From: Rhizobium sp. ZPR4
Lineage (GTDB): Bacteria > Pseudomonadota > Alphaproteobacteria > Rhizobiales > Rhizobiaceae
Assembly: GCF_040215725.1 (NCBI RefSeq)
Contig: NZ_CP157967.1
Location: 2,822,501-2,886,500 of the forward strand
Length of the DNA: 64,000 nucleotides
Direction: 5' to 3'
Part shown: positions 1 through 64,000 of the stretch, piece after piece
Numbering within the stretch: position 1 is the stretch's first letter
Layout of the letters: every line of letters begins with the position of its first letter
The notes under the pieces: generated by a model
Seen by the model: the letters and a program-made list of their open reading frames with translations, nothing else
Database searches by the model: none
Told to the model about the DNA's origin: nothing
Program-made: the position numbers and the translations under genes

Positions 1-2
1 CG

Positions 3-659
3 GTCACCGACGACAAGGGACAGGCGACGGCCGATTCGGAACTGCTCTACGTCAACGCCAGGTTCGGCGACAACGTCACCCGCTTCTATCGCTTCGAGGA
101 CCCGACCGATCATTCGATCGATTACTTTGACGAAGCCGGCAAGAGCATCCGGCAGTTCCTGCTGCGCAACCCCGTTCCCACGGGCATCTTCAAATCCGGC
201 TTCGGCATGCGTCGTCACCCCATCCTCGGTTTTGCGCGCATGCATACTGGCGTCGACTGGGCAGCCCCACGCGGCACGCCGATCATCGCGGCCGGCAACG
301 GCATCGTCGAAAAAGCCGGCTGGGATTCGGGCGGCTTCGGCAACCAGACGCTGATCCGCCATGCCAATGGCTATGTCTCCTCATACAATCACCAGAGCGC
401 CATCGCCAAAGGCGTCGTCCCTGGCGCGAAGGTGGTGCAAGGACAGGTGATCGGCTTTATCGGCTCGACAGGTCTCGCGACTGGCCCTCACCTGCACTAT
501 GAGCTGATTGTCAACGGCACGAAGGTCGATCCGTTGCGCATCCGCCTTCCCGGCGGCAAATCGCTGGAAGGCGATGCGCTCGCCAAGTTCCAGGAAGAGC
601 GCAAACGCATCGATACGCTGCTCACCGACGACAAGTCGAAGCAGATCGCCAGCAAATAA
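3..659 (+). CDS. M23 (LytM) family murein metallopeptidase, 3' part
   Basis: The reading frame is open from the left edge, so the N-terminus lies outside; 218 codons are visible. The fragment carries the zinc endopeptidase core: the H-x3-D motif MHTGVD, then the GPHLHYE motif whose HxH supplies a metal ligand and catalytic histidine. This is the complete LytM fold, preceded by a linker with SGFGMRRHP. Family members cleave peptidoglycan cross-links in the periplasm or act as activators of amidases. A hairpin follows, and clpB runs in convergently. Which M23 paralogue this is cannot be told without the missing N-terminal half. Confidence 0.9.
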   Translation, partial: VTDDKGQATADSELLYVNARFGDNVTRFYRFEDPTDHSIDYFDEAGKSIRQFLLRNPVPTGIFKSGFGMRRHPILGFARMHTGVDWAAPRGTPIIAAGNGIVEKAGWDSGGFGNQTLIRHANGYVSSYNHQSAIAKGVVPGAKVVQGQVIGFIGSTGLATGPHLHYELIVNGTKVDPLRIRLPGGKSLEGDALAKFQEERKRIDTLLTDDKSKQIASK

Positions 660-715
660 TCTCCGCCGACCGGCCAATTTCGTGCTGGCCTCTCGCCACT
701 ATGGCCAACAGCAAA

Positions 716-737
716 ATGGCGGCCCGAAGACCGCCAT
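716..737. terminator. Hairpin between M23 gene and clpB
   Basis: A perfect 7-bp stem (ATGGCGG/CCGCCAT) with an 8-nt loop lies between two convergent stops. On the minus strand it is followed directly by a short T run, so it most plausibly terminates clpB, and perhaps both genes. Confidence 0.5.
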
Positions 738-761
738 CTGTGTTTGTTCATCCAGTCCCGT

Positions 762-3362
<2,601 letters not shown>

Positions 3363-3483
3363 ATGAGACCTCCATGAATCGCTCTGCCCAGAAAGGCACA
3401 GATCGATGATTGAGATTGAGCCCCCTCAAGAGGCAGGCCCCGCCTTTCCGCCGTTGAGATTTGCGGCAAGACAACTGGAGAGA

Positions 3484-3512
3484 ATATGGGAGGAGATTTG
3501 AAAAGTTTAAAG
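3484..3512 (-). promoter_or_regulatory. Candidate RpoH (sigma-32) promoter of clpB
   Basis: Read on the minus strand, CTTTAA (one mismatch to the CTTGAA -35 box) is separated by 15 nt from TCCCATAT (close to the CCCCATnT -10 box). It lies about 120 bp before the clpB start. ClpB is a classic RpoH target; the assignment is inferred from these two boxes only. Confidence 0.5.
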
Positions 3513-3572
3513 AGCCATAGGCCGGAAAAACCGACGGATTGAATAGCCTGATGAAGACGCCTCAGGCCATCG

Positions 3573-4151
3573 TTACGCAATTTGCTCGATACGGCATTGT
3601 CGGCATAAGGGGTAGCTTTCCAGCAACGGCGCCAACCGTTCCCGCATGGTGATGAAATCGGCCCCATACATATACAGGGCCGTTTCCCTGGGGCCTTCCC
3701 AATAGCTGTTGACGCCGCCGATCCCTTCTAACAGCCGCTCGCATTCGTCGAAAACATGATTGACATCGCAATCCGCGTATACGGCTTTCGGCAGATCGGT
3801 TCCGTTCAGATACAAGGCAAGGCCCTCCTGCACGCCAAACGCTATCGATTGATCGCGACCGGGAACCTGCAGGCGCGATCCCTTGGGCGCCAGTATCGCC
3901 TCAAGAGCGCCGATGACGGTTGCGATCATCTTATCGGAGGGATTGTCCAGCTCGATCTGGATATCGCATTCACTGACTTCGCCATCAGGCGTCATCGATG
4001 TACCGCCACCAACCACGCGCACGCCATGACCGTGCTTCGTCAGCGCCTCTTCAAAGGCGTCTTCGACGTCGGCCCGGTCGAGTGGCCGTAGGCGGGCGTT
4101 CAATGTGACCGCGACGACGAGCGGCTTCTTTTTTCTCAAGAATTCAAACAT
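3573..4151 (-). CDS. Conserved hypothetical protein
   Basis: The predicted product is 192 residues starting MFEFLRKKKPL; the frame is open further upstream, but that part looks non-coding and the ATG at 4151 gives a natural start. The sequence is acidic and soluble, with no signal peptide or membrane segment. It has four Cys residues (ECDIQI, DCDVNH, DECERL, LCRQCR), the last as a C-x2-C near the C-terminus. I do not recognise the family, and no catalytic motif is obvious. It sits between clpB and the DUF4167 gene in the same orientation. The ribosome-binding site is weak, so the start is uncertain. Confidence 0.7.
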   Translation of the reverse strand: MFEFLRKKKPLVVAVTLNARLRPLDRADVEDAFEEALTKHGHGVRVVGGGTSMTPDGEVSECDIQIELDNPSDKMIATVIGALEAILAPKGSRLQVPGRDQSIAFGVQEGLALYLNGTDLPKAVYADCDVNHVFDECERLLEGIGGVNSYWEGPRETALYMYGADFITMRERLAPLLESYPLCRQCRIEQIA

Positions 4152-4260
4152 GAACCAGCTACCGATCTTGCGGCTGACAGGGGACTGCCTCTCCGGCCGG
4201 TACCCTATCAACACATGCGCGACGGCGTGAGGAGTTACTTGCTCAATACGAACTCCATAC

Positions 4261-4296
4261 CAAAAAGGCAATGGCGGCACTCAAGCCGCCATTGCC
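4261..4296 (-). terminator. Rho-independent terminator of the DUF4167 gene
   Basis: A perfect 12-bp stem (arms 4267-4278 and 4285-4296) with a 6-nt loop is followed on the minus strand by TTTTT. It begins about 47 bp after the stop codon of the DUF4167 gene, a textbook intrinsic terminator. Confidence 0.85.
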
Positions 4297-4342
4297 GTTT
4301 CTCGTTTCGTCCAGACGGCTGGCTCCCAGCCGGGAACAAGCC

Positions 4343-5044
4343 TTATTCCGAGGCCGCATCCGCCATAGCCGGAGCTTCGCTCGACCCGGTTTCACCCTGG
4401 TCTTCGCCCTCGGCTGCGGCGCTACGGCGCGGCTGGCGGCGCGGACGATTGCCGCCCGCGCTGCGACGGCGCGGCTGACGCTCGGTGGCGGCGACTGCCG
4501 GAGTTTCCTCTTCGATTGCCACTTCGGCAGGAATGCCTTCGATCACCGGCTGCGGGCCAGTACCGTTGATGGCTTCGGGCTCGTGAGCAGGCGCCGCGGC
4601 AACGGCCGGAGCAGCATGCTGCGGGCGCGCCGACGGCTGAGCCATCTGCGGCTGATCGTCGATCTCCTGCGCATCCATATCGTCGATGTCACGCTCGGCA
4701 TTATCGCGGTCATTGTAGTTGTGATGATCGTCGCGCTGGTAGCGTTCCTGCATCTGCGCCTGCGCGCTGGCAATGATCCGATTATAGTGTTCGGCATGCT
4801 GCAGGTAATTTTCTGCCATGACGCGGTCGCCAGAGCTTTGAGCATCGCGAGCCAAGGCCGCGTACTTCTCGGCGATATGCTGTGCGGTTCCGCGGATTTT
4901 CACATCGGGACCGGAGCTGTCGTAAGTCCTGGTCAGCGGGTTCGAGCCCTTACGGTTGAAATTGTTGTTGTTATTTCCGCCGCCGCCGCCGTTGTTGTTA
5001 TTACCACGCCCCCGACCGCGCTTGTTCTGCTGTCCTGGCCTCAT
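4343..5044 (-). CDS. DUF4167 domain protein with Gly/Asn-rich N-terminus
   Basis: 233 residues. Residues 1-35 are low complexity: RGRGRG, then runs of Asn and Gly. A conserved helical block follows (about 36-95, with RTYDSSGPDVKIRG, HIAEKYAALARDA and ENYLQHAEHY) that matches the DUF4167 family of alphaproteobacteria. The rest is a variable, acidic, Pro/Ala-rich tail with a basic patch (RQPRRRSAGG). The function of the family is unknown. The basic Gly/Arg/Asn-rich head and tail suggest nucleic-acid contact, which is inference. An AAGGA-type ribosome-binding site precedes the ATG, and a strong terminator follows the gene. Confidence 0.9.
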   Translation of the reverse strand: MRPGQQNKRGRGRGNNNNGGGGGNNNNNFNRKGSNPLTRTYDSSGPDVKIRGTAQHIAEKYAALARDAQSSGDRVMAENYLQHAEHYNRIIASAQAQMQERYQRDDHHNYNDRDNAERDIDDMDAQEIDDQPQMAQPSARPQHAAPAVAAAPAHEPEAINGTGPQPVIEGIPAEVAIEEETPAVAATERQPRRRSAGGNRPRRQPRRSAAAEGEDQGETGSSEAPAMADAASE

Positions 5045-5392
5045 AGATCCTTCACCTGAATTCTCTTCGTTGGGATAAAATCATACACGACACCTGCCGC
5101 CGCGGTTCGGACACTTCCAAACCAGGGCTTTCGTGCCGCAAGCAAACTGCGCTTTGGCGCCGGTCTGCCGCTCGACTACGTCAGATTAAACTGATCACGC
5201 ATTGGGTTATCTTCAACCTTTGACACTCTTACCAAAGAGCGGTTCCCCGAGGCTGTCCAAGATAAGCGAATCGTCTCGCTCATTCCCAGCCGCCCAACGC
5301 GTGAGCGCAACCTATATTGCTTCCTCAGGAAATCCAAGCTTTTTCTTTGCGATAACAACAAGGGTCCCACAAATCCGCTGCAAAATGTGACG
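5045..5392. other. Intergenic gap, no gene seen
   Basis: A 348-bp stretch between prmC and the DUF4167 gene, both on the minus strand. It is less GC-rich than its neighbours. Frames here are short and show no family motif, ribosome-binding site or codon bias. It must hold the promoter of the DUF4167 gene, but I could not pick convincing boxes. Confidence 0.5.
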
Positions 5393-6268
5393 TTAATGTT
5401 GAAATTCAAACACAAGAACCCGGTCGTTCTGGCCGTAGTCACGAACCGCCTCGACAAGGGAAAATCCTGCTCCTTCAAAAACCGAAGTCACCGTTTCACG
5501 CTGATCGTAGCCGATCTCCACACCAATCATACCATTCGGATATAGAAATCGAGCCGCATCCTTTGCGATCGCCCTGTATGCATCCAGCCCATCAAGGCCC
5601 CCGTCAAGGGCCGCGGGAGGATCGAAATCCTTTACTTCTGGAGCGAGAGTGGAAATGACACTAGACGCAATATAGGGCGGATTTGAGACAATCACATGAA
5701 AACATCCGTGGATGGCTTCAAACCAGCTTCCTTGCGCAGTCCCGAACCGCGCCGCCAGGCCATTTCGCTCAGCGTTCCCGCGAGCGGTTTCCAGCGCCTC
5801 GCCGGAAATATCGGAACCTACACCCGTCGCTCCGGGGCATTCATGAAGCAGAGCCAGACAAATGGCCCCGGTTCCCGTTCCGATATCGAGTATATGGACA
5901 TTGCCGACTTTGGATTCAAGACGCCGCAGGTGCGGCAACATCGTATCGACAAGAATTTCCGTATCGGGCCGCGGTTCGAGCGTCGCTGCCGAAAGCTTGA
6001 GGGAAAGTCCATAAAACTCCCGCTCGCCGAGAATGCGATAGACCGGCTCATGTTTGAGCCGGCGGGCGATCGCCGCGCGTACCGCCGCGGCATCACCCTC
6101 AGACACAGGCTCGGAGCCATGTGTCACGAGCCCGGTGGCGGAAAGATACAGAAGGCCGCCGACAAGAATGCGGGCTTCCGTAGCGGGATCATCGAGATCG
6201 GCCTCGGCGAAGCGGGCGCGCACCTCCTGCAGGAGCCCGGATATGGTCGGCCGCTGCCCGCCGCTCAC
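5393..6268 (-). CDS. prmC: Peptide chain release factor glutamine N5-methyltransferase PrmC (HemK)
   Basis: 291 residues. PrmC methylates the glutamine of the GGQ motif in release factors, which raises termination efficiency. The N-terminal helical domain (about 1-90) is followed by a class I SAM-dependent fold with [15 protein letters not shown] for SAM binding and the diagnostic NPPY active-site tetrapeptide (VSNPPYIAS). The gene starts with GTG and overlaps the prfA stop by 4 nt (GTGA), so it is translationally coupled to its substrate. This pairing of enzyme and substrate is common in bacteria and supports both names. Confidence 0.96.
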
Positions 6269-7344
6269 GCCTGTTCGCCGAGCTGGGCGAGCTGGCTCGC
6301 CTGGTAATCCGCCAGCAGCGCATCGACCACTTCGTCGATCTCGCCGACCATCATCCGGTCGAGCTTATAGAGCGTCAGGTTGATACGGTGATCGGTGACG
6401 CGTCCCTGCGGGAAATTATAGGTACGGATACGTTCGGAGCGGTCACCCGAGCCGACCTGGCTCTTGCGATCGGCGGAGCGTTCACTGTCGGCGCGCTGGC
6501 GCTCCATGTCGAACAGGCGCGAGCGCAAGACCTGCATAGCCTTCGCACGGTTCTGATGCTGCGATTTTTCCGAGCTCGTCACCACGATGCCGGAGGGGAG
6601 ATGCGTGATGCGCACGGCCGAGTCCGTCGTGTTGACGTGCTGGCCGCCAGCGCCGGAAGAACGCATGGTGTCGATACGAATATCCTCGGGCCGGATCTCG
6701 ATATCGATTTCCTCGGCTTCCGGCAGCACGGCGACGGTTGCCGCCGAGGTATGGATGCGCCCGCTCGCCTCGGTTTCCGGCACGCGCTGCACACGGTGCA
6801 CGCCGGATTCGAATTTCAGCCTGGAGAACACGCCCTTGCCGCTGATCGTGGCGATGATTTCCTTGAAGCCGCCCGCTTCGCCGTCGCTGGCGGAAAGCAC
6901 TTCCACTTTCCAGCCGTTGCTGGCGGCAAAACGCTCATACATGCGGAAAAGGTCGCCCGCGAAAAGCGCCGCCTCGGAGCCGCCGGTACCGGCGCGGATT
7001 TCGAGGATCGCGCTCTTCTCGTCGGCCGCATCCTTCGGCAGAAGCTCGATCTGGATATCCTTTTCCAGCGTCTCGATGCGCTCCTTGACCTCGGGCAGCT
7101 CCATTTCGGCCAGATCTCGCATTTCACGGTCGACCGACTTGTCGGCGAGCATGGTTTCGAGATCTGCAGCCTCGGTGAGAACACGTTCATAGTCGCGGAT
7201 CTTGACGACGACCGGCTGCAATTCGGAATATTCGGAAGCAAGCTTCACATAGACATCCGCGGCCGGGCCGGCGGACATGCGCGCTTCGATCTCGCCGAAG
7301 CGGCGTTCCAATTCGCGCATTTTTTCAACGGGGAGCTTCGCCAC
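6265..7344 (-). CDS. prfA: Peptide chain release factor 1
   Basis: RF1 recognises UAA and UAG at the ribosome and triggers peptide release. The start chosen is GTG at 7344 (GTG-GCG-AAG-CTT), with GGAG 7 nt before it. It gives 359 residues, close to the usual RF1 length; an in-frame TTG 12 nt upstream is less likely. The catalytic GGQ is present in [12 protein letters not shown], and the stop-codon-reading tripeptide is P-E-T in [14 protein letters not shown]. The RF1-type C-terminal [14 protein letters not shown] is also visible. The stop overlaps prmC. Confidence 0.97.
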
Positions 7345-7434
7345 CCTTAACTCCAATTCTTCTTATTATCTCTGCTTTGATGTGATGCGCATGATCCTGC
7401 CCGCAAACCGCTTCGTGTCTTTCAGGATCGCACG

Positions 7435-9702
7435 CTAAAGCGGAATATTGTGGCTCTCGGCAAAGCGCGCAAGGATATCCCGCATGGACGTCGTCGGCTG
7501 CTTGTCATCGAGCGCTGCCTCCATGACATCAGACAGGGCCTTGAGGTCGAGCCCGAGCAGCATCGCCTTGACCGGACCGATCGAGGCCGGCGACATGGAC
7601 ACTGCACGGAAGCCGATGCCGAGCAGGGCCATGGCCGAAATCGTCTTGCCGGCCAGTTCGCCGCAAAGAGTTACCGGCGTCTTGTTGCGCTCGCCGGCGC
7701 GCACGATATCACGCAGGATACGCAGGAACGGACGTTCGAGCGGGTCAAAGCGATCCGAAACGCGGGCATTGCCGCGATCGACCGCCATCGAGAACTGGAA
7801 CAGGTCGTTGGAACCGACGGAGACGAAATCGACTTCCGCCATCAGCTCGTCCAGCTGCCACAGGAGCGCCGGCACCTCAAGCATGGCGCCAAATTGCAGC
7901 TTGCGCGGCAGGCCGTGCCCGAAGCGTGAAAGATGCTGCACTTCCTTCTGCAGGAGCTCGCGCACCGCTCTGATCTCGGAGACTTCCGTGACCATCGGCA
8001 CCATCATCTTCAATTCGTTGTCGGCTGCAGCCTTCAGCATGGCTCTCAGCTGCGTGCGCAGCAGACCCGGCCGGTCGAGCGAGAGACGGATGGCGCGCCA
8101 GCCGAGCGCCGGGTTCTCTTCCTCATGCGCACGGAAATAGGGTACGACCTTGTCGCCGCCGATGTCGAGCGTACGGAAGGTAACGACGCGCCCGCCCGCC
8201 TGCTTCATCACATTGCGATAGAAGACTTCCTGTTCTTCCGCCTTCGGCATGGTCGAGGCGATCATGAACTGCAGCTCGGTGCGGAACAGACCGATACCCT
8301 CGGCGCCGGATTCGGAGAGCTGCGGCAGGTCGACCAAGAGACCGGCATTCATCAGCAGAGAAATGCGCTGCCCGTCCTTGGTAACCGGCTCAACGGAGCG
8401 CAACGCACGGAACTGCTCCTGCCGACGAGCGCGGAACCGCACCTTCTCTTCGTAAGAGCGTTGATGATCTGCCATCGGCCGAAGATGCACGTGACCGCCA
8501 TCGCCGTCGATGATGACAGGATCGCCATTTTCCGCCAGCGCAACAACGCCTACCGCCTGTCCGACAACCGGAATGCCCATGGCACGCGCCACGATGACGA
8601 CGTGGCTCGTGACCGCACCCTCTTCCAGCACAAGACCACGAATATTGGCACGCGGATAGTCGAGCAGCTCTGCCGCACCCATGGCGCGCGCGAAGATGAT
8701 GGCATCGCCTGGGAAACCTTCGGCGCTGGTGCGGCCCGAATTACCGATAAGCTGCCGGAGTAGCCGGTTCGCCAGATCTTCGAAATCGTGCATGCGCTCG
8801 CGCAGATAGGGATCGGTGAGGCGCATCATGCGCGCCTTCGTGTCGCTCTGCACCTTTTCAACCGCGGCTTCAGCTGTCAGGCCGTTGCGGACGGCTTCCT
8901 CGAGCTTGCGCACCCAGCCCTGGTCATGCGCGAACATGCGGTAGGTTTCAAGCACCTCACGATGCTCGCCTTCCATGGAAACGTCGCGGCGCGACAACAT
9001 GTCGTCGATCGAAATGCGCAGCGAGCCGAGCGCTTCGGCGAGACGGCCGATTTCCTTGTCGGCATCCTCGTTCAACAGATTGGTGACGACGATGCGCGGC
9101 TCGTGCAGCACGACATAGCCCAGGCCGATACCTTCATTGTAAGTGTCGCCGTCGATAGTCACGGAGCGGGTAAGATCGAGTTCCAGGCCAGGCTTGGTGA
9201 TCTTCTTCAGCTCGCCGGTGGCGATCATCTCGGCCAGCACCATGGCCGTCGTCTCGAGCGCCTCCAGCTCTTCCTCGCGGTAGTTGCGGCTCGCCTTGTT
9301 CTGGACGACGAGAACGCCGAGCGACCGGCCGGTGCGCAGGATCGGCACGCCGAGGAAGGAATGATAAATCTCTTCGCCGGTTTCCGGCAGGTAGCGGAAG
9401 GCCGGATGCGATTGCGCGTCCGAAAGATTGAGCGGTTGGGCGGATGCGGCGATCGTGCCGACGAGACCTTGCCCCATCTTCAATTGCGAGAGGTGAACGG
9501 CCTCTTTGTTCAGGCCCTCGGTGGCGTAAAGTTCCAGGACACCGTCGGCGCGCAGCACATAGACCGAGCACACCTCGGCGACCATGTTGCTGGCAATCTG
9601 GCGGACGATCCGGTCAAGGCGCTCCTGCGGCTCCAGCGGCTCCGCCATCAATTCGCGTAGCCGCTTGAGCAGAACGCGTGGACCGCCGGATAGGTCTCTC
9701 AT
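7435..9702 (-). CDS. ptsP: Nitrogen PTS enzyme I (EINtr), GAF plus PEP-utilising domains
   Basis: 755 residues. A GAF sensor domain occupies about residues 20-165. The enzyme I body follows: a phosphohistidine domain with the active-site His in GAVTSHVVIVARAMG (His367), then the PEP-binding TIM barrel (LMNAGLL, GIGLFRTE, and CGELAGKTISAMALLGIG near the C-terminus). EINtr takes phosphate from PEP and passes it to NPr and EIIANtr, a regulatory relay that senses nitrogen and potassium status rather than importing sugar. The N-terminal GAF domain separates it from sugar-PTS enzyme I. It lies downstream of lysC on the same strand with a gap of about 100 bp, an arrangement typical of rhizobia. Confidence 0.96.
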   Translation of the reverse strand: MRDLSGGPRVLLKRLRELMAEPLEPQERLDRIVRQIASNMVAEVCSVYVLRADGVLELYATEGLNKEAVHLSQLKMGQGLVGTIAASAQPLNLSDAQSHPAFRYLPETGEEIYHSFLGVPILRTGRSLGVLVVQNKASRNYREEELEALETTAMVLAEMIATGELKKITKPGLELDLTRSVTIDGDTYNEGIGLGYVVLHEPRIVVTNLLNEDADKEIGRLAEALGSLRISIDDMLSRRDVSMEGEHREVLETYRMFAHDQGWVRKLEEAVRNGLTAEAAVEKVQSDTKARMMRLTDPYLRERMHDFEDLANRLLRQLIGNSGRTSAEGFPGDAIIFARAMGAAELLDYPRANIRGLVLEEGAVTSHVVIVARAMGIPVVGQAVGVVALAENGDPVIIDGDGGHVHLRPMADHQRSYEEKVRFRARRQEQFRALRSVEPVTKDGQRISLLMNAGLLVDLPQLSESGAEGIGLFRTELQFMIASTMPKAEEQEVFYRNVMKQAGGRVVTFRTLDIGGDKVVPYFRAHEEENPALGWRAIRLSLDRPGLLRTQLRAMLKAAADNELKMMVPMVTEVSEIRAVRELLQKEVQHLSRFGHGLPRKLQFGAMLEVPALLWQLDELMAEVDFVSVGSNDLFQFSMAVDRGNARVSDRFDPLERPFLRILRDIVRAGERNKTPVTLCGELAGKTISAMALLGIGFRAVSMSPASIGPVKAMLLGLDLKALSDVMEAALDDKQPTTSMRDILARFAESHNIPL

Positions 9703-9802
9703 TGCGCCACTAGCTCCCGAATCAAGATCTCATGCCTGTCTTGCCCACGTCAGGGCCGGCCGAAACTCGCCTCCGTCACGGTCCCTCGTCAACAGTCCTG
9801 AA

Positions 9803-11077
9803 TCAACTCTTATCCAGACCGTAGCAGGAATGCAAAGTCCTGACTGCCAGTTCTGCATAAGGACCGTCAATCAGGATGGAAATCTTGATTTCTGACGTCG
9901 TAATGGCCTTGATGTTGATGCCTTTTTCGGCAAGTGCCCGGAAAGCGGTCGCGGCCACGCCTGCATGCGAGCGCATGCCGATGCCGATGACCGACACCTT
10001 GACCAGACCTGATTCGCTCTGGACGACGTCGTAACCGATCTTTTCCTTGTTTTCGCCGAGAACGCGCAGCGCCTTGTCGACATCGCCGGAGGGAACCGTG
10101 AAGGTCATGTCGGTCTTGGAGCCGTCCTCGGAAATGTTCTGGACGATCATGTCGACATTGATGTGGTTTTCGGCCAGCGGCCCGAAGATCGCGGCGGAGA
10201 CACCCGGCCGGTCGGCAAGACGACGCAGCGAGATCTGGGCCTCATCCTTGGCATAGGCAATGCCGGTGACTACTTCCTGTTCCACGATTTCATCCTCGTC
10301 ACAAATCAGCGTTCCGGGCGGGTTAAGCAGATCGCCCATGCCCGGAGCATCGGGATCCTCGAAAGACGAACGCACGAAGGTGCGGACCTTGAACACCATG
10401 GCAAGCTCGACCGAGCGCACCTGCAGCACCTTGGCGCCGAGGGAGGCCATTTCGAGCATTTCCTCGAAGGCGATCTTTTTCAGGCGACGTGCCTTGGGCT
10501 CGATGCGCGGATCGGTCGTATAGACGCCGTCGACATCGGTATAGATATCGCAACGGTCGGCCTTGACGGCGGCGGCGATCGCAACGGCCGAGGTATCGGA
10601 ACCGCCGCGGCCGAGCGTCGCAAGGCGATTGTCGGGGCCGAGACCCTGGAAGCCGGCAACAACGGCCACCTGGCCTTCCTTCATGCGGCGGATCATGTCC
10701 TCGCCGTCGATGTCGAGAATGCGGGCCGCGCCATGGGCGTTATCGGTACGGATCGGGATCTGCCAGCCTTGCCAGGAGCGGGCATTGATGCCCATCGCCT
10801 GCAGCGCGATCGCCAAAAGACCTGACGTGACCTGCTCGCCCGAAGCAACCACGGCGTCATATTCGCGCGCATCATAGATCGAGTGTTCGGCGCCGGCGAC
10901 TTTGGGCATGTTCTGAACCCAGCCGACCAGCTCGTTGGTCTTGCCGGACATGGCGGAAACGACGACTGCTACTTCGTGACCGGCATCGACCTCACGTTTC
11001 ACATGGCGTGCGACGTTCTTGATACGGTCCAGATCCGCGACGGAGGTTCCGCCGAATTTCATCACGATGCGTGCCAT
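9803..11077 (-). CDS. lysC: Aspartate kinase
   Basis: 424 residues. It catalyses the first step of the aspartate pathway, which leads to lysine, threonine, methionine and diaminopimelate for peptidoglycan. The N-terminal kinase domain begins with the signature KFGGTSVADLDRI and contains GRGGSDTSAVAIAAA. The C-terminal third carries tandem ACT domains (for example VSVIGIGMRSHAGVAATAF), the usual site of allosteric feedback. AGAGG about 7 nt upstream supports the ATG. The window also holds lysA, the last lysine step, but 40 kb away, so the two are not an operon. Confidence 0.97.
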   Translation of the reverse strand: MARIVMKFGGTSVADLDRIKNVARHVKREVDAGHEVAVVVSAMSGKTNELVGWVQNMPKVAGAEHSIYDAREYDAVVASGEQVTSGLLAIALQAMGINARSWQGWQIPIRTDNAHGAARILDIDGEDMIRRMKEGQVAVVAGFQGLGPDNRLATLGRGGSDTSAVAIAAAVKADRCDIYTDVDGVYTTDPRIEPKARRLKKIAFEEMLEMASLGAKVLQVRSVELAMVFKVRTFVRSSFEDPDAPGMGDLLNPPGTLICDEDEIVEQEVVTGIAYAKDEAQISLRRLADRPGVSAAIFGPLAENHINVDMIVQNISEDGSKTDMTFTVPSGDVDKALRVLGENKEKIGYDVVQSESGLVKVSVIGIGMRSHAGVAATAFRALAEKGINIKAITTSEIKISILIDGPYAELAVRTLHSCYGLDKS

Positions 11078-11248
11078 GTGCCTCTACCAGTACCCTGCGC
11101 CGGGCGGCCGAATGCGGATAGCCCGACATGCAAAATCGCCCTCCCGGTTCGGTAGCCGGAAAAGCGTGATCTCAATGGGGCCGTCTCTTAGCGAGTTTGT
11201 CGGGCAGGTGCAATAGCATCGGACGCCAGAGGCGACGAAAACTTTACT

Positions 11249-11875
11249 CTAAAAATCCACTTTTAAGGTCGCCCAGAGCTTGTCGAGAACGCCCCCTTCC
11301 TTGGGGATGTTTTCTTTGTTGAGGAACGTGGCGACGAGCACGCCGCCTTCCGGCCGACCGGTCGCGACGATCTCATACTCCATGACGTCGTCGTCCGTCT
11401 TCGTCTCGGCTTTCACGCCCTTCAGCACGCTGCCGCTCGGCAATGTGCGCTCGGTTGGCCGTTTGCTGATCTTCGCGCCGCCATTGATGCTCTCCTGCAC
11501 CATCTGCTGCAGTACGACATCGGTATAGCTGGAAGGGTTGAGGCCCTTATAGACCTGGATGATGATGCCGGTGCCGATCGGCGTCATCAGCGCATATTGC
11601 TGCACGCCGTCGCCCAGATCCGTCTTTGCGACCGTAAATTTGCCGTCATGATCGAAGGAGAATTTGCCGCCGGTGAAGGTCACCGTTTCGCTGCGTTGCA
11701 GCTCCACCGGAACCTTGCGGCCGTCCTTCATGGTGACCTCGAGCGCATCGCCGGGATTGATGCCGACGCTGACCCCGTCGATCGTCAGGCGAAACCCCTT
11801 GCCGTCCCCGGCATTTGCATGGCCGGCCGCAAGCCAGCACATGACGACGGTCGTCGCGAGACGGAGTGGTCTCAT
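11249..11875 (-). CDS. Secreted protein of unknown function
   Basis: 208 residues. A clear Sec signal peptide (MRPLRLATTVVMCWLAAGHANA) has a likely AxA-type cleavage after about residue 22. The mature part is beta-rich, with no cysteine and no recognised domain; a segment TPIGTGIIIQVYKGLNPSSYTD is predicted amphipathic. I could not place it in a family. It is divergent from ubiG with a 265-bp gap and is downstream of lysC, from which it is probably transcribed separately. Periplasmic location is inferred from the signal peptide. Confidence 0.8.
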   Translation of the reverse strand: MRPLRLATTVVMCWLAAGHANAGDGKGFRLTIDGVSVGINPGDALEVTMKDGRKVPVELQRSETVTFTGGKFSFDHDGKFTVAKTDLGDGVQQYALMTPIGTGIIIQVYKGLNPSSYTDVVLQQMVQESINGGAKISKRPTERTLPSGSVLKGVKAETKTDDDVMEYEIVATGRPEGGVLVATFLNKENIPKEGGVLDKLWATLKVDF

Positions 11876-12140
11876 GAGGAACTCCTCTACAAGCCAGTCG
11901 ATCGCAATCGATCCCGGTTCCGAAAGCCCATTTCACAGCCCGGCGATTGATCGGCCATAAGATACCTCCATGTCAACCTCCGCATGGCAATTCGCGCCTC
12001 GCGATCGAGATACCCCACAGCTGATCGAAGGTCGCAGGCCCTTGACATCACGCATCGATCGTCCGACTTCACCCTTCGGGTAAGAATTATTTGCTTGCGG
12101 TCATCCAAACCACGGAATGACGCAAATCACGGAGTGAGCC

Positions 12141-12893
12141 ATGAGCGAAACGGCAAAGAGCACGATCGACCAAAGCGAAGTGGACCGTTTTTCCGCCATG
12201 GCGGCCGAGTGGTGGAGCCCAACCGGCAAGTTCAAACCGCTTCACAAATTCAATCCCGTCCGTCTGGCCTATATCCGCGACCGCGCCTGCGAGAATTTTA
12301 ATCGCGACCCGAAGAGCAGCCGGCCACTGGAGGGCCTGCGGGTGCTCGACATCGGCTGCGGCGGCGGCCTGCTGTCAGAGCCGGTGGCCCGCATGGGCGC
12401 CACCGTCATCGGCGCCGACCCTTCCGAAAAAAACATCGGCATCGCCTCGACGCACGCAAAGGCCTCCGGCGTTCCCGTCGATTACCGTGCTGTTACCGCC
12501 GAACAGCTGGCCGAGGCTGGCGAGACCTTCGATATCGTGCTGAATATGGAAGTGGTCGAACACGTTGCCGACGTCGAATTCTTCCTGTCGACCTGCGCAA
12601 AAATGGTGCGCCCCGGCGGCCTGATGTTCGTTGCGACCATCAACCGCACCATGAAGGCAGCGGCCCTTGCCATCTTCGCCGCAGAAAACGTGCTGCGCTG
12701 GCTGCCGCGCGGCACCCATCAATATGAAAAGCTGGTGCGCCCGGAAGAGATCGAGAAGCCGCTCGCCGCGAGCGGCCTCGACATCATCGCCCGCACCGGC
12801 GTCTTCTATTCGCCGCTGCAGGATCGCTGGAATCTCTCGAAAGATATGGACGTCAACTACATGCTGTTGGCGAAGCGAGCGAATTTGAGCTGA
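12141..12893 (+). CDS. ubiG: Ubiquinone biosynthesis O-methyltransferase UbiG
   Basis: 250 residues, the expected size. UbiG performs both O-methylations in ubiquinone synthesis using SAM. Motif I is [20 protein letters not shown], followed by the family segment [15 protein letters not shown] and the post-motif [16 protein letters not shown]. The C-terminal part has ATINRTMKA and [16 protein letters not shown], both characteristic of UbiG. It stands alone on the plus strand between two minus-strand genes, with GGAGTGAGCC just before the ATG. Confidence 0.96.
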
Positions 12894-12914
12894 TCGCACT
12901 TCGGCGAACTTGCC

Positions 12915-13502
12915 TCAGACTTTCAGCGTTAGCACATGTGCCAGCAATTCGCTCTGGCCCACGGCGTTGCGAGCAACGATCTCCTTGATACGAAGGCGGT
13001 CGATCTCCTGAGGTCGGCCATCAGGTCCATAGGGCTGCTTGAACGAGAAGGCGGCCGGGCTGGCACCGTGATCGTGCAGATGTTCAAAGCGCTCGACGCC
13101 ATCCTTCCATTCCGGAATGGTCCCGGCATCGATCCACCAAAGGACGAGCGGCGGCCAGTTCTGCCTGACGTTCCAATGCCGCGCGCCCTTCAGGGCGTCG
13201 GCATGTACGCCGCTATAGGTGAATGCCATCAGCGATTCGATATCGGCCCAGAGCGACAGCGATGACGGCGCGGTCCGAAAGCCGCTGCCCTCGATGAAAC
13301 GCGGAAAGACCTGCTCACCCCAGCAAAGGGTATCTGGCTCGCCAGCATAGCCTGATCGACCGATAAAGCCATGCGCGCGGGCAGCTGCCTCGAAATTCGC
13401 CGCTTCCCGCAAGCGAAATCCCTCGACGGCAGGGCTTTCATAGGCCGCGACATGCAGCCCGAAATTATACATGGCGAGATGCTTGCCAGCACTTGCCGGC
13501 AT
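12915..13502 (-). CDS. DUF3291 domain protein
   Basis: 195 residues. The pattern LAMYNFG, RSGYAGEP, SLWADIESLMAFTYSGVHADALK and PLVLWWIDAGTIPEW matches DUF3291, a dimeric alpha/beta-barrel family related to antibiotic-biosynthesis-type monooxygenases. No biochemical role is established. Its ATG overlaps the stop of the DUF1178 gene by one base (TGATG), so it is probably translated by coupling as the last gene of the grx-nitrilase-DUF1178-DUF3291 run. Confidence 0.82.
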   Translation of the reverse strand: MPASAGKHLAMYNFGLHVAAYESPAVEGFRLREAANFEAAARAHGFIGRSGYAGEPDTLCWGEQVFPRFIEGSGFRTAPSSLSLWADIESLMAFTYSGVHADALKGARHWNVRQNWPPLVLWWIDAGTIPEWKDGVERFEHLHDHGASPAAFSFKQPYGPDGRPQEIDRLRIKEIVARNAVGQSELLAHVLTLKV

Positions 13503-13930
13503 CAGTTGATATCGTCTGGCAGCACGGGGATGGCGGCGATCTCGATGCCCTCTTCGACAAGCGCCTGCGCTTCGTCCGGCGTCGCCTTGCCGATGATCCC
13601 GCGCGCATCCGCCTCGCCATAATGGATCTTGCGGGCTTCCTCGGGAAACTTCGCGCCGACATCCTCCGCATTGGCCTTGATGGCGTCGACCGCTTCCTTG
13701 AGTTTGGTCATTGCCTCTTTGCGCGCCGTATTCATGGCAACCGTCTGCATCTCGTCCCTCTTGCGCGCCGTCGAAACCGAAGGCGCCATTAGCAGCTTGG
13801 AAATTGCAGCCGAATTGCAGACGGGACAGGTGAGGAAACCGCTTGCGACCTGGCGGTCGAAATCGGCACTTTCGGAAAACCAGCCCTCGAACTCATGGGC
13901 ATTGTCACAGTGAAGCGAATAATGGATCAA
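13502..13930 (-). CDS. DUF1178 family protein
   Basis: 142 residues beginning MIHYSLHCDNAHEFEGWF, a typical DUF1178 N-terminus. A zinc-ribbon-like pattern is formed by C8 and the CPVC motif (FLTCPVCNSAAI). The start is TTG at 13930, overlapping the upstream nitrilase stop by 4 nt (TTGA). The rare start plus overlap suggest low, coupled translation. Function is unknown, but the gene is regularly found next to a nitrilase-like gene and a glutaredoxin gene in Rhizobiales, as here. Confidence 0.9.
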   Translation of the reverse strand: MIHYSLHCDNAHEFEGWFSESADFDRQVASGFLTCPVCNSAAISKLLMAPSVSTARKRDEMQTVAMNTARKEAMTKLKEAVDAIKANAEDVGAKFPEEARKIHYGEADARGIIGKATPDEAQALVEEGIEIAAIPVLPDDIN

Positions 13931-14784
13931 GCAGCGACGCCTCCAGCCGCCGGCGTCGTGATCTTCTCCAGCGAAAACTCACGCGCATTCTTCAGGTTCG
14001 GTATCTTGTCATGGGCGGATTTCACCGCGGCCACATCGATCTCGGCGATGACGACGGCCTCGCCCGTGCCGCCGGCGGATGCCAGCACCTTGCCCCAGGG
14101 ATCGATAATCATCGAATGGCCGAAGGTCTCGCGGCCATCCTCATGCTTGCCGGCCTGCGCGGCGGCAATGACGAACATGCCGTTTTCGATGGCGCGGGCG
14201 CGCAGCAGGATTTCCCAATGCGCCTCACCGGTCTGCTTGGTGAAAGCGGCGGGCACCGTCATCACCTCGGCGCCGGCAACGGCCTGGGCGCGGAAGAGCT
14301 GCGGAAAACGCACGTCGTAGCAGATGGAAAAGCCGAGCTCGGCGAAAGGCAGCGACGCGATGCGCGCTTCCGAGCCGGGACGGTAGACGGCGCTCTCGCG
14401 CCAGCTCTCGCCATTGTCGAGATCAACGTCGAACATATGGATCTTGTCGTAGCGATTGATGAGCTTGCCGTCGGGACCGAAGAGAAAGCCGCGATTGGCG
14501 ATCTTGCCGTCATCGAGCGCAATGGCCGTCGAGCCGATATGCAGATGGATGCCGAGTTCCTTCGCGAGCTCGGACGCCGTCTTGACGATGAGGTCGTTCG
14601 ACTCGTCGCGCAGCACGGCGCGCATGGCGGGCCGATCCTTCTGCACCGCGCCGGTCATCTCGGGCGTCTGCACATAGACAGCACCCTTGGAGGCGGCATC
14701 GCGCACCAGGCGCGCCATATCAGCCGCGTTCTTCACCGGATCGACGCCGGAACACATCTGGATGGCAGCAGCCTTGAAGCTCAT
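13927..14784 (-). CDS. Carbon-nitrogen hydrolase (Nit family omega-amidase-like)
   Basis: 285 residues from MSFKAAAIQMCSG. The nitrilase-superfamily triad is visible: Glu42 in VQTPEM, Lys114 in DKIHMFDVD, and Cys155 in FSICYDVRFP. The DKIHLFDVD / CYDxRFPE pattern is typical of the Nit1/Nit2 branch, which hydrolyses deaminated glutathione or alpha-keto amides. That substrate is inferred from family resemblance, and the neighbouring glutaredoxin fits a glutathione-related role. An in-frame ATG 18 nt upstream is the alternative start. Confidence 0.92.
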   Translation of the reverse strand: MSFKAAAIQMCSGVDPVKNAADMARLVRDAASKGAVYVQTPEMTGAVQKDRPAMRAVLRDESNDLIVKTASELAKELGIHLHIGSTAIALDDGKIANRGFLFGPDGKLINRYDKIHMFDVDLDNGESWRESAVYRPGSEARIASLPFAELGFSICYDVRFPQLFRAQAVAGAEVMTVPAAFTKQTGEAHWEILLRARAIENGMFVIAAAQAGKHEDGRETFGHSMIIDPWGKVLASAGGTGEAVVIAEIDVAAVKSAHDKIPNLKNAREFSLEKITTPAAGGVAA

Positions 14785-14809
14785 CGGTTTCTCCCTCGTC
14801 AAGAACAGG

Positions 14810-15067
14810 TCAGGCAGCCAGCATCAGGTCGAGCTTGCCGGCCCGGTCGAGCGCATGGATATCATCACAGCCGCCGACGTGCTCGCCATTGATGAAGATC
14901 TGCGGGAAGGTCGAGGCACCATTCGCCTTGGCGATCATTTCCTGCCGCATCTCAGGCGAATAGGTCGCATTGTGTTCGACATAATCGACGCCCTTGGATT
15001 CAAGCAGCGACTTCGCGCGGGCGCAATAGCCGCAGAATTCACGCGTATAGATAACGACGGATGCCAT
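14810..15067 (-). CDS. grxC: Glutaredoxin 3 (dithiol)
   Basis: 85 residues, the usual size of small bacterial glutaredoxins. The redox site is Cys12-Gly-Tyr-Cys15 in REFCGYCARAKSLL, the dithiol class I type. The cis-proline segment TFPQIFINGEHVGGCDD binds glutathione. It reduces protein disulfides and glutathionylated proteins in the cytosol. It is the first gene of a compact minus-strand cluster with the nitrilase-like gene 25 bp downstream. Confidence 0.95.
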   Translation of the reverse strand: MASVVIYTREFCGYCARAKSLLESKGVDYVEHNATYSPEMRQEMIAKANGASTFPQIFINGEHVGGCDDIHALDRAGKLDLMLAA

Positions 15068-15092
15068 GATCCACTCCGGAAAAGCCTAGATT

Positions 15093-15205
15093 TAGAGCAT
15101 GATGCCGAAAAGTGTCTGCGGTTTTCGGACGACATCATGCTCTACTTATTTGATTCTAGGGCGGATGATTTTTGGTCGTTTCGACCTAAAATCATCCGCC
15201 TCTAG
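15093..15205. repeat. RIME1-like two-palindrome repeat, copy A
   Basis: Two imperfect palindromes sit side by side: one bounded by TAGAGCATGATG/CATCATGCTCTA (15093-15144), and one by CTAGGGCGGATGATTTT/AAAATCATCCGCCTCTAG (about 15157-15205). Similar pairs occur at 50281 and 52095, but there the two palindromes come in the opposite order, so this copy is inverted relative to them. The structure and size (113 bp) resemble the Rhizobium-specific intergenic mosaic element RIME1. Confidence 0.8.
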
Positions 15206-15207
15206 TG

Positions 15208-15984
15208 TCATATAAGATGACCGACGACCCTTGCAAAGGTCAAAACCGTGACATCGGCCGCGCCTGCTTTCTTCAGCGCACGTGTCGCCGCCGCAACCGT
15301 GGCGCCGGTGGTATAGACATCATCGACCAGAACGATGCGCCGCCCGAATATATCGGCGCCCCGGTGCTCGGAGACGGCGAACGCGCCGCGCACATTATCC
15401 TGCCGCGCCTTGGCCCCGAGGCCCACCTGCTGGCTCGTGCGCTTGACACGCAGCAGCGTTGCAGCCAGCAGCGGCTTACCCGAAAGGCGGGCGATGTGGC
15501 GTGCGAGCTCGGCCGCCTGGTTATACTTGCGCGCAAACAGCCGCGCGCGGTGCAGCGGCACGGGAATGATCGCATCGCAACCCGCAATCGCCCCGTCGCT
15601 GGCGCGCAGCATCCAGCCTGCCATCATCGGCGCGAGATCGGTGCGATCGCGATATTTCAGGCTGAGAACAAGATCCCGCACGATGCCGTCGTGAACGGCA
15701 GCCGACCGTAAACGGTCGAAGACGGGCGGTTCGGCAATCGCCTCGGCACTCAGAATTCCCGCACCAAGATCATGGGAAAACGGACTGCCGAGAACCTCGC
15801 AGTAGGGTCGTTCGATGAAGCGAATACCGGACCAGCACGCCGGACAAAGACCGCGATGCGCGCCCACGGAAACGCCGCATCCCGGGCAGGCAGGCGGATA
15901 GACGAGATCCGCAAGCGCCACGAAGGGCCTTTTCAGCCCGGCACCCAGCATCGACAAGGTGGTTTCGCGTCCCATCATCCCCAT
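15208..15984 (-). CDS. ComF family phosphoribosyltransferase-like protein
   Basis: 258 residues from the ATG at 15984 (other in-frame ATGs at 15978 and 15975). An N-terminal zinc-ribbon (CPGC then CPAC, spaced 14) is followed by a type I phosphoribosyltransferase fold with the PRPP loop RIVLVDDVYTTGATV. In naturally competent bacteria ComF aids DNA uptake; in rhizobia the substrate is unknown. The frame is open upstream through a palindromic repeat (15998-16041), and I exclude that extension as repeat-derived. Confidence 0.88.
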   Translation of the reverse strand: MGMMGRETTLSMLGAGLKRPFVALADLVYPPACPGCGVSVGAHRGLCPACWSGIRFIERPYCEVLGSPFSHDLGAGILSAEAIAEPPVFDRLRSAAVHDGIVRDLVLSLKYRDRTDLAPMMAGWMLRASDGAIAGCDAIIPVPLHRARLFARKYNQAAELARHIARLSGKPLLAATLLRVKRTSQQVGLGAKARQDNVRGAFAVSEHRGADIFGRRIVLVDDVYTTGATVAAATRALKKAGAADVTVLTFARVVGHLI

Positions 15985-15997
15985 ATGATTGAGACTA

Positions 15998-16041
15998 GCA
16001 ATTCCAGGAAAAGTGTATAGCGGTTTTCCGTCCGGAATTGC
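15998..16041. repeat. Short palindromic repeat (RIME2-like), copy 1
   Basis: A 44-bp imperfect palindrome bounded by GCAATTCC and GGAATTGC, with a central GGAAAA...TTTTCC stem. A near-identical copy lies at 42253-42296. It occupies the divergent gap between the ComF-type gene and the NDUFAF5-like gene. Confidence 0.75.
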
Positions 16042-16103
16042 GCGAGGGAAAACCCGCGTGCCCGGCACGCCCCGCCGAACTGATGATATCGCAGGAAACC
16101 ACC

Positions 16104-16988
16104 ATGGAAATCGTGTTCGACCAATCGCTGCTTTCGGCCCGCAAGCGCCGGGCCTTGAGACAAGGCGATCCGAAATCGGCCTTTCTGCTCGATATTGCCG
16201 CCGGCGAACTGGCGGAACGGCTTGGTGTTACCGAACGCCATTTCGACGAGGCCGTCGAGCTGCATGGCGCGACCGGCATTGCCGCGCAGCTGGCTCTGGC
16301 AACGGGCAAGATCGGCCATTTGAGACGGATCGAAAGCGAGATCGGCTTTGCCGCTCCCGGCGAGACCCTCATCCAGTCGTCGCCGGAGGAACTGCCCCTG
16401 GAGGCGGAATCGGTCAATCTCGTGCTGTCGCCGCTCAGCCTGCATGTCACCAACGACACGCCCGGTGTCTTCATCCAGATCCGTCGCGCGCTGAAGGCCG
16501 ACGGGCTTTTCCTGGCGGCGATCCCCGGCTCCGGAACCCTGCAGGAACTGCGCGATGTATTGCTCGCGACGGAAATCGAGCTGACCGGCGGTGCCAGCCC
16601 GCGTGTCATCCCATTTGCCGATGTCCGTGATGTCGGCGGTCTCCTTCAGCGTGCCGGCTTTACCCTGCCCGTCATCGACGCCGAAAACTACACCGTGCGC
16701 TACGACAATCTCTTTGCCCTGATGCGCGATCTGCGCGCCATGGGGATGACCAACCCGCTGGTCGATCGCAGCCGCAAGCCGCTGACGCGTGCCTTCTTCC
16801 TGCGCGCCGCCGAACTCTATGCCGAACGCTATTCCGATCCGGACGGGCGGATCAGGGCGACATTCTCGATCATCTATGTTTCAGGCTGGACGCCACATGA
16901 AAGCCAGCAGAAGCCGTTACAACCGGGTTCCGCCAAGGCGCGATTGGCCGATGCGCTCAAGGTCGAAGAGCACAAACTGAAGCAATAG
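16104..16988 (+). CDS. NDUFAF5-like SAM-dependent methyltransferase domain protein
   Basis: 294 residues from MEIVFDQSLL, with AGGAAA 5 nt upstream. The order of conserved blocks matches mitochondrial NDUFAF5, a complex I assembly factor: FDQSLLSARKRRA, VLSPLSLHVTNDTPG, IRRALKADGLFLAAIPG, TLQELRDVL, LMRDLRAMGMTN and VSGWTPHESQQKP. The SAM-binding motif I is degenerate here (VELHGATGIA rather than a DLGCGxG), so the cofactor use should not be assumed. The bacterial role is inferred only. The frame continues upstream through a repeat, which I leave out. Confidence 0.85.
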   Translation: MEIVFDQSLLSARKRRALRQGDPKSAFLLDIAAGELAERLGVTERHFDEAVELHGATGIAAQLALATGKIGHLRRIESEIGFAAPGETLIQSSPEELPLEAESVNLVLSPLSLHVTNDTPGVFIQIRRALKADGLFLAAIPGSGTLQELRDVLLATEIELTGGASPRVIPFADVRDVGGLLQRAGFTLPVIDAENYTVRYDNLFALMRDLRAMGMTNPLVDRSRKPLTRAFFLRAAELYAERYSDPDGRIRATFSIIYVSGWTPHESQQKPLQPGSAKARLADALKVEEHKLKQ

Positions 16989-17008
16989 CCAGAGGTTTGC
17001 GAGCCGCG

Positions 17009-17194
17009 TCAGTTGTTCTGGGAGGCGGCGGAATTCTGGATCGTATTGGACAGAATATTGAATGTGCTTGAGAGGCTGCCACTAAAGGCACCGACACCAC
17101 TGATGATTGCAGCCGACATCAAGGCGGCGATGAGGCCGTATTCGATGACCGTGGCACCGGTCTTGTCGGTGAAAATACGCCGAACGGAACGCAT
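17009..17194 (-). CDS. Flp family type IVb pilin
   Basis: 61 residues starting MRSVRRIF, with GGAG 10 nt before the ATG; an upstream in-frame ATG would add nine residues. After a short basic leader comes the prepilin processing site G|ATVIEY with Glu at +5 and Tyr at +6. A single hydrophobic helix (GLIAALMSAAIISGVGAF) follows. Flp pilins are assembled by the Tad/Cpa system for adhesion. No tad or cpa gene occurs in this window, so this is an isolated pilin gene. Confidence 0.9.
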   Translation of the reverse strand: MRSVRRIFTDKTGATVIEYGLIAALMSAAIISGVGAFSGSLSSTFNILSNTIQNSAASQNN

Positions 17195-17270
17195 AAGCTC
17201 AAGGCTCCCAGCATTGGACAACAGATGAATCCGATGCTCGTCATGGCATCCGGCAGGCTATGCTCATGCA

Positions 17271-17588
17271 CTATTGGCAGCCGCTGTCGGCACCATAACC
17301 CTGGACAATGCAGACCGAACCCGGTTCCTGCTGCAGAACGCTGCGGCGGATCGTATAACGCTTGCCGTTTTCCGTCTGCGGGATCGAACCCGTCGTAATA
17401 TTGTCAATATCCGGCGCACTTGCAAGCACGCGCGACTTCGATTTGTCGGAGAGCATCGGCGTGAGAATAAGCGAAAGCGCGACCGCCGCCGTACCGAACA
17501 GCAGAGCGATATTCAACGCGCCCGTCCTGCGCGACGTGGAATAGGACTGCTCTTTTTCCTGAACAGCTTTCCAGAAATCGTCGTCCAT
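17271..17588 (-). CDS. Small membrane protein, unknown
   Basis: 105 residues with one predicted transmembrane helix at about 25-43 (LNIALLFGTAAVALSLILT) after a charged N-terminus, suggesting a periplasmic C-terminal part. Two Cys residues near the end (VCIVQGYGADSGC) could form a disulfide. I do not recognise a family. It is upstream of the Flp pilin gene on the same strand, with 76 bp between them, so a link to pilus function is possible but unproven. Confidence 0.75.
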   Translation of the reverse strand: MDDDFWKAVQEKEQSYSTSRRTGALNIALLFGTAAVALSLILTPMLSDKSKSRVLASAPDIDNITTGSIPQTENGKRYTIRRSVLQQEPGSVCIVQGYGADSGCQ

Positions 17589-17975
17589 TATGTCAAGCCT
17601 TCTTTAACGCACCCAACAACCCGCTTGATTGAGAGAATTGAATGCCAGAAGGTCATAAACGATCCCTTAATATCCACATGCAAATTAATGAGACGTAAAA
17701 TTCTGGGACAGTGCGTGATTCGGCTTATGCAGCTGATTTCAAATGGCTAATTTTCGTTAACCATACTTACCGTGCGTTGCTGTTGTGCACACGAAACGTT
17801 GGCTTGGCGGGTTCAAAAAAGATGCGGCGCATCAACGAATGCCAAATCTCTTCAGCAGCAACACGCAATAGAACGGGTAAGCGCCTCAAACACCAATAAA
17901 TTGAGATTGACACTTGCCCGTCACGATGCAACTTATGCGGAAATTTTATCATCTTAAGTTGCAGAAGGCTATTGT
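17589..17975. other. Intergenic gap, no gene seen
   Basis: A 387-bp AT-richer stretch between two divergent small membrane-protein genes. Frames of about 60 codons exist on both strands but lack ribosome-binding sites and coding bias. It probably holds divergent promoters; no specific boxes stand out to me. Confidence 0.5.
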
Positions 17976-18302
17976 ATGGTAGGGCTTTTTAAAGCTGTTG
18001 GCAGCCTCGTTATGGCTCTCGCGATCCTGGTCGCGATCTCGATGCTTTTCATCGAAGGCATCCGCGGTTTTGTCGCGGGGGTGATCGCCGCCCTTGTATA
18101 CGCTTTTTGGGGCGCCGCAATTTTTGCCTTTGGACTCATGCTCGAGCATCTGGAAGCAATTCGCCACAATTCTGTCAGGCAGTCGGAGATGTTGACAGAG
18201 TTGCTGCGAAGAGCACCAAAGGCAGACCCATCGGGAAGAGATCCGACACCCAACAGCCTCGATCAGCTTGAGAAATCAAAGTTCCGCTTTAGGGATATCT
18301 AA
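17976..18302 (+). CDS. Small membrane protein, unknown
   Basis: 108 residues with two adjacent hydrophobic helices (about 8-26 and 31-55, including FVAGVIAALVYAFWGAAIF). A polar C-terminal tail is rich in Arg, Ser and Pro. The helices contain mostly Ala, Val, Ile and Phe and no charged pair, which suggests a simple membrane anchor. Function is unknown. Base composition around the start is lower in GC than the neighbourhood. It converges on the mutT gene, with 2 bp between the stops. Confidence 0.65.
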   Translation: MVGLFKAVGSLVMALAILVAISMLFIEGIRGFVAGVIAALVYAFWGAAIFAFGLMLEHLEAIRHNSVRQSEMLTELLRRAPKADPSGRDPTPNSLDQLEKSKFRFRDI

Positions 18303-18304
18303 CC

Positions 18305-18718
18305 TTAGAGCAAATCCTGCAAAAACGGGATCAGCGGCTCGTCGGCCGGCGGCATCGGATAGTCACGCAAAGCTTGCGGCCGCACCCATTTGAGCGCCTG
18401 CCCTTCCCGGCCATGGGGGATTCCCTCGTAACGCCGGCAGATATAGAGCGGCATCAGCAGATGGAAGGTTTCATAGGTGTGGCTGGCAAAGGTCAGCGGC
18501 GCCAGACAGGCAATCTTCGTTTGAATGCCGAGTTCTTCCTGAAGCTCGCGCACCAGGGTCTCCTCCGGCGTTTCGCCGGCCTCGACCTTGCCACCGGGAA
18601 ATTCCCAAAGGCCGGCAAGCGATTTCCCTTCGGGACGCTGCGCCAACAGGATGCGGCCATCCGTGTCGATAAGCGCACAGGCGGCAACGAGAACGATCTT
18701 GCGGCCAGCCTCGCTCAT
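18305..18718 (-). CDS. mutT: Nudix hydrolase, MutT-type 8-oxo-dGTP diphosphatase
   Basis: 137 residues from MSEAGRK. The Nudix box GX5EX7REUXEEXGU is complete in GGKVEAGETPEETLVRELQEELGI. LLAQRPEGKSLAGLWEFPGGK in front of it is characteristic of MutT enzymes that remove 8-oxo-dGTP and so prevent A:T to C:G transversions. The start ATG overlaps the stop of the GNAT gene by 4 nt (ATGA), indicating translational coupling within the PPIase-argJ-GNAT-mutT cluster. Confidence 0.93.
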   Translation of the reverse strand: MSEAGRKIVLVAACALIDTDGRILLAQRPEGKSLAGLWEFPGGKVEAGETPEETLVRELQEELGIQTKIACLAPLTFASHTYETFHLLMPLYICRRYEGIPHGREGQALKWVRPQALRDYPMPPADEPLIPFLQDLL

Positions 18719-19494
18719 GCAGCCCTCGGCGGTTGCCAATAGCAATAACGATAGGCTTCGCGGAAACCGAAGCGGGCATAGAGCGCCAAAGCCGGAGCAT
18801 TGTCGGCGCTGACCTGAAGCCAGGCGGTCTTGGCACTGCGCATACGGGCCCAGCGCAAGGCAGAGGTCAGGATTTCGGCACCCAGCCCCTTGCGCCGATG
18901 CTGCGGCGAGACGGCAACAGACATGACGCCGGCAAGATCATTGTCCTGTACGCAAAGCGTCGTTGCCAAAGGACCGGCTTCGGCATCCTCGATGACGAAG
19001 AGGCCCGATGGCGGCTTGATGCCGCTCACCACCTCGGCCAGTGCCGGCTTCAAGGCGGGGTCCGCTTCATCGACGATGAGGCTTGCATCCACAAAGCGGC
19101 CGACATCGTGGCTCGGCAGATGATCTAGCATGTCAGGCAGTTCGAGATCGACGAGATTGGCGGTCATGACGATTGTCTCGTCGAAGCATGTCCAGCCGTG
19201 CTCCCGCAGGAGCTCGATGAGCCTCCGCGAGGCGAGCGGCGTCTCGCGCACGACCATCGGCCTCCCATACGCCTCGAACTTGCGCTGCGCTTTTGCCAGC
19301 CGAATTTCGAGATCGCGATGATCGGAGGGATCGAGCGGCACGACAGAATTCAGCCGCTTCGACGGATGACCCGCTGTCAGCCGGATCTGCCAGCTGCCAT
19401 CATATTGCACCGACGATGCAGGCCAGGCACGGAAGCCAACGGCTTCGAGCCTGCGCACCAGGGGCAGCTTGTTTATTGTGGACTGCGCATGCAT
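18715..19494 (-). CDS. GNAT family N-acetyltransferase
   Basis: 259 residues from MHAQSTINKLPLVRRLEAVGFRAWPAS. The acetyl-CoA-binding motif A is clear in AGVMSVAVSPQHRRKGLGAEIL, and motif B in WLQVSADNAPALALYARFGFREAYRYCYW. The substrate is unknown. Candidate upstream starts at 19524 and 19536 would overlap argJ, and no strong ribosome-binding site decides among them, so the N-terminus is uncertain. It sits between argJ and mutT in rhizobial order, which suggests co-transcription rather than shared pathway. Confidence 0.88.
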   Translation of the reverse strand: MHAQSTINKLPLVRRLEAVGFRAWPASSVQYDGSWQIRLTAGHPSKRLNSVVPLDPSDHRDLEIRLAKAQRKFEAYGRPMVVRETPLASRRLIELLREHGWTCFDETIVMTANLVDLELPDMLDHLPSHDVGRFVDASLIVDEADPALKPALAEVVSGIKPPSGLFVIEDAEAGPLATTLCVQDNDLAGVMSVAVSPQHRRKGLGAEILTSALRWARMRSAKTAWLQVSADNAPALALYARFGFREAYRYCYWQPPRAA

Positions 19495-19504
19495 CAGCAG
19501 AATA

Positions 19505-20746
19505 TCAGCTCCGGTAGTCGCCATTGATGGCAACATATTCCTTGGTGAGGTCACAGGTCCAGACCGTTGCGCGACCATTGCCGAGGCCGAGATCGACCTT
19601 CACAGGAATATCCTGCTGCTTCATGACATTCGAGGCGGCTTCTTCCGAATAGGAAGCGTCGCGCTCGCCGTTGACGGCGACGCGGACATCGCCGAACCAG
19701 ATGGCGAGCTTGTCGCGATCCGCCATTTCGCCGGCCTTGCCGACGGCCATGACGACGCGGCCCCAATTGGCGTCTTCGCCGGCGGCCGCGGTCTTGACCA
19801 GCGGCGAATTGGCGATCGAAAGGGCGATGCGCTTGGCGGCAGCATCGCTTTCAGCGCCGGTCACAGTGATTTCGAGCATCTTGGTCGCGCCTTCACCATC
19901 GCGAACGACCTGGATGGCGAGATCCTTCAAGAGCTCGTTGAGCGCTGCGCGGAAGCCGGCAAGCTTCGGATCGTCGGCGCGGTCGATATGCGCTTGCCCG
20001 TCAGCCGCGGCGGCACCGGTAGCAAACAGCATCAGCGTATCCGAAGTCGACGTGTCGCTGTCGACGGTCATGGAGTTGAAGCTCGGGCCGACACCCTCGG
20101 ACAGCAGCGTCTGCAGCGCGGCAGAGGAAATATCGGCATCGGTAACAACGAAGGAGAGCATCGTCGCCATGTCGGGCGCGATCATGCCGGCACCCTTGGC
20201 AATGCCGTTGATGGTGACCTTGACACCGCCGATCTCGGCGGTGCGGGTCGCGACCTTCGGATAGGTATCCGTGGTCATGATTGCCTTGGCGGCCTCGAAC
20301 CAAAAATCGTTGACCGCATCCTTGGCCATCGTGTCGAGCACGCCGGCAAACTTGGTGGCATCAAGCGGTTCGCCGATAACGCCTGTCGAGGCGAGGTAAA
20401 CTTCGTTTTCACCGCAGCCGACAGCCACAGCCGCGGACTTGGCGGTCAGTTCCGTCGCCTGGCGACCCTTCAGGCCAGTAAAGGCATTGGCATTGCCGGA
20501 ATTGACGACCACGGCACGGGCGCTGCCGTGGGCCAGATTCTTCCGGCAGAAATCGACGGGAGCCGAAGGGCACTTCGAACGGGTGAAAACACCGGCAACG
20601 GCCGCAGGCTTGTCGAAGACCATCAGCAGGACATCGGTCCGGTTCTTGTACTTGATGCCGGCGGATGCCGTGGTCATACGCACACCGCGAAGGGCTGGCA
20701 TGGCAGTAAAGGTTTTAGGAGCGAGCGGAGAAACGGAACCGGACAT
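19505..20746 (-). CDS. argJ: Glutamate N-acetyltransferase / amino-acid acetyltransferase (bifunctional ArgJ)
   Basis: 413 residues from [10 protein letters not shown], typical for alphaproteobacterial ArgJ. It transfers the acetyl group from N-acetylornithine to glutamate, and may also use acetyl-CoA, in the cyclic arginine pathway. The autocleavage site lies within the conserved [15 protein letters not shown], giving a new N-terminal Thr195 that acts as nucleophile. The oxyanion-hole region STGVIGE is present at about 120-126. An ATG 9 nt upstream is the alternative start. The gene follows the PPIase gene and a hairpin. Confidence 0.97.
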
Positions 20747-20765
20747 GAGACCCACCTAACAGTGA

Positions 20766-20788
20766 AGGGCCCGGAAAACCCGGGCCCT
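20766..20788. terminator. GC-rich hairpin between PPIase gene and argJ
   Basis: A 9-bp perfect stem (AGGGCCCGG/CCGGGCCCT) with a 5-nt loop in the 62-bp gap. It lacks a good T run on the minus strand, so it may attenuate rather than terminate transcription from the PPIase gene into argJ. Confidence 0.45.
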
Positions 20789-20808
20789 GATTGTTTGACT
20801 GCTTTCAA

Positions 20809-21732
20809 TTACTGCTGCGGCTGAGCGTCGGGCGCTGCCGCACCATCGGCAGGCGCAACGGCGTCGTCGGCCGGTGCTGCGTCCTGCTGCTTCTGCGCAT
20901 CGTCATAGGCCTTGCTGAGAGCCGGATCGTTGATGACGACCTTGGTATCCTGCTTGGCCTTGTTCAGCAGCTCAAGATACTTGTCGCGCATGACGAGCTG
21001 ACGAACCTGGTCCTTGACCTGGTCGAACGGCGGAGGAGGAGCATTGCGCTTGTCTTCCACCTTGATGACATGCCAGCCGAAATCGGTCTTGACCGGCGTC
21101 TTCGTGTAGGTGCCGACCGGGAGGGCGAAGGCTGCGTCCTCGAATTCCTTGACCATGCGGCCATGGCCGAAATAGCCGAGATCGCCGCCGTCGGCCTTGT
21201 TCGGATCGGTCGACTTTTCCTTGGCAAGTTCGGCGAAATCCTTGCCGGCATCGAGTTCCTTGATGATCGCCTTGGCTTCATCCTCGGTCTTTACGAGGAT
21301 GTGGCGGGCATGAACTTCTTCCTGCTTCGGCAGGGCTGCGACTTCCTTGTCGTAGCGAGCCTTGACTTCGTCGTCCTTGATGGAGTCGGCGACATGCGCC
21401 TTGAAGTAGGCATTGTGCAACTCGCGGTCACGCAGATAGGCCATGTGAGCCTGGAAGTCCGGCGTCTGGTCAAGCTTCTCGGCGGCAGCCTTCTGCGACA
21501 GCAGCTTCACATCGACCGAAGCCGAAAGTGCTGCGACCTTCTTCTGGTCATCCGGAAGCTGGCCGAGCTGCGGATCGAGATTGGCGATCGCCAGATCGAG
21601 TTCGGACTGATGGATTTCGACATCGCCGACCTTGGCGACAACGGGGTCCTTGGCATCGGCCGCAAAGACCGGAGCCTGGAAGGTAACGATTGTTGCGAAA
21701 GCAACCGCAGCAAGTTTGTTATACTTCAACAT
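20809..21732 (-). CDS. Periplasmic parvulin-type peptidyl-prolyl isomerase
   Basis: 307 residues. A signal peptide (about 1-24, ending PVFAADA) directs it to the periplasm. A SurA/PrsA-like N-terminal chaperone helix region (about 30-135) precedes one rotamase domain with the parvulin marks EEVHARHILVKTEDEA, GGDLGYFGHGRMVKEFEDAAF and FGWHVIKVEDK. The C-terminal 40 residues are Ala/Asp/Gln/Pro-rich and probably disordered. It likely helps folding of exported proteins; this gene is divergent from secA, a suggestive but indirect link to secretion. Confidence 0.93.
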   Translation of the reverse strand: MLKYNKLAAVAFATIVTFQAPVFAADAKDPVVAKVGDVEIHQSELDLAIANLDPQLGQLPDDQKKVAALSASVDVKLLSQKAAAEKLDQTPDFQAHMAYLRDRELHNAYFKAHVADSIKDDEVKARYDKEVAALPKQEEVHARHILVKTEDEAKAIIKELDAGKDFAELAKEKSTDPNKADGGDLGYFGHGRMVKEFEDAAFALPVGTYTKTPVKTDFGWHVIKVEDKRNAPPPPFDQVKDQVRQLVMRDKYLELLNKAKQDTKVVINDPALSKAYDDAQKQQDAAPADDAVAPADGAAAPDAQPQQ

Positions 21733-21835
21733 AAAATAACCCTTCGGTGGTCTCGACCGGCTCGACAGATGTGAAATCCGGCGTAAAAAAGCCTTCAGCA
21801 GGAGAATGTGGCCTTTCTGTATCGGCCAAATCCCG

Positions 21836-21864
21836 TTGACATCAATCGACCCCCCTCTTATCTG
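21836..21864 (+). promoter_or_regulatory. Candidate secA promoter
   Basis: TTGACA at 21836-21841 and TATCTG at 21859-21864 are spaced 17 nt, a housekeeping sigma-70-like arrangement 116 bp before the secA start. A second candidate is the extended -10 TGCTATACT at 21905-21913. Neither is proven. Confidence 0.4.
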
Positions 21865-21979
21865 TCACGCAACCTCGCGTCCAGAACAGTTTCCGGCCGT
21901 TTTGTGCTATACTCCCGTTTTTTTCGGGAAAGGATAAAGCAGGAAACGGCAGGATGAAATCTCAGAAAGGACCAGTCAC

Positions 21980-24700
21980 ATGGTCAGCCTAGGTGGAATT
22001 GCCCGCAAGTTGTTCGGCTCGTCCAACGACCGCCGGGTCAAATCGTTCCAGCCGCAAGTAGCCGCAATCAATGCGCTCGAGCAGCAGATGCGTGCGCTGT
22101 CCGATGAAGCTCTGGCCGCCAAGACGGTTGAGTTCCGCCAGCAGCTCGCGGATGGCAAGACGCTGGACGATATCCTCGTGCCAGCCTTTGCTGTGGCACG
22201 CGAGGCCTCGCGCCGCGTTCTCGGCATGCGACCTTTTGACGTGCAGCTCATCGGCGGCATGATCCTTCATTCCAATGCCATCGCCGAAATGAAGACCGGT
22301 GAAGGCAAGACCCTCGTCGCAACCCTGCCGGTCTATCTGAACGCGCTGGCCGGCAAGGGCGTGCATGTCGTTACCGTCAACGATTACCTGGCTCAGCGCG
22401 ACAGCGGCACGATGAGCCGCCTCTACGGCTTCCTCGGCCTGACGACGGGCGTCATCGTTCACGGCCTGTCGGACGAACAGCGCCATGACGCCTATGCCTG
22501 CGACATCACCTACGCCACCAATAACGAACTCGGCTTCGACTATCTGCGCGACAACATGAAATATGAGCGCGCCCAGATGGTTCAGCGCGGCCACAATTTT
22601 GCGATCGTCGACGAAGTGGACTCGATCCTTGTCGACGAAGCGCGCACGCCGCTGATCATCTCCGGTCCGCTCGACGACCGCTCCGATCTCTACATCACCA
22701 TCGACGCCTTCATTCCCCGCCTGGCGAAGGAAGACTACGAAATCGATGAAAAGCAGCGCTCGGCCAACTTTTCCGAAGACGGCACCGAGAAGCTGGAAAA
22801 CATGCTGCGCGAAGCCGGCCTGTTGAAGGGTGAATCGCTCTACGACGTCGAGAACGTCGCGATCGTCCACCACATCAACAATGCGCTGAAGGCGCACAAG
22901 CTGTTCCAGCGCGACAAGGACTATATCGTCCGCAACGGTGAAGTCGTCATCATCGACGAATTCACCGGCCGCATGATGCCGGGCCGCCGCTATTCGGACG
23001 GTCAGCACCAGGCGCTCGAAGCCAAGGAACATGTGCAGATCCAGCCGGAAAACCAGACGCTGGCGCAGATCACCTTCCAGAACTATTTCCGCATGTACGA
23101 CAAGCTCGCCGGCATGACCGGTACGGCGTCGACGGAAGCGGAAGAATTCGGCAACATCTACGGCCTCGACGTGATCGAAGTGCCGACCAACCTGCCGATC
23201 CAGCGTGTCGACGAGGACGACGAGGTCTATCGTACGCATGCCGAGAAGTATAACGCCATCATCAACGAGATTCTCGACGCCCACAAGCGCGGCCAGCCCG
23301 TGCTGGTCGGCACGACGTCGATCGAGAAGTCCGAACTTCTCGCCGATCTCATGCGCAAGCGAGGCTTCAGCAACTTCCAGGTTCTGAATGCGCGCTACCA
23401 TGAGCAGGAAGCCTACATCGTCGCCCAGGCCGGCGTTCCCGGCGCGGTGACGATCGCTACCAACATGGCCGGCCGCGGCACCGACATCCAGCTCGGTGGC
23501 AATCTGGAAATGCGGGTCGAGCGTGACCTGCACGAAATGGAGCAGGGTCCGGAGCGCGACGCGGCCATTGCCCGCATCGCCGAAGAGATCAAGGAGCTAA
23601 AGCAGCAATCGATCGCTGCCGGCGGTCTCTACGTCATCGCATCCGAGCGCCATGAAAGCCGCCGCATCGATAACCAGCTGCGCGGCCGCTCCGGCCGTCA
23701 GGGCGACCCCGGCCGCTCGAAATTCTACCTGTCGCTCCAGGACGACCTGATGCGCATCTTCGGCTCCGACCGCATGGACGGCATGCTGCAGAAGCTCGGC
23801 CTCAAGGAAGGCGAAGCGATCGTCCATCCCTGGATCAACAAGGCGGTGGAACGCGCCCAGAAGAAGGTCGAAGCCCGCAACTTCGACATCCGCAAGAACG
23901 TTCTGAAGTACGACGACGTGCTGAACGATCAGCGCAAGGTCATCTTCGACCAGCGCGTTGAGTTGATGGAATCGAAGGACCTCTCCGAATTCGTCGGCGA
24001 CATGCGCCACGACGTCATCGAGGACCTCGTCGCCAGGCATATTCCCGAGCGCGCCTATGCCGAACAATGGGATGCCGATGGCCTGAAGACTGGTGTCGCC
24101 AACTTCTTCGATCTCGACATGCCTGTTCATGACTGGGTCAAGGAAGAAGGCATCGCCGAAGATGACATCCGCGCCCGCCTGACGGAAGCCGCCGAAAAGG
24201 CAGCGGCCGAAAAGGCAGAACGCTTCGGCCCCGAGATCATGACCTATGTCGAGCGTTCCATCGTGCTGCAGACGCTGGACAATCTCTGGCGCGAGCACAT
24301 CGTCAACCTCGACCACCTGCGCTCGGTCATCGGCTTCCGCGGCTACGCCCAGCGCGATCCGCTGCAGGAATACAAGGCCGAGGCTTTCGAGCTGTTCCAG
24401 GCGCTGCTGAACAACCTTCGCCAGGCCGTCACAGCCCAGCTTTCGCGCGTCGAGCTCGTGCAGCAGCCGGCCGAACCGGAAACACCGCCGATGCAGGCCC
24501 GCCATATCGACGCGACGACAGGCGAGGACGAATTCTCCCCGTTCGCGCTCGCGAGCGAAAGCTTCGTTTCGCCAGAGAACCGCGATCCGCAGAACCCGGC
24601 CACGTGGGGCCGCGTCGGCCGCAACGAGGCCTGCCCCTGCGGCTCCGGCAAGAAGTACAAGCACTGCCATGGCGCCTTCGAAAGCACCGAAGTCGTCTGA
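21980..24700 (+). CDS. secA: Preprotein translocase ATPase SecA
   Basis: 906 residues. SecA is the motor that pushes unfolded proteins through SecYEG at the inner membrane. The Walker A motif is MKTGEGKT (104-111); the Walker B region reads [20 protein letters not shown]. Helicase motifs follow with [20 protein letters not shown] and [14 protein letters not shown]. The C-terminus ends with the zinc-binding SEC-C motif [14 protein letters not shown], used for SecB and phospholipid contact. AAAGGA lies 8 nt before the ATG. Monocistronic, with a terminator right after it. Confidence 0.99.
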
Positions 24701-24727
24701 GTCTAGCAAACCGATAGCAATGACGAG

Positions 24728-24752
24728 AATGCCGCCTTCCGGCGGCATTTTT
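24728..24752 (+). terminator. Rho-independent terminator of secA
   Basis: Perfect 9-bp stem (AATGCCGCC/GGCGGCATT) with a TTCC loop, followed by a T run. Begins 28 bp after the secA stop codon. Confidence 0.9.
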
Positions 24753-24810
24753 GTTTGTAAGCCCTGGAATGAGGCTCGCTGCTGGCCAACGATGCAAACT
24801 CCAGCCGCGT

Positions 24811-25440
24811 TCAGACGGCAGTACGCGGGTCTTCGCTGTAGAGATGGATCGGGTAATTTGGCCCGATGACGTCAAGCACCCGATCGAACCAAGCCGTAAG
24901 CGCTGGGTAGTCGGCGAGAGCGAAGCCACAATCCGTCGCCCTATGGGCATAGGCGTAAACGGCTATATCAGCGATCGAAAACTCCCCACCGACAAGAAAC
25001 GGCGTGTTCTTCAGTCCGCGCTCCAGCGCGGCAAGCGCTCGAAGCCCGGCCGCGCGTTTGGCTTCGGCCATGACGGCATTGAGCTCAAGCCGCCCCGTCA
25101 GCGTCCAGAAGCGCAACGTGCCGATGACGGGCTCGATATGATATTGCTCGAAGAACAGCCATTGCATGACCTTGGCATGCTGATAGCGTTCCGCCGGAAA
25201 AAATTGCGTGCCGTCCGCGACGTAAGCCAGAATTGCGTTGGATTCGGCGATGGTGCGCCCATCCTCCAGTTCGAGAACGGGGATGCCGCCTGCCGGATTG
25301 AGATCGAGAAAGGCGTCCGTGCGCCCCTCACCCTCGAAGATGGACACCAGGCGGGTCCGGTAGGGAATATCGAGCAACCCGAACAGAACCCGGGCCTTCC
25401 AGCCATTCTGAGACGGCAGATAATCGTAAAGCGTGAGCAT
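24811..25440 (-). CDS. Glutathione S-transferase family protein
   Basis: 209 residues from MLTLYDYLPSQNGWKARVLF, with a strong GGAGGAGGG 6 nt upstream that decides the start. The N-terminal thioredoxin-like domain includes NPAGGIPVLELEDGRTIAESNAILAY, in which the cis-Pro and Glu-Ser contact glutathione. The C-terminal all-helical domain has FLVGGEFSIADIAVYAY. No catalytic Tyr or Cys is certain at the usual place; Ser10 or Asn12 may act. The substrate is unknown. It faces secA across the terminator. Confidence 0.92.
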   Translation of the reverse strand: MLTLYDYLPSQNGWKARVLFGLLDIPYRTRLVSIFEGEGRTDAFLDLNPAGGIPVLELEDGRTIAESNAILAYVADGTQFFPAERYQHAKVMQWLFFEQYHIEPVIGTLRFWTLTGRLELNAVMAEAKRAAGLRALAALERGLKNTPFLVGGEFSIADIAVYAYAHRATDCGFALADYPALTAWFDRVLDVIGPNYPIHLYSEDPRTAV

Positions 25441-25690
25441 GAAACCCTCCTCCGGCAGCTGACCGATCCTACATGCGAGCCTCGCATCCGCCACCCGTTT
25501 CCTGCATCGCCCGCCCCACTGGAACGGCCATGAACCAATCGCACCCAGCAGTTGCTTTTGCGCACACTCGACGGACAACCGATCGCATGCACAAACCTGA
25601 CTTTTAGGTATCGAAAGAACCGATTCTTAACTCTCCTCTGCCAAGACTAACGCGAGTTTGGGATCATACTTAAAGTATTGCGTATCGATC

Positions 25691-27106
25691 ATGGCGGTCT
25701 TTCAAACAGCGGAAAGAATGTTGCCGTCCGCATTGCGGGCCGCTCTATCGCCGTATCTGCGCAAGATCGGCGCTCTTCTTGCAGGTCAGGACGAGAAAGC
25801 CGCCTCGCAGCGGATGGCGCTTACAGCCTTCGTCATCCGCGTCGCGGGCGCCGCCCTCGCCTTCCTCTCGCAGATCATCCTTGCCCGCCTGATGGGCCGC
25901 TTCGAATACGGCATCTTCGTTTTCGTCTGGGTGCTGATGATCCTGTTCGGCAACCTCGCCTGCCTCGGCTTCCCGACCGCCATCATCCGCTTCCTGCCGC
26001 AGTATGATGCCAGCGGCAATCACGACGCTATTCGCGGCTTGAACGCCACCGCGCGCCTGTTCGTGGTTGCCGTCTCGGGCACGCTGGCGCTGATCGGCGC
26101 GCTGCTGCTTTTTGCCTTCCGCGATATGGTCGAGCACTATTATGTCATGCCGATCTTCTTCGGCCTGATTGCCGTGCCGATGATCGCGCTCGGTGACGTT
26201 CTGGACGGCACAGCTCGCGCCAAGCACTGGCCGATCATGGCTCTCAGCCCGACCTTTCTCATCCGCCCGACGTTGATATTGCTCTTCATGGTGGCCGCGA
26301 TCCTCGCCGGCGCTCCGCGTGATGCCGTCACCGCCATGGCGGCAGCCTTGGCCGGCGCCTTCACCAGTGTCGTGCTGCAATATCTCGCAGTGACGTTCCG
26401 CCTGCGCCACCACTACGCAAGCGGCCCGAAAGCCATTGAATTCAGCGCTTGGACGGCCGTCGCCCTGCCAATCTTCCTGGTCGAAGGCGTCGGCTATCTA
26501 CTCACCAATTCGGACGTCATCGTCGTCGGCCTTTTCCTCGATCCGGATGAGGTCGCCGTCTATTTCGCCGCCGCCAAGACGATGGCTCTGGTACTCTTCG
26601 TCTCCTTCGCCGTGAGGGCAGCCATCGGGCCGCGCTTTGCCGCCATCCTGGCCGAGGGCGATCGCAGCAAGCTCGCAGCCTTCGCGACCGAAGCGACACG
26701 CTGGTCCTTCTTTCCTGCGCTTGCCGTCGGCCTTGTGGTGCTGGCAGCCGGGCAGCTCCTCCTTTCGCTGTTCGGCGCCGCCTTCACCGAGGGCCAGATC
26801 GTGATGGCGATCCTGCTTGCCGGCATCCTCGCAAGAGCGCTCGTCGGCCCTGCCGAAGTGCTCCTGACCATGGCGGACAAGCAGATGCTCTGCGTCTATC
26901 TCTATGCTGTGGCGCTCGTTGCCAATGTCGGTCTCAACGTCGCGCTCATCCCGCATCTCGGCATCGAAGGTGCGGCGATTGCCGGCGCCACCGCCATGGC
27001 GATCGAAGCTCTGCTCCTGCATATCGCCGTCCGCCGCGCGCTCGGCATCACTCTATTCGCCCTCATCCGGCGCCCGCCGGCGTCATCGGCAGCGAGGGTC
27101 TTCTGA
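25691..27106 (+). CDS. Polysaccharide flippase (MATE/MOP superfamily, Wzx-like)
   Basis: 471 residues from MAVFQTAERML; about 12-14 hydrophobic helices separated by short loops, no signal peptide. Early motifs fit MOP-superfamily O-antigen/exopolysaccharide flippases (RMALTAFVIRVAGAALAFLSQIILARLMGRFEYGIF), which carry lipid-linked sugars across the inner membrane. No glycosyltransferase lies next to it. The next gene begins 2 bp after its stop, so they form a unit. The start is weakly supported, since no strong ribosome-binding site precedes the ATG, and an upstream TTG is the alternative. Confidence 0.85.
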   Translation: MAVFQTAERMLPSALRAALSPYLRKIGALLAGQDEKAASQRMALTAFVIRVAGAALAFLSQIILARLMGRFEYGIFVFVWVLMILFGNLACLGFPTAIIRFLPQYDASGNHDAIRGLNATARLFVVAVSGTLALIGALLLFAFRDMVEHYYVMPIFFGLIAVPMIALGDVLDGTARAKHWPIMALSPTFLIRPTLILLFMVAAILAGAPRDAVTAMAAALAGAFTSVVLQYLAVTFRLRHHYASGPKAIEFSAWTAVALPIFLVEGVGYLLTNSDVIVVGLFLDPDEVAVYFAAAKTMALVLFVSFAVRAAIGPRFAAILAEGDRSKLAAFATEATRWSFFPALAVGLVVLAAGQLLLSLFGAAFTEGQIVMAILLAGILARALVGPAEVLLTMADKQMLCVYLYAVALVANVGLNVALIPHLGIEGAAIAGATAMAIEALLLHIAVRRALGITLFALIRRPPASSAARVF

Positions 27107-27108
27107 TC

Positions 27109-28380
27109 ATGGCACGTCCCCCCTACACCGAAACCACCGACAGCCAAGTGAACGCCCTGACCCACACGCTCGCAGCGCTGCACTTCGAAACGCCGAAAGC
27201 GGAGGCCCGCGTCGAGGTCGGCCGCGCCGGCCGCGAATTCTGCCTCTATCCCGGCAAGCTCGGCTATGAGTTGCAGGACGAGCTGGACTTCCTGTCCAAC
27301 CGCGCCATGGAGCCGAACGTCTTTTTCTCCGGCCGCTTCCTCGCGCCCGCCATGCCGCGCCTTGAGGATCGGCAAGTGCGGCTGGCGCTGATGCGCGATA
27401 TCAGCAGCACGCGCAGCCGCATGCGTCTGTTGATGCCCTTTACCGTCGACAAGCCCGGCTTTGCGATCGGGCCATCGATCGTCCGTGTCTGGTCGAACTC
27501 CTTCGGCCCGCTCGGCACGCCGCTGCTCGACGCCGAGGATGCCGGCGAAACGCTCGACAATCTCTTCGACGCGCTCTCCCGGCCGGAACTGCATCTGCCG
27601 ACGACGCTCGTGCTGCCGGACGTGCGCCTGAACGGGAACTTCGTTCAGATGGCCAAGGTCATCGCCATCGGCCGAAATCTGCCGATCGCCGTCGCCAATT
27701 CGTTCCGGCGGCCAATGCTTCAAAGCAACGACGACGCGCTTACCTATCTCAAGCGCACGATTTCCAACGCCCACTTGCGTGAAATGCGCCGGCAATGGCG
27801 GCTGCTGGAAAACCAGGGCGAGGTCACCTACAGCGTCGCGCGTCAACCCCGCGATATTCATCTGCGCATGGAAGAATTCCTGGCGTTGGAAGCAAGCGGC
27901 TGGAAGGGCAAGAAGCGCTCGGCGCTGGTCACCGATCGTCATCATGCCGCCTTTGCCCGCGAGGCGATTTCCAACCTTGCGGCCATCGACGCGGTGCGTA
28001 TCCACTCCATCGATCTCAACGGCAAGGCCATCGCCTCGATGATCGTGCTGATCATGGGCGGCGAGGCCTATACGTGGAAGACCGCCTATGACGAAGCCTA
28101 TGCCCGCTATTCGCCGGGCAAGCTGCTGATGGGTGAGCTGACAGAATGGCATCTCGACGACGCCAACGTCGTCCGCTCCGATTCCTGCGCCGTGCCGGAT
28201 CATCCGATCATGAGCCGCTTCTGGCATGAACGCGAGGATATGGGCACGCTCATCATCGGCCTGACGCCGAACGGCGACCGCGACGTGCGTCAGGTGACCA
28301 CGCAGCTCCACATGTATCGCAGCACCCGCAACATGGCGAAGCTGCTGCGCGAAAAGATCCTGTCGCTTACGAAGCGCTGA
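27109..28380 (+). CDS. GNAT / BioF2-like (FemAB-type) acyltransferase
   Basis: 423 residues. The C-terminal half has the FemAB/BioF2-like acyltransferase pattern: RMEEFLALEASGWKGKKRSAL, HHAAFAREAI, AIASMIVLIMGGEAYTWKTAYDEAYARYSPGKLL and DSCAVPDHPIM. These proteins transfer acyl or aminoacyl groups, in some cases to sugars or surface polymers. The substrate here is unknown, and pairing with the flippase makes an envelope glycan or lipid modification plausible by inference. Its 3' end overlaps the convergent acyl-CoA synthetase gene by 14 bp. Confidence 0.82.
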   Translation: MARPPYTETTDSQVNALTHTLAALHFETPKAEARVEVGRAGREFCLYPGKLGYELQDELDFLSNRAMEPNVFFSGRFLAPAMPRLEDRQVRLALMRDISSTRSRMRLLMPFTVDKPGFAIGPSIVRVWSNSFGPLGTPLLDAEDAGETLDNLFDALSRPELHLPTTLVLPDVRLNGNFVQMAKVIAIGRNLPIAVANSFRRPMLQSNDDALTYLKRTISNAHLREMRRQWRLLENQGEVTYSVARQPRDIHLRMEEFLALEASGWKGKKRSALVTDRHHAAFAREAISNLAAIDAVRIHSIDLNGKAIASMIVLIMGGEAYTWKTAYDEAYARYSPGKLLMGELTEWHLDDANVVRSDSCAVPDHPIMSRFWHEREDMGTLIIGLTPNGDRDVRQVTTQLHMYRSTRNMAKLLREKILSLTKR

Positions 28381-30007
28381 CCTCGGCGATGGCCCGCTCA
28401 CGCAGCAGGCGGCGGATCACCTTGCCCGAAGTGGTCAGCGGCAGCGCGTCGACGAATTCGATCTCGCGCGGATATTCGTGCATGGAAAGCCGCGTCTTCA
28501 CCCAATCGCGAATTTCGGCTGCCAATGCTTCGCTCGGCTCGCGACCGGGCACGAGCACGACATAGGCCTTGACGATCTCCGTCCGCACCGCGTCCGGCTT
28601 ACCCACCGCCGCGGCGAGCTGCACGGCGGGATGGCCGCCGAGGCAATCCTCGATCTCGCTCGGACCGATGCGATAGCCCGACGAGGTAATGACATCGTCG
28701 TCGCGGCCGACGAAGGAAATGTAGCCATCCGCATCCTGCCGGCCGATATCGCCGGTCAGCAGCCAGTCATTGGCGAATTTCGCCTCCGTCGCTGCCTCGT
28801 TCTGCCAGTAGCCGAGGAACATCACCGGATCGGGCCGCTTGATCGCGATCTGCCCCGTCTCGCCCACGGGAACCTCGATACCATCTGCATCGACGACCGC
28901 GACGCGATGGCCGGGGACGGGCTTGCCGGTCGCCCCGCCACGGCTGACGCCAAAGGCTTCGCTCGAGGAAAGGACGAAATTGCACTCGGTCTGGCCGAAG
29001 AACTCGTTGACGCTGACGCCAAGCGCCGATCGCGCCCATTCGAAGGTTTCGCGGCCGAGCGCCTCGCCTGCCGAACCGATGGTGCGCAGTTTGAGATCGT
29101 ATTGCGCCCGCGGATTATCCACGGCTTTCAACAGCCGCAGTGCTGTCGGCGGGATAAAGGCGTTGCGCACTCCCATTTCGGCCATGATGCGGAAGGCCAT
29201 ATGCGGATCGAACTTCTGCGCCGGCGAGGAAACGACGGGAACGCCGAGCATCAGGCTCGGCAGCAGCGCATTCAGGAGACCGCCGGCCCAGGCCCAGTCC
29301 GACGGCGTCCAGAGCCGGTCGCCAACCTGCGGAAAGCCCTCATGGGCGAACTGCATGCCCGGAATATGCCCCGGCAGAACGCGATGGCCGTGCAGCGCCC
29401 CCTTGGGCGGCCCGGTCGTGCCCGAGGTGAAGATCATCAATGCCGGATCGTCCGGGCTTGTATCGGCAATCGCGAACAACGGTGGATGCGCCGCCACCAG
29501 ATCGGCAAAGCCGGCAACGCCCTCTCCGGCGCCATCGATGCTGATCACCTGCGCCAGCTCCGGCAATCGCTCCCGGATCGGACGCAGCCGCTCGAGGCCG
29601 AACCGGTTGGTGACGATTGCCGATGCACCGGACGCCTGCAGCCGGTATTCCAGCGCTTCAGCACCGAAGAGCAGCGCCAATGGCAGGGCGATCGCGCCCA
29701 TCTTGTAGATCGCCACATGTGCGACGACCGTCTCGAAACTCTGCGGCAGCAGGAGCGCCACCCGATCGCCTTTACGCACCCCGAGCGCGACAAGCGCATT
29801 GGCGAAAGAAGCGGAGCGATCCCGCAACTCTCCGTAGGTCATGGAAAAGTGATTGCCGTCCGGATTGAAATGCTGGAGGCAGACCCGATCCGGCTCACTT
29901 TCGGCCCAGGCATCGCAAACAGCATGTCCCATGTTGAATTTCGCCGGAATCTCCCAACGAAAGTCGCGATAGAGGGCTTCATAAGTATCACGCGGGGGCA
30001 ATTTCAT
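28367..30007 (-). CDS. AMP-binding acyl-CoA synthetase
   Basis: 546 residues from MKLPPRDTYEALYRDF; a further in-frame ATG lies 36 nt upstream. The ANL-superfamily marks are complete: the P-loop IFTSGTTGPPKGALHGH, the adenine motif FFGQTECN, and the hinge GYRIGPSEIEDCLGGHPAV. The C-terminal catalytic lysine occurs in PLTTSGKVIRRLLR. It activates an organic acid as acyl-AMP and joins it to CoA. Similarity is to short/medium-chain and aromatic-acid CoA ligases; the substrate cannot be read from sequence. Confidence 0.93.
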   Translation of the reverse strand: MKLPPRDTYEALYRDFRWEIPAKFNMGHAVCDAWAESEPDRVCLQHFNPDGNHFSMTYGELRDRSASFANALVALGVRKGDRVALLLPQSFETVVAHVAIYKMGAIALPLALLFGAEALEYRLQASGASAIVTNRFGLERLRPIRERLPELAQVISIDGAGEGVAGFADLVAAHPPLFAIADTSPDDPALMIFTSGTTGPPKGALHGHRVLPGHIPGMQFAHEGFPQVGDRLWTPSDWAWAGGLLNALLPSLMLGVPVVSSPAQKFDPHMAFRIMAEMGVRNAFIPPTALRLLKAVDNPRAQYDLKLRTIGSAGEALGRETFEWARSALGVSVNEFFGQTECNFVLSSSEAFGVSRGGATGKPVPGHRVAVVDADGIEVPVGETGQIAIKRPDPVMFLGYWQNEAATEAKFANDWLLTGDIGRQDADGYISFVGRDDDVITSSGYRIGPSEIEDCLGGHPAVQLAAAVGKPDAVRTEIVKAYVVLVPGREPSEALAAEIRDWVKTRLSMHEYPREIEFVDALPLTTSGKVIRRLLRERAIAEVSAS

Positions 30008-30262
30008 GCGCAGTTCCAGAAAATTGTGCGGTGCAGCTAACACCTGTCGCCCCTGGGGTTCAAGGAAACATTTGAGATTGCCATCTTCTCTGCCGGGCGA
30101 ATTGCCTTATTTATTGAAGAATACTTCGAAGCTCTTCACGAACTGACGCACCGACCGGCGGCAAGCTTGACCCGCCGATTTTCTTTGGTGACGCACGCAT
30201 TCCGCCGCCCTCCCGACGGCGGACTTCCTTGCACCGGATAATCAAATGGACGGAGAATAGCG

Positions 30263-31243
30263 ATGGAATACGTAAAGCTCGGCAGGACCGGTCTTGAGGT
30301 CTCACGCATCTGCCTGGGTTGCATGACCTATGGCGATCCCAACAAGGGCACGCATGCCTGGTCGCTGAAGGAGGAGGACAGCCGGCCGCTGCTGCGCCAG
30401 GCGATCGAGGCCGGCATCAACTTCCTCGACACGGCCAACACCTATTCCAACGGCTCCTCGGAGGAGATCGTCGGCCGCGCCATCAAGGATTTCGCCCGCC
30501 GCGACGACATCGTGCTCGCGACCAAGGTCTTCAACCGCATGCGCCCCGGCCCGAATGGCGCCGGCCTCTCGCGCAAGGCGATCTTCGACGAGATCGACAA
30601 CAGCCTGCGCCGCCTCGGCACCGACTACGTCGACCTCTACCAGATCCATCGCTGGGACTACACGACCCCGATCGAGGAAACGCTGGAAGCGCTGCATGAT
30701 GTCGTCAAGGCCGGCAAGGCACGCTATATCGGCGCCTCATCCATGTATGCCTGGCAATTCGCCAAGGCGATCTATACCTCGCGCCTGAACGGCTGGACCG
30801 AGTTCGTCAGCATGCAGGACCATCTGAACCTGCTCTACCGCGAAGAAGAGCGCGAAATGCTGCCCTTCTGCGAGGACCAGAAGATCGCCGTCATCCCCTG
30901 GAGCCCGCTCGCCCGCGGCCGGCTTACCCGCGACTGGGACGAGGCAACGGCCCGCACCCAGTCCGACGAATTCGGCAAGACGCTCTACACGCAGGCGCTT
31001 GAAGCCGACCGCAAGATCGTCGAGGCCGTCGGCACTGTGGCCAAGGCGCGCGGCATCCCGCGCGCGCAGGTGGCGACCGCTTGGATCCTGCAGAAGAGCG
31101 CCGTCACCGCCCCGATCGTCGGCGCCTCCAAGCCCGGCCACATTGCCGATGCCGTCGCCTCCTTGGAAGTCAAGTTGACGCCGGAGGAAATCGAGGCGCT
31201 GGAGAGCCCTTATGTCCCGCATGGGGTGGCCGGGTTCAAGTGA
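30263..31243 (+). CDS. Aldo/keto reductase
   Basis: 326 residues, a full AKR TIM barrel. The catalytic tetrad is visible: Asp56 and Tyr61 in FLDTANTYSNG, Lys88 in LATKVF, and His129 in LYQIHRWD. The NADPH-binding end has VPHG-like and ATAWILQKSAVTAPIVGASKPGHI segments. NADPH-dependent reduction of a carbonyl is the family reaction; the substrate is not known. The gene is divergent from the acyl-CoA synthetase, with 255 bp between. It is followed by a perfect 21-bp palindrome. Confidence 0.93.
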   Translation: MEYVKLGRTGLEVSRICLGCMTYGDPNKGTHAWSLKEEDSRPLLRQAIEAGINFLDTANTYSNGSSEEIVGRAIKDFARRDDIVLATKVFNRMRPGPNGAGLSRKAIFDEIDNSLRRLGTDYVDLYQIHRWDYTTPIEETLEALHDVVKAGKARYIGASSMYAWQFAKAIYTSRLNGWTEFVSMQDHLNLLYREEEREMLPFCEDQKIAVIPWSPLARGRLTRDWDEATARTQSDEFGKTLYTQALEADRKIVEAVGTVAKARGIPRAQVATAWILQKSAVTAPIVGASKPGHIADAVASLEVKLTPEEIEALESPYVPHGVAGFK

Positions 31244-31293
31244 TCGAGGATTTGGGGGGCGTCGGGCAAGGCTGATGAAGCTGCGCTTGCCTG

Positions 31294-31348
31294 AGCTGCC
31301 CCTCACTCTAACCCGCTCGCGGGGAGAGGGTTAGAGTGAGGGGCAGCT
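31294..31348. repeat. Perfect 21-bp inverted repeat (rhizobial intergenic repeat)
   Basis: Arms 31294-31314 and 31328-31348 are exact complements (21 bp), with a 13-nt loop. No T run follows on either strand, so although it could end transcription it looks like one of the dispersed CCCCTCACTCTAACCC repeats common in rhizobial genomes. It sits between the aldo/keto reductase and a methyltransferase gene. Confidence 0.75.
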
Positions 31349-31472
31349 CTACGCTCCAGAGCCCAATGGGGCTTGCCATGCAGGCCGCGGCAAATCGCGC
31401 AAAAGTGACTTCACGAACGGGTCACAGTTGAGGCTTAACAGATCATGATTCCCTACCCGAGGATGATATCCA

Positions 31473-32267
31473 ATGATCACAGTCCCCTTCGAAGCGCGGC
31501 GATTTCAATCGACCGCGGCCTATTACCTGCGCTATCGCATCCCCTATCCGGACAGGCTGATTGCCCGCGTAGCTGAGCGCAGCGGCCTGAAGCCCGGCGA
31601 CCATGTGCTCGATCTCGGCTGCGGCCCCGGCCAGCTCGGCATCGCCTTTGCGCGGCTGCAGGGTGCCGCCGTCACCGCCATGGACCCGGAGCCGGAAATG
31701 CTCGCCGAAGTCGAGGCCGGCGCGAAGATGGCTGGAGTCGATATCAATGTCCGTCAGGGCTCCTCCTACGATCTCGGCCCTGATATCGGCAAGCTGCACC
31801 TCTGCGTCATGGGCCGCTCCTTCCACTGGATGGACAGGCCGGCAACGCTTCAAGCGCTGGACAGGCTCATCGAGCCCGGCGGTGCCGTCGTCCTCTTCCA
31901 CGACAAAGGCGTTCTGGCGGAGCCGAATTGGCGCGGCATTCTCGAGCCGCTGATGGAAACCTATTCGCCCGAGCGCAGCGCGGAGCGGCAGATGCGCAGG
32001 AGCAAGGAATGGGCGCCGCATGAGGCCATGCTGCTCGCTTCCCCTTTCCGCAATCTGGAACGGATCGGCATCGTCTCGGAATATGAGCGGGATATCGAAG
32101 AGATCGTCGGCCGCATCTTCTCGATGTCGTCGACCTCGCCGCAGGCACTCGGCGACAAGGCGACCGATTTCGAGGCGGCGCTGCGCGCCGAGCTGCTGGC
32201 GGTCGCGCCTGACGGCAAGTTCAAGGAAATCGTCGAGGCGAACGGGCTGCTCGCCTTTCGCGATTAG
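31473..32267 (+). CDS. Class I SAM-dependent methyltransferase
   Basis: 264 residues. A typical Rossmann-like SAM domain has motif I VLDLGCGPGQLGIAFARL, motif II MDPEPEMLAE, and the post-motif LHLCVMGRSFHWMDRPATLQALDRLIEPGGAVVLF. The HWMD element is common to small-molecule methyltransferases of the UbiE/SmtA type. The substrate is unknown. It is convergent with the TetR gene, whose stop lies only 7 bp away, so this pair shares no promoter. Confidence 0.9.
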   Translation: MITVPFEARRFQSTAAYYLRYRIPYPDRLIARVAERSGLKPGDHVLDLGCGPGQLGIAFARLQGAAVTAMDPEPEMLAEVEAGAKMAGVDINVRQGSSYDLGPDIGKLHLCVMGRSFHWMDRPATLQALDRLIEPGGAVVLFHDKGVLAEPNWRGILEPLMETYSPERSAERQMRRSKEWAPHEAMLLASPFRNLERIGIVSEYERDIEEIVGRIFSMSSTSPQALGDKATDFEAALRAELLAVAPDGKFKEIVEANGLLAFRD

Positions 32268-32274
32268 ATCGGGA

Positions 32275-32862
32275 TTAGCCGTTGCTTTGATCCGGCTGGG
32301 GCGACAGCTCCTGCCGGGTCGCCGACAGGAATTCCTGCGACAGTTCGGAACTGTCCATTGCCCGTGCCAGGATGACGGCGCCGACCATGGCGGAAAGGCT
32401 GGCAAAAGCCTTGCGCCGGCGATCCTCCGGCGTTTCGCCGGGAACGATCTCCTCAAGCACTTCGACCAGCCCCATCAGCCCGCCGGTGAAGGTGGACTGC
32501 ATCTCCGGTCCATGGCGGCTGACCTCCTGCGTCAACGCCGCGAAGACGCAGCCGGTCGCATGCTCCACCACGTTGCGATGCGAGAGATAATGGGCAAGCA
32601 GCGCTTCCAGCGGCTGGTCGGGCGAGCTTGCTGCCACTTGCTTCCAGCGCTCCAGAGAACGCGCCACCAAAGCCTTGCTCGCCTCGCAGGCAAGCTCGTC
32701 CTTCGAATCGAAATGGCCGTAGAAGCCGCCATGCGTCAGCCCGGCCGCCTTCATGATGTCGGCGACGCCGATGCCGTCAAAACCCTTCTCGCGAAAGAGC
32801 TCCCCTGCCACGGCAAGGATCTTCTCGCGATTCTCGGCGAATTTTTCCCGGCTCACTCTCAT
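32275..32862 (-). CDS. TetR/AcrR family transcriptional regulator
   Basis: 195 residues from MRVSREKFAENREKIL, with GGAG 7 nt upstream deciding the start (an upstream TTG is less likely). The N-terminal helix-turn-helix domain includes VAGELFREKGFDGIGVADIMKAAGLTHGGFYGHFDSKDEL, a close match to TetR repressors. The C-terminal ligand domain is variable. It is divergent from an MFS permease, and a palindrome lies in its own promoter spacer. This suggests autorepression and control of the permease. Confidence 0.93.
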   Translation of the reverse strand: MRVSREKFAENREKILAVAGELFREKGFDGIGVADIMKAAGLTHGGFYGHFDSKDELACEASKALVARSLERWKQVAASSPDQPLEALLAHYLSHRNVVEHATGCVFAALTQEVSRHGPEMQSTFTGGLMGLVEVLEEIVPGETPEDRRRKAFASLSAMVGAVILARAMDSSELSQEFLSATRQELSPQPDQSNG

Positions 32863-32903
32863 CAATAAACTCCATCAGAGCATCAATAAATCTGTATTGA
32901 CAA

Positions 32904-32932
32904 TTTATATGATGACCATCATCAATACGCAA
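32904..32932 (-). promoter_or_regulatory. Promoter of the TetR gene with operator in its spacer
   Basis: On the minus strand TTGCGT (-35) and TATAAA (-10) are spaced exactly 17 nt. The palindrome ATGATGACCATCAT (32909-32922) lies in the spacer and touches the -10 box, the arrangement expected for a TetR autorepressed promoter. Confidence 0.55.
32909..32922. promoter_or_regulatory. Candidate TetR operator 1
   Basis: 14-bp palindrome ATGATG-AC-CATCAT in the divergent intergenic region. It is partner to operator 2; both fit ATGATNACNATCAT. Confidence 0.55.
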
Positions 32933-32937
32933 CAAAT

Positions 32938-32951
32938 ATGATAACAATCAT
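32938..32951. promoter_or_regulatory. Candidate TetR operator 2
   Basis: 14-bp palindrome ATGATAACAATCAT, 29 bp centre-to-centre from operator 1 and sharing its ATGATNACNATCAT pattern. It overlaps a plus-strand TATGAT (-10-like, 32937-32942), so binding could block transcription towards the MFS gene. Confidence 0.5.
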
Positions 32952-33094
32952 GTAAATGCCTTTACACAAACGTTCAAGCCGGGAGAACGGCCGAGCGCTA
33001 GAAGCGGATACGATACCCCCATCGTCCGCGATCGCGCGCTTTCGCAAGCCCCGATCCTGACGCCAAGATACCCACCTTGATTGGAACGCAGCTC

Positions 33095-34393
33095 ATGGTT
33101 TCCACTGCTCTTGCTTCGACGCTCGCCCGGCGCAACATCCACTACGGATGGGTCGTCGTCGCCGCCACCTTCCTCACCATGCTGGTCACGGCCGGCGCCA
33201 TGGGCGCGCCCGGCGTGCTCATCAAGCCGCTGGAGGACGAGTTCGGCTGGAGCACCTCCTCCATCTCGTCAGCACTTGCCGTGCGGCTGCTGCTGTTCGG
33301 CCTGATGGGTCCCTTTGCCGCCGCCTTCATGAACCATTTCGGCGTGCGCAAGGTTATCGTCTTCGCGCTGGCGACCATCAGTGTCGGCTTCATCGGCTCG
33401 CTGTTCATGACTGAGGTCTGGCAGCTGCTTTTGTGCTGGGGCATCATCATCGGCTTCGGCACTGGCCTCACCGCCATGGTGCTGGCGGCGACCGTCTCGA
33501 CGCGCTGGTTCACCAAGCATCGCGGCCTCGTCATCGGCATGCTCTCGGCAAGTTCCGCGACCGGACAGCTGGTGTTCCTGCCGCTGATGGCGGAGCTGAC
33601 GACGCGCTACGGCTGGCGCACCACGGTGCTTTTCGTCTGCGGCATGATCGTCGTTGCTGCCCTCGTCGTGCTGCTCCTGATGCGCGACCGCCCCTCGGAC
33701 GTCAATCTGCCGCTCGTCGGCGAGATCCACATCACCCCGCCGCCGGCCGCCACCAGGAACCTGAAGGCAGCACTTGCCTCGCCGATCGCGATCCTGCGGG
33801 AAGTCTCCACCACCTCGACCTTCTGGATCTTGTTTGCCACCTTCTTCATCTGCGGCCTGTCGACCAACGGCCTGATCCAGACGCATTTCGTCACGCTTTG
33901 CGGCGATTTCGGCATCGTGCCGGTGGCCGCCGCCAGCGTGCTCGCCGTCATGGGCATCTTCGATTTCTTCGGCACGATCGGCTCCGGCTGGCTCTCCGAC
34001 CGCTTCGACAATCGCTGGCTGCTCTTCTGGTATTACGGCCTGCGCGGCCTCTCGCTGCTGTACCTGCCCTTCAGCGATTTCACCTTCTACGGCCTGTCGA
34101 TCTTCGCCGTCTTCTACGGCCTCGACTGGATCGCCACCGTGCCGCCGACCGTCAAGATCGCCGCCGACCGCTTCGGCCGCGAAAAGGCCGGCCTCGTCTT
34201 CGGCTGGGTCTTCGCCGGCCACCAGCTGGGCGCCGCCACCGCCGCCTATGGCGCCGGCCTTACCCGCACGGAGCTGAACACCTACCTCCCCGCCTTCTTC
34301 GTCGCCGGCGCCTTCTGCCTGCTCGCCGCGATCCTGGCGATCACACTGCAAAAGTCCGGCTCCACCACCAAAGGCCCGGCCATGGCTCACTGA
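33095..34393 (+). CDS. MFS transporter
   Basis: 432 residues from MVSTALASTLARRNIHYGW; an upstream TTG frame would add six residues. About 12 transmembrane helices are visible, with the MFS loop signature near FLYxxLRGLS and an internal cytoplasmic loop after helix 6 (RDRPSDVNLPLVGE). The sequence GLVFGWVFAGHQLGAATAAYGAG in the last third is typical of the monocarboxylate/oxalate-formate antiporter branch. Substrate unknown. Divergent from the TetR gene, so likely repressed by it; it may export or import the ligand that the regulator senses. Confidence 0.88.
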   Translation: MVSTALASTLARRNIHYGWVVVAATFLTMLVTAGAMGAPGVLIKPLEDEFGWSTSSISSALAVRLLLFGLMGPFAAAFMNHFGVRKVIVFALATISVGFIGSLFMTEVWQLLLCWGIIIGFGTGLTAMVLAATVSTRWFTKHRGLVIGMLSASSATGQLVFLPLMAELTTRYGWRTTVLFVCGMIVVAALVVLLLMRDRPSDVNLPLVGEIHITPPPAATRNLKAALASPIAILREVSTTSTFWILFATFFICGLSTNGLIQTHFVTLCGDFGIVPVAAASVLAVMGIFDFFGTIGSGWLSDRFDNRWLLFWYYGLRGLSLLYLPFSDFTFYGLSIFAVFYGLDWIATVPPTVKIAADRFGREKAGLVFGWVFAGHQLGAATAAYGAGLTRTELNTYLPAFFVAGAFCLLAAILAITLQKSGSTTKGPAMAH

Positions 34394-34409
34394 GCCCCAA
34401 GCGACAAAA

Positions 34410-34437
34410 GCCCATGGCGCGCACCCGCGCCATGGGC
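34410..34437. terminator. Strong hairpin after the MFS gene
   Basis: A perfect 12-bp stem (arms 34410-34421 and 34426-34437) with a 4-nt loop, 16 bp after the MFS stop. The plus strand shows no T run after it, but the minus strand does, so its direction as a terminator is unclear. Confidence 0.5.
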
Positions 34438-34536
34438 CAAACCGCAACCCTGCGGAAACGCTCGCAATATCTGACCAACCCGGCTTGCGCGCCCCGCCGC
34501 TCACATGCTAGACAGCCGCCTCGTCAGTACCCCGTT

Positions 34537-34621
34537 GCCCCATTGGCGGAATTGGTAGACGCGCTCGACTCAAAATCGAGTTTCGAAAGAAGTGCTGGTT
34601 CGACTCCGGCATGGGGCACCA
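34537..34621 (+). tRNA. tRNA-Leu (anticodon CAA)
   Basis: 85 nt with acceptor arms GCCCCAT (5') and ATGGGGC (3'), and a genome-encoded CCA end. The D-arm is GGCGGAATTGGTAGACGC, the anticodon stem CTCGA/TCGAG encloses the loop CTCAAAA, and the anticodon is CAA (reads UUG). A long variable arm (about 12 nt) is typical of class II leucine tRNA. The T-arm is GCTGG-TTCGACT-CCGGC. Transfer RNA 3' ends are common integration sites, and an AT-rich gene lies immediately beyond. Confidence 0.95.
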
Positions 34622-34732
34622 TCTGTTCAGTGTAATCCTCTAGATATAAGCTATTTCGGCGACAAGCTACTTTTAAAAGTTCGAGCGAGAAGAAAGCCTA
34701 GCCCACCAATAGATCGTTGCATTTCAATATGC

Positions 34733-36520
34733 CTACTCCTCGTCAATCATATCAAAAACACGTGTAAAAGCGGAAAACTCCTCTGAAGTCCCGTTTGCAA
34801 TAATCCAGTCGGCAAGATTCCGTTTTTCGTCGCGGTTAAGCTGCCACTCCTCCTGAACATCTACCGGCTGTCCTCGAATGAATTTTTGATAGCCAGGCGA
34901 TATATCGAAGAATTCAGGCTTTGCAGCTCTGGCTCTTTCAAAAAGGCTGTCAGGAAAGAGGTTCTCTATCCCAGTTTTGATCTTACCTTGTTGCAAAGGA
35001 AACCTAAACCTGCGCACTCCAGGCTTTTTCTCGTTATGCTTGTTAATATCGCAATCATACAACAGCGTAACATTCTGATTGATCAATGCAGACATTGGAC
35101 CATCAAAGTATTTCCAGATTTTATCGAGTCCACCGTAGCCGTTTGCATCCCGCAATCCTGCGGTTGCGAAGCTAGCATTGCGGCCAAGCAATTCTGCTGC
35201 CCTTTGAAGGTAGTCGATATCGATGCTGCCTTCGACGAATATTAGAGGTTTCTGACTTTGGGTTATCGCCTCGCGCACATCATTTTCGTAACGAACGCTC
35301 TCCTTCAAAAAGGAATAAGCCTTCTCGAACTCCGCAAAGCGCTCAACGCTAATTGACTTTCCTGACGGCAATTCAACCACATCAAACCCGTCCTGACCGA
35401 GAACTTTTTGGAGACCAAGGATAAAAAGCGGAGAATGGCTCGCTAATATAAACTGCACTCTGGGAAACAGTGAAATTAGGTTTGGGAGTATCGTATGCTG
35501 CAATTCTGTATGGAGGTGTAGGTCAACCTCATCTATTATCGCCAGCCCGCGGATATCCGAAAGTGATGTGAAGTTGCCCGTGGCTACGTCGTGATCCCTT
35601 ACTAAGGTCAGGAATATGTTCAAGAGACCGGTCTGGCCGGTGGACAGGCTAAAAAGATTTGATGTTACGTTAACGTCATCAATGCTGATGCCAATCTGCC
35701 GCCGACCCCTGCCACCTACGGACCACCTTACGCTTCCTTCGCGTTGTAAAAGCGTTTTAATAAAGCGCTCGATTTCATGGAGCAGTTTTGTCGCAGGTCC
35801 ATTCGTCTGTGCAAACACCGGAAAACTGTTCCCGGGTAGACCAATCGGTATCATTTGGACGGTATGTTCGACGCCGAATCGATCGTAGATAACATCTAAG
35901 AGCCAATTCTGATTCTCTCTGAGAGGCGAGTAATTTATTACGTGTCTATTGGATGCTCCGGTAGTTCTAGTAAGTTGCAAATAGTTTACATTGTTCAGCA
36001 AGTTTTCCCGATTGAGCCAAGCTGGCTCTTCAAAGCGGTTAGCCGGAAAATGAAGCAATGTGAATCTTGAGAGAATTTCTTCAATTTTCTTAGGATCAGC
36101 ATAGAAATTCGTATGGAGTATGGACCCTTCCTTTGGGGATATTGCATTCCACAAAGGCTTGACCGATGTTAAACCAAACTGCTCCTCTACATTTTCCCTC
36201 GAACCTATAAGTTGTATTTCAGCCACCGTGAAATCATCTGAGAATTTTAGCTCCGTAAACGAGAATTGTGAGCCGTGGCTGACATAGAGCGGGGATCGGA
36301 ACTTATAAACTTTACCCTTTTCCACCTCAGCGTCTGTAAAAGCCGCGTCTTTGGCGATAAGCATAGCATTTACCAGATGGGATAATATGATGCTTTTTCC
36401 CGATCCATTCTGACCCACAAAAACGACAGGCTTAGGCATTTCATTGGCGGCAAAGGGAAAATTGTAGTTTATCAGTGGAAGCGGTCCGTAATTTTCAATT
36501 TCCAATGACTTTAAATACAT
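34733..36520 (-). CDS. OLD-like P-loop ATPase with TOPRIM-like nuclease domain
   Basis: 595 residues, in AT-rich codons unlike its neighbours. An ABC-type ATPase comes first: Walker A GQNGSGKS (36-43), signature LSTGQTG (292-298), Walker B GLAIIDEVDLH with D330 and E331, and H-loop SHSP (361-364). The C-terminal part has the TOPRIM marks VEG (E430) and YDCD (D489, D491), then GIENLF (518-522). This matches overcoming-lysogenisation-defect (OLD) proteins, and resembles the AAA15 plus DUF4435 pair in PARIS. Such proteins often sense phage and cut nucleic acid; the role here is inferred. AGAGG precedes the ATG. It lies beside tRNA-Leu with no integrase, and no second defence gene is seen. Confidence 0.85.
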   Translation of the reverse strand: MYLKSLEIENYGPLPLINYNFPFAANEMPKPVVFVGQNGSGKSIILSHLVNAMLIAKDAAFTDAEVEKGKVYKFRSPLYVSHGSQFSFTELKFSDDFTVAEIQLIGSRENVEEQFGLTSVKPLWNAISPKEGSILHTNFYADPKKIEEILSRFTLLHFPANRFEEPAWLNRENLLNNVNYLQLTRTTGASNRHVINYSPLRENQNWLLDVIYDRFGVEHTVQMIPIGLPGNSFPVFAQTNGPATKLLHEIERFIKTLLQREGSVRWSVGGRGRRQIGISIDDVNVTSNLFSLSTGQTGLLNIFLTLVRDHDVATGNFTSLSDIRGLAIIDEVDLHLHTELQHTILPNLISLFPRVQFILASHSPLFILGLQKVLGQDGFDVVELPSGKSISVERFAEFEKAYSFLKESVRYENDVREAITQSQKPLIFVEGSIDIDYLQRAAELLGRNASFATAGLRDANGYGGLDKIWKYFDGPMSALINQNVTLLYDCDINKHNEKKPGVRRFRFPLQQGKIKTGIENLFPDSLFERARAAKPEFFDISPGYQKFIRGQPVDVQEEWQLNRDEKRNLADWIIANGTSEEFSAFTRVFDMIDEE

Positions 36521-36566
36521 TTCCGACCTCTTTGTGCTCGCTTGAAAGCGAATCTTTCACAATACA

Positions 36567-36600
36567 ATGCTAAGTTTAGTATTAAGATACAGCAACATTA
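36567..36600 (-). promoter_or_regulatory. Candidate promoter of the OLD-like gene
   Basis: On the minus strand TTGCTG and TAGCAT are spaced 17 nt; an imperfect palindrome (36567-36582, with CTAA/TTAG core) covers the -10 end. A second short inverted repeat (TGAAAG/CTTTCA, 36543-36559) follows before the ATG. Weak evidence, given for checking. Confidence 0.35.
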
Positions 36601-36764
36601 TTTTAGAGCTGGATATTTCAGAGGTAATCACGTGGCATGAAAGCCATCACACCCTCACATCATCACGAAAAATTTTGCCTTTCCGCCATTTCCGTCAGCC
36701 CCCGACCATTTACAGCCATATTCCTGCCCCCTAAAGGTTTGCAACGCAGCAAAAAGGGGCCTTC

Positions 36765-37358
36765 ATGCTTCGTAGACTTTACGACTGGACCATGTCGCTT
36801 GCCGGCCGCAAATCGGCGGAAATCTGGTTGGCCGTTATCGCCTTCGTCGAAAGCTCGATCTTTCTCGTTCCGGCCGACGTGCTTTTCCTGCCGATGTCGC
36901 TTGCCAAGCCCGAGCGCGCCTGGCGCTATGCGCTGACGGCGACGGTTGCCTCCGTGCTCGGCGGTATTGCCGGCTGGGCGCTCGGCTACTACGCCTTCGA
37001 GACCATTGCCAAGCCGATCCTCGAATTCTACGGCAAGCTCGACGCCTTCAATCAGATGAGCGCCGGCATCACCTATGAATGGGTGCTCCTGCTGCTGGTC
37101 ACATCGGGTCTGGCGCATCTGCCGCCGATCAAGGTGGTGACGATCCTCTCCGGCGTCGCCCATATCGATCTCGGCCTGTTCATCATCTCCGCCATCGTCG
37201 CGCGCGGCGCGCGCTTCTTCTTCCTGGCCTTCCTTTTGCGCCGCTATGGCGAATCGATCCGCCATTTCATCGAGAAGCGCCTCGGCCAGATCACCATGGT
37301 CGCCGCCGGCATTCTGATTGCCCTCTATGCCGTCTTCCATTTTGCCCTGGCGAGCTGA
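36765..37358 (+). CDS. YqaA family (DedA-like) membrane protein
   Basis: 197 residues with four to five hydrophobic helices and the YqaA/SNARE-associated Golgi family pattern: FVESSIFLVPADVLFLPMSL, GGIAGWALGYYAFE, and LPPIKVVTILSGVAHI. Related DedA proteins are proposed lipid scramblases or proton-dependent transporters at the inner membrane; no direct role is shown for this branch. The dsbB gene starts 17 bp after its stop, so the two are probably co-transcribed. Confidence 0.88.
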   Translation: MLRRLYDWTMSLAGRKSAEIWLAVIAFVESSIFLVPADVLFLPMSLAKPERAWRYALTATVASVLGGIAGWALGYYAFETIAKPILEFYGKLDAFNQMSAGITYEWVLLLLVTSGLAHLPPIKVVTILSGVAHIDLGLFIISAIVARGARFFFLAFLLRRYGESIRHFIEKRLGQITMVAAGILIALYAVFHFALAS

Positions 37359-37374
37359 CCAAGGAGCCCCCAGC

Positions 37375-37887
37375 ATGTCCATGACTTCGCCCTCCCCCCG
37401 CGCCGGCCTTAGCTATGGCGTATTGCTGACGATCGGCATGATCGTCGTCATCGGCTCGGCGCTCGGCTTCCAGTATATTGGCGGCTACATCCCCTGCGCG
37501 CTCTGCCTGGAGCAGCGCCAGCCCTATTATTACGGCATCCCGGTCGCCATCATCGCCGTGCTGACGGCGGTTGCAGGCCTGCCCTCGTGGATCACGCGCG
37601 GCCTCTTGATCATCGCCGGCCTGATGATGATTGTCGGCGGCGGCATCGGCGTCTACCACGCCGGCGTCGAATGGCATTTCTGGGAAGGCCCGACCACCTG
37701 CTCGACGACGGCAAGCAGCGTCACACAGAACGCCGGCGACCTGCTCGGCCAGCTGAACACCATCAAAGGCCCCTCCTGCACGGAAGCGGCCCTTCGCATC
37801 CTCGGCCTGTCGATGGCCGGCTGGAACGTGATCGCCAGCGTGATCCTGGCTGCAATCGCCTTTGTGGGTGCGAAAAAGGCGGCTTGA
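37375..37887 (+). CDS. DsbB family disulfide bond formation protein
   Basis: 170 residues from MSMTSPSPRA, preceded by AAGGAG 8 nt upstream. Four helices carry the two DsbB cysteine pairs: Cys41-x2-Cys44 in IPCALCLEQRQPYY, and Cys109 and Cys135 in the large periplasmic loop (TTCSTT ... PSCTEAAL). DsbB reoxidises DsbA and passes electrons to ubiquinone. No DsbA is encoded in this window. The convergent gap to the HNH gene holds an inverted pair of intergenic repeats. Confidence 0.92.
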   Translation: MSMTSPSPRAGLSYGVLLTIGMIVVIGSALGFQYIGGYIPCALCLEQRQPYYYGIPVAIIAVLTAVAGLPSWITRGLLIIAGLMMIVGGGIGVYHAGVEWHFWEGPTTCSTTASSVTQNAGDLLGQLNTIKGPSCTEAALRILGLSMAGWNVIASVILAAIAFVGAKKAA

Positions 37888-37926
37888 TTTTCGGGGGGTG
37901 ACGCCCTCGTATGCGGCGGCTCTGAT

Positions 37927-37979
37927 ACCCCCCTCTGTCGCTGTCACGACATCTCCCCCACGAGAGGGGAGATCGTTGG
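37927..37979. repeat. Rhizobial intergenic repeat, left copy of an inverted pair
   Basis: About 53 bp starting ACCCCCCTCTGTC and holding an ATCTCCCCCAC element that forms a hairpin with GAGGGGAGAT. Its reverse complement recurs at 38066-38115, so the two face each other. Confidence 0.75.
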
Positions 37980-38065
37980 GAGTCTGCCGCGCCTCTGCAA
38001 AAGACAAATGAACTCGGCGACAGCAGACGCGATGTCAGTTTAGATCGGGAAAGTACCACAAGTGA

Positions 38066-38115
38066 CCAATCTCCCCCCTTGTGGGGGAGATGTCCCGAAA
38101 GGGACAGAGGGGGTG
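38066..38115. repeat. Rhizobial intergenic repeat, right copy of an inverted pair
   Basis: About 50 bp with CTCCCCCCTTGTGGGGGAGA and TCCCGAAAGGGACAGAGGG, a near match to the reverse complement of 37927-37979. Each unit has an internal stem (CTCCCCC...GGGGGAG); the two units together can also pair with each other. Confidence 0.75.
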
Positions 38116-38151
38116 CCGCACCCTCCCGGTGCACAGTCGCCAACGAGGCCC

Positions 38152-38709
38152 TTACGGCTGCAGTTCCGAATCCCAGTAGAGATAGTCGAGCCAGCTGTCG
38201 TGCAGATAGTTCGGCGGGAACAGGCGGCCGTTGTTGTGCAGGTCCTGCACCGTCGGCTGGTATGGCTTTTGCGCCGGGAACATGCCGGCCTGCTTCGGCA
38301 GCTTGCTGCCCTTACGGAGATTGCACGGCGAACAGGCGGCCACGACATTCTCCCAGGTCGTCTCGCCGCCGTGGGCGCGCGGGATGACGTGGTCAAAGGT
38401 CAGGTCGTCATGGGAGCCGCAATACTGGCATTCGAACTTGTCGCGTAGGAAGACGTTGAAGCGGGTGAAGGCGGGATTGCGGGACGGCTGCACATATGTC
38501 TTCAGGCATACGACGCTCGGCAGCCGCATCGAGAAGCTCGGTGAGGACACGCACTGATCGTATTCTGCGATGATGTTCACACGGTCAAGAAAAACCGCCT
38601 TGATCGCGTCCTGCCAGGACCAGAGCGACAAGGGATAGTAACTCAGCGGTCTGTAGTCGGCGTTCAGCACGAGCGCCGGTAAGGACTGCGGGGAGACTGC
38701 AATCGTCAA
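38152..38709 (-). CDS. HNH endonuclease
   Basis: 185 residues. It starts with TTG, supported by a strong AGGAGGG 6 nt upstream; no ATG is as good. The N-terminal block LPALVLNADYRPLSYYPLSLWSWQDAIKAVFLDRV is typical of a broadly conserved alphaproteobacterial HNH protein. The nuclease core is FECQYCGSHDDLTFDHVIPRAHGG with a second pair of Cys in AACSPCNLRKGS, giving a four-Cys zinc site plus the HNH motif. Being conserved and chromosomal, it is probably a repair or housekeeping nuclease rather than a mobile one. Confidence 0.9.
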   Translation of the reverse strand: MTIAVSPQSLPALVLNADYRPLSYYPLSLWSWQDAIKAVFLDRVNIIAEYDQCVSSPSFSMRLPSVVCLKTYVQPSRNPAFTRFNVFLRDKFECQYCGSHDDLTFDHVIPRAHGGETTWENVVAACSPCNLRKGSKLPKQAGMFPAQKPYQPTVQDLHNNGRLFPPNYLHDSWLDYLYWDSELQP

Positions 38710-38821
38710 GGAACCCTCCTGATCGATTCGGCATCTACATCTTGTATATTAGGCCGGTTGTTACAGGATTGTGAAGTCCAATAAATTCAGTGCATAAAGG
38801 CAATTTCGGGGAGGCGGCCGA

Positions 38822-39466
38822 TTAAACTATAGGCAGCGCATCCCGGCGTGTTTTCACGGCATAATAAGCCCAGAAAAGCCGGGCCGCGACCGAGCGCCAG
38901 GGCGCCCAAACCGCGGCTTCCCGGGCAACTGCCTTGGCCAAGGGCCTGACTTCGTGGCCGAAAGCCATGCCGACGGCTGCCTGCAGCGCGACGTCGCCGG
39001 CCGGAAACACATCTGCGTGACCACCGCAAAACATCAGATAGACCTCGGCCGTCCACGGACCGATTCCCTTGATCGACGTCAGCTCGGCGAGCGCCTTTTC
39101 AGGTGATTCGGCGCTGAGCGCATGTAGATCGAGGCTGCCGCCGGCAACGGCTGCGGCCACGCGCGCCAATGTCTCATGCTTGATTCGCGACAGGCCGAAG
39201 GTCCGCCAGGCCTCCGGCTCCAGCCCTGCATAGCCCTTTGCTGTTATCTGCCCCATCCCGGCAATCATCTTACCCCATATGGCATCGGCGCTGGCGCGGG
39301 AGACCACCTGCGACACGATGATGTGGGCAAGCCCCTCGAAGCCCGGTTCGCGCAAGCGCAGCGGCAAGGCGCCCGCCTCTGCGGCAACCTGCCGCAGGCG
39401 CGGATCAAGCTCCAATAACGCAGCCAGCCCCTCTTCGATGTCGCGTTCGTCGCAAATGATCTGCAT
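38822..39466 (-). CDS. DNA-3-methyladenine glycosylase II (AlkA-type, HhH-GPD)
   Basis: 214 residues from MQIICDERDIEEGL. The helix-hairpin-helix and Gly/Pro-Asp core is LTSIKGIGPWTAEVYLMFCGGHADVFPAGDVAL, in which the last Asp is the catalytic residue. It removes alkylated bases, mainly 3-methyladenine, in base-excision repair. It has no E. coli AlkA-type N-terminal domain and is shorter. Divergent from gluQ; only 43 bp separate the two starts. An upstream frame (39511) is open but lacks support. Confidence 0.9.
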   Translation of the reverse strand: MQIICDERDIEEGLAALLELDPRLRQVAAEAGALPLRLREPGFEGLAHIIVSQVVSRASADAIWGKMIAGMGQITAKGYAGLEPEAWRTFGLSRIKHETLARVAAAVAGGSLDLHALSAESPEKALAELTSIKGIGPWTAEVYLMFCGGHADVFPAGDVALQAAVGMAFGHEVRPLAKAVAREAAVWAPWRSVAARLFWAYYAVKTRRDALPIV

Positions 39467-39509
39467 GACGTCTCGTAGTCCCCGGTTCGAATTCGTGGCA
39501 GAAGAAAGC

Positions 39510-40391
39510 ATGATCGAGATTCCCCGTCAAAAGCCGAAGTTCCGTTTTGCCCCGAGCCCCAATGGCCCATTGCATCTCGGCCACGCCCTGTCGGCCATCC
39601 TCAATCACGACATGGCGGCGGAAGCGAGCGGCGATTTCCTGCTGCGCATCGAAGACATAGATCAGGCGCGCTGCACACCCGATTTCGAACAGGGCATCTA
39701 TAGCGATCTTTCCTGGCTCAGCCTCAGCTGGCAGGAGCCGGTGCGCCGGCAATCCGAACATTTTCCGGCCTATCAGGAGGCATTGCAGAGGCTCGTCGAG
39801 CGCGGCCTCGTCTATCCCGCCTTTCTGACGCGCGGCGAAGTCAGATCACGCGTCGCTGCTTTCGAGGCGGATGGCAAATCATGGCCGCGCGACCCGGACG
39901 GCACGCCGCTCTATCCCGCGGACGATCGCGAGCGCAGCGATGTCGAGCGCCAGCGCCTGTTGGCGTCGGGCATGAAGCATGCCTGGCGTCTCGACATGGA
40001 AAAGGCGTTGAAGGCAACGAGCACACCGCTCCATTGGCGGGAAAGCGGCGACGGCGAAACCGGCACTATCCCCGCCGACGCGGCCGCCTGGGGCGATGTC
40101 GTGCTGTCGCGCTCCGATGCTCCTTCGAGCTATCATCTTTCCGTTGTCGTCGATGACGCCGTGCAAGGCATCACCCACATCGTGCGCGGCCTCGATCTTT
40201 TCCCCGCAACTTCAATCCACCGCCTGCTGCAGACGCTGCTTGCCCTGCCGGAGCCGCTCTATCATCACCATCGCCTCCTCCTCGGCAGCGATGGAAAGAA
40301 ACTGTCCAAGAGCCTGGGCGACACCGGCATTGCCGAATGGCGCAATCTAGGCCTCTCACCGGCGGAGCTTCGCCGCCGCATCGGCCTCTGA
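39510..40391 (+). CDS. gluQ: Glutamyl-queuosine tRNA(Asp) synthetase
   Basis: 293 residues from MIEIPRQKPKFRFAPS. It is a shortened class I glutamyl-tRNA synthetase that lacks the anticodon-binding domain and attaches Glu to queuosine in tRNA-Asp. The HIGH-type motif is HLGH in FAPSPNGPLHLGHALSA, and the KMSKS-type motif is KLSKS. The usual zinc-site cysteines are not seen: the expected region reads YPAFLTRGEVRSRV. It overlaps the convergent YihY gene by 36 bp. Confidence 0.92.
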   Translation: MIEIPRQKPKFRFAPSPNGPLHLGHALSAILNHDMAAEASGDFLLRIEDIDQARCTPDFEQGIYSDLSWLSLSWQEPVRRQSEHFPAYQEALQRLVERGLVYPAFLTRGEVRSRVAAFEADGKSWPRDPDGTPLYPADDRERSDVERQRLLASGMKHAWRLDMEKALKATSTPLHWRESGDGETGTIPADAAAWGDVVLSRSDAPSSYHLSVVVDDAVQGITHIVRGLDLFPATSIHRLLQTLLALPEPLYHHHRLLLGSDGKKLSKSLGDTGIAEWRNLGLSPAELRRRIGL

Positions 40392-41306
40392 TTCGCCCCT
40401 TGATTCGGAAGATTGTTTTTCCGCTGGCGCCTCGGCGGCGGAACGGCTCGCCGCCTTGCCGAACAGCAGACGGCGTACGCGGAATTTCATCAAGGCCGCG
40501 TTGATCTCCGCCCCCATGATGAAGATCACGGCCAGCATATAAAGGAAGATCAGCACGATCATGACAGATGCCAGACCGGCATAGGTGGCGGTGTAATTGG
40601 CAAAGGTCGAGAGATAATAGGCAAAGAGCAGCGCGCCGATCGACCAGAAGACCAGCGTCAGGATCACGCCGGGGATGACGTCGAACACCCGCCGGCGCCC
40701 GGCCGCAAGCCACAGATGCAGGATCATCAGGCCCGCCAGCAGCAGGAAGATCGTGCCGTAGATCCGCCAGCTGAAGACGATGTCGAAGATATCGGCAAGC
40801 TTCGGCAGCCATTGCCGCGTGTAGTTGAGCGCCAAGGGCACCGCGACGAGCAGGATGCTCAGAATGGCGAAGATCAGCACGGCGATCAGCACATAGCCGA
40901 GACTGGCGAGGCGGTTGAAATACCAGGGTCGGGTTTCAGGCACGCGATAGGCGCGGTTGAGCGATATGCGCAGCGCCTCGACGCCGTTCGAGGCGAAATA
41001 GGCGGCCGCAAGCACGGAAATCGTCAACAGGCCGCCGCGCGGTATGGTCAGCACCTGCACGACCTGATCGGCGAGCGGCTTGGCGATGGCTTCGGGCCAG
41101 GTATCGAAGATCAGATGCACGGCGGTCGACGAAAACTGGCTGGCGCCGAGAAAGCTTGCGAGCGCCGTGCCGAAGATCAGGAAGGGGAAAACCGCCAGTA
41201 GCGTCGACAGCGCCACATGGCTTGCCATGGCGAACCCGTCATCCTCGACGAAATGGAACACTGCGTCGTAGATCACCTTGTAAATCGTCCGCAGGGCTGT
41301 CGGCAT
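40356..41306 (-). CDS. YihY/virulence factor BrkB family membrane protein
   Basis: 316 residues from the ATG at 41306, which has GGAG 5 nt upstream; the frame is open further but the extra part has no family features. Five or six membrane helices include the YihY marks LSTLLAVFPFLIFGTALASF, YFASNGVEALRISLNRAYRVPETRPW, and LASVMIVLIFLYMLAVIFIMGAEINAAL. Earlier literature called this family RNase BN in error; its function is uncertain. The C-terminal tail is polar, Ala/Glu/Ser-rich. It converges on gluQ with an overlap. Confidence 0.88.
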   Translation of the reverse strand: MPTALRTIYKVIYDAVFHFVEDDGFAMASHVALSTLLAVFPFLIFGTALASFLGASQFSSTAVHLIFDTWPEAIAKPLADQVVQVLTIPRGGLLTISVLAAAYFASNGVEALRISLNRAYRVPETRPWYFNRLASLGYVLIAVLIFAILSILLVAVPLALNYTRQWLPKLADIFDIVFSWRIYGTIFLLLAGLMILHLWLAAGRRRVFDVIPGVILTLVFWSIGALLFAYYLSTFANYTATYAGLASVMIVLIFLYMLAVIFIMGAEINAALMKFRVRRLLFGKAASRSAAEAPAEKQSSESRGESEADAAAKLRR

Positions 41307-41417
41307 TCCATCTCCGCTTGGGGTCGGCATTCCTCCGGCTGATACCGCCGGTTGTCGATTGTATCGGGTTCCTGAATATGGGAAACGAGTTCCGGTTTGT
41401 ACAGGAATCATCTCTCC

Positions 41418-42251
41418 ATGACGGAACAACGCACGATCCTCGTCACTGGTTGCTCCTCCGGCATCGGCGCTTACTGCGCACGGGCGTTGCGTGACGATGG
41501 ATGGCGCGTCTTTGCGACCGTGCGCAAGGAAGAAGATCTCGCCGTGCTCGAAGCCGACGGCATCGAAGCGCTGCTCCTCGACTATACAAAGTCCGAGACC
41601 ATTTCCGCCACCGTGGCGACGCTACGCGAGCGCACGGGCGACCGCATCGACGCTCTCTTCAACAATGGCGCCTATGGCCAGCCGGGTGCCGTTGAGGATC
41701 TTTCGACCGATGTGCTGCGCGAACAGTTCGAGACGAATTTCTTCGGCTGGCACGAGCTGACCCGCCAGATTCTGCCGCTGATGCGAAAGCAGGGCCATGG
41801 CCGCATCGTCAATTGCTCGTCCATTCTGGGACTGGTTCCCTATCGCTTCCGCGGCGCCTATACTGCGTCGAAGTTCGCGCTCGAAGGGCTGACGATCACG
41901 CTCAGAATGGAGCTGCAGGATAGCGGCATCCATGTGAGCCTCATCGAGCCCGGCCCGATTGCGACGAAGTTTACCGCCAATGCGCTCGCCAAGATCAACG
42001 AGCATATCGACCTCGAAGGTTCTCCCCATGCGGTGGAATACCGCAGGCAGCTGAAACGGCTTGATGGATCAGGACCGATCAATAAACATAAATTGGGTCC
42101 GGAAGCGGTCTATGATGTGCTAAAATCGGCTTTGAACGTCAGAAATCCGCGCCCGCATTACCTGGTAACGACACCCGCCAAGCAGGGCGTGCTCTTGAAA
42201 AGGCTATTGCCGGCTAACCTTTTCTATCGTCTGATGCGCCGACTGGACTAA
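41418..42251 (+). CDS. Short-chain dehydrogenase/reductase (SDR)
   Basis: 277 residues from MTEQRTILVTGCSSGIG. The NAD(P)-binding TGCSSGIG lies at 10-17, the NNG-type segment is FNNGAYG, and the catalytic Tyr148 and Lys152 are in YTASK. It is a classical SDR, with a C-terminal extension of about 40 residues beyond the core. Substrate unknown. It is downstream of the divergent YihY gene and followed by a palindromic repeat and the HIG1 gene. Confidence 0.92.
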   Translation: MTEQRTILVTGCSSGIGAYCARALRDDGWRVFATVRKEEDLAVLEADGIEALLLDYTKSETISATVATLRERTGDRIDALFNNGAYGQPGAVEDLSTDVLREQFETNFFGWHELTRQILPLMRKQGHGRIVNCSSILGLVPYRFRGAYTASKFALEGLTITLRMELQDSGIHVSLIEPGPIATKFTANALAKINEHIDLEGSPHAVEYRRQLKRLDGSGPINKHKLGPEAVYDVLKSALNVRNPRPHYLVTTPAKQGVLLKRLLPANLFYRLMRRLD

Positions 42252-42252
42252 A

Positions 42253-42296
42253 GCAATCCCAGGAAAAGCGCGGAACGGTTTTCCGTCCGGGATTGC
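42253..42296. repeat. Short palindromic repeat (RIME2-like), copy 2
   Basis: 44-bp imperfect palindrome, bounded by GCAATCCC and GGGATTGC with a central GGAAAA...TTTTCC stem. Differs from copy 1 (15998-16041) at a handful of positions, with compensating changes in the outer stem (TT/AA to CC/GG). Confidence 0.75.
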
Positions 42297-42372
42297 GGAA
42301 CAATCATGAAATGGGGCGGCTCGAAGATTCCGTTGGAGGCTGAGCCGCTCTGAAGACAAGGATGGAGGAGCC

Positions 42373-42576
42373 ATGTCGACCGTTACCTATACCGCCGCCA
42401 TCATTGTCATGGGCCTCGTCGCGATCGTTCTCATTCGCGGCCTGCTGAACATGATGAAAGGCGACAATCCGAACCTTTCGAACCGGCTGATGCAGCTGCG
42501 CGTTCTGCTGCAGGCAGTGGCGGTCATCCTGATCATGCTGACGCTTTGGCTGACGGGCGGCGGCCGCCCGGCCTAA
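42373..42576 (+). CDS. HIG1 domain-containing twin-transmembrane protein
   Basis: 67 residues with two membrane helices (about 7-23 and 44-60) joined by a basic hairpin loop NPNLSNRLMQLRVLLQ, matching the HIG1/Rcf1-type fold known from mitochondrial respiratory supercomplex factors. The bacterial role is not established; association with cytochrome oxidase is inference from eukaryotic homologues. AGGAGCC lies 3 nt before the ATG. The adenosyltransferase gene follows with a 13-bp gap. Confidence 0.85.
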   Translation: MSTVTYTAAIIVMGLVAIVLIRGLLNMMKGDNPNLSNRLMQLRVLLQAVAVILIMLTLWLTGGGRPA

Positions 42577-42589
42577 CCACAGGAACACG

Positions 42590-43168
42590 ATGGTCAAGCT
42601 GAACAAGATCTACACCAAGACCGGCGATGACGGCACCACCGGCCTTGCCGCCGGCCCGAGGCGCCTGAAGCACGACCTGCGCGTCGAAAGCTACGGGACT
42701 GTCGATGAAGCCAATTCCGCTATCGGCGTCGCCCGGCTGCATACGTCAGACATGCCCGAGATCGACGCGATGCTGATGCGCATCCAGAACGATCTCTTCG
42801 ATCTCGGCGCCGATCTTTCGACCCCGGAAACCGATGAGCCTCTGGCCTATGAACCCCTGCGCATCATCGACCAACAGGTCGAGCGCCTCGAACACGATAT
42901 CGATCTGCTGAATGCCGATCTCGAGCCCCTGAGATCCTTCGTTCTTCCGGCCGGGAGCGCGGCATCCGCCCATCTGCACCTCGCCCGCACCATTGCCAGG
43001 CGTGCCGAGCGCCTGATGGTGGCGCTGTCGCGTGAGCAGGGCGAACGGGTGAGCCCGGCGGCGCTGAAATACGTCAACCGGCTCTCCGATTTCCTCTTCG
43101 TCGCCGCACGCCATACCAATGATCGTGGCCGCGCCGACGTGCTCTGGGTTCCGGGCAAGAATCGATAG
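42590..43168 (+). CDS. PduO-type cob(I)alamin adenosyltransferase
   Basis: 192 residues. The N-terminal TKTGDDGTTGLAAG is the ATP-binding signature of PduO-type ATP:cob(I)alamin adenosyltransferases, and SREQGERVSPAALKYVNRLSDFLFVAARHTN is the C-terminal active-site helix pair, with the conserved Arg and Asn. It makes adenosylcobalamin, the cofactor of B12-dependent enzymes such as methylmalonyl-CoA mutase. It probably forms a two-gene unit with the HIG1 gene. Confidence 0.95.
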   Translation: MVKLNKIYTKTGDDGTTGLAAGPRRLKHDLRVESYGTVDEANSAIGVARLHTSDMPEIDAMLMRIQNDLFDLGADLSTPETDEPLAYEPLRIIDQQVERLEHDIDLLNADLEPLRSFVLPAGSAASAHLHLARTIARRAERLMVALSREQGERVSPAALKYVNRLSDFLFVAARHTNDRGRADVLWVPGKNR

Positions 43169-43198
43169 CGGCATCCGCCAATCATCCGGGCATATGTA

Positions 43199-43227
43199 TT
43201 GACGTTGACGTAAACGTTATTTATGCC
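43199..43227 (+). promoter_or_regulatory. Operator-like palindrome and promoter candidate before etfB
   Basis: The near-palindrome TTGACGT-AA-ACGTTAT lies at 43205-43220. TTGACG at 43199-43204 and TATGCC at 43222-43227 could be -35 and -10 boxes spaced 17 nt, which would place the palindrome in the spacer. It resembles MerR-family LiuR-type operator patterns of branched-chain and fatty-acid catabolism. This is inference from shape only. Confidence 0.4.
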
Positions 43228-43363
43228 TTTCAAGCAATTCGCATCTCGGCGGCCTGGAAGCGTTGTAATTGGGGAAAAAACGCGTATCCATGTCGCCATT
43301 CGACAAATGGAATGGCGCTAAGCAGCGCATGTTCTCGGGCGGTCATGTTGAAGGAAGGTTTCC

Positions 43364-44113
43364 ATGAAGATACTGGTTCCCGTTAAGCGGGTCGTTGACT
43401 ACAACGTAAAGATCCGCGTGAAGCCGGATGGTTCTGGCGTTGAGCTATCGAACGTGAAGATGTCGATGAACCCGTTCGACGAGATCTCGGTCGAAGAAGC
43501 GCTGCGTCTGAAGGAAGCCGGCAAGGCGGAGGAAGTCGTGGTCGTCTCGATCGGGCCGGCCAAGGCTGAAGAGACGCTGAGAACGGCGCTCGCCATGGGT
43601 GCGGATCGCGCCATCCTGGTCGAGACCGACGATCAAGTCGAGCCGCTCGCTGTCGCCAAGATCCTGAAGGGTGTTGCAGACGCCGAACAGCCTGGCCTCA
43701 TCATCGTCGGCAAGCAGGCGATCGATGACGACAGTAACCAGACCGGCCAGATGCTGGCAGCATTGCTCGGCACGGCCCAGGCCACCTTCGCCTCGAAGAT
43801 CGAGATCGATGATGGTAGCGCCAAGGTCACCCGCGAAGTCGATGGCGGCCTGCAGACGATCGAGGTAAAGCTTCCGGCTGTCGTCACCTCGGACCTGCGC
43901 CTCAACGAACCGCGTTATGCTTCGCTGCCGAATATCATGAAGGCCAAGAAGAAGCCGCTCGACAAGAAGTCGCCGGCCGATTTCGGCGTATCGACCGAGC
44001 CGCGGCTGAAAGTCTTGAAGACGGAAGAGCCCTCGGGCCGCAAGGCGGGCGTCAAGGTCAAGTCGGTTGCCGAGCTGGTCGAAAAGCTCAAGACCGAAGC
44101 CGGCGTTCTCTAA
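43364..44113 (+). CDS. etfB: Electron transfer flavoprotein beta subunit
   Basis: 249 residues. The ETF-beta pattern is clear: [18 protein letters not shown] at the start, the AMP/FAD-stabilising domain with [19 protein letters not shown], and [19 protein letters not shown]. With EtfA it accepts electrons from acyl-CoA and other dehydrogenases and passes them to ETF:ubiquinone oxidoreductase. GGAAGG lies 7 nt before the ATG. etfA starts 24 bp after its stop. Confidence 0.97.
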
Positions 44114-44137
44114 GGTCCAGGAAAAGGAGACTTCATC

Positions 44138-45067
44138 ATGGCCATTCTTCTTCTGGCTGATCACGACAATGCCCATCTCTCCGACCAGACTGCCAAGGCG
44201 CTGACGGCGGCAACGAAAATCGGCGGCGACGTCCATGTGCTGGTTGCCGGTGCGGGCGCCAAGGCTGCGGCCGAGCAGGCTGCCAAGCTTTCCGGCGTCT
44301 CCAAGGTATTGGTTGCCGAGGATGCCAGCCTTGCCAACAATCTGGCAGAACCGCTGGCGGCGCTGATCGTTTCGCTGGCCGGCTCCTACGACACCATCAT
44401 CGGTGCCGCGACTTCGGTCGGCAAGAACGTGCTGCCGCGCGTCGCCGCCCTGCTCGACGTCGCCCAGGTCTCTGAGATCATTGAGGTCATCTCGGCCGAC
44501 ACCTTCAAGCGGCCGATCTATGCCGGCAATGCCATCCAGACGGTACAGTCGACCGACGCCAGGAAGGTGATTACCGTGCGTACCGCCTCCTTCGCCTCGG
44601 CTGCCGAAGGCGGTTCGGCTGCGATCGAGACGGTGTCTGCCGCTGCCGACCCGGCCCTCTCCAGCTTCGTCGGCGATGCCTTGTCCTCTTCGGATCGTCC
44701 GGAGCTGACCTCCGCCAAGATCATCATCTCCGGTGGTCGCGCGCTGGGCTCGGCGGAAAAATTCAAGGAAGTCATCCTGCCGGTTGCCGACAAGCTCGGT
44801 GCCGCCGTTGGCGCCTCGCGCGCCGCCGTCGATGCCGGCTATGCGCCGAACGACTGGCAGGTGGGCCAGACCGGCAAGGTGGTGGCACCGCAGCTCTATA
44901 TCGCCTGCGGCATTTCCGGCGCCATCCAGCATCTGGCCGGCATGAAGGATAGCAAGGTCATCGTTGCCATCAACAAGGACGAGGAAGCCCCGATCTTCCA
45001 GATCGCCGACTATGGCCTCGTCGCCGACCTCTTCGAAGCCCTGCCGGAATTGCAAAAGGCGCTTTGA
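44138..45067 (+). CDS. etfA: Electron transfer flavoprotein alpha subunit
   Basis: 309 residues. The C-terminal FAD-binding domain is diagnostic: [48 protein letters not shown], then [27 protein letters not shown]. The N-terminal domain starts [14 protein letters not shown]. EtfA holds the redox FAD of the EtfAB heterodimer. It is co-transcribed with etfB; a hairpin lies between it and the hbd gene. Confidence 0.98.
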
Positions 45068-45132
45068 TCGCGCCACTGGCCTTCTCGCAGTTGCGAGAGA
45101 CTGGAAAATCGTCTTTTATAGGTCTATCAATC

Positions 45133-45163
45133 TTTGCCGGGCTAGAAATGGCCCGGCAAATTT
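45133..45163 (+). terminator. Hairpin after etfA
   Basis: Perfect 10-bp stem (TTTGCCGGGC/GCCCGGCAAA, 45133-45142 and 45151-45160) with an 8-nt loop, followed by TTT. A weak intrinsic terminator or attenuator that would lower expression of the downstream hbd gene relative to etfBA. Confidence 0.6.
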
Positions 45164-45211
45164 GGGTTAAGAGCATAAGCGCATCGCCAGGAGCGCGCCG
45201 GGGAGTTGGCA

Positions 45212-46090
45212 ATGAGTTCGCTGAAGACGATCGGTATTATCGGCGCGGGCCAGATGGGCTGCGGCATTGCCCATGTATCCGCCATGGCCGGCTATAAGGT
45301 CCATATCTACGATCTCTCGCAGGATCGCATCGAAAGCGGACTTGCCACCATCAACGGCAATCTCGCCCGCCAGGTCGCATCCGGCAAGATGACCGATGAA
45401 GAGCGCAAGGCGGCTCTCGCGCGCATTACCGGCTCGGCTGATCTCAACGATCTCGCCCAAGTCGATCTCGCCATCGAGGCCGCGACGGAAGATGAAAGCG
45501 TCAAGCGCAAGATCTATGCGCAGGTATGTCCGGTGCTGAAGCCTGAGGCGCTGCTCGCGACGAATACCTCGTCGCTTTCGATCACCCGGCTTGCCTCCGC
45601 CACCGACCGTCCCGAACGCTTTATGGGCATCCACTTCATGAACCCGGTCCCGGTCATGAAGCTCGTGGAGCTGGTGCGCGGCATCGCCACCGATGAATCA
45701 ACCTTCTCGGCTGCCAAGACCTACGTCTCCTCGTTGGAAAAGACGATCACCGTTGCCGAGGATTTCCCCGCCTTCATCGTCAACCGCATCCTGCTGCCGA
45801 TGATCAACGAGGCGATCTATACGCTCTATGAAGGCGTCGGCACCGTCGATGCCATCGACACCGCCATGCGGCTCGGTGCCAACCACCCGATGGGTCCGCT
45901 GCAGCTTGCCGATTTCATCGGCCTCGACACCTGCCTGTCGATCATGCAGGTGCTGCACGACGGGCTTGCCGACTCCAAGTACCGCCCCTGCCCGCTGCTG
46001 GTGAAATATGTCGAAGCCGGCTGGCTCGGCCGCAAATCGGGCCGTGGCTTCTACGACTACCGCGGCGAAACCCCGATTCCGACACGATAA
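45212..46090 (+). CDS. hbd: 3-hydroxybutyryl-CoA dehydrogenase
   Basis: 292 residues from MSSLKTIGIIGAGQMG, with GGGGAG 6 nt upstream deciding the ATG (an in-frame TTG two codons earlier is rejected). NAD is bound by GAGQMG, and HFMNPVPVMKLVELVRG carries the catalytic His and substrate-binding Asn/Met of 3-hydroxyacyl-CoA dehydrogenases. The C-terminal half begins AEDFPAFIVNRILLPMINEA. It oxidises or forms 3-hydroxybutyryl-CoA in fatty-acid or polyhydroxybutyrate metabolism. Neighbouring EtfAB fits beta-oxidation. Confidence 0.95.
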   Translation: MSSLKTIGIIGAGQMGCGIAHVSAMAGYKVHIYDLSQDRIESGLATINGNLARQVASGKMTDEERKAALARITGSADLNDLAQVDLAIEAATEDESVKRKIYAQVCPVLKPEALLATNTSSLSITRLASATDRPERFMGIHFMNPVPVMKLVELVRGIATDESTFSAAKTYVSSLEKTITVAEDFPAFIVNRILLPMINEAIYTLYEGVGTVDAIDTAMRLGANHPMGPLQLADFIGLDTCLSIMQVLHDGLADSKYRPCPLLVKYVEAGWLGRKSGRGFYDYRGETPIPTR

Positions 46091-46134
46091 TCGTCAAGCA
46101 TCACGCTGCGAAAAGCGCGGTCGGCGAAGTGCGA

Positions 46135-47991
46135 TCATGCGCTCCGCGCCCGTGTTGCTCCCGTTGTCGAAATCCATGAACGGTATTCGTTCGCTCGCCG
46201 CTCCAGAAGCAGCTCGAACGCCTGTTTGATCCTGTGCACATGCGGCGTCTTGTATTCAAAACCCGCATTGTGGAGGTGGATCAGCATCGACGCGTTGACC
46301 TCGAAGATCACCATCCTGCCCTCGGAATCGAGCGAACAGTCGATACCGAAATAATCGAGGCCGATCTGGCGGCGGATGGCATCGAGGGCAGCCATGCCTT
46401 TGGCTCCGAAGATGCGCGCGGGCTCATTGAGAAACGCCTCTTCCTCCCTGCGCATCCATTCGACACTGGCCATGCGCGTCGAGGCGTGATGCACTTTCCA
46501 GCCATCGCCGATGGCGAGATGATAGGGGAGAATCTGGTCTCCGACGAAGATGAAACGGTATTTGCGAAACAGCCCATCGGGTGAACTGTAGTTGACGAAA
46601 TCCGTCAGATAGAGGGTCTGCTCTCCGGCCTCTTCGGCAAAGCGCAGCAATGCGTCGGCATCCCCAGCCAGCTCCATCATGTCGCCGCCATGCTTGCCCG
46701 CATGGCGTACGATCAGCGGAAAGGAACTGGTATCGCCATCACGCACCCGCCGCCGCAGATCCCTGGCCTCGATCCGGATCGTCGCCGGCATGACCGCATC
46801 CGCAACGCTGGTCAGACGCCGCGAGATGGATTCGCGATCGGTCGCCAGCATCAGCCGCGGATGATTGACGACAGGCCTGCGCAGAGAATCGGCGACATCG
46901 ATCGCAGATGCCATGACATCAAGCCCGAAATCGGTTTCCGAGACGAGATTGACGACGACATCGACCCGATCGCTGCAGTCCTGCGGGTCGTTGCGATAAT
47001 TGCGCAAGACAAAGAGCACTTCGGTATCGAAGCAGCTATCCCTGATCAGATCCTCATAGGGTGTGTTGCCAGCCTCGGGCGAGAAGAGCAGGAGCGCTCG
47101 AAACTTAGCAGGCTTCTTCGCCGCCGGATAATTGCGAACCACACCCATCTCGGCAATGATTTGAAAACAAATATGCGCGGCCGCCAGATTTCCGAACTTG
47201 AGTTCGAGCTTGCCGCAAAGCACCAGCGCATCGCGGTCGCTCGGCTCGACGCGCAGCGCTTGTTGGGCCGTGGCCAGGGCTTCGCGGTAGCGCCCCATCG
47301 CCTCCAGCGCCTGCGCCTTGTTGCAGAGGCAGCGGAAGTCACCGGGAAAGCGCGACAATCCCTTGTCATAGGCTGCGATCGCCTTGTCGAAATCGCGGTA
47401 TTTCTGGAGAAGATCGCCAAGTTGCGACCACGATCTCACATCTTCGGGCGACTGGTGGCAGCTGCGCAAGGCCGCCTGCATGGCCTCCGGCATATTGCTC
47501 AGCGACTCGATGACCTCTCCGCGCTTGGCAAGGGCCGGACTAAAGTCGCTTTTGAAAGAGATCGCCCGATCAAGGCTCGAAAGTGCCTCGACCGACCGCC
47601 CCAGCTCCTGAAGCACGAACCCTTGATGGTACCACGACGCCGCGTCGTCCGGCTGCGCAGCAACCACTCTGTCATAGCACCGCAGTGCCCGGACAAGATC
47701 GCCACTGCTCTGATATGCTGTGCCGAGGCCGGATAGCGCCTGAATATAATCGGGCTTGAGGCCAAGCGCCGCTTCGAACCACAGGACCGCATCCTGCGGC
47801 CTGCCGACCTGCAGCAGCAGAAATCCCAGCATGTTGCACATGACTGGTTCACGGCTGACAAGCTCGCGGGCCGATAGCAATAGGTGGATGGCTTCCTCAT
47901 AACGACCGGCCCCCGTCAAGGTCTCGGCCTGAGCCAAGACATGGGAAGCCGCTGATGCGTCGGCTGAAGCATGCGCAGGAGACTGGTTCAT
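46135..47991 (-). CDS. TPR protein with ATP-grasp-like C-terminus
   Basis: 618 residues. About residues 15-290 are tetratricopeptide repeats (for example LGFLLLQVGRPQDAVLWFEAALGLKPDY, and AAQPDDAASWYHQGFVLQELGRSVEAL). The last 240 residues look like an ATP-grasp fold, with RTPVV-type blocks, FPLIVRHAGKHGG, LTDFVNYSSPDGLFRKYRFIFVGDQ, and DYFGIDCSLDSEGRMVIFEVNAS. The latter is the metal-binding end of ATP-grasp ligases. The substrate is unknown. It converges on hbd, and it has no operon partner. Confidence 0.8.
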   Translation of the reverse strand: MNQSPAHASADASAASHVLAQAETLTGAGRYEEAIHLLLSARELVSREPVMCNMLGFLLLQVGRPQDAVLWFEAALGLKPDYIQALSGLGTAYQSSGDLVRALRCYDRVVAAQPDDAASWYHQGFVLQELGRSVEALSSLDRAISFKSDFSPALAKRGEVIESLSNMPEAMQAALRSCHQSPEDVRSWSQLGDLLQKYRDFDKAIAAYDKGLSRFPGDFRCLCNKAQALEAMGRYREALATAQQALRVEPSDRDALVLCGKLELKFGNLAAAHICFQIIAEMGVVRNYPAAKKPAKFRALLLFSPEAGNTPYEDLIRDSCFDTEVLFVLRNYRNDPQDCSDRVDVVVNLVSETDFGLDVMASAIDVADSLRRPVVNHPRLMLATDRESISRRLTSVADAVMPATIRIEARDLRRRVRDGDTSSFPLIVRHAGKHGGDMMELAGDADALLRFAEEAGEQTLYLTDFVNYSSPDGLFRKYRFIFVGDQILPYHLAIGDGWKVHHASTRMASVEWMRREEEAFLNEPARIFGAKGMAALDAIRRQIGLDYFGIDCSLDSEGRMVIFEVNASMLIHLHNAGFEYKTPHVHRIKQAFELLLERRANEYRSWISTTGATRARSA

Positions 47992-48112
47992 CTGGATCGA
48001 TTTTCAAAAAGTGCCTAGGGTGATTCCAGCCTCTCAGCTGGGGCTTACCCGAGGATGACCTTCCCTCGATCAATTCCAATTCTTACGCCTGGCGACCCAG
48101 CGAACGAACGCG

Positions 48113-48778
48113 TTACAGCGCTGTTGCGGCCTTCACCAGGTTCTTGGCATCCTCGCTGTCCCAGACCGCCGGCCCGTTCATCGCCGACAGCAGGCAGCCT
48201 TTGTTGTCGATGAGCAACGTCACCGGCAGACCGAAGGCCAGACCCTGCTTCTTCAGTACATTGAACACGCCCATCGTGTTGTCGCGATAGTAGCCGAGCT
48301 TGTCGATCGCATATTCCGTGCGGAAGGCCTTCGTCTTTTCATCGTCGCCGGTATCGATATTGACGGCAACCACTTCGAACTTGTCGCTGCCGACGCTCTT
48401 CTCAAGCGCGTTCAATGCCGGCATTTCCTCACGGCACGGCACGCACCATGTCGCCCACACGTTCAGCAGCACGGTCTTGCCGGCAAAACTGCTGATCGAC
48501 AACGGCTGCCCGTCGCCCCCCTTGAAGGAAACACCCTGAAGCGAGATCGGCGCCGGCGGCACGCTCATGGCGGCGACCTGGCCCTTGGTGAACGGCCTCA
48601 GGGCCGCTGCACGATCCTTGGCCGCCCCGCATTGATCGGCAGAGGCGGTTTCACCAATGCCATTGCCATACCCCGCCTCCTTCACGTATACCGCTGCCGC
48701 GCCGGCAATAACCCCAGCGACGGCGGCAAGCAGAACAAGTTTCATGGACGGCAGACCGAACGGCTTCTTTGCTGTCAT
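48113..48778 (-). CDS. tlpA: Thiol:disulfide interchange protein TlpA
   Basis: 221 residues. An N-terminal membrane anchor (about 12-32) is followed by a thioredoxin fold in the periplasm with the active site Cys112-Val-Pro-Cys115 in [15 protein letters not shown] and the cis-Pro in [12 protein letters not shown]. TlpA reduces partners involved in cytochrome c and cytochrome oxidase biogenesis in rhizobia. An additional Cys50 and Cys195 may form a second pair. Divergent from argH, with their starts 23 bp apart, so they share a compact promoter region. Confidence 0.93.
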
Positions 48779-48801
48779 TACATTCTCCAGGTGGGCATCT
48801 C

Positions 48802-50202
48802 ATGACTGACGGCACGGACACCAAATCCTCCAACCAGATGTGGGGCGGGCGTTTCGCTTCCGGCCCCGCGGCGATCATGGAGGAGATAAATGCCTCGATC
48901 GGTTTCGACAAGAAGCTGTTTGCACAGGATATCCGCGGCTCAATCGCGCATGCGAGCATGCTCGCCAATCAAGGCATCATTTCAACCGAGGATAAAGACA
49001 AGATCGTTCACGGGTTGAACACGATCCTGTCAGAGATCGAAAGCGGCAATTTCGAATTCTCCCGCCGCCTCGAAGACATCCACATGAACGTCGAGGCGCG
49101 GCTTGCGACCCTGATCGGGCCTGCTGCCGGCCGTCTGCATACCGCCCGCTCGCGCAACGACCAGGTGGCGCTCGATTTCCGCCTCTGGGTGAAGGAAGAG
49201 CTGCAGAAGTGCGAGCAGGCGCTGACCGATCTGATCGCGGCCTTCCTTGACCGCGCCGAGGAACATGCCGAAACCGTCATGCCTGGTTTCACTCATCTGC
49301 AGACGGCACAGCCCGTCACCTTCGGCCATCATTGCATGGCCTATGTCGAGATGTTCGGCCGCGACCGTTCGCGCGTACGTCACGCCATCGAGCATATGGA
49401 TGAATCGCCAATCGGCGCCGCGGCCCTCGCCGGCACCGGCTTCCCGATCGATCGCCACATGACGGCCAAGGCGCTCGGCTTCCGCGAGCCCACCCGCAAT
49501 TCGATCGATACCGTCTCCGACCGCGATTTCGCCCTCGAATTCCTGTCGATCGCCGCGATTGCCGGCATGCATCTGTCGCGGCTTGCCGAGGAGATCGTCA
49601 TCTGGTCGACGCCGCAATTCGGTTTCGTGCGCCTGTCCGACGCCTTCTCCACCGGCTCCTCGATCATGCCGCAGAAGAAGAACCCGGATGCCGCCGAACT
49701 CGTGCGCGCCAAGACCGGCCGCATCAACGGTTCGCTGGTGGCGCTGCTCACCATCATGAAGGGCCTGCCGCTCGCCTATTCCAAGGACATGCAGGAAGAC
49801 AAGGAACAGGTCTTCGACGCAGCCGAAAGCCTGGAACTCGCCATTGCCGCCATGACCGGCATGATGCGCGACATGACGATCAACACCGCCCGCATGAAGG
49901 CCGCCGCCGGCTCCGGCTATTCCACCGCGACCGACCTTGCCGATTGGCTGGTACGCGAAGCAGGCCTGCCTTTCCGCGACGCCCACCATGTGACGGGCCG
50001 CGCCGTGGCGCTTGCCGAAAGCAAGTCCTGCGAGCTGGCGGAACTGTCGCTCGCAGATCTGCAGGCGATCCACCCCGATATCACCGACAAGATCTTCGAT
50101 GTCCTGACGGTCGAAGCCTCCGTTGCCAGCCGCAAGAGCTTCGGCGGCACGGCGCCCTCGGAAGTGCGCAAGCAGATCGCCTTCTGGCGCGCTCGCAACT
50201 GA
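48802..50202 (+). CDS. argH: Argininosuccinate lyase
   Basis: 466 residues from [18 protein letters not shown]; an upstream in-frame ATG is in the tlpA gene and unlikely. It catalyses the last step of arginine synthesis, giving arginine and fumarate. The fumarase-superfamily signature [12 protein letters not shown] is complete, with [13 protein letters not shown] and TARSRNDQ as the other conserved active-site blocks. It is followed by a RIME1-like repeat, then the LptM-like and lysA genes on the same strand. Confidence 0.97.
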
Positions 50203-50280
50203 AAAGACTGACGAAAACGCACTTAAACAATCAGGGTGCACAAACGCGGGAAACTTCGCTAAGAAGAGTGACTTTCGCGC

Positions 50281-50393
50281 TAGAGCCGGATGATTTTAGG
50301 TCGAAACGATCTAAAATCATCCGGCTCTAGAATCAAAGAAGTAGAGCACGATGTCGTCTGAAAACCGCTCACACTTTTCAGCATCACGCTCTA
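50281..50393. repeat. RIME1-like two-palindrome repeat, copy B
   Basis: Palindromes at 50281-50329 (TAGAGCCGGATGATTTT/AAAATCATCCGGCTCTA) and 50342-50393 (TAGAGCACGATG/CATCACGCTCTA), joined by AATCAAAGAAG. Same order as copy C. Lies between argH and lptM, so it is transcribed if these form one operon. Confidence 0.8.
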
Positions 50394-50412
50394 GTCGCCC
50401 AAGAGGATTTCG

Positions 50413-50607
50413 ATGCAGATCAACATGCCGCACATCATCCGCCTGACCGTCGTGCTTTCGGTCGTCGGCCTTGCCGTCGTCGGATGTGGCCGCAAAGGCC
50501 CTCTCGATCCGCCGAGTGCTCATGCGACCAAAGGCGGTGACGTCTCCAAGCCGACGAAGGAGCCGGGTACGGAGGACAAGAAGTTCTTCCTCGACCCGCT
50601 TCTCTGA
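50413..50607 (+). CDS. lptM: LptM-like small lipoprotein
   Basis: 64 residues. An N-terminal signal with lipobox LAVVGC (Cys25 lipidated) is followed by GRKGPLDPP, the diagnostic stretch of LptM (YifL) lipoproteins. LptM in enterobacteria stabilises the LptDE outer-membrane LPS translocon. The position immediately before lysA is also typical. AGAGGAT precedes the ATG. The C-terminal region (after about 35) is polar and Lys/Pro-rich. Confidence 0.85.
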   Translation: MQINMPHIIRLTVVLSVVGLAVVGCGRKGPLDPPSAHATKGGDVSKPTKEPGTEDKKFFLDPLL

Positions 50608-50620
50608 TTAGGCAGCGACC

Positions 50621-51892
50621 GTGAACCATTTTGAGTATCGCGACGGCATCCTCTACGCCGAGGATGTACCGGTTCCCGAGATCGCCAAGGCGGTCGGTAC
50701 CCCCTTCTACGTTTATTCGACGGCAACGCTGGAGCGCCACTATCGCGTCTTCGCGGAAGCCTTCGGTGATGTCGATGCCATGGTCTGCTATGCCATGAAG
50801 GCCAATTCCAACCAGGCGGTGCTGAAGACGCTTGGTCGCCTCGGTGCCGGTGTCGACGTCGTCTCCGTCGGTGAGTTGCGCCGCGCGCTGGCCGCTGGAA
50901 TCCCGGCAAACCGCATCATGTTCTCCGGCGTCGGCAAGACCGCACAGGAAATGGACGTGGCTCTGGAAGCCGGCATCTATTGCTTCAACGTCGAATCCGA
51001 GCCCGAACTGGAAGTGCTGAACCAGCGTGCCGTTCGCGCCGGAAAGGTGGCGCCCGTCTCCTTCCGCATCAATCCGGATGTGGATGCCCGCACGCATGCG
51101 AAGATCTCGACCGGCAAGAAGGAAAACAAGTTCGGCATTTCCTGGCAGCGTGCCCGCGCCGTCTATGACCGTGCCGCCAGCCTGCCGGGCATCAATGCCA
51201 CCGGCATCGACATGCATATCGGCAGCCAGATCACCGAACTACAGCCATTCGACGATGCCTTCAGGCTGCTGCGCGACCTCGTGGAAACGCTGCGCGGCGA
51301 CGGCCACGACATCCATCACGTCGATATCGGCGGCGGTCTCGGCATCCCCTATCGCGACGACAACAATCCGCCGCCGTTGCCGGACGCATATGCCGAGATC
51401 GTCAAAAACCAGCTCCGTGGCCTCAATTGCAAGATCGTCACCGAGCCCGGCCGGCTGATCGTGGGCAATGCCGGCATTCTCGTCACCGAGGTCATCTATG
51501 TGAAGGATGGCGGCGACAAGAGCTTCGTCATCGTCGATGGCGCCATGAACGATCTCATCCGCCCGACACTTTACGAAGCCTATCACGAGATTCGCCCAGT
51601 CGTGACGAGTGCCGCCGATGCCTCGCGCATCAAGGCCGATATCGTCGGCCCGGTTTGCGAGACGGGCGATTATCTGGCGCTCGACCGGGAGATGGCGCTG
51701 CCGAAGCCCGGTGATCTCCTCGCCGTCGGCTCGGCCGGTGCCTATGGCGCCGTGCAGGCCGGCACTTACAACAGCCGGCTTCTGGTTCCGGAAGTGCTGG
51801 TCAAGGGCGGTGAATTCCACGTCATCCGCCCGCGTGGGACCTATGAAGAGCTGATCGGCCTGGATTCCATCCCGGCCTGGCTGGAGGGATAA
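50621..51892 (+). CDS. lysA: Diaminopimelate decarboxylase
   Basis: 423 residues starting with GTG (MNHFEYRDGILYAEDV). It is the last lysine step, decarboxylating meso-DAP. The PLP lysine is Lys60 in CYAMKANSNQ, the phosphate-binding region is DIGGGLGIPY, and CETGDYLALDREM supplies the second-subunit Cys. It follows lptM after 13 bp, and lptM follows argH after the repeat; the three are probably co-transcribed. Product supply links with lysC, 40 kb upstream. Confidence 0.97.
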   Translation: MNHFEYRDGILYAEDVPVPEIAKAVGTPFYVYSTATLERHYRVFAEAFGDVDAMVCYAMKANSNQAVLKTLGRLGAGVDVVSVGELRRALAAGIPANRIMFSGVGKTAQEMDVALEAGIYCFNVESEPELEVLNQRAVRAGKVAPVSFRINPDVDARTHAKISTGKKENKFGISWQRARAVYDRAASLPGINATGIDMHIGSQITELQPFDDAFRLLRDLVETLRGDGHDIHHVDIGGGLGIPYRDDNNPPPLPDAYAEIVKNQLRGLNCKIVTEPGRLIVGNAGILVTEVIYVKDGGDKSFVIVDGAMNDLIRPTLYEAYHEIRPVVTSAADASRIKADIVGPVCETGDYLALDREMALPKPGDLLAVGSAGAYGAVQAGTYNSRLLVPEVLVKGGEFHVIRPRGTYEELIGLDSIPAWLEG

Positions 51893-52243
51893 TCGACTTC
51901 AATGCATGATTTCGGGCAGGGCTGCAAAAGCTGCTTTGCCCGATCACGTTTCAGCGAAGTCCGATTAAAAAACAGCCTTTCGAGCCCATTGCCCTCGTCT
52001 TCGCCACAAAGAATGTTATCTTTGATTGAGTGGCGTCTCGCCGGGCGCCGAGTGCGCGAGCGTGTGGGACGCCGCGCCATTCCCAACGGGCGACTAGAGC
52101 CGGATGATTTTGGATCGAATCGATCTAGAATCTGAATCCGCTCTAGAATCAAAGAAGTAGAGCATGATATCGTCCGAAAGCCGCTTACATTTTTCGGCAT
52201 CATGCTCTGGCCATCAACGTCAGATCGGGAGAAGACCGGACCG
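51893..52243. other. Intergenic region between lysA and TIGR02302 gene
   Basis: 351 bp. The first 200 bp show no gene or clear motif; the rest is RIME1-like copy C (52095-52208), which reaches to within 36 bp of the start codon. The promoter of the following gene, if separate, must lie in or beside the repeat. Confidence 0.5.
52095..52208. repeat. RIME1-like two-palindrome repeat, copy C
   Basis: Palindromes at 52095-52145 (TAGAGCCGGATGATTTTGG start) and 52158-52208 (TAGAGCATGAT/CATGCTCT), joined by the same AATCAAAGAAG spacer as copy B. Compared with B the first palindrome has several mismatches and a short insertion. Confidence 0.8.
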
Positions 52244-54988
52244 ATGACCAGCCCCAGCCACCCCAAGAAGGGCGCTTTCGCCACCCGTCCGGCGCTGGCG
52301 CGCATGGTTGCGGTCAAGCGTCTCTTTGCCCGGCTGGTGCTCGTCAGCGAACAGCTGCTGCCGCGACTGCTGTTGCCGGCATCCATCCTGGCAGTTTTCC
52401 TGTCCGTTGCCTGGTTCGGCATTTTCCGCATTTCGCCGGATATTCTGCGCTTTCTGCTGCTTGCCGTCTTCGCGGTCGGCTTCGCCATCTCTCTCTATCC
52501 ACTGCGCCGCCTGCGCTGGCCGAGTGTTGCGGAAGCTGATCGACTGCTCGAAGAGCGCAACGGTCTCGCTCACCAGCCTGTTACGGTGCAGGAAGACGAA
52601 CCGGCGCTCGATACTCCCTTTGCGCGCGCCCTCTGGCGCGAGCACCAGACGCGCATGGCCGAGCGCATCGCCGCCCTGGATGCCGGCCTGCCGAGGCCGG
52701 ACATCACGCGCTACGACCGCTTCGCATTGCGCGCCGTCCCGGCGTTGCTGCTGGTAACGGCCTTCAGCTTTTCCATGTCCAATAGCGGCGGCTCGCTGAG
52801 CGATGCCTTCACGGCATCAACCTCGACATCGAGCAACCCGGATGTCCGCGTCGATGCCTGGGTTACCCCGCCCTATTACACCGGCGAAGCGCCCGTCTAT
52901 CTGACCGGCAATGTCGACAATGCCGGCAACAGCCTGAACGTACCTCAATTCTCCGAGCTCACCGTGCGTGTTTCGGGTGCTGCGACGGATGAGAAAGTGC
53001 TGTTCCAGGCGACTGGTGCGGAAAAAGGCGTCGAAATTCCCGAACAGGCCGCTGATGCCGACAAACAAGGCCCTGCTGGCGCAAAGCCTGCAACGCCTCC
53101 CGCGGTACCGCCCGCAGCAAACGGCACCGGCAATATCCCGGCCGCAGACGGAATGGTTGCCCGCACGCATGTTCTCAAGCTTGAGAAGGGCGGCGAACTG
53201 ACCGTCAACGGCAAGTCCTGGTCCTTCAATGTGGTCGTCGACAAGCCGCCGGAGATCACCTTCGACGGCATTCCGCATGCGACGACCAGCAGCGCTCTGG
53301 AACTCGGCTTCAAGGTCAAGGATGACTACGGCGTCGAGGAAGCCTATGCGGAGATCGTGCCGGTGGAATCCGATCCGGCTGCCAAACCCCTATACGGCCT
53401 GCCTGAATACAAGCTGGAGCTTCCGCGTCGCGACCGCCGCAATGGCAAGGGTCTGGCAACCCACGATCTGACGCAGGATCCGCTCGCCGGCAAGCGCGTC
53501 CGCATCACCCTTGTCGCCAAGGACGGTGCCGGCCAGACGGGCCGCAGTTCACCCTACGAGATGGTATTGCCGTCCCGCAATTTCAGCCAGCCGCTCGCTG
53601 CCGCCGTGGCCGAAGAACGCCAGGTGTTTGCGCTCGACACGCGGAAGATGCCGGAAGCGATCGAGCTCAACAAATCGCTGACCATCCGCCCGGAAGAGAC
53701 CATTCCCGATCTCGGCAATTATCTCGCAATCAAGTCGGCGCTGACGCGCATGAAGCTCGCAAGCAGCGAAGCCTCGCTGAAGGATACCGCCGATTATCTC
53801 TGGCAGATCGCGCTCGGCATGGAAGACGCCCAGCTGACCGATGCGGAAAAGGCTCTGCGCGACGCCCAGCAGAAGCTTTCCGACGCCCTGCAGCGCAATG
53901 CCTCCGATGCCGAGATCAAGAAGCTCACCGACGAGCTGCGCAAGGCGATGGACGCCTATATGAAGGAGCTGGCCGAGCGCATGCGCAACATGCCGGCCCA
54001 GCCGAACCAGCGTTCCGCCAATATCCTGCGCCAGCAGGACCTGCAGCGCATGATGGATCAGATCGAGAATCTCGCTCGCTCCGGCGACCGCCAGGCCGCG
54101 CAGCAGATGCTTTCCGAACTGCAGCAGCTGATGAACAGCCTCCAGGCCGGCAAGCCGCAGCCGGGGCAACAGCAGAACCAAGCCAATGACAAGATGCGCG
54201 AGCAGATGGATAAGCTCGGCCGCATCATGCGCGATCAGCAGAAGCTGATGGATCAGACTTTCAAGCTCGATCAGGCCATGCGCGACCGCATGCAGCGCGG
54301 CGATTCCAACGAGGACGGCGACGGCATGATGGATCAGCCCATGCCCGGCCTCAATGACCAGATGCGCCCTGATATGGGCCAGCGCAACCAGGATCAGCAG
54401 CAAGGCCAAAACCAGCAGGGCCAGAATCAGCAAGGTCAGAAGGGCAAGGACCCCACGGACGGCATGACGGCCGATCAGCTGCGCGACGCGCTGAAACAAT
54501 TGCGCCAGCAGCAGGAGGATCTCGGCAAGCAGCTCGGCGAACTGCAGAAAGATCTCGGCTCGTTGGGCATGAAGCCGAACCAGAATTACGGCAAGGCACA
54601 GCAGGAGATGAAGGGCGCGTCAGGCCAGCTCTCTGAAGGTAATGGCGAAGGCGCCGTGCAGGGACAAGGACGCGCGCTGGACGCCCTGCGTAAGGGCACG
54701 CGCGAGATGATGAACCAGCTCATGGCCCAGATGCAGCAGCAGGGACAAGGCCAGGGGCAGGGGCAGATGCCGGGACAGATGGGCCAGGGCGGCCAAAACG
54801 GCCGCGATCCGCTCGGCCGGCTACGGGATGGTCCCTTGGATGCGCCCGATAGGGACATGGTGCCGAAGATCATCGACGCCCAGCGCGCACGCGAAATTCT
54901 CGATGCCATTCGCGAACGATTGAGCAACAATCCCACGCTGAGTGAAGAACGGCGCTATCTGGAGCGTTTGCTGAATCTCGGCCAGTAA
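52244..54988 (+). CDS. TIGR02302/DUF4175 family membrane protein
   Basis: 914 residues from MTSPSHPKKG; the longer frame begins inside the RIME repeat and is rejected. Two or three N-terminal membrane helices (about 35-85 and 150-170) lead into a large periplasmic part with VDAWVTPPYYTGEAPVYLTG. The C-terminal third is helical and Gln/Met-rich, with repeated QQGQNQQGQ and RDQQKLMDQTFK segments. TIGR02302 is a rhizobial family of unknown function, often called a conserved membrane protein. Probably monocistronic. Confidence 0.93.
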   Translation: MTSPSHPKKGAFATRPALARMVAVKRLFARLVLVSEQLLPRLLLPASILAVFLSVAWFGIFRISPDILRFLLLAVFAVGFAISLYPLRRLRWPSVAEADRLLEERNGLAHQPVTVQEDEPALDTPFARALWREHQTRMAERIAALDAGLPRPDITRYDRFALRAVPALLLVTAFSFSMSNSGGSLSDAFTASTSTSSNPDVRVDAWVTPPYYTGEAPVYLTGNVDNAGNSLNVPQFSELTVRVSGAATDEKVLFQATGAEKGVEIPEQAADADKQGPAGAKPATPPAVPPAANGTGNIPAADGMVARTHVLKLEKGGELTVNGKSWSFNVVVDKPPEITFDGIPHATTSSALELGFKVKDDYGVEEAYAEIVPVESDPAAKPLYGLPEYKLELPRRDRRNGKGLATHDLTQDPLAGKRVRITLVAKDGAGQTGRSSPYEMVLPSRNFSQPLAAAVAEERQVFALDTRKMPEAIELNKSLTIRPEETIPDLGNYLAIKSALTRMKLASSEASLKDTADYLWQIALGMEDAQLTDAEKALRDAQQKLSDALQRNASDAEIKKLTDELRKAMDAYMKELAERMRNMPAQPNQRSANILRQQDLQRMMDQIENLARSGDRQAAQQMLSELQQLMNSLQAGKPQPGQQQNQANDKMREQMDKLGRIMRDQQKLMDQTFKLDQAMRDRMQRGDSNEDGDGMMDQPMPGLNDQMRPDMGQRNQDQQQGQNQQGQNQQGQKGKDPTDGMTADQLRDALKQLRQQQEDLGKQLGELQKDLGSLGMKPNQNYGKAQQEMKGASGQLSEGNGEGAVQGQGRALDALRKGTREMMNQLMAQMQQQGQGQGQGQMPGQMGQGGQNGRDPLGRLRDGPLDAPDRDMVPKIIDAQRAREILDAIRERLSNNPTLSEERRYLERLLNLGQ

Positions 54989-55040
54989 GCAGCCTGCCAT
55001 GGAAGTGGCCCGTCTTTCATGCTTCGCAAAGAGGGATGAC

Positions 55041-55466
55041 ATGGAGACCAAGCTTGCCAATATTTCGGATCTGCCTGTCACAACAGGCCTGCCCGGTATT
55101 GCCGACGCGGATGCAAGGCTCAGCGGCAAGCACGAGATTCGGCTGGCCAAGGCCGTGGGCGTTACGCAATTCGGCGTGAATCTCGTCACGCTCGATCCCG
55201 GAAGCATGTCATCATCACGTCACTGGCACATGGCGGAGGATGAGTTCCTTTATATTCTGACGGGCGTCCCGACGCTGATCGATGAAAACGGTCACCATAT
55301 CCTCGGGCCTGGCGATGTTGTGGGATTTCCGGCGGGGCAACCGAATGCCCATCATTTGCTCAATCATTCCACCGCCGCGGTGACGATGATCGTCGTTGGC
55401 TCAAGAAGGCCGGGGGAGGAAACCATCCACTATCCGGATGACGATTTCGGACCTATCCGCAAATGA
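55041..55466 (+). CDS. Cupin domain protein
   Basis: 141 residues from METKLANISD, with GAGGG 6 nt before the ATG. The cupin motif 1 G(X)5HXH(X)3-4E(X)6G is present as SSSRHWHMAEDEFLYILTG, and motif 2 is GDVVGFPAGQPNAHHLLNHS. The family binds one metal in a small beta-barrel and includes dioxygenases and sugar isomerases; nothing here narrows it. It converges on a response regulator gene. Confidence 0.9.
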   Translation: METKLANISDLPVTTGLPGIADADARLSGKHEIRLAKAVGVTQFGVNLVTLDPGSMSSSRHWHMAEDEFLYILTGVPTLIDENGHHILGPGDVVGFPAGQPNAHHLLNHSTAAVTMIVVGSRRPGEETIHYPDDDFGPIRK

Positions 55467-55512
55467 TGATGAAGTCGGCACAGGAAACGACTGCGCCGAC
55501 AATCGACAAATT

Positions 55513-55872
55513 TCAGGCAGCCAAGGCCCGCGCAACAGCCTTGCGGATGTCCGGCAGCGCGAAGGGCTTGGCGACGACGTCGACAATCTTTTCCATAAGG
55601 TCGTCGGCGCGCTCGCGCTGCTCCGCATAGCCCGTCATCAGCAGGATCTTCATCCCCGGGCACGTCGAATGCGCCTGATGGGCAAGCTCGATGCCGTCCA
55701 TCACAGGCATGCGGATATCCGAGAGAAGCAGGTCGTAGCCGCCCTCTTTCAGCTTTTCCAAACCTTCCGCGCCGTCAGCTGCCTCTTCGGTCTCGTGACC
55801 GTCCAAGCGCAGCGCGCGGGCGACGAAGGTACGAAGCGAGTCTTCGTCTTCCGTGATCAGAATTTTTGCCAT
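55513..55872 (-). CDS. Single-domain response regulator (CpdR-like)
   Basis: 119 residues from MAKILITEDEDSLRTF, with AGGAG 8 nt upstream. It is a lone receiver domain: the acidic pair is Glu8-Asp9, the phosphoacceptor Asp is in LLLSDIRMPVMDGIELA, followed by LLMTGYAEQ (Thr) and VVAKPF (Lys). No output domain follows. CpdR-type regulators of alphaproteobacteria deliver substrates to ClpXP and control the cell cycle. The similarity is general and which paralogue this is remains open. Downstream of hpt on the same strand. Confidence 0.92.
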   Translation of the reverse strand: MAKILITEDEDSLRTFVARALRLDGHETEEAADGAEGLEKLKEGGYDLLLSDIRMPVMDGIELAHQAHSTCPGMKILLMTGYAEQRERADDLMEKIVDVVAKPFALPDIRKAVARALAA

Positions 55873-56031
55873 GGTCTGTGCTCCTGGTCCGTCATGTTCC
55901 GCGACCGAAATCACCAGAATTCCGTTTGCGATAGGTAAACGACGGGCAGGCGATCAGGCTCCGTGGTTAATGGTTCGTCATCACTGGAGCAGAATGGGAC
56001 AGGCGGACACGCCGCCTGCATTAACTTAAGA

Positions 56032-56580
56032 TCAGGCTTCGGCGTCGCCCGTGACGACGCCGACGAAGGGCAGTTCGCGGAAGGCGTAGGCGACATCCAT
56101 GCCGTAGCCGACCACGAAATAATCGGGGCATTCGAAGCCGACATAATCGGCCTCCAGCTCTTCCTGGCGCTTGACGCTCTTGTCGAGCAGGACAGCCAGC
56201 GTGACGTTGCGGGCGCCGCGCTCATAGAGCAGCTCTTTGGCAAAGCGCAGCGTGCGGCCCGATTCGAGAATGTCATCGATCAGCAGGACATCACGATCCT
56301 TAACGTCGCTATCGATATCCTTGACGATGCGCACACCCTGTGACGTCGTGCCGGCGCCATAGCTCGAAAGCGTGATGAACTCGACCTCCGGGGCAAGCCC
56401 GGTCTCATGCAAGGCGCGCAACAAATCGGCTGCGAAGATGAACGAGCCCTTGAGGATGGCGATGACGAGGAGGTCCTTCGTCGGCCCCTTGGCGATTTCC
56501 TTCGCCAAGGCATGATTGCGCTCGGCGATCTGCTCGGCAGTGAAAAGCGGCTCGATATTCTTCCCGCGTACGACAGGCAT
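56032..56580 (-). CDS. hpt: Hypoxanthine phosphoribosyltransferase
   Basis: 182 residues from MPVVRGKNIEPLFTAEQI. It salvages hypoxanthine (and guanine) to IMP (GMP) using PRPP. The PRPP-binding loop is DVLLIDDILESGRTLRFA. Upstream is the flexible loop region SSYGAGTTSQGVRI. The base-contacting VGFECPDYFVVGYGMDVAYAFRELPFVG lies near the C-terminus. It is followed on the same strand by the response regulator gene, with 159 bp between, and preceded by a membrane protein gene. Confidence 0.96.
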   Translation of the reverse strand: MPVVRGKNIEPLFTAEQIAERNHALAKEIAKGPTKDLLVIAILKGSFIFAADLLRALHETGLAPEVEFITLSSYGAGTTSQGVRIVKDIDSDVKDRDVLLIDDILESGRTLRFAKELLYERGARNVTLAVLLDKSVKRQEELEADYVGFECPDYFVVGYGMDVAYAFRELPFVGVVTGDAEA

Positions 56581-56666
56581 TGATTGGCATGCTCCATGGC
56601 TGCGGCGGCCCCTGGCCGCCGATCAAGCTCTAGCCCGTAGCACAATCGGCGGCGCGGACACACCCC

Positions 56667-57332
56667 CTATGGCATGAAGGAAAGCCGGACATCCGGCGTT
56701 TTTCCACCGGGATGCTGCAATCGCGTCGAGAATCCGCGGCTTTCATGCGGCCCGAGGCGATCGACCGGCGTATCCACCACGATGCTTCTGACCAGCTGAT
56801 CTCCGGCGAAAAGATCGGCGCGCACCTGTGGGACCGAAAGCGTGGCGCCGCTGACATTCTCGATGATGCCGTTCAGTCTCAAGACGGGCAGACCGTTCTC
56901 ATCCCGCGGCGTCAGTGTCACATGCGAGAACTGCAGCGGATCGGCCGTCGCATCGGCTGGTACGCTCGAGAGACTGGAAAAGCCGCCGGAAAGACCGAAG
57001 ATCAATATTGCGAGGCAAACGATGAGCGCCACGAAACTGCGACGCGACGCCTGCTGCAAAACCTTCTCAATGCCGCGCAGGACGGACAGGATGCGCGAAA
57101 AGCCAGTCTTGCGCGTCGTCGGCTGCGGTTTTGGTTGGACATGCCGGCCATAGCGCATATTGACGCCCGACACTGTCCGTCCGCGCGCGGCGGAAACGGT
57201 CACGAATTCGGCATCGACGATATCGGCTTTTGGCATGACGTAATGCACCTGGCCCGATCCCGCCCCACGTTCGGGCGGAATGAGGTCATAAATCAGCCCC
57301 GTCTGCTGTGGACGGTGGCGAAAAGCGCCCAT
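56667..57332 (-). CDS. Membrane-anchored protein of unknown function
   Basis: 221 residues, start backed by GGGAGG 7 nt upstream. A polar N-terminal half (about 1-95) is followed by one membrane helix (about 100-118, FVALIVCLAILIFGLSG) and a beta-rich extracytoplasmic C-terminal domain. That domain has LRLNGIIENVSGATLSVPQVRADLFAGDQLVRS, a pattern like the FxLYD or DUF3426 domains. It is divergent from ftsE and upstream of hpt. Role unknown; a link to envelope or division is possible from context only. Confidence 0.82.
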   Translation of the reverse strand: MGAFRHRPQQTGLIYDLIPPERGAGSGQVHYVMPKADIVDAEFVTVSAARGRTVSGVNMRYGRHVQPKPQPTTRKTGFSRILSVLRGIEKVLQQASRRSFVALIVCLAILIFGLSGGFSSLSSVPADATADPLQFSHVTLTPRDENGLPVLRLNGIIENVSGATLSVPQVRADLFAGDQLVRSIVVDTPVDRLGPHESRGFSTRLQHPGGKTPDVRLSFMP

Positions 57333-57542
57333 GATGGCCTCCCGTTGCGGTGATCCACATGGTTTCGACGCCCATTGCCAATCTGGGCATTGAAACGAAT
57401 CCTGCCCAGTCGTAAATTTTATTGGTTAATGCTTCGCAAAGATCGCCATGAATGGGGCGCCTTTCCAGAAAAATTTACCGGCTGTTAATGCCATTGGTTA
57501 ACAAGTCGCCTGATTGAACCCTGCGGAAGACTGGACTGCCCG

Positions 57543-58202
57543 TTGATTCATTTTGAGAACGTCGGTTTGCGTTACGGCATGGGTCCGGAGATCCTCCGCG
57601 ACCTGAGCTTCGACATACCGAAGAAATCGTTCCAGTTCCTGACCGGCCCTTCCGGCGCCGGCAAGACGACGCTGCTGCGCCTGCTCTTCATGTCGCTGCA
57701 GCCGACGCGCGGGCTGATCCGCATGTTCGACCGGGAGATATCCTCAATCCCGCGCAACGAACTGCCGCTGCTGCGCCGCCGTGTCGGCATCGTCTTCCAG
57801 GATTTCCGGCTGCTCGAGCATCTGACGACCTATGAAAACGTCGCCCTGCCCCTGCGTGTGCGCGGCAAGGATGAAAGCTCCTATCGCACCGACGTCCTGG
57901 AGCTCTTGAAATGGGTCGGACTGGGCGAGCGCATAAATGTGCTGCCGCCGGTGCTCTCTGGCGGTGAGAAGCAACGCGCCGCCATCGCCCGCGCCCTCAT
58001 CGATCGCCCGGAAATCCTGCTTGCCGACGAACCCACCGGCAATGTCGACCCGCCGATGGCGCGCCGCCTGCTCAACCTCTTTCTGGAGCTCAACCGTCTC
58101 GGCACCGCCGTCGTCATTGCCACGCACGATCTCGCCCTGATGGATCAGATCGAAGCAAGGCGCATGATTCTATCGGGGGGGCATCTCGATATCTATGACT
58201 GA
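57543..58202 (+). CDS. ftsE: Cell division ATP-binding protein FtsE
   Basis: 219 residues starting with TTG (MIHFENVGLRYG). ABC ATPase: Walker A GPSGAGKTT, signature VLSGGEKQRAAIARA, Walker B ILLADEPTGN, and H-loop ATHD. With FtsX it forms a type VII ABC transporter-like machine that activates peptidoglycan hydrolases at the septum. ftsX overlaps it by 8 bp. An M23 hydrolase, a typical target, is present at the left end of the window but not adjacent. Confidence 0.96.
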   Translation: MIHFENVGLRYGMGPEILRDLSFDIPKKSFQFLTGPSGAGKTTLLRLLFMSLQPTRGLIRMFDREISSIPRNELPLLRRRVGIVFQDFRLLEHLTTYENVALPLRVRGKDESSYRTDVLELLKWVGLGERINVLPPVLSGGEKQRAAIARALIDRPEILLADEPTGNVDPPMARRLLNLFLELNRLGTAVVIATHDLALMDQIEARRMILSGGHLDIYD

Positions 58203-59238
58203 GCCCCCTCCCCGCAGGAACGCCCCGAGCGCCAAGGCTCCGCAGGCGCGACAAACGCCCGCAGCACCTGTGGAGCGCAAGCGTCCGGAGATGCGCGTTC
58301 GCCCGACCGGGCCGATCGTGCCGTCCTCGAACATTCAGGGCAATGCGCTCATCGTCGTCATCGCCATCATGGCCTTCCTCGCCTGCCTGACGCTCGGCGC
58401 AGTCAGCATGGTGCGCTCGACGGCAGCAAGCTGGGAGAGCCAGATTTCCCGCGAGATCACCATCCAGATCAAGCCGGACGACAATCTCGACATGGAAAAG
58501 GCGCTGACGAGCGCCCGCGATATCGCGCTCAGCTTCGTCGGTACCAAATCGGGCCAGATCGTTGATGAGGCAGCGACAGCTCGCCTTCTCGAGCCCTGGC
58601 TCGGCGCCGGCCTCGATATCAAGGAACTGCCCGTCCCGCGCCTCGTCATCATCACCATCGACGAGACGCATCCGCCTGACTTCGAAGCGATGCGCAGCTT
58701 GCTCAAGGCGCAGATCCCGCAAGCGACGCTGGACGACCATCGCACCTGGGTCGACCGGCTCGTGTCGATGGCGCACACCACCGTTCTCATCGGCACCGGC
58801 GTCCTGCTGCTTGTCTTCACCGCCATGGTTCTGACCGTGGTCTTCGCCACGCGCGGCGCATTGTCAGGCAATCGCCATATCGTCGAGGTGCTGCATTTCG
58901 TCGGCGCCGAAAGCACCTTCGTGGCCAATGAATTCCAGAAGCATTTCCTGAAGATCAGCCTCAAAGGGTCGGGAGCTGGAAGCGCGCTCGCCGCGCTGTT
59001 CTTCGCGACAGCCGGCATCCTGCAGAGCCATACGATAGCCACGCCGCAGACCGATCAGGCGACGGCACTGTTCGGGACCTTCTCCGTCGGCGCGCTCGGC
59101 TATGTCGGCATTCTCGCCACCATGATCATCATCGCGCTGCTGACGACACTGACGGCACGCTTCACCGTCATGCGCACGATCTACGAGATCGATCTGATCC
59201 GTTCCGATCCCGGGCGGACGGATAGCGTACAGAATTGA
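58195..59238 (+). CDS. ftsX: Cell division protein FtsX
   Basis: 347 residues. The N-terminus is proline- and arginine-rich and cytoplasmic; the first helix is ALIVVIAIMAFLACLTLGAVSMV (about 50-70). A large extracytoplasmic domain (about 75-200), then three helices with VLTVVFATRGALSGNRHIVEVLHFVGAESTFVANEFQKHF, the FtsX core motif. FtsX is the membrane partner of FtsE. The gene starts within ftsE, so coupling is clear. A YdcF gene follows. Confidence 0.96.
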   Translation: MTEPPPRRNAPSAKAPQARQTPAAPVERKRPEMRVRPTGPIVPSSNIQGNALIVVIAIMAFLACLTLGAVSMVRSTAASWESQISREITIQIKPDDNLDMEKALTSARDIALSFVGTKSGQIVDEAATARLLEPWLGAGLDIKELPVPRLVIITIDETHPPDFEAMRSLLKAQIPQATLDDHRTWVDRLVSMAHTTVLIGTGVLLLVFTAMVLTVVFATRGALSGNRHIVEVLHFVGAESTFVANEFQKHFLKISLKGSGAGSALAALFFATAGILQSHTIATPQTDQATALFGTFSVGALGYVGILATMIIIALLTTLTARFTVMRTIYEIDLIRSDPGRTDSVQN

Positions 59239-59307
59239 CGCTTCCGTGATGTTTTTTTACCGTTTGCCAGCCCGTTCCTTGCCGCAATTGGCGTATAGTA
59301 CCGAATC

Positions 59308-60030
59308 ATGAGCATGGATCTGACGACTCGCAAGACCGTGAGTTCGCAGCCGTTGCGGGAGCACTCCCGCGGCGACAGACCCGTGCGCCGCAGCCTGTTC
59401 CGGCGTCTTTTGCGCTGGGGCGGCTTCGCCTTCATTTTTTTGGTCGCCATCATTTTCGGCGGCTTCCTGCATTTCGCCGATTCGATTACCACCTTGAAGC
59501 CGCCGCTGGAACCCAAGGCCGATGCCATCGTCGTGCTCACGGGCGGTTATCAGCGGATCGACCAGGCGGTGGAGCTGCTGCGCACCGGTGCCGGCAACCG
59601 CCTGCTGATATCGGGCGCACATCCGACCACCACGCCGACGCAGATCCGCAAACTGACGCAGAGTTCCGCCAGCCTGTTCAGCTGCTGTGTCGACATCGGC
59701 TACGACGCGCTCGATACGATCGGCAATGCCCGCGAGGCAGCAAAATGGATTCACGCCAGGGGTTATAAGAGCGTTCTCGTGGTGACGAACAACTACCATA
59801 TGCCCCGCAGCCTCGCTGAACTGAAATATGTCGATCCCTCGACCGATTTCATTCCCTATCCGGTCGTCAACTCCGACCTGAAGACCAAGAACTGGTTCAC
59901 GGACCCGAACGCGCTGCGGACAATGATCTCGGAATACGCCAAGGTCCTCCTTGCCGGCGCCCGCAACCTGACCGGCCTCGGGCGGCCGATAGGCCTGCGT
60001 TCCCGACAGCCGGTCGATGACGACGACTGA
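59308..60030 (+). CDS. YdcF family (DUF218) protein
   Basis: 240 residues with an N-terminal membrane helix (about 38-58, FAFIFLVAIIFGGFLHFA) and a DUF218/YdcF domain, marked by ADAIVVLTGGYQRIDQAVELL, LLISGAH and VVTNNYHMPRSLAELKY. YdcF proteins bind S-adenosylmethionine in some cases and are often near cell-envelope genes; the enzymatic role is not settled. The gene follows ftsX at 69 bp and precedes plsC, so it may be part of the division/lipid operon. Confidence 0.9.
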   Translation: MSMDLTTRKTVSSQPLREHSRGDRPVRRSLFRRLLRWGGFAFIFLVAIIFGGFLHFADSITTLKPPLEPKADAIVVLTGGYQRIDQAVELLRTGAGNRLLISGAHPTTTPTQIRKLTQSSASLFSCCVDIGYDALDTIGNAREAAKWIHARGYKSVLVVTNNYHMPRSLAELKYVDPSTDFIPYPVVNSDLKTKNWFTDPNALRTMISEYAKVLLAGARNLTGLGRPIGLRSRQPVDDDD

Positions 60031-60220
60031 GGCTCGCCGCGCCAGACTGTGCAGCGGTTTTGCATGACATCGAAAGCTTCAAGCGCCAAGAGCGAATGTC
60101 GGAGAGAGGGATGCGCCTGAAGACGCGAAAACCAAGCATGCACCGACTTTTTATTGACGCCGTAATCGTGTAGGCAAACCTTCGGATGCCGGTGCAAGCC
60201 GGTGCGTTGGGAAAGCCTCG

Positions 60221-61024
60221 ATGATTATCTTGCGTTCGATCCTGTTCAATACAGTCTTCTATGCCAATCTGATCATTCGCATGATCGTATTGACGCCGAT
60301 CTATTTCCTGATGCCGCGCAAGGCCGCCTATGCGATTCCCAAGGCATGGGCGAAATCCAGCACCTGGCTGATGGAAAAGATCGTCGGCACCACCTTCGAG
60401 GTCGAGGGCCTGGAGAACATCCCAAAGGGCAGCTTCATCTTCGCGCCCAAGCATCAATCCTTCTGGGATACCTTCGCGCTACTGCCTTATCTCGATGATC
60501 CCGTCTATATCCTGAAGCGCGAGCTGATGTGGATCCCGTTGTTCGGCTGGTATGCGGGGAAGCAGCGCATGATCCCGGTGGATCGCAGCGCGCGCGGCAA
60601 AGTGATGTTCGACGTGTTGAAGCGCACACGCGAAGAGCTCGCCACCGGCCGCCAGCTCATCATCTACCCCGAAGGCACGCGCCGGCCGCCAGGCGCCGAA
60701 CCGGTCTATAAATACGGCATCGCCCGCATGTATCGCGACCTCAACATCCCCGTCGTCGCCGTGGCCATGCATCCCGGCCTTTTCTGGCCACGCCGTACCT
60801 TCCGCAAATATCCCGGCCATATCAAGGTTCGCATCCTGCCGCCGATCGAGCCCGGCATGGACCCCGATGCCTTTTTTGCACGCCTGATCGAGGAAACGGA
60901 AAGGGCGAGCGACGAACTGCTGGTCGAGACGATCGCCAACAACCCGAACCTGCCGGTTCCGCCGACGGCCGCTAAACGTCTGGCTGAAATCGGCAAGGCG
61001 AAACCGGTTTCCGCCGCAGTCTGA
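60221..61024 (+). CDS. plsC: 1-acyl-sn-glycerol-3-phosphate acyltransferase
   Basis: 267 residues. The acyltransferase motif H-x4-D is KHQSFWDTF, and the Arg-containing motif III is YPEGTRRPPG, which binds the phosphate of lysophosphatidic acid. The N-terminal membrane helix is at about 10-30. PlsC makes phosphatidic acid at the inner membrane. It is the last gene of the ftsE-ftsX-YdcF-plsC run, with 190 bp before it. Confidence 0.95.
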   Translation: MIILRSILFNTVFYANLIIRMIVLTPIYFLMPRKAAYAIPKAWAKSSTWLMEKIVGTTFEVEGLENIPKGSFIFAPKHQSFWDTFALLPYLDDPVYILKRELMWIPLFGWYAGKQRMIPVDRSARGKVMFDVLKRTREELATGRQLIIYPEGTRRPPGAEPVYKYGIARMYRDLNIPVVAVAMHPGLFWPRRTFRKYPGHIKVRILPPIEPGMDPDAFFARLIEETERASDELLVETIANNPNLPVPPTAAKRLAEIGKAKPVSAAV

Positions 61025-61049
61025 GAAGCTTCGGCGCGAAGCAATGGGC

Positions 61050-61583
61050 TCAGGACGCCTTTCGCATCCGCTCCACTTCGTCTGCAACCTGCTCGAGCCA
61101 ATGATCGCGGATGCCCATATCGCGCAGATGCGTCAGCGTGTTGAAGACATAGGCATCGTTCGGGCCGGAGCGGCCGATGGCGGCTTCCACCACATGCGCC
61201 GCCTCGGCCGCGTCAAGCGCGCCGGCATATTGCCTGTGGTTGCGATCGACGACATAGGCCACAGCGGTCACGCGCCTCCCATCGGCCAGACGGATGGGGA
61301 GCGTCTTTTCCAGGTAGACGTTGGTGACGAGTTCGCGCTCGCGCAAATAGGCGAGCACCTCGTCCCAGGAGGCGGCTGGTACGCGAAAAGCTATGCCGCG
61401 GCAGGAGCCGCCGCGATCCAGGCCCAAGACGAGACCAGGGGTTTCTTCCGTGCCGCGATGGACCCAGGAACGGACGCAGAGCGAGCGACGATAACCAAAA
61501 ATCAGGGCCTCGGCCCGCTCATCATAACCAAAGCCCGGATTCCACATGAGGGATCCGTAGCCAAACACCCAAAATTCGTCCAT
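61050..61583 (-). CDS. Gamma-glutamylcyclotransferase (ChaC family)
   Basis: 177 residues from MDEFWVFGYGSLMWNPGF; the frame extends upstream, but that part is not family-like. The substrate-binding loop FGYGSLMWNPGF is the ChaC signature, and the catalytic Glu is expected in FRVPAASWDEVLAYLRERE. ChaC cleaves glutathione to 5-oxoproline and Cys-Gly, so it degrades glutathione. Divergent from the DUF2125 gene, with 50 bp between starts. Confidence 0.92.
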   Translation of the reverse strand: MDEFWVFGYGSLMWNPGFGYDERAEALIFGYRRSLCVRSWVHRGTEETPGLVLGLDRGGSCRGIAFRVPAASWDEVLAYLRERELVTNVYLEKTLPIRLADGRRVTAVAYVVDRNHRQYAGALDAAEAAHVVEAAIGRSGPNDAYVFNTLTHLRDMGIRDHWLEQVADEVERMRKAS

Positions 61584-61633
61584 ATCCAACGCCAAATCAC
61601 TGTGAAGCTTCAGTCCAACCATTGGAGAACAAC

Positions 61634-62647
61634 ATGGCAGCGTCAAGCCAGAGCGTAACGACCGGTCGAGGCAAGCGTCTGTGGCTCATCCTTCTGGGGC
61701 TGGTGGTGGTCCTGGCCGGTCTTTATACCGGCGGCTGGTACTACGCGACCAGTTTCGTCAGGGCTAATGTCCTGAAGGCACTCGGCCAGCAGAACAGTGC
61801 CGGCGTTGCCGGCAAATGCGAGAACATGGCCTTCAACGGCTTCCCCTTCGCCATCGGCCTGACTTGCGACACGGTGACGGTCGACAACCAGACGCGGGGC
61901 GTCTCCACCAATTTCGACCGGCTCAGCGCCTCCGCACCAGTCTTCCAGCCCAACCATGTGAGCTGGAACCTGAAATCTCCTGCAGAATTGCGTACGACGG
62001 AGGGCCTGACCGTATCGGCCGAATGGACCGATCTGCAATCGAACCTCGTTGCCAAGGGCCGCGGCGTCGCGCAGACTCAGACTGTCATCGAGGGGTTGAA
62101 AGCCGGCATCGTCTCATCCGTCACCGGCCAGAGCGTCAATGTCACCGCTGCCCACACGGAGATGCATGCCAACCAGAATGGCAGCGATCTGGATCTCGCC
62201 ATCGGCGTCGAAAACGCCAATGCCGTGATCAAGGATTTTCCGCAGACCCTGCCAACCGCATCGACGAGCGCCAACGTCACGCTATCAGGCAAGGCCGGGC
62301 TACTCGATGGCAGCGACCGCGAGGGGCTTCGCGGCACCGCCGGCGTGCTGCATCAGGCCGTTATCGACATCGGTGATGGCCGCATCATGACGCTTTCCGG
62401 CCCCTTCAATTTCGACGATGACGGTTTTCTGTCCGGCCAGTTCAAGCTGGAGATCAACCAGATCGGGCCATGGGGCGACAGCCTGACCACCACGCTTCCC
62501 GCCGCCAAGAGCATCATCAAGACGGCGACAAAGATGCTGAAGGCGCTTGCCAATGGCGGCGACAAGGTTTCCGTCGATCTCACCGCCGATCGTGGCCGCC
62601 TCTCGCTCAGCGGCTTCATCCCGCTCGGCAAGATCCCGCCGATCTGA
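61634..62647 (+). CDS. DUF2125 domain protein
   Basis: 337 residues from MAASSQSVTTGRGKR, with TTGGAG 7 nt before the ATG (an upstream TTG is rejected). An N-terminal membrane anchor (about 19-42, LWLILLGLVVVLAGLYTGGWYYA) precedes a large beta-rich extracytoplasmic domain with the family blocks MAFNGFPFAIGLTCDTVTV and PFNFDDDGFLSGQFKLEINQIG. DUF2125 is an alphaproteobacterial family of unknown role; topology suggests a periplasmic scaffold or lipid-binding protein, like AsmA-type proteins. Inference only. Confidence 0.88.
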   Translation: MAASSQSVTTGRGKRLWLILLGLVVVLAGLYTGGWYYATSFVRANVLKALGQQNSAGVAGKCENMAFNGFPFAIGLTCDTVTVDNQTRGVSTNFDRLSASAPVFQPNHVSWNLKSPAELRTTEGLTVSAEWTDLQSNLVAKGRGVAQTQTVIEGLKAGIVSSVTGQSVNVTAAHTEMHANQNGSDLDLAIGVENANAVIKDFPQTLPTASTSANVTLSGKAGLLDGSDREGLRGTAGVLHQAVIDIGDGRIMTLSGPFNFDDDGFLSGQFKLEINQIGPWGDSLTTTLPAAKSIIKTATKMLKALANGGDKVSVDLTADRGRLSLSGFIPLGKIPPI

Positions 62648-62651
62648 GAGC

Positions 62652-63080
62652 CTATTCTTTGCAGGTGCCGGAGATATCCTTCAGGAAGAATATCTCCGGG
62701 CTCGACTGGATGATGCGAAGGTCGATGCTACCGGCAGCCTTGAAGCCATTGCGGCGGTGCCATGCCTGCGGCTCGGCCTCCGCCCATTCGCTCGATGTCA
62801 TCAGATGCTCGGCACCCTCGTCGATCATGGCGGCTTCCCAGGCGTGGAACAAGGCCGTTCCCACGCCCGCGTGCTGGCGCGACGGCAGCACGCGGATCAT
62901 ATCCATATAGGGTATCCTGCCCCAGAAGCGGCTGAACCGCAGGAAGCCGATAAGCTCGCCATCCTGCTCGGCCACGAGATAATCACCGAACGCGATGCAG
63001 CGATTGACCCAAGCCTCGCGCGCATCGTCGTGCTCGACGAGCCAGGACAGATCTTCCAAGCGCCCGCGTCTGACGATCAT
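62652..63080 (-). CDS. GNAT family N-acetyltransferase
   Basis: 142 residues. The acetyl-CoA-binding segment is VLPSRQHAGVGTALFHAWEAAMIDEGAEHL, and the C-terminal end has WHRRNGFKAAGSIDLR. A short single-domain GNAT; substrate unknown. It is downstream of tyrC on the same strand with 27 bp between, so it may be co-transcribed with the tyrosine gene, though no functional link is visible. Confidence 0.85.
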   Translation of the reverse strand: MIVRRGRLEDLSWLVEHDDAREAWVNRCIAFGDYLVAEQDGELIGFLRFSRFWGRIPYMDMIRVLPSRQHAGVGTALFHAWEAAMIDEGAEHLMTSSEWAEAEPQAWHRRNGFKAAGSIDLRIIQSSPEIFFLKDISGTCKE

Positions 63081-63107
63081 GAGCGCTCCGCCCTTGCGTC
63101 GGGATGC

Positions 63108-64000
63108 CTATTCCTTCGCATCCAGCGCGTGACGGCCGAAGTCGGGCACGTCGACATCCTGGCCGGCTTCGACGATCGAGCGGCGGATGGCGCGCGTACG
63201 GGTGAAAAGTTCGAAGATCTTGTCACCGTCCCCCCAACGAATGGCGCGCTGCAGCGACGCCAGATCCTCCGAAAAGCGCGACAGCATCTCCAGGATCGCA
63301 TCGCGATTATGCAGACACACGTCGCGCCACATGGTCGGATCAGAGGCTGCAAGGCGGGTGAAGTCTCGGAAGCCGGAAGCCGAATATTTGATGACTTCCG
63401 ATTCAGTCACCGTCTCCAGATCATCGGCGGTGCCGACGATATTATAGGCGATCAGATGCGGCAGATGCGAAACGATGGCCAGCACCTTGTCGTGATGCTC
63501 GGGATCCATCTCGTCGACGCGGGAGCCCAGAGTCTCCCAAAAACCGCGAAGCGTCTTGATCGCGGCTTCGTCGGTGCCGGGAACCGGGGTGAAGATGCAC
63601 CAGCGCCCTTTGAACAGCCCCGGAAAGCCCGCATCCGGGCCGGATTTCTCCGTACCCGCCAGCGGATGGCCGGGAATGAAATGCACGTTGGGCGGCATAT
63701 GCGGCTGCATCTGCGCGATGACCGAGGCCTTTGTGGAGCCGACGTCGGTGACGATGGCGCCCGGCTTCAGATGCGCGGCGATGTCCTTGGCAACGCTCTC
63801 CGAGGCTCCCACAGGCACCGAGACGATGATGAGATCGGCATCCTTGACCGCTTCGGCTGAAGACGGCGTGTAACGGTCGCCGAGCTTCAGTTCTTCGGCA
63901 CGCTTCAGGGTCTCGGCGCTGCGCGTCGAGATCACCACTTCCTTGGCGATGCCGAGGCGCTTGATGTCATGGGCGATGGAGGAGCCGATAAGGCCGATAC
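63108..64000 (-). CDS. tyrC: Prephenate/arogenate dehydrogenase, N-terminus cut by the window edge
   Basis: At least 296 codons are visible and the frame runs off the right edge. The first visible residues read IGLIGSSIAHDIKRLG, the end of the NAD-binding glycine-rich loop, so only a few N-terminal residues are missing. HFIPGHPLAGTEKSG carries the conserved His and Gly of the active site; MDPEHHDKVLAIVSHLPH is the other family block. It makes the tyrosine precursor by oxidative decarboxylation. Whether it prefers prephenate or arogenate is not decidable from sequence. Confidence 0.92.
   Translation of the reverse strand, partial: IGLIGSSIAHDIKRLGIAKEVVISTRSAETLKRAEELKLGDRYTPSSAEAVKDADLIIVSVPVGASESVAKDIAAHLKPGAIVTDVGSTKASVIAQMQPHMPPNVHFIPGHPLAGTEKSGPDAGFPGLFKGRWCIFTPVPGTDEAAIKTLRGFWETLGSRVDEMDPEHHDKVLAIVSHLPHLIAYNIVGTADDLETVTESEVIKYSASGFRDFTRLAASDPTMWRDVCLHNRDAILEMLSRFSEDLASLQRAIRWGDGDKIFELFTRTRAIRRSIVEAGQDVDVPDFGRHALDAKE

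Follow-up and report, generated by a model that had tools for sequence, protein, structure and literature searches.

A solitary ATPase-TOPRIM gene in a variable tRNA-Leu slot of Rhizobium sp. ZPR4, a candidate single-gene anti-phage system

ATPase-TOPRIM proteins are usually filed under OLD, with DNA cutting expected of them, and the AbiL / RloA-RloB pairing includes a TOPRIM of the RloB type. Class 1 OLD systems are described as single genes (PMC10568477). In the class 2 enzyme Bp OLD, residues E400, E404, D455, D457 and E508 are reported to coordinate the metals or metal-bound waters, K562 plays a helper part, and T506 is also used (PMC6755086). IbfA and HEC-04 have been described as defence proteins of ATPase-TOPRIM build encoded by a single gene (PMC12111858), OLD-ABC proteins linked to a TOPRIM are described in general terms for BREX loci (PMC12839542), and 11 uncharacterised OLD clades (U1-U11) are listed in PMC12796447. 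As for RNA, Septu PtuAB cleaves tRNA-Tyr (PMC13096335), PARIS cuts tRNA-Lys once Ocr is sensed (PMC12409363), and the TOPRIM of Retron-Eco2 is an RNase whose activity needs E374 and D378 (PMC12405507).

The DNA analysed here (the window) is a stretch of 64,000 nt from Rhizobium sp. ZPR4 (NZ_CP157967.1, positions 2,822,501 to 2,886,500, forward strand). It contains a rare and recently acquired ATPase-TOPRIM gene which probably encodes a self-contained phage defence. With moderate confidence, we propose a single-gene anti-phage system in which a PtuA-type ATPase would be the sensor and an Eco2-type TOPRIM domain would cut RNA on phage sensing.

The gene and the variable slot at tRNA-Leu(CAA)

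The following features define the locus.

34537..34621, plus strand: tRNA-Leu(CAA), whose CCA end bounds the variable slot on the left
34622..36661, no strand: foreign cargo of 2040 bp, GC 0.44, which fills the variable slot
34733..36520, minus strand: ATPase-TOPRIM gene, 595 aa, ORF with ATG start
36662..36677, no strand: right edge motif ATCACGAAAAATTTTG, conserved among close relatives and lying 5' of the next gene (36765, plus strand)

The gene is on the minus strand with its 3' end towards the plus-strand tRNA-Leu, and therefore the two are convergent; 111 bp lie between its stop codon and the tRNA CCA end, in agreement with the first-pass annotation. Six bases 5' of the ATG a ribosome-binding-like AGAGG was recognised by eye, and five promoter-like sites were counted by the gene, no excess over shuffled sequence (mean 3.4, sd 2.3). 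The two 1-kb intervals with most of the gene have GC of 0.465 and 0.475, against about 0.60-0.64 around. GC3 of the gene is 0.47, the mean of 52 ORFs in the window being 0.74 (sd 0.08), and its synonymous codon use is the least typical among these 52, which were picked by script at 150 aa or more and of which some may be spurious. The low GC and foreign codon use ascribed earlier to this 595-residue gene were thus borne out (GC about 0.47 vs about 0.61; first codon outlier of 52). Two other ORFs, at 17274-17747 and 5396-6268, also show atypical codon use (GC3 0.53 and 0.58) and were possibly acquired too.

Within the cargo, the ATPase-TOPRIM gene is the sole ORF of at least 90 aa kept by the script. 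BLAST homology to the window ends at 34621-34623 in all four relatives' loci that reach the tRNA. For the wider comparison, 41 relatives were taken from the 147 other genomes of the genus by a match reaching the right flank, five more distant congeners standing outside this count; three of the 41 have no tRNA in the stretch, which leaves 39 loci including the window. The left edge was fixed at the tRNA CCA by script, and the right motif is partly selected because of the way the relatives were chosen. Across the 39 loci the interval measures 78-2974 bp with GC of 0.44-0.58. None of the 38 relatives repeats the six bases that follow the CCA in the window, and ATCACGAAAA on the right is kept in 33 of the 39 loci.

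A slot ORF of at least 90 aa exists in 35 genomes, of which 16 have a cargo protein in common with another and 19 (the window included) do not. From the 57 cargo ORFs, ten were chosen for a Pfam scan, in part for a defence-like look, and several received defence or toxin-antitoxin labels. GmrSD_N was detected in two genomes, in one of them together with an FRG protein matching PADLOC PDC-S15; the rest were a HipA-like kinase with DUF3037, ParA-like, SocA/Panacea and Fic proteins, and two without family, and no integrase was found among these ten. Hotspots of gene turnover have been described before (PMC5635113), and the tRNA-Leu slot is a useful spot to seek more small defence genes in the genus.

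No closed site, with the tRNA CCA joined to the right motif at up to two mismatches, was found in 148 genomes. The right edge reads CACC/ATCACG (edge at the slash) in 16 of the 39 loci, all among the above 33, and this is not the window's own edge (36655-36662). The CACC/A edge resembles the tRNA end GGGGCACCA; it may be a recombination core, or merely conserved flank or chance. For this copy of the slot we rejected an att-type repeat in which the right edge would echo the 3' end of the tRNA: the two slot edges have no direct or inverted word of 9-14 bases in common, and relatives resemble each other there only by the short CACCA. In contrast, the more distant congeners L171, L173, L174 and L176 contain an interval of about 3.4 kb with normal GC (0.58-0.61) and the same large membrane-protein gene, labelled by eye; therefore the variability of the slot belongs to the closer clade.

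Conserved motifs and the nearest relatives of the two halves

An alignment of 95 rows was built from the query and its relatives (41-58% identity, from the 120 best matches listed). The motifs, all on the minus strand, are as follows.

36392..36415, minus strand: Walker A GQNGSGKS, residues 36-43; G36, G39 and K42 in 95/95 rows
35627..35647, minus strand: ABC signature LSTGQTG, residues 292-298; S293 and G295 in 95/95 rows
35522..35539, minus strand: Walker B IIDEVD, residues 328-333; D330 and E331 in 95/95 rows
35429..35440, minus strand: H-loop SHSP, residues 361-364; H362 in 95/95 rows
34736..35278, minus strand: C-terminal TOPRIM region, residues 415-595, from the PADLOC RT-Toprim_I-C match and hhalign
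35219..35233, minus strand: EGxxD, residues 430-434; E430 and D434 in 95/95 rows
35048..35056, minus strand: DCD (DxD motif), residues 489-491; 95/95 rows
34955..34972, minus strand: GIENLF, residues 517-522; G517, E519 and N520 in 95/95 rows
34823..34825, minus strand: K566; 95/95 rows

The ATPase and TOPRIM-like motifs read from the single sequence were all recovered in place, and the identity of their key residues in every row is beyond chance; it follows that this is a real, constrained and apparently complete enzyme family. E519 is likely a further metal ligand of the TOPRIM site and K566 likely the catalytic lysine, the proposed counterpart of K562 in Bp OLD. No conserved residue answers to T506 of Bp OLD; at position 516, 58 of the 95 rows carry K, 27 carry S and 3 carry T.

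The first-pass annotation also suggested that an insert of about 250 residues interrupts the ATPase and may hold the sensing function. We rejected a special insert, since the gap from Walker A to the signature is 233-261 residues in 92 of the 95 rows (those with both motifs found) and is the usual spacing of the family. The Walker spacing of the query (K42 to D330) is also similar in size to that of the Septu EcB88 PtuA (K43 to D316, PMC13096335).

In the query, Pfam gave only generic ATPase families above cut-off (AAA_21 and AAA_15). When the profile of 30 relatives was searched against PDB, PtuA-type ATPases, from Septu and from retrons Ec78/Ec83, matched best (E 1.5e-22 to 5.7e-13), followed by AriA (4e-6) and then OLD 6p74 (0.009, residues 317-470). 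The likeness to PtuA runs mainly over the motif regions, and the NCBIfam PtuA model scored the query at 64.5 bits vs a cut-off of 500 bits. PtuA-type models were also the best PADLOC profile matches, again over motif regions, among the best 25 of 96 listed. On these profile matches, the ATPase half appears closest to the PtuA type.

Pfam detected no TOPRIM family in the query; PF20469 (OLD-like_TOPRIM) did not match it, and among 30 relatives it matched six within an E-value limit of 1, with 0.013 as the best. Searched against PDB by phmmer, the C-terminus alone returned nothing meaningful. Against PADLOC (E up to 10, with filters that drop weak matches), the C-terminal 206 residues matched RT-Toprim_I-C only (four models, best E 1.9e-4). 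By hhalign, residues 415-595 scored 68.8 with distant family members (shuffle maximum 17.3), 48.7 with four RT-Toprim C-termini (19.0) and 28.2 with nine OLD TOPRIMs (16.2), with 20 column shuffles per target as controls; the target alignments are small (four RT-Toprim sequences) and single-target E-values are uncalibrated. These targets came from 4 of 12 RT-Toprim loci and 9 of 10 OLD loci. The close members used were 13 of 16, L008, L015 and L017 having no regex match for the TOPRIM motif, and L020, L024 and L028 were excluded for broken frames. Two other kinships were rejected: DUF4435 (AriB type; 7 of 14 loci used) gave 18.8 vs a shuffle maximum of 22.7, so that the kinship to DUF4435 raised in the first-pass annotation did not rise above shuffled profiles, and RloB (7 of 12 loci used) gave 13.0 vs 20.5, each with seven proteins.

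In 299 genomes the RT-Toprim_I-C model matched 60, mostly over the RT part as read from the ranges. It also matched two distant family members at positions 308-524 and 299-524 (E 2.9e-25 and 1e-22), whose open frames are identical to those of the family search. An unrooted tree of 26 TOPRIM domains (the query and 13 close members, eight distant members and four RT proteins) separated three groups, with support of 100/100 for the close, 100/99 for the RT-Toprim and 77/85 for the distant group. EGxxD corresponds by order and spacing to E400/E404 of Bp OLD and to E374/D378 of Retron-Eco2. By sequence profile the C-terminal half is a TOPRIM, and its nearest characterised kin is the RNase domain of the type I-C retron (Retron-Eco2), ahead of OLD.

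The family also has a second, longer branch (L023, L025-L027, L029 and L190-L192), with 641-692 aa where the frame is complete; its ATPase is related, and its TOPRIM is still closer to that of retron type I-C.

The profile match to OLD proteins is co-linear over residues 261-492, with the VEG and DxD motifs aligned, and E430, D434, D489, D491, E519 and K566 follow the order and the four-residue step of the catalytic set in Bp OLD (PMC6755086). Taken with the ABC-then-TOPRIM order and with the single gene, like class 1 (PMC10568477), this would suit an OLD class 1-like DNA nuclease, in which the ATPase regulates a nicking or exonuclease attack on phage DNA. We regard this main rival as unlikely, considering that the TOPRIM profile scored 48.7 with the Eco2-type RNase against 28.2 with OLD and that the Pfam OLD-like_TOPRIM model reaches few family members and not the query.

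No RT domain was found in the protein by Pfam, and the RT-Toprim model PDLC02965 had no match in its own genome. Rfam gave only the tRNA and a sub-threshold match antisense to it, and on these three results we rejected the presence of retron RNA or of an RT here. A full-length model for the protein was absent from Pfam, NCBIfam, PHROGs and the best 25 of 96 PADLOC matches, phrog_3940 of PHROGs spanning residues 3-498 weakly (E 2.2e-8). By these searches, this is an ATPase-TOPRIM family without a model in the libraries covered and without a reverse transcriptase or HNH partner. Our searches of the open-licence PMC literature showed no paper that names a fusion between an ATPase of PtuA type and a TOPRIM of Eco2 type; the family may be one of the OLD clades of PMC12796447 or belong to the BREX-locus proteins of PMC12839542. 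The first-pass annotation placed the protein with the kit shared by OLD, GajA and AriA/AriB. Its ATPase-TOPRIM enzyme stands, but the likeness to those systems is secondary, with PtuA and retron I-C nearer by profile.

Distribution and neighbouring genes

The gene was found in one of 148 genomes of the genus, that one being its own, and was absent from the one other genome of the same species. Together with the atypical codon use, this supports the horizontal acquisition proposed earlier. At E up to 1e-30, and with the own genome counted, the family is present in at least 1 of 394 genomes of the taxonomic family and at least 4 of 398 of the phylum, in samples where only the top few candidates were scored in many genomes and members may be missed. 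Relatives exist in several phyla, and on plasmids of Acetobacter, Leptolyngbya and Acinetobacter (45%, 30% and 32% identity), while the enterobacterial rows among 24 plasmid matches cover 13-19% of the query. An alignment scan of viral contigs revealed a full-length relative (L117) on a prophage contig with a phage integrase adjoining; a close-relative scan of viral contigs gave nothing useful, and four phage records matched, none with 80% coverage.

The single copy in the genus, the low GC and the promoter-like sites not above shuffles might suggest that the gene is a mere passenger of the slot, inactive or unexpressed. The frame is full-length, however, with the ribosome-binding-like AGAGG and all motifs intact, and we consider a passenger improbable. 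A housekeeping role like that of the archaeal OLD protein Cran1, which acts in the cell cycle (PMC12796447), is more improbable still for a gene of one genome in 148 that is missing from the other genome of its species.

Neighbours were clustered within 6 kb in 20 family loci, and no constant partner was revealed. Only Hsd genes recur in unrelated loci (three loci), while L021 and L022 have their whole surroundings in common; the remaining clusters looked at are frames that overlap the family gene or Hsd genes on the opposite strand. With no other slot ORF of at least 90 aa and no constant neighbour, the one-gene unit described at first reading holds.

Several relatives lie in restriction-modification (R-M) settings. 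In L012, L013 and L016 the gene follows type I HsdS and HsdR lies downstream, as the adjoining gene in the case of L016. In L019 an NgoPII-type nuclease stands on one side and a C5 methylase on the other, with an overlap of 4 bases, and in L015 the gene follows an N6/N4 methylase gene. L017 contains a type ISP enzyme upstream and a weak HNH_5 match nearby, and L009 has a Cas1 gene in divergent orientation to the family gene. With eleven fixed query proteins, R-M genes were detected at 5 of the 20 family loci and at one of seven distant loci (L027); for comparison, they were detected at 6 of 57 loci with other AAA_21 ATPases and at none of ten control loci from the genus. A further scan, run on the family only and thus without control, gave R-M in 6 of 20 family and 2 of 7 distant loci (MmeI-type enzyme in L029). 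The R-M link is suggestive and not specific. A defence role appears plausible from the settings of the relatives, which include R-M operons, the Cas1 gene, plasmids and the prophage contig.

These settings bear on a guard of restriction, which would be the machine proposed here with a named trigger: the ATPase half would sense anti-restriction proteins and the nuclease would abort infection. The HsdS/HsdR, NgoPII/C5 methylase and methylase or type ISP loci fit such a guard, and PARIS provides a precedent in Ocr sensing (PMC12409363, PMC12839542). But no R-M gene was found in 14 of the 20 family loci, for which part of the neighbours were scanned, R-M genes accompany other AAA_21 ATPases too (6/57), and the window gene itself is flanked by an MFS transporter (MFS_1) and a VTT-domain-like protein, so a guard seems a rather doubtful reading.

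Proposed mechanism and comparison with known systems

In the mechanism we favour, the N-terminal half would be a PtuA-type (OLD-like) ABC ATPase that oligomerises, restrains the enzyme and senses infection. The C-terminal half would be an Eco2-type TOPRIM nuclease with a two-metal site of E430, D434, D489, D491 and E519 and the helper lysine K566. On sensing of a phage trigger, the TOPRIM half would be released to cut RNA, most likely tRNA; translation would halt, and the infected cell would release no phage. Since Septu PtuAB and the Eco2 TOPRIM act on RNA, and the remoter PARIS does too, an ATPase-gated TOPRIM RNase is favoured. In Septu the nuclease is PtuB (HNH), and therefore a PtuA-like ATPase alone does not predict RNA cleavage by TOPRIM; the OLD TOPRIMs also scored above shuffles, so that DNA may be the substrate instead.

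We might speculate, tentatively, that the Eco2-type TOPRIM RNase is a module used in two chassis, one the retron with RT and msDNA and the other a stand-alone PtuA-type ABC ATPase. If true, the name 'RT-less Eco2' would suit the family: an abortive defence of one gene that cuts RNA, with an ATP-gated sensor replacing the msDNA. The type I-C retrons may have arisen from the ATPase fusion by a swap of ATPase for RT, or the reverse may have happened, the tree being unrooted.

Compared with Retron-Eco2 (type I-C), the TOPRIM is alike by PADLOC and hhalign with the same EGxxD spacing, the IE[ND] motif and a C-terminal stretch being also alike by eye, whereas the retron has an RT where the ABC ATPase stands here. 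PtuA-type ATPases (Septu, retrons Ec78/Ec83) gave the best profile matches among solved ATPases, over motif regions, but PtuA has the separate HNH nuclease PtuB as partner, and here a TOPRIM nuclease is fused in the protein; a PtuB HNH gene is absent from the slot and is not constant in the 20 loci. Class 1 OLD (P2 Old, T. scotoductus OLD) has the same arrangement, ABC and TOPRIM in one polypeptide from a stand-alone gene, and the catalytic order is alike, although sequence kinship is weaker in both halves. Gabija GajA (class 2 OLD) is alike in architecture and catalytic residues, but Gabija has a helicase gene, and none adjoins the ATPase-TOPRIM gene or is constant in the 20 family loci. With PARIS the protein has in common a weakly related ABC ATPase (AriA) and the sense-and-abort idea, whereas PARIS consists of two genes with a DUF4435 TOPRIM (AriB), and here there is one gene whose TOPRIM is not detectably DUF4435-like. 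IbfA and HEC-04, compared by description only, are alike in architecture and in one-gene defence. Judged by sequence, the protein is OLD-like in architecture, is passed over by the OLD TOPRIM model, and stands alone where Gabija, retrons, Septu and PARIS have their partners; it would connect Septu-like ATPases, retron effectors and R-M operons in one protein.
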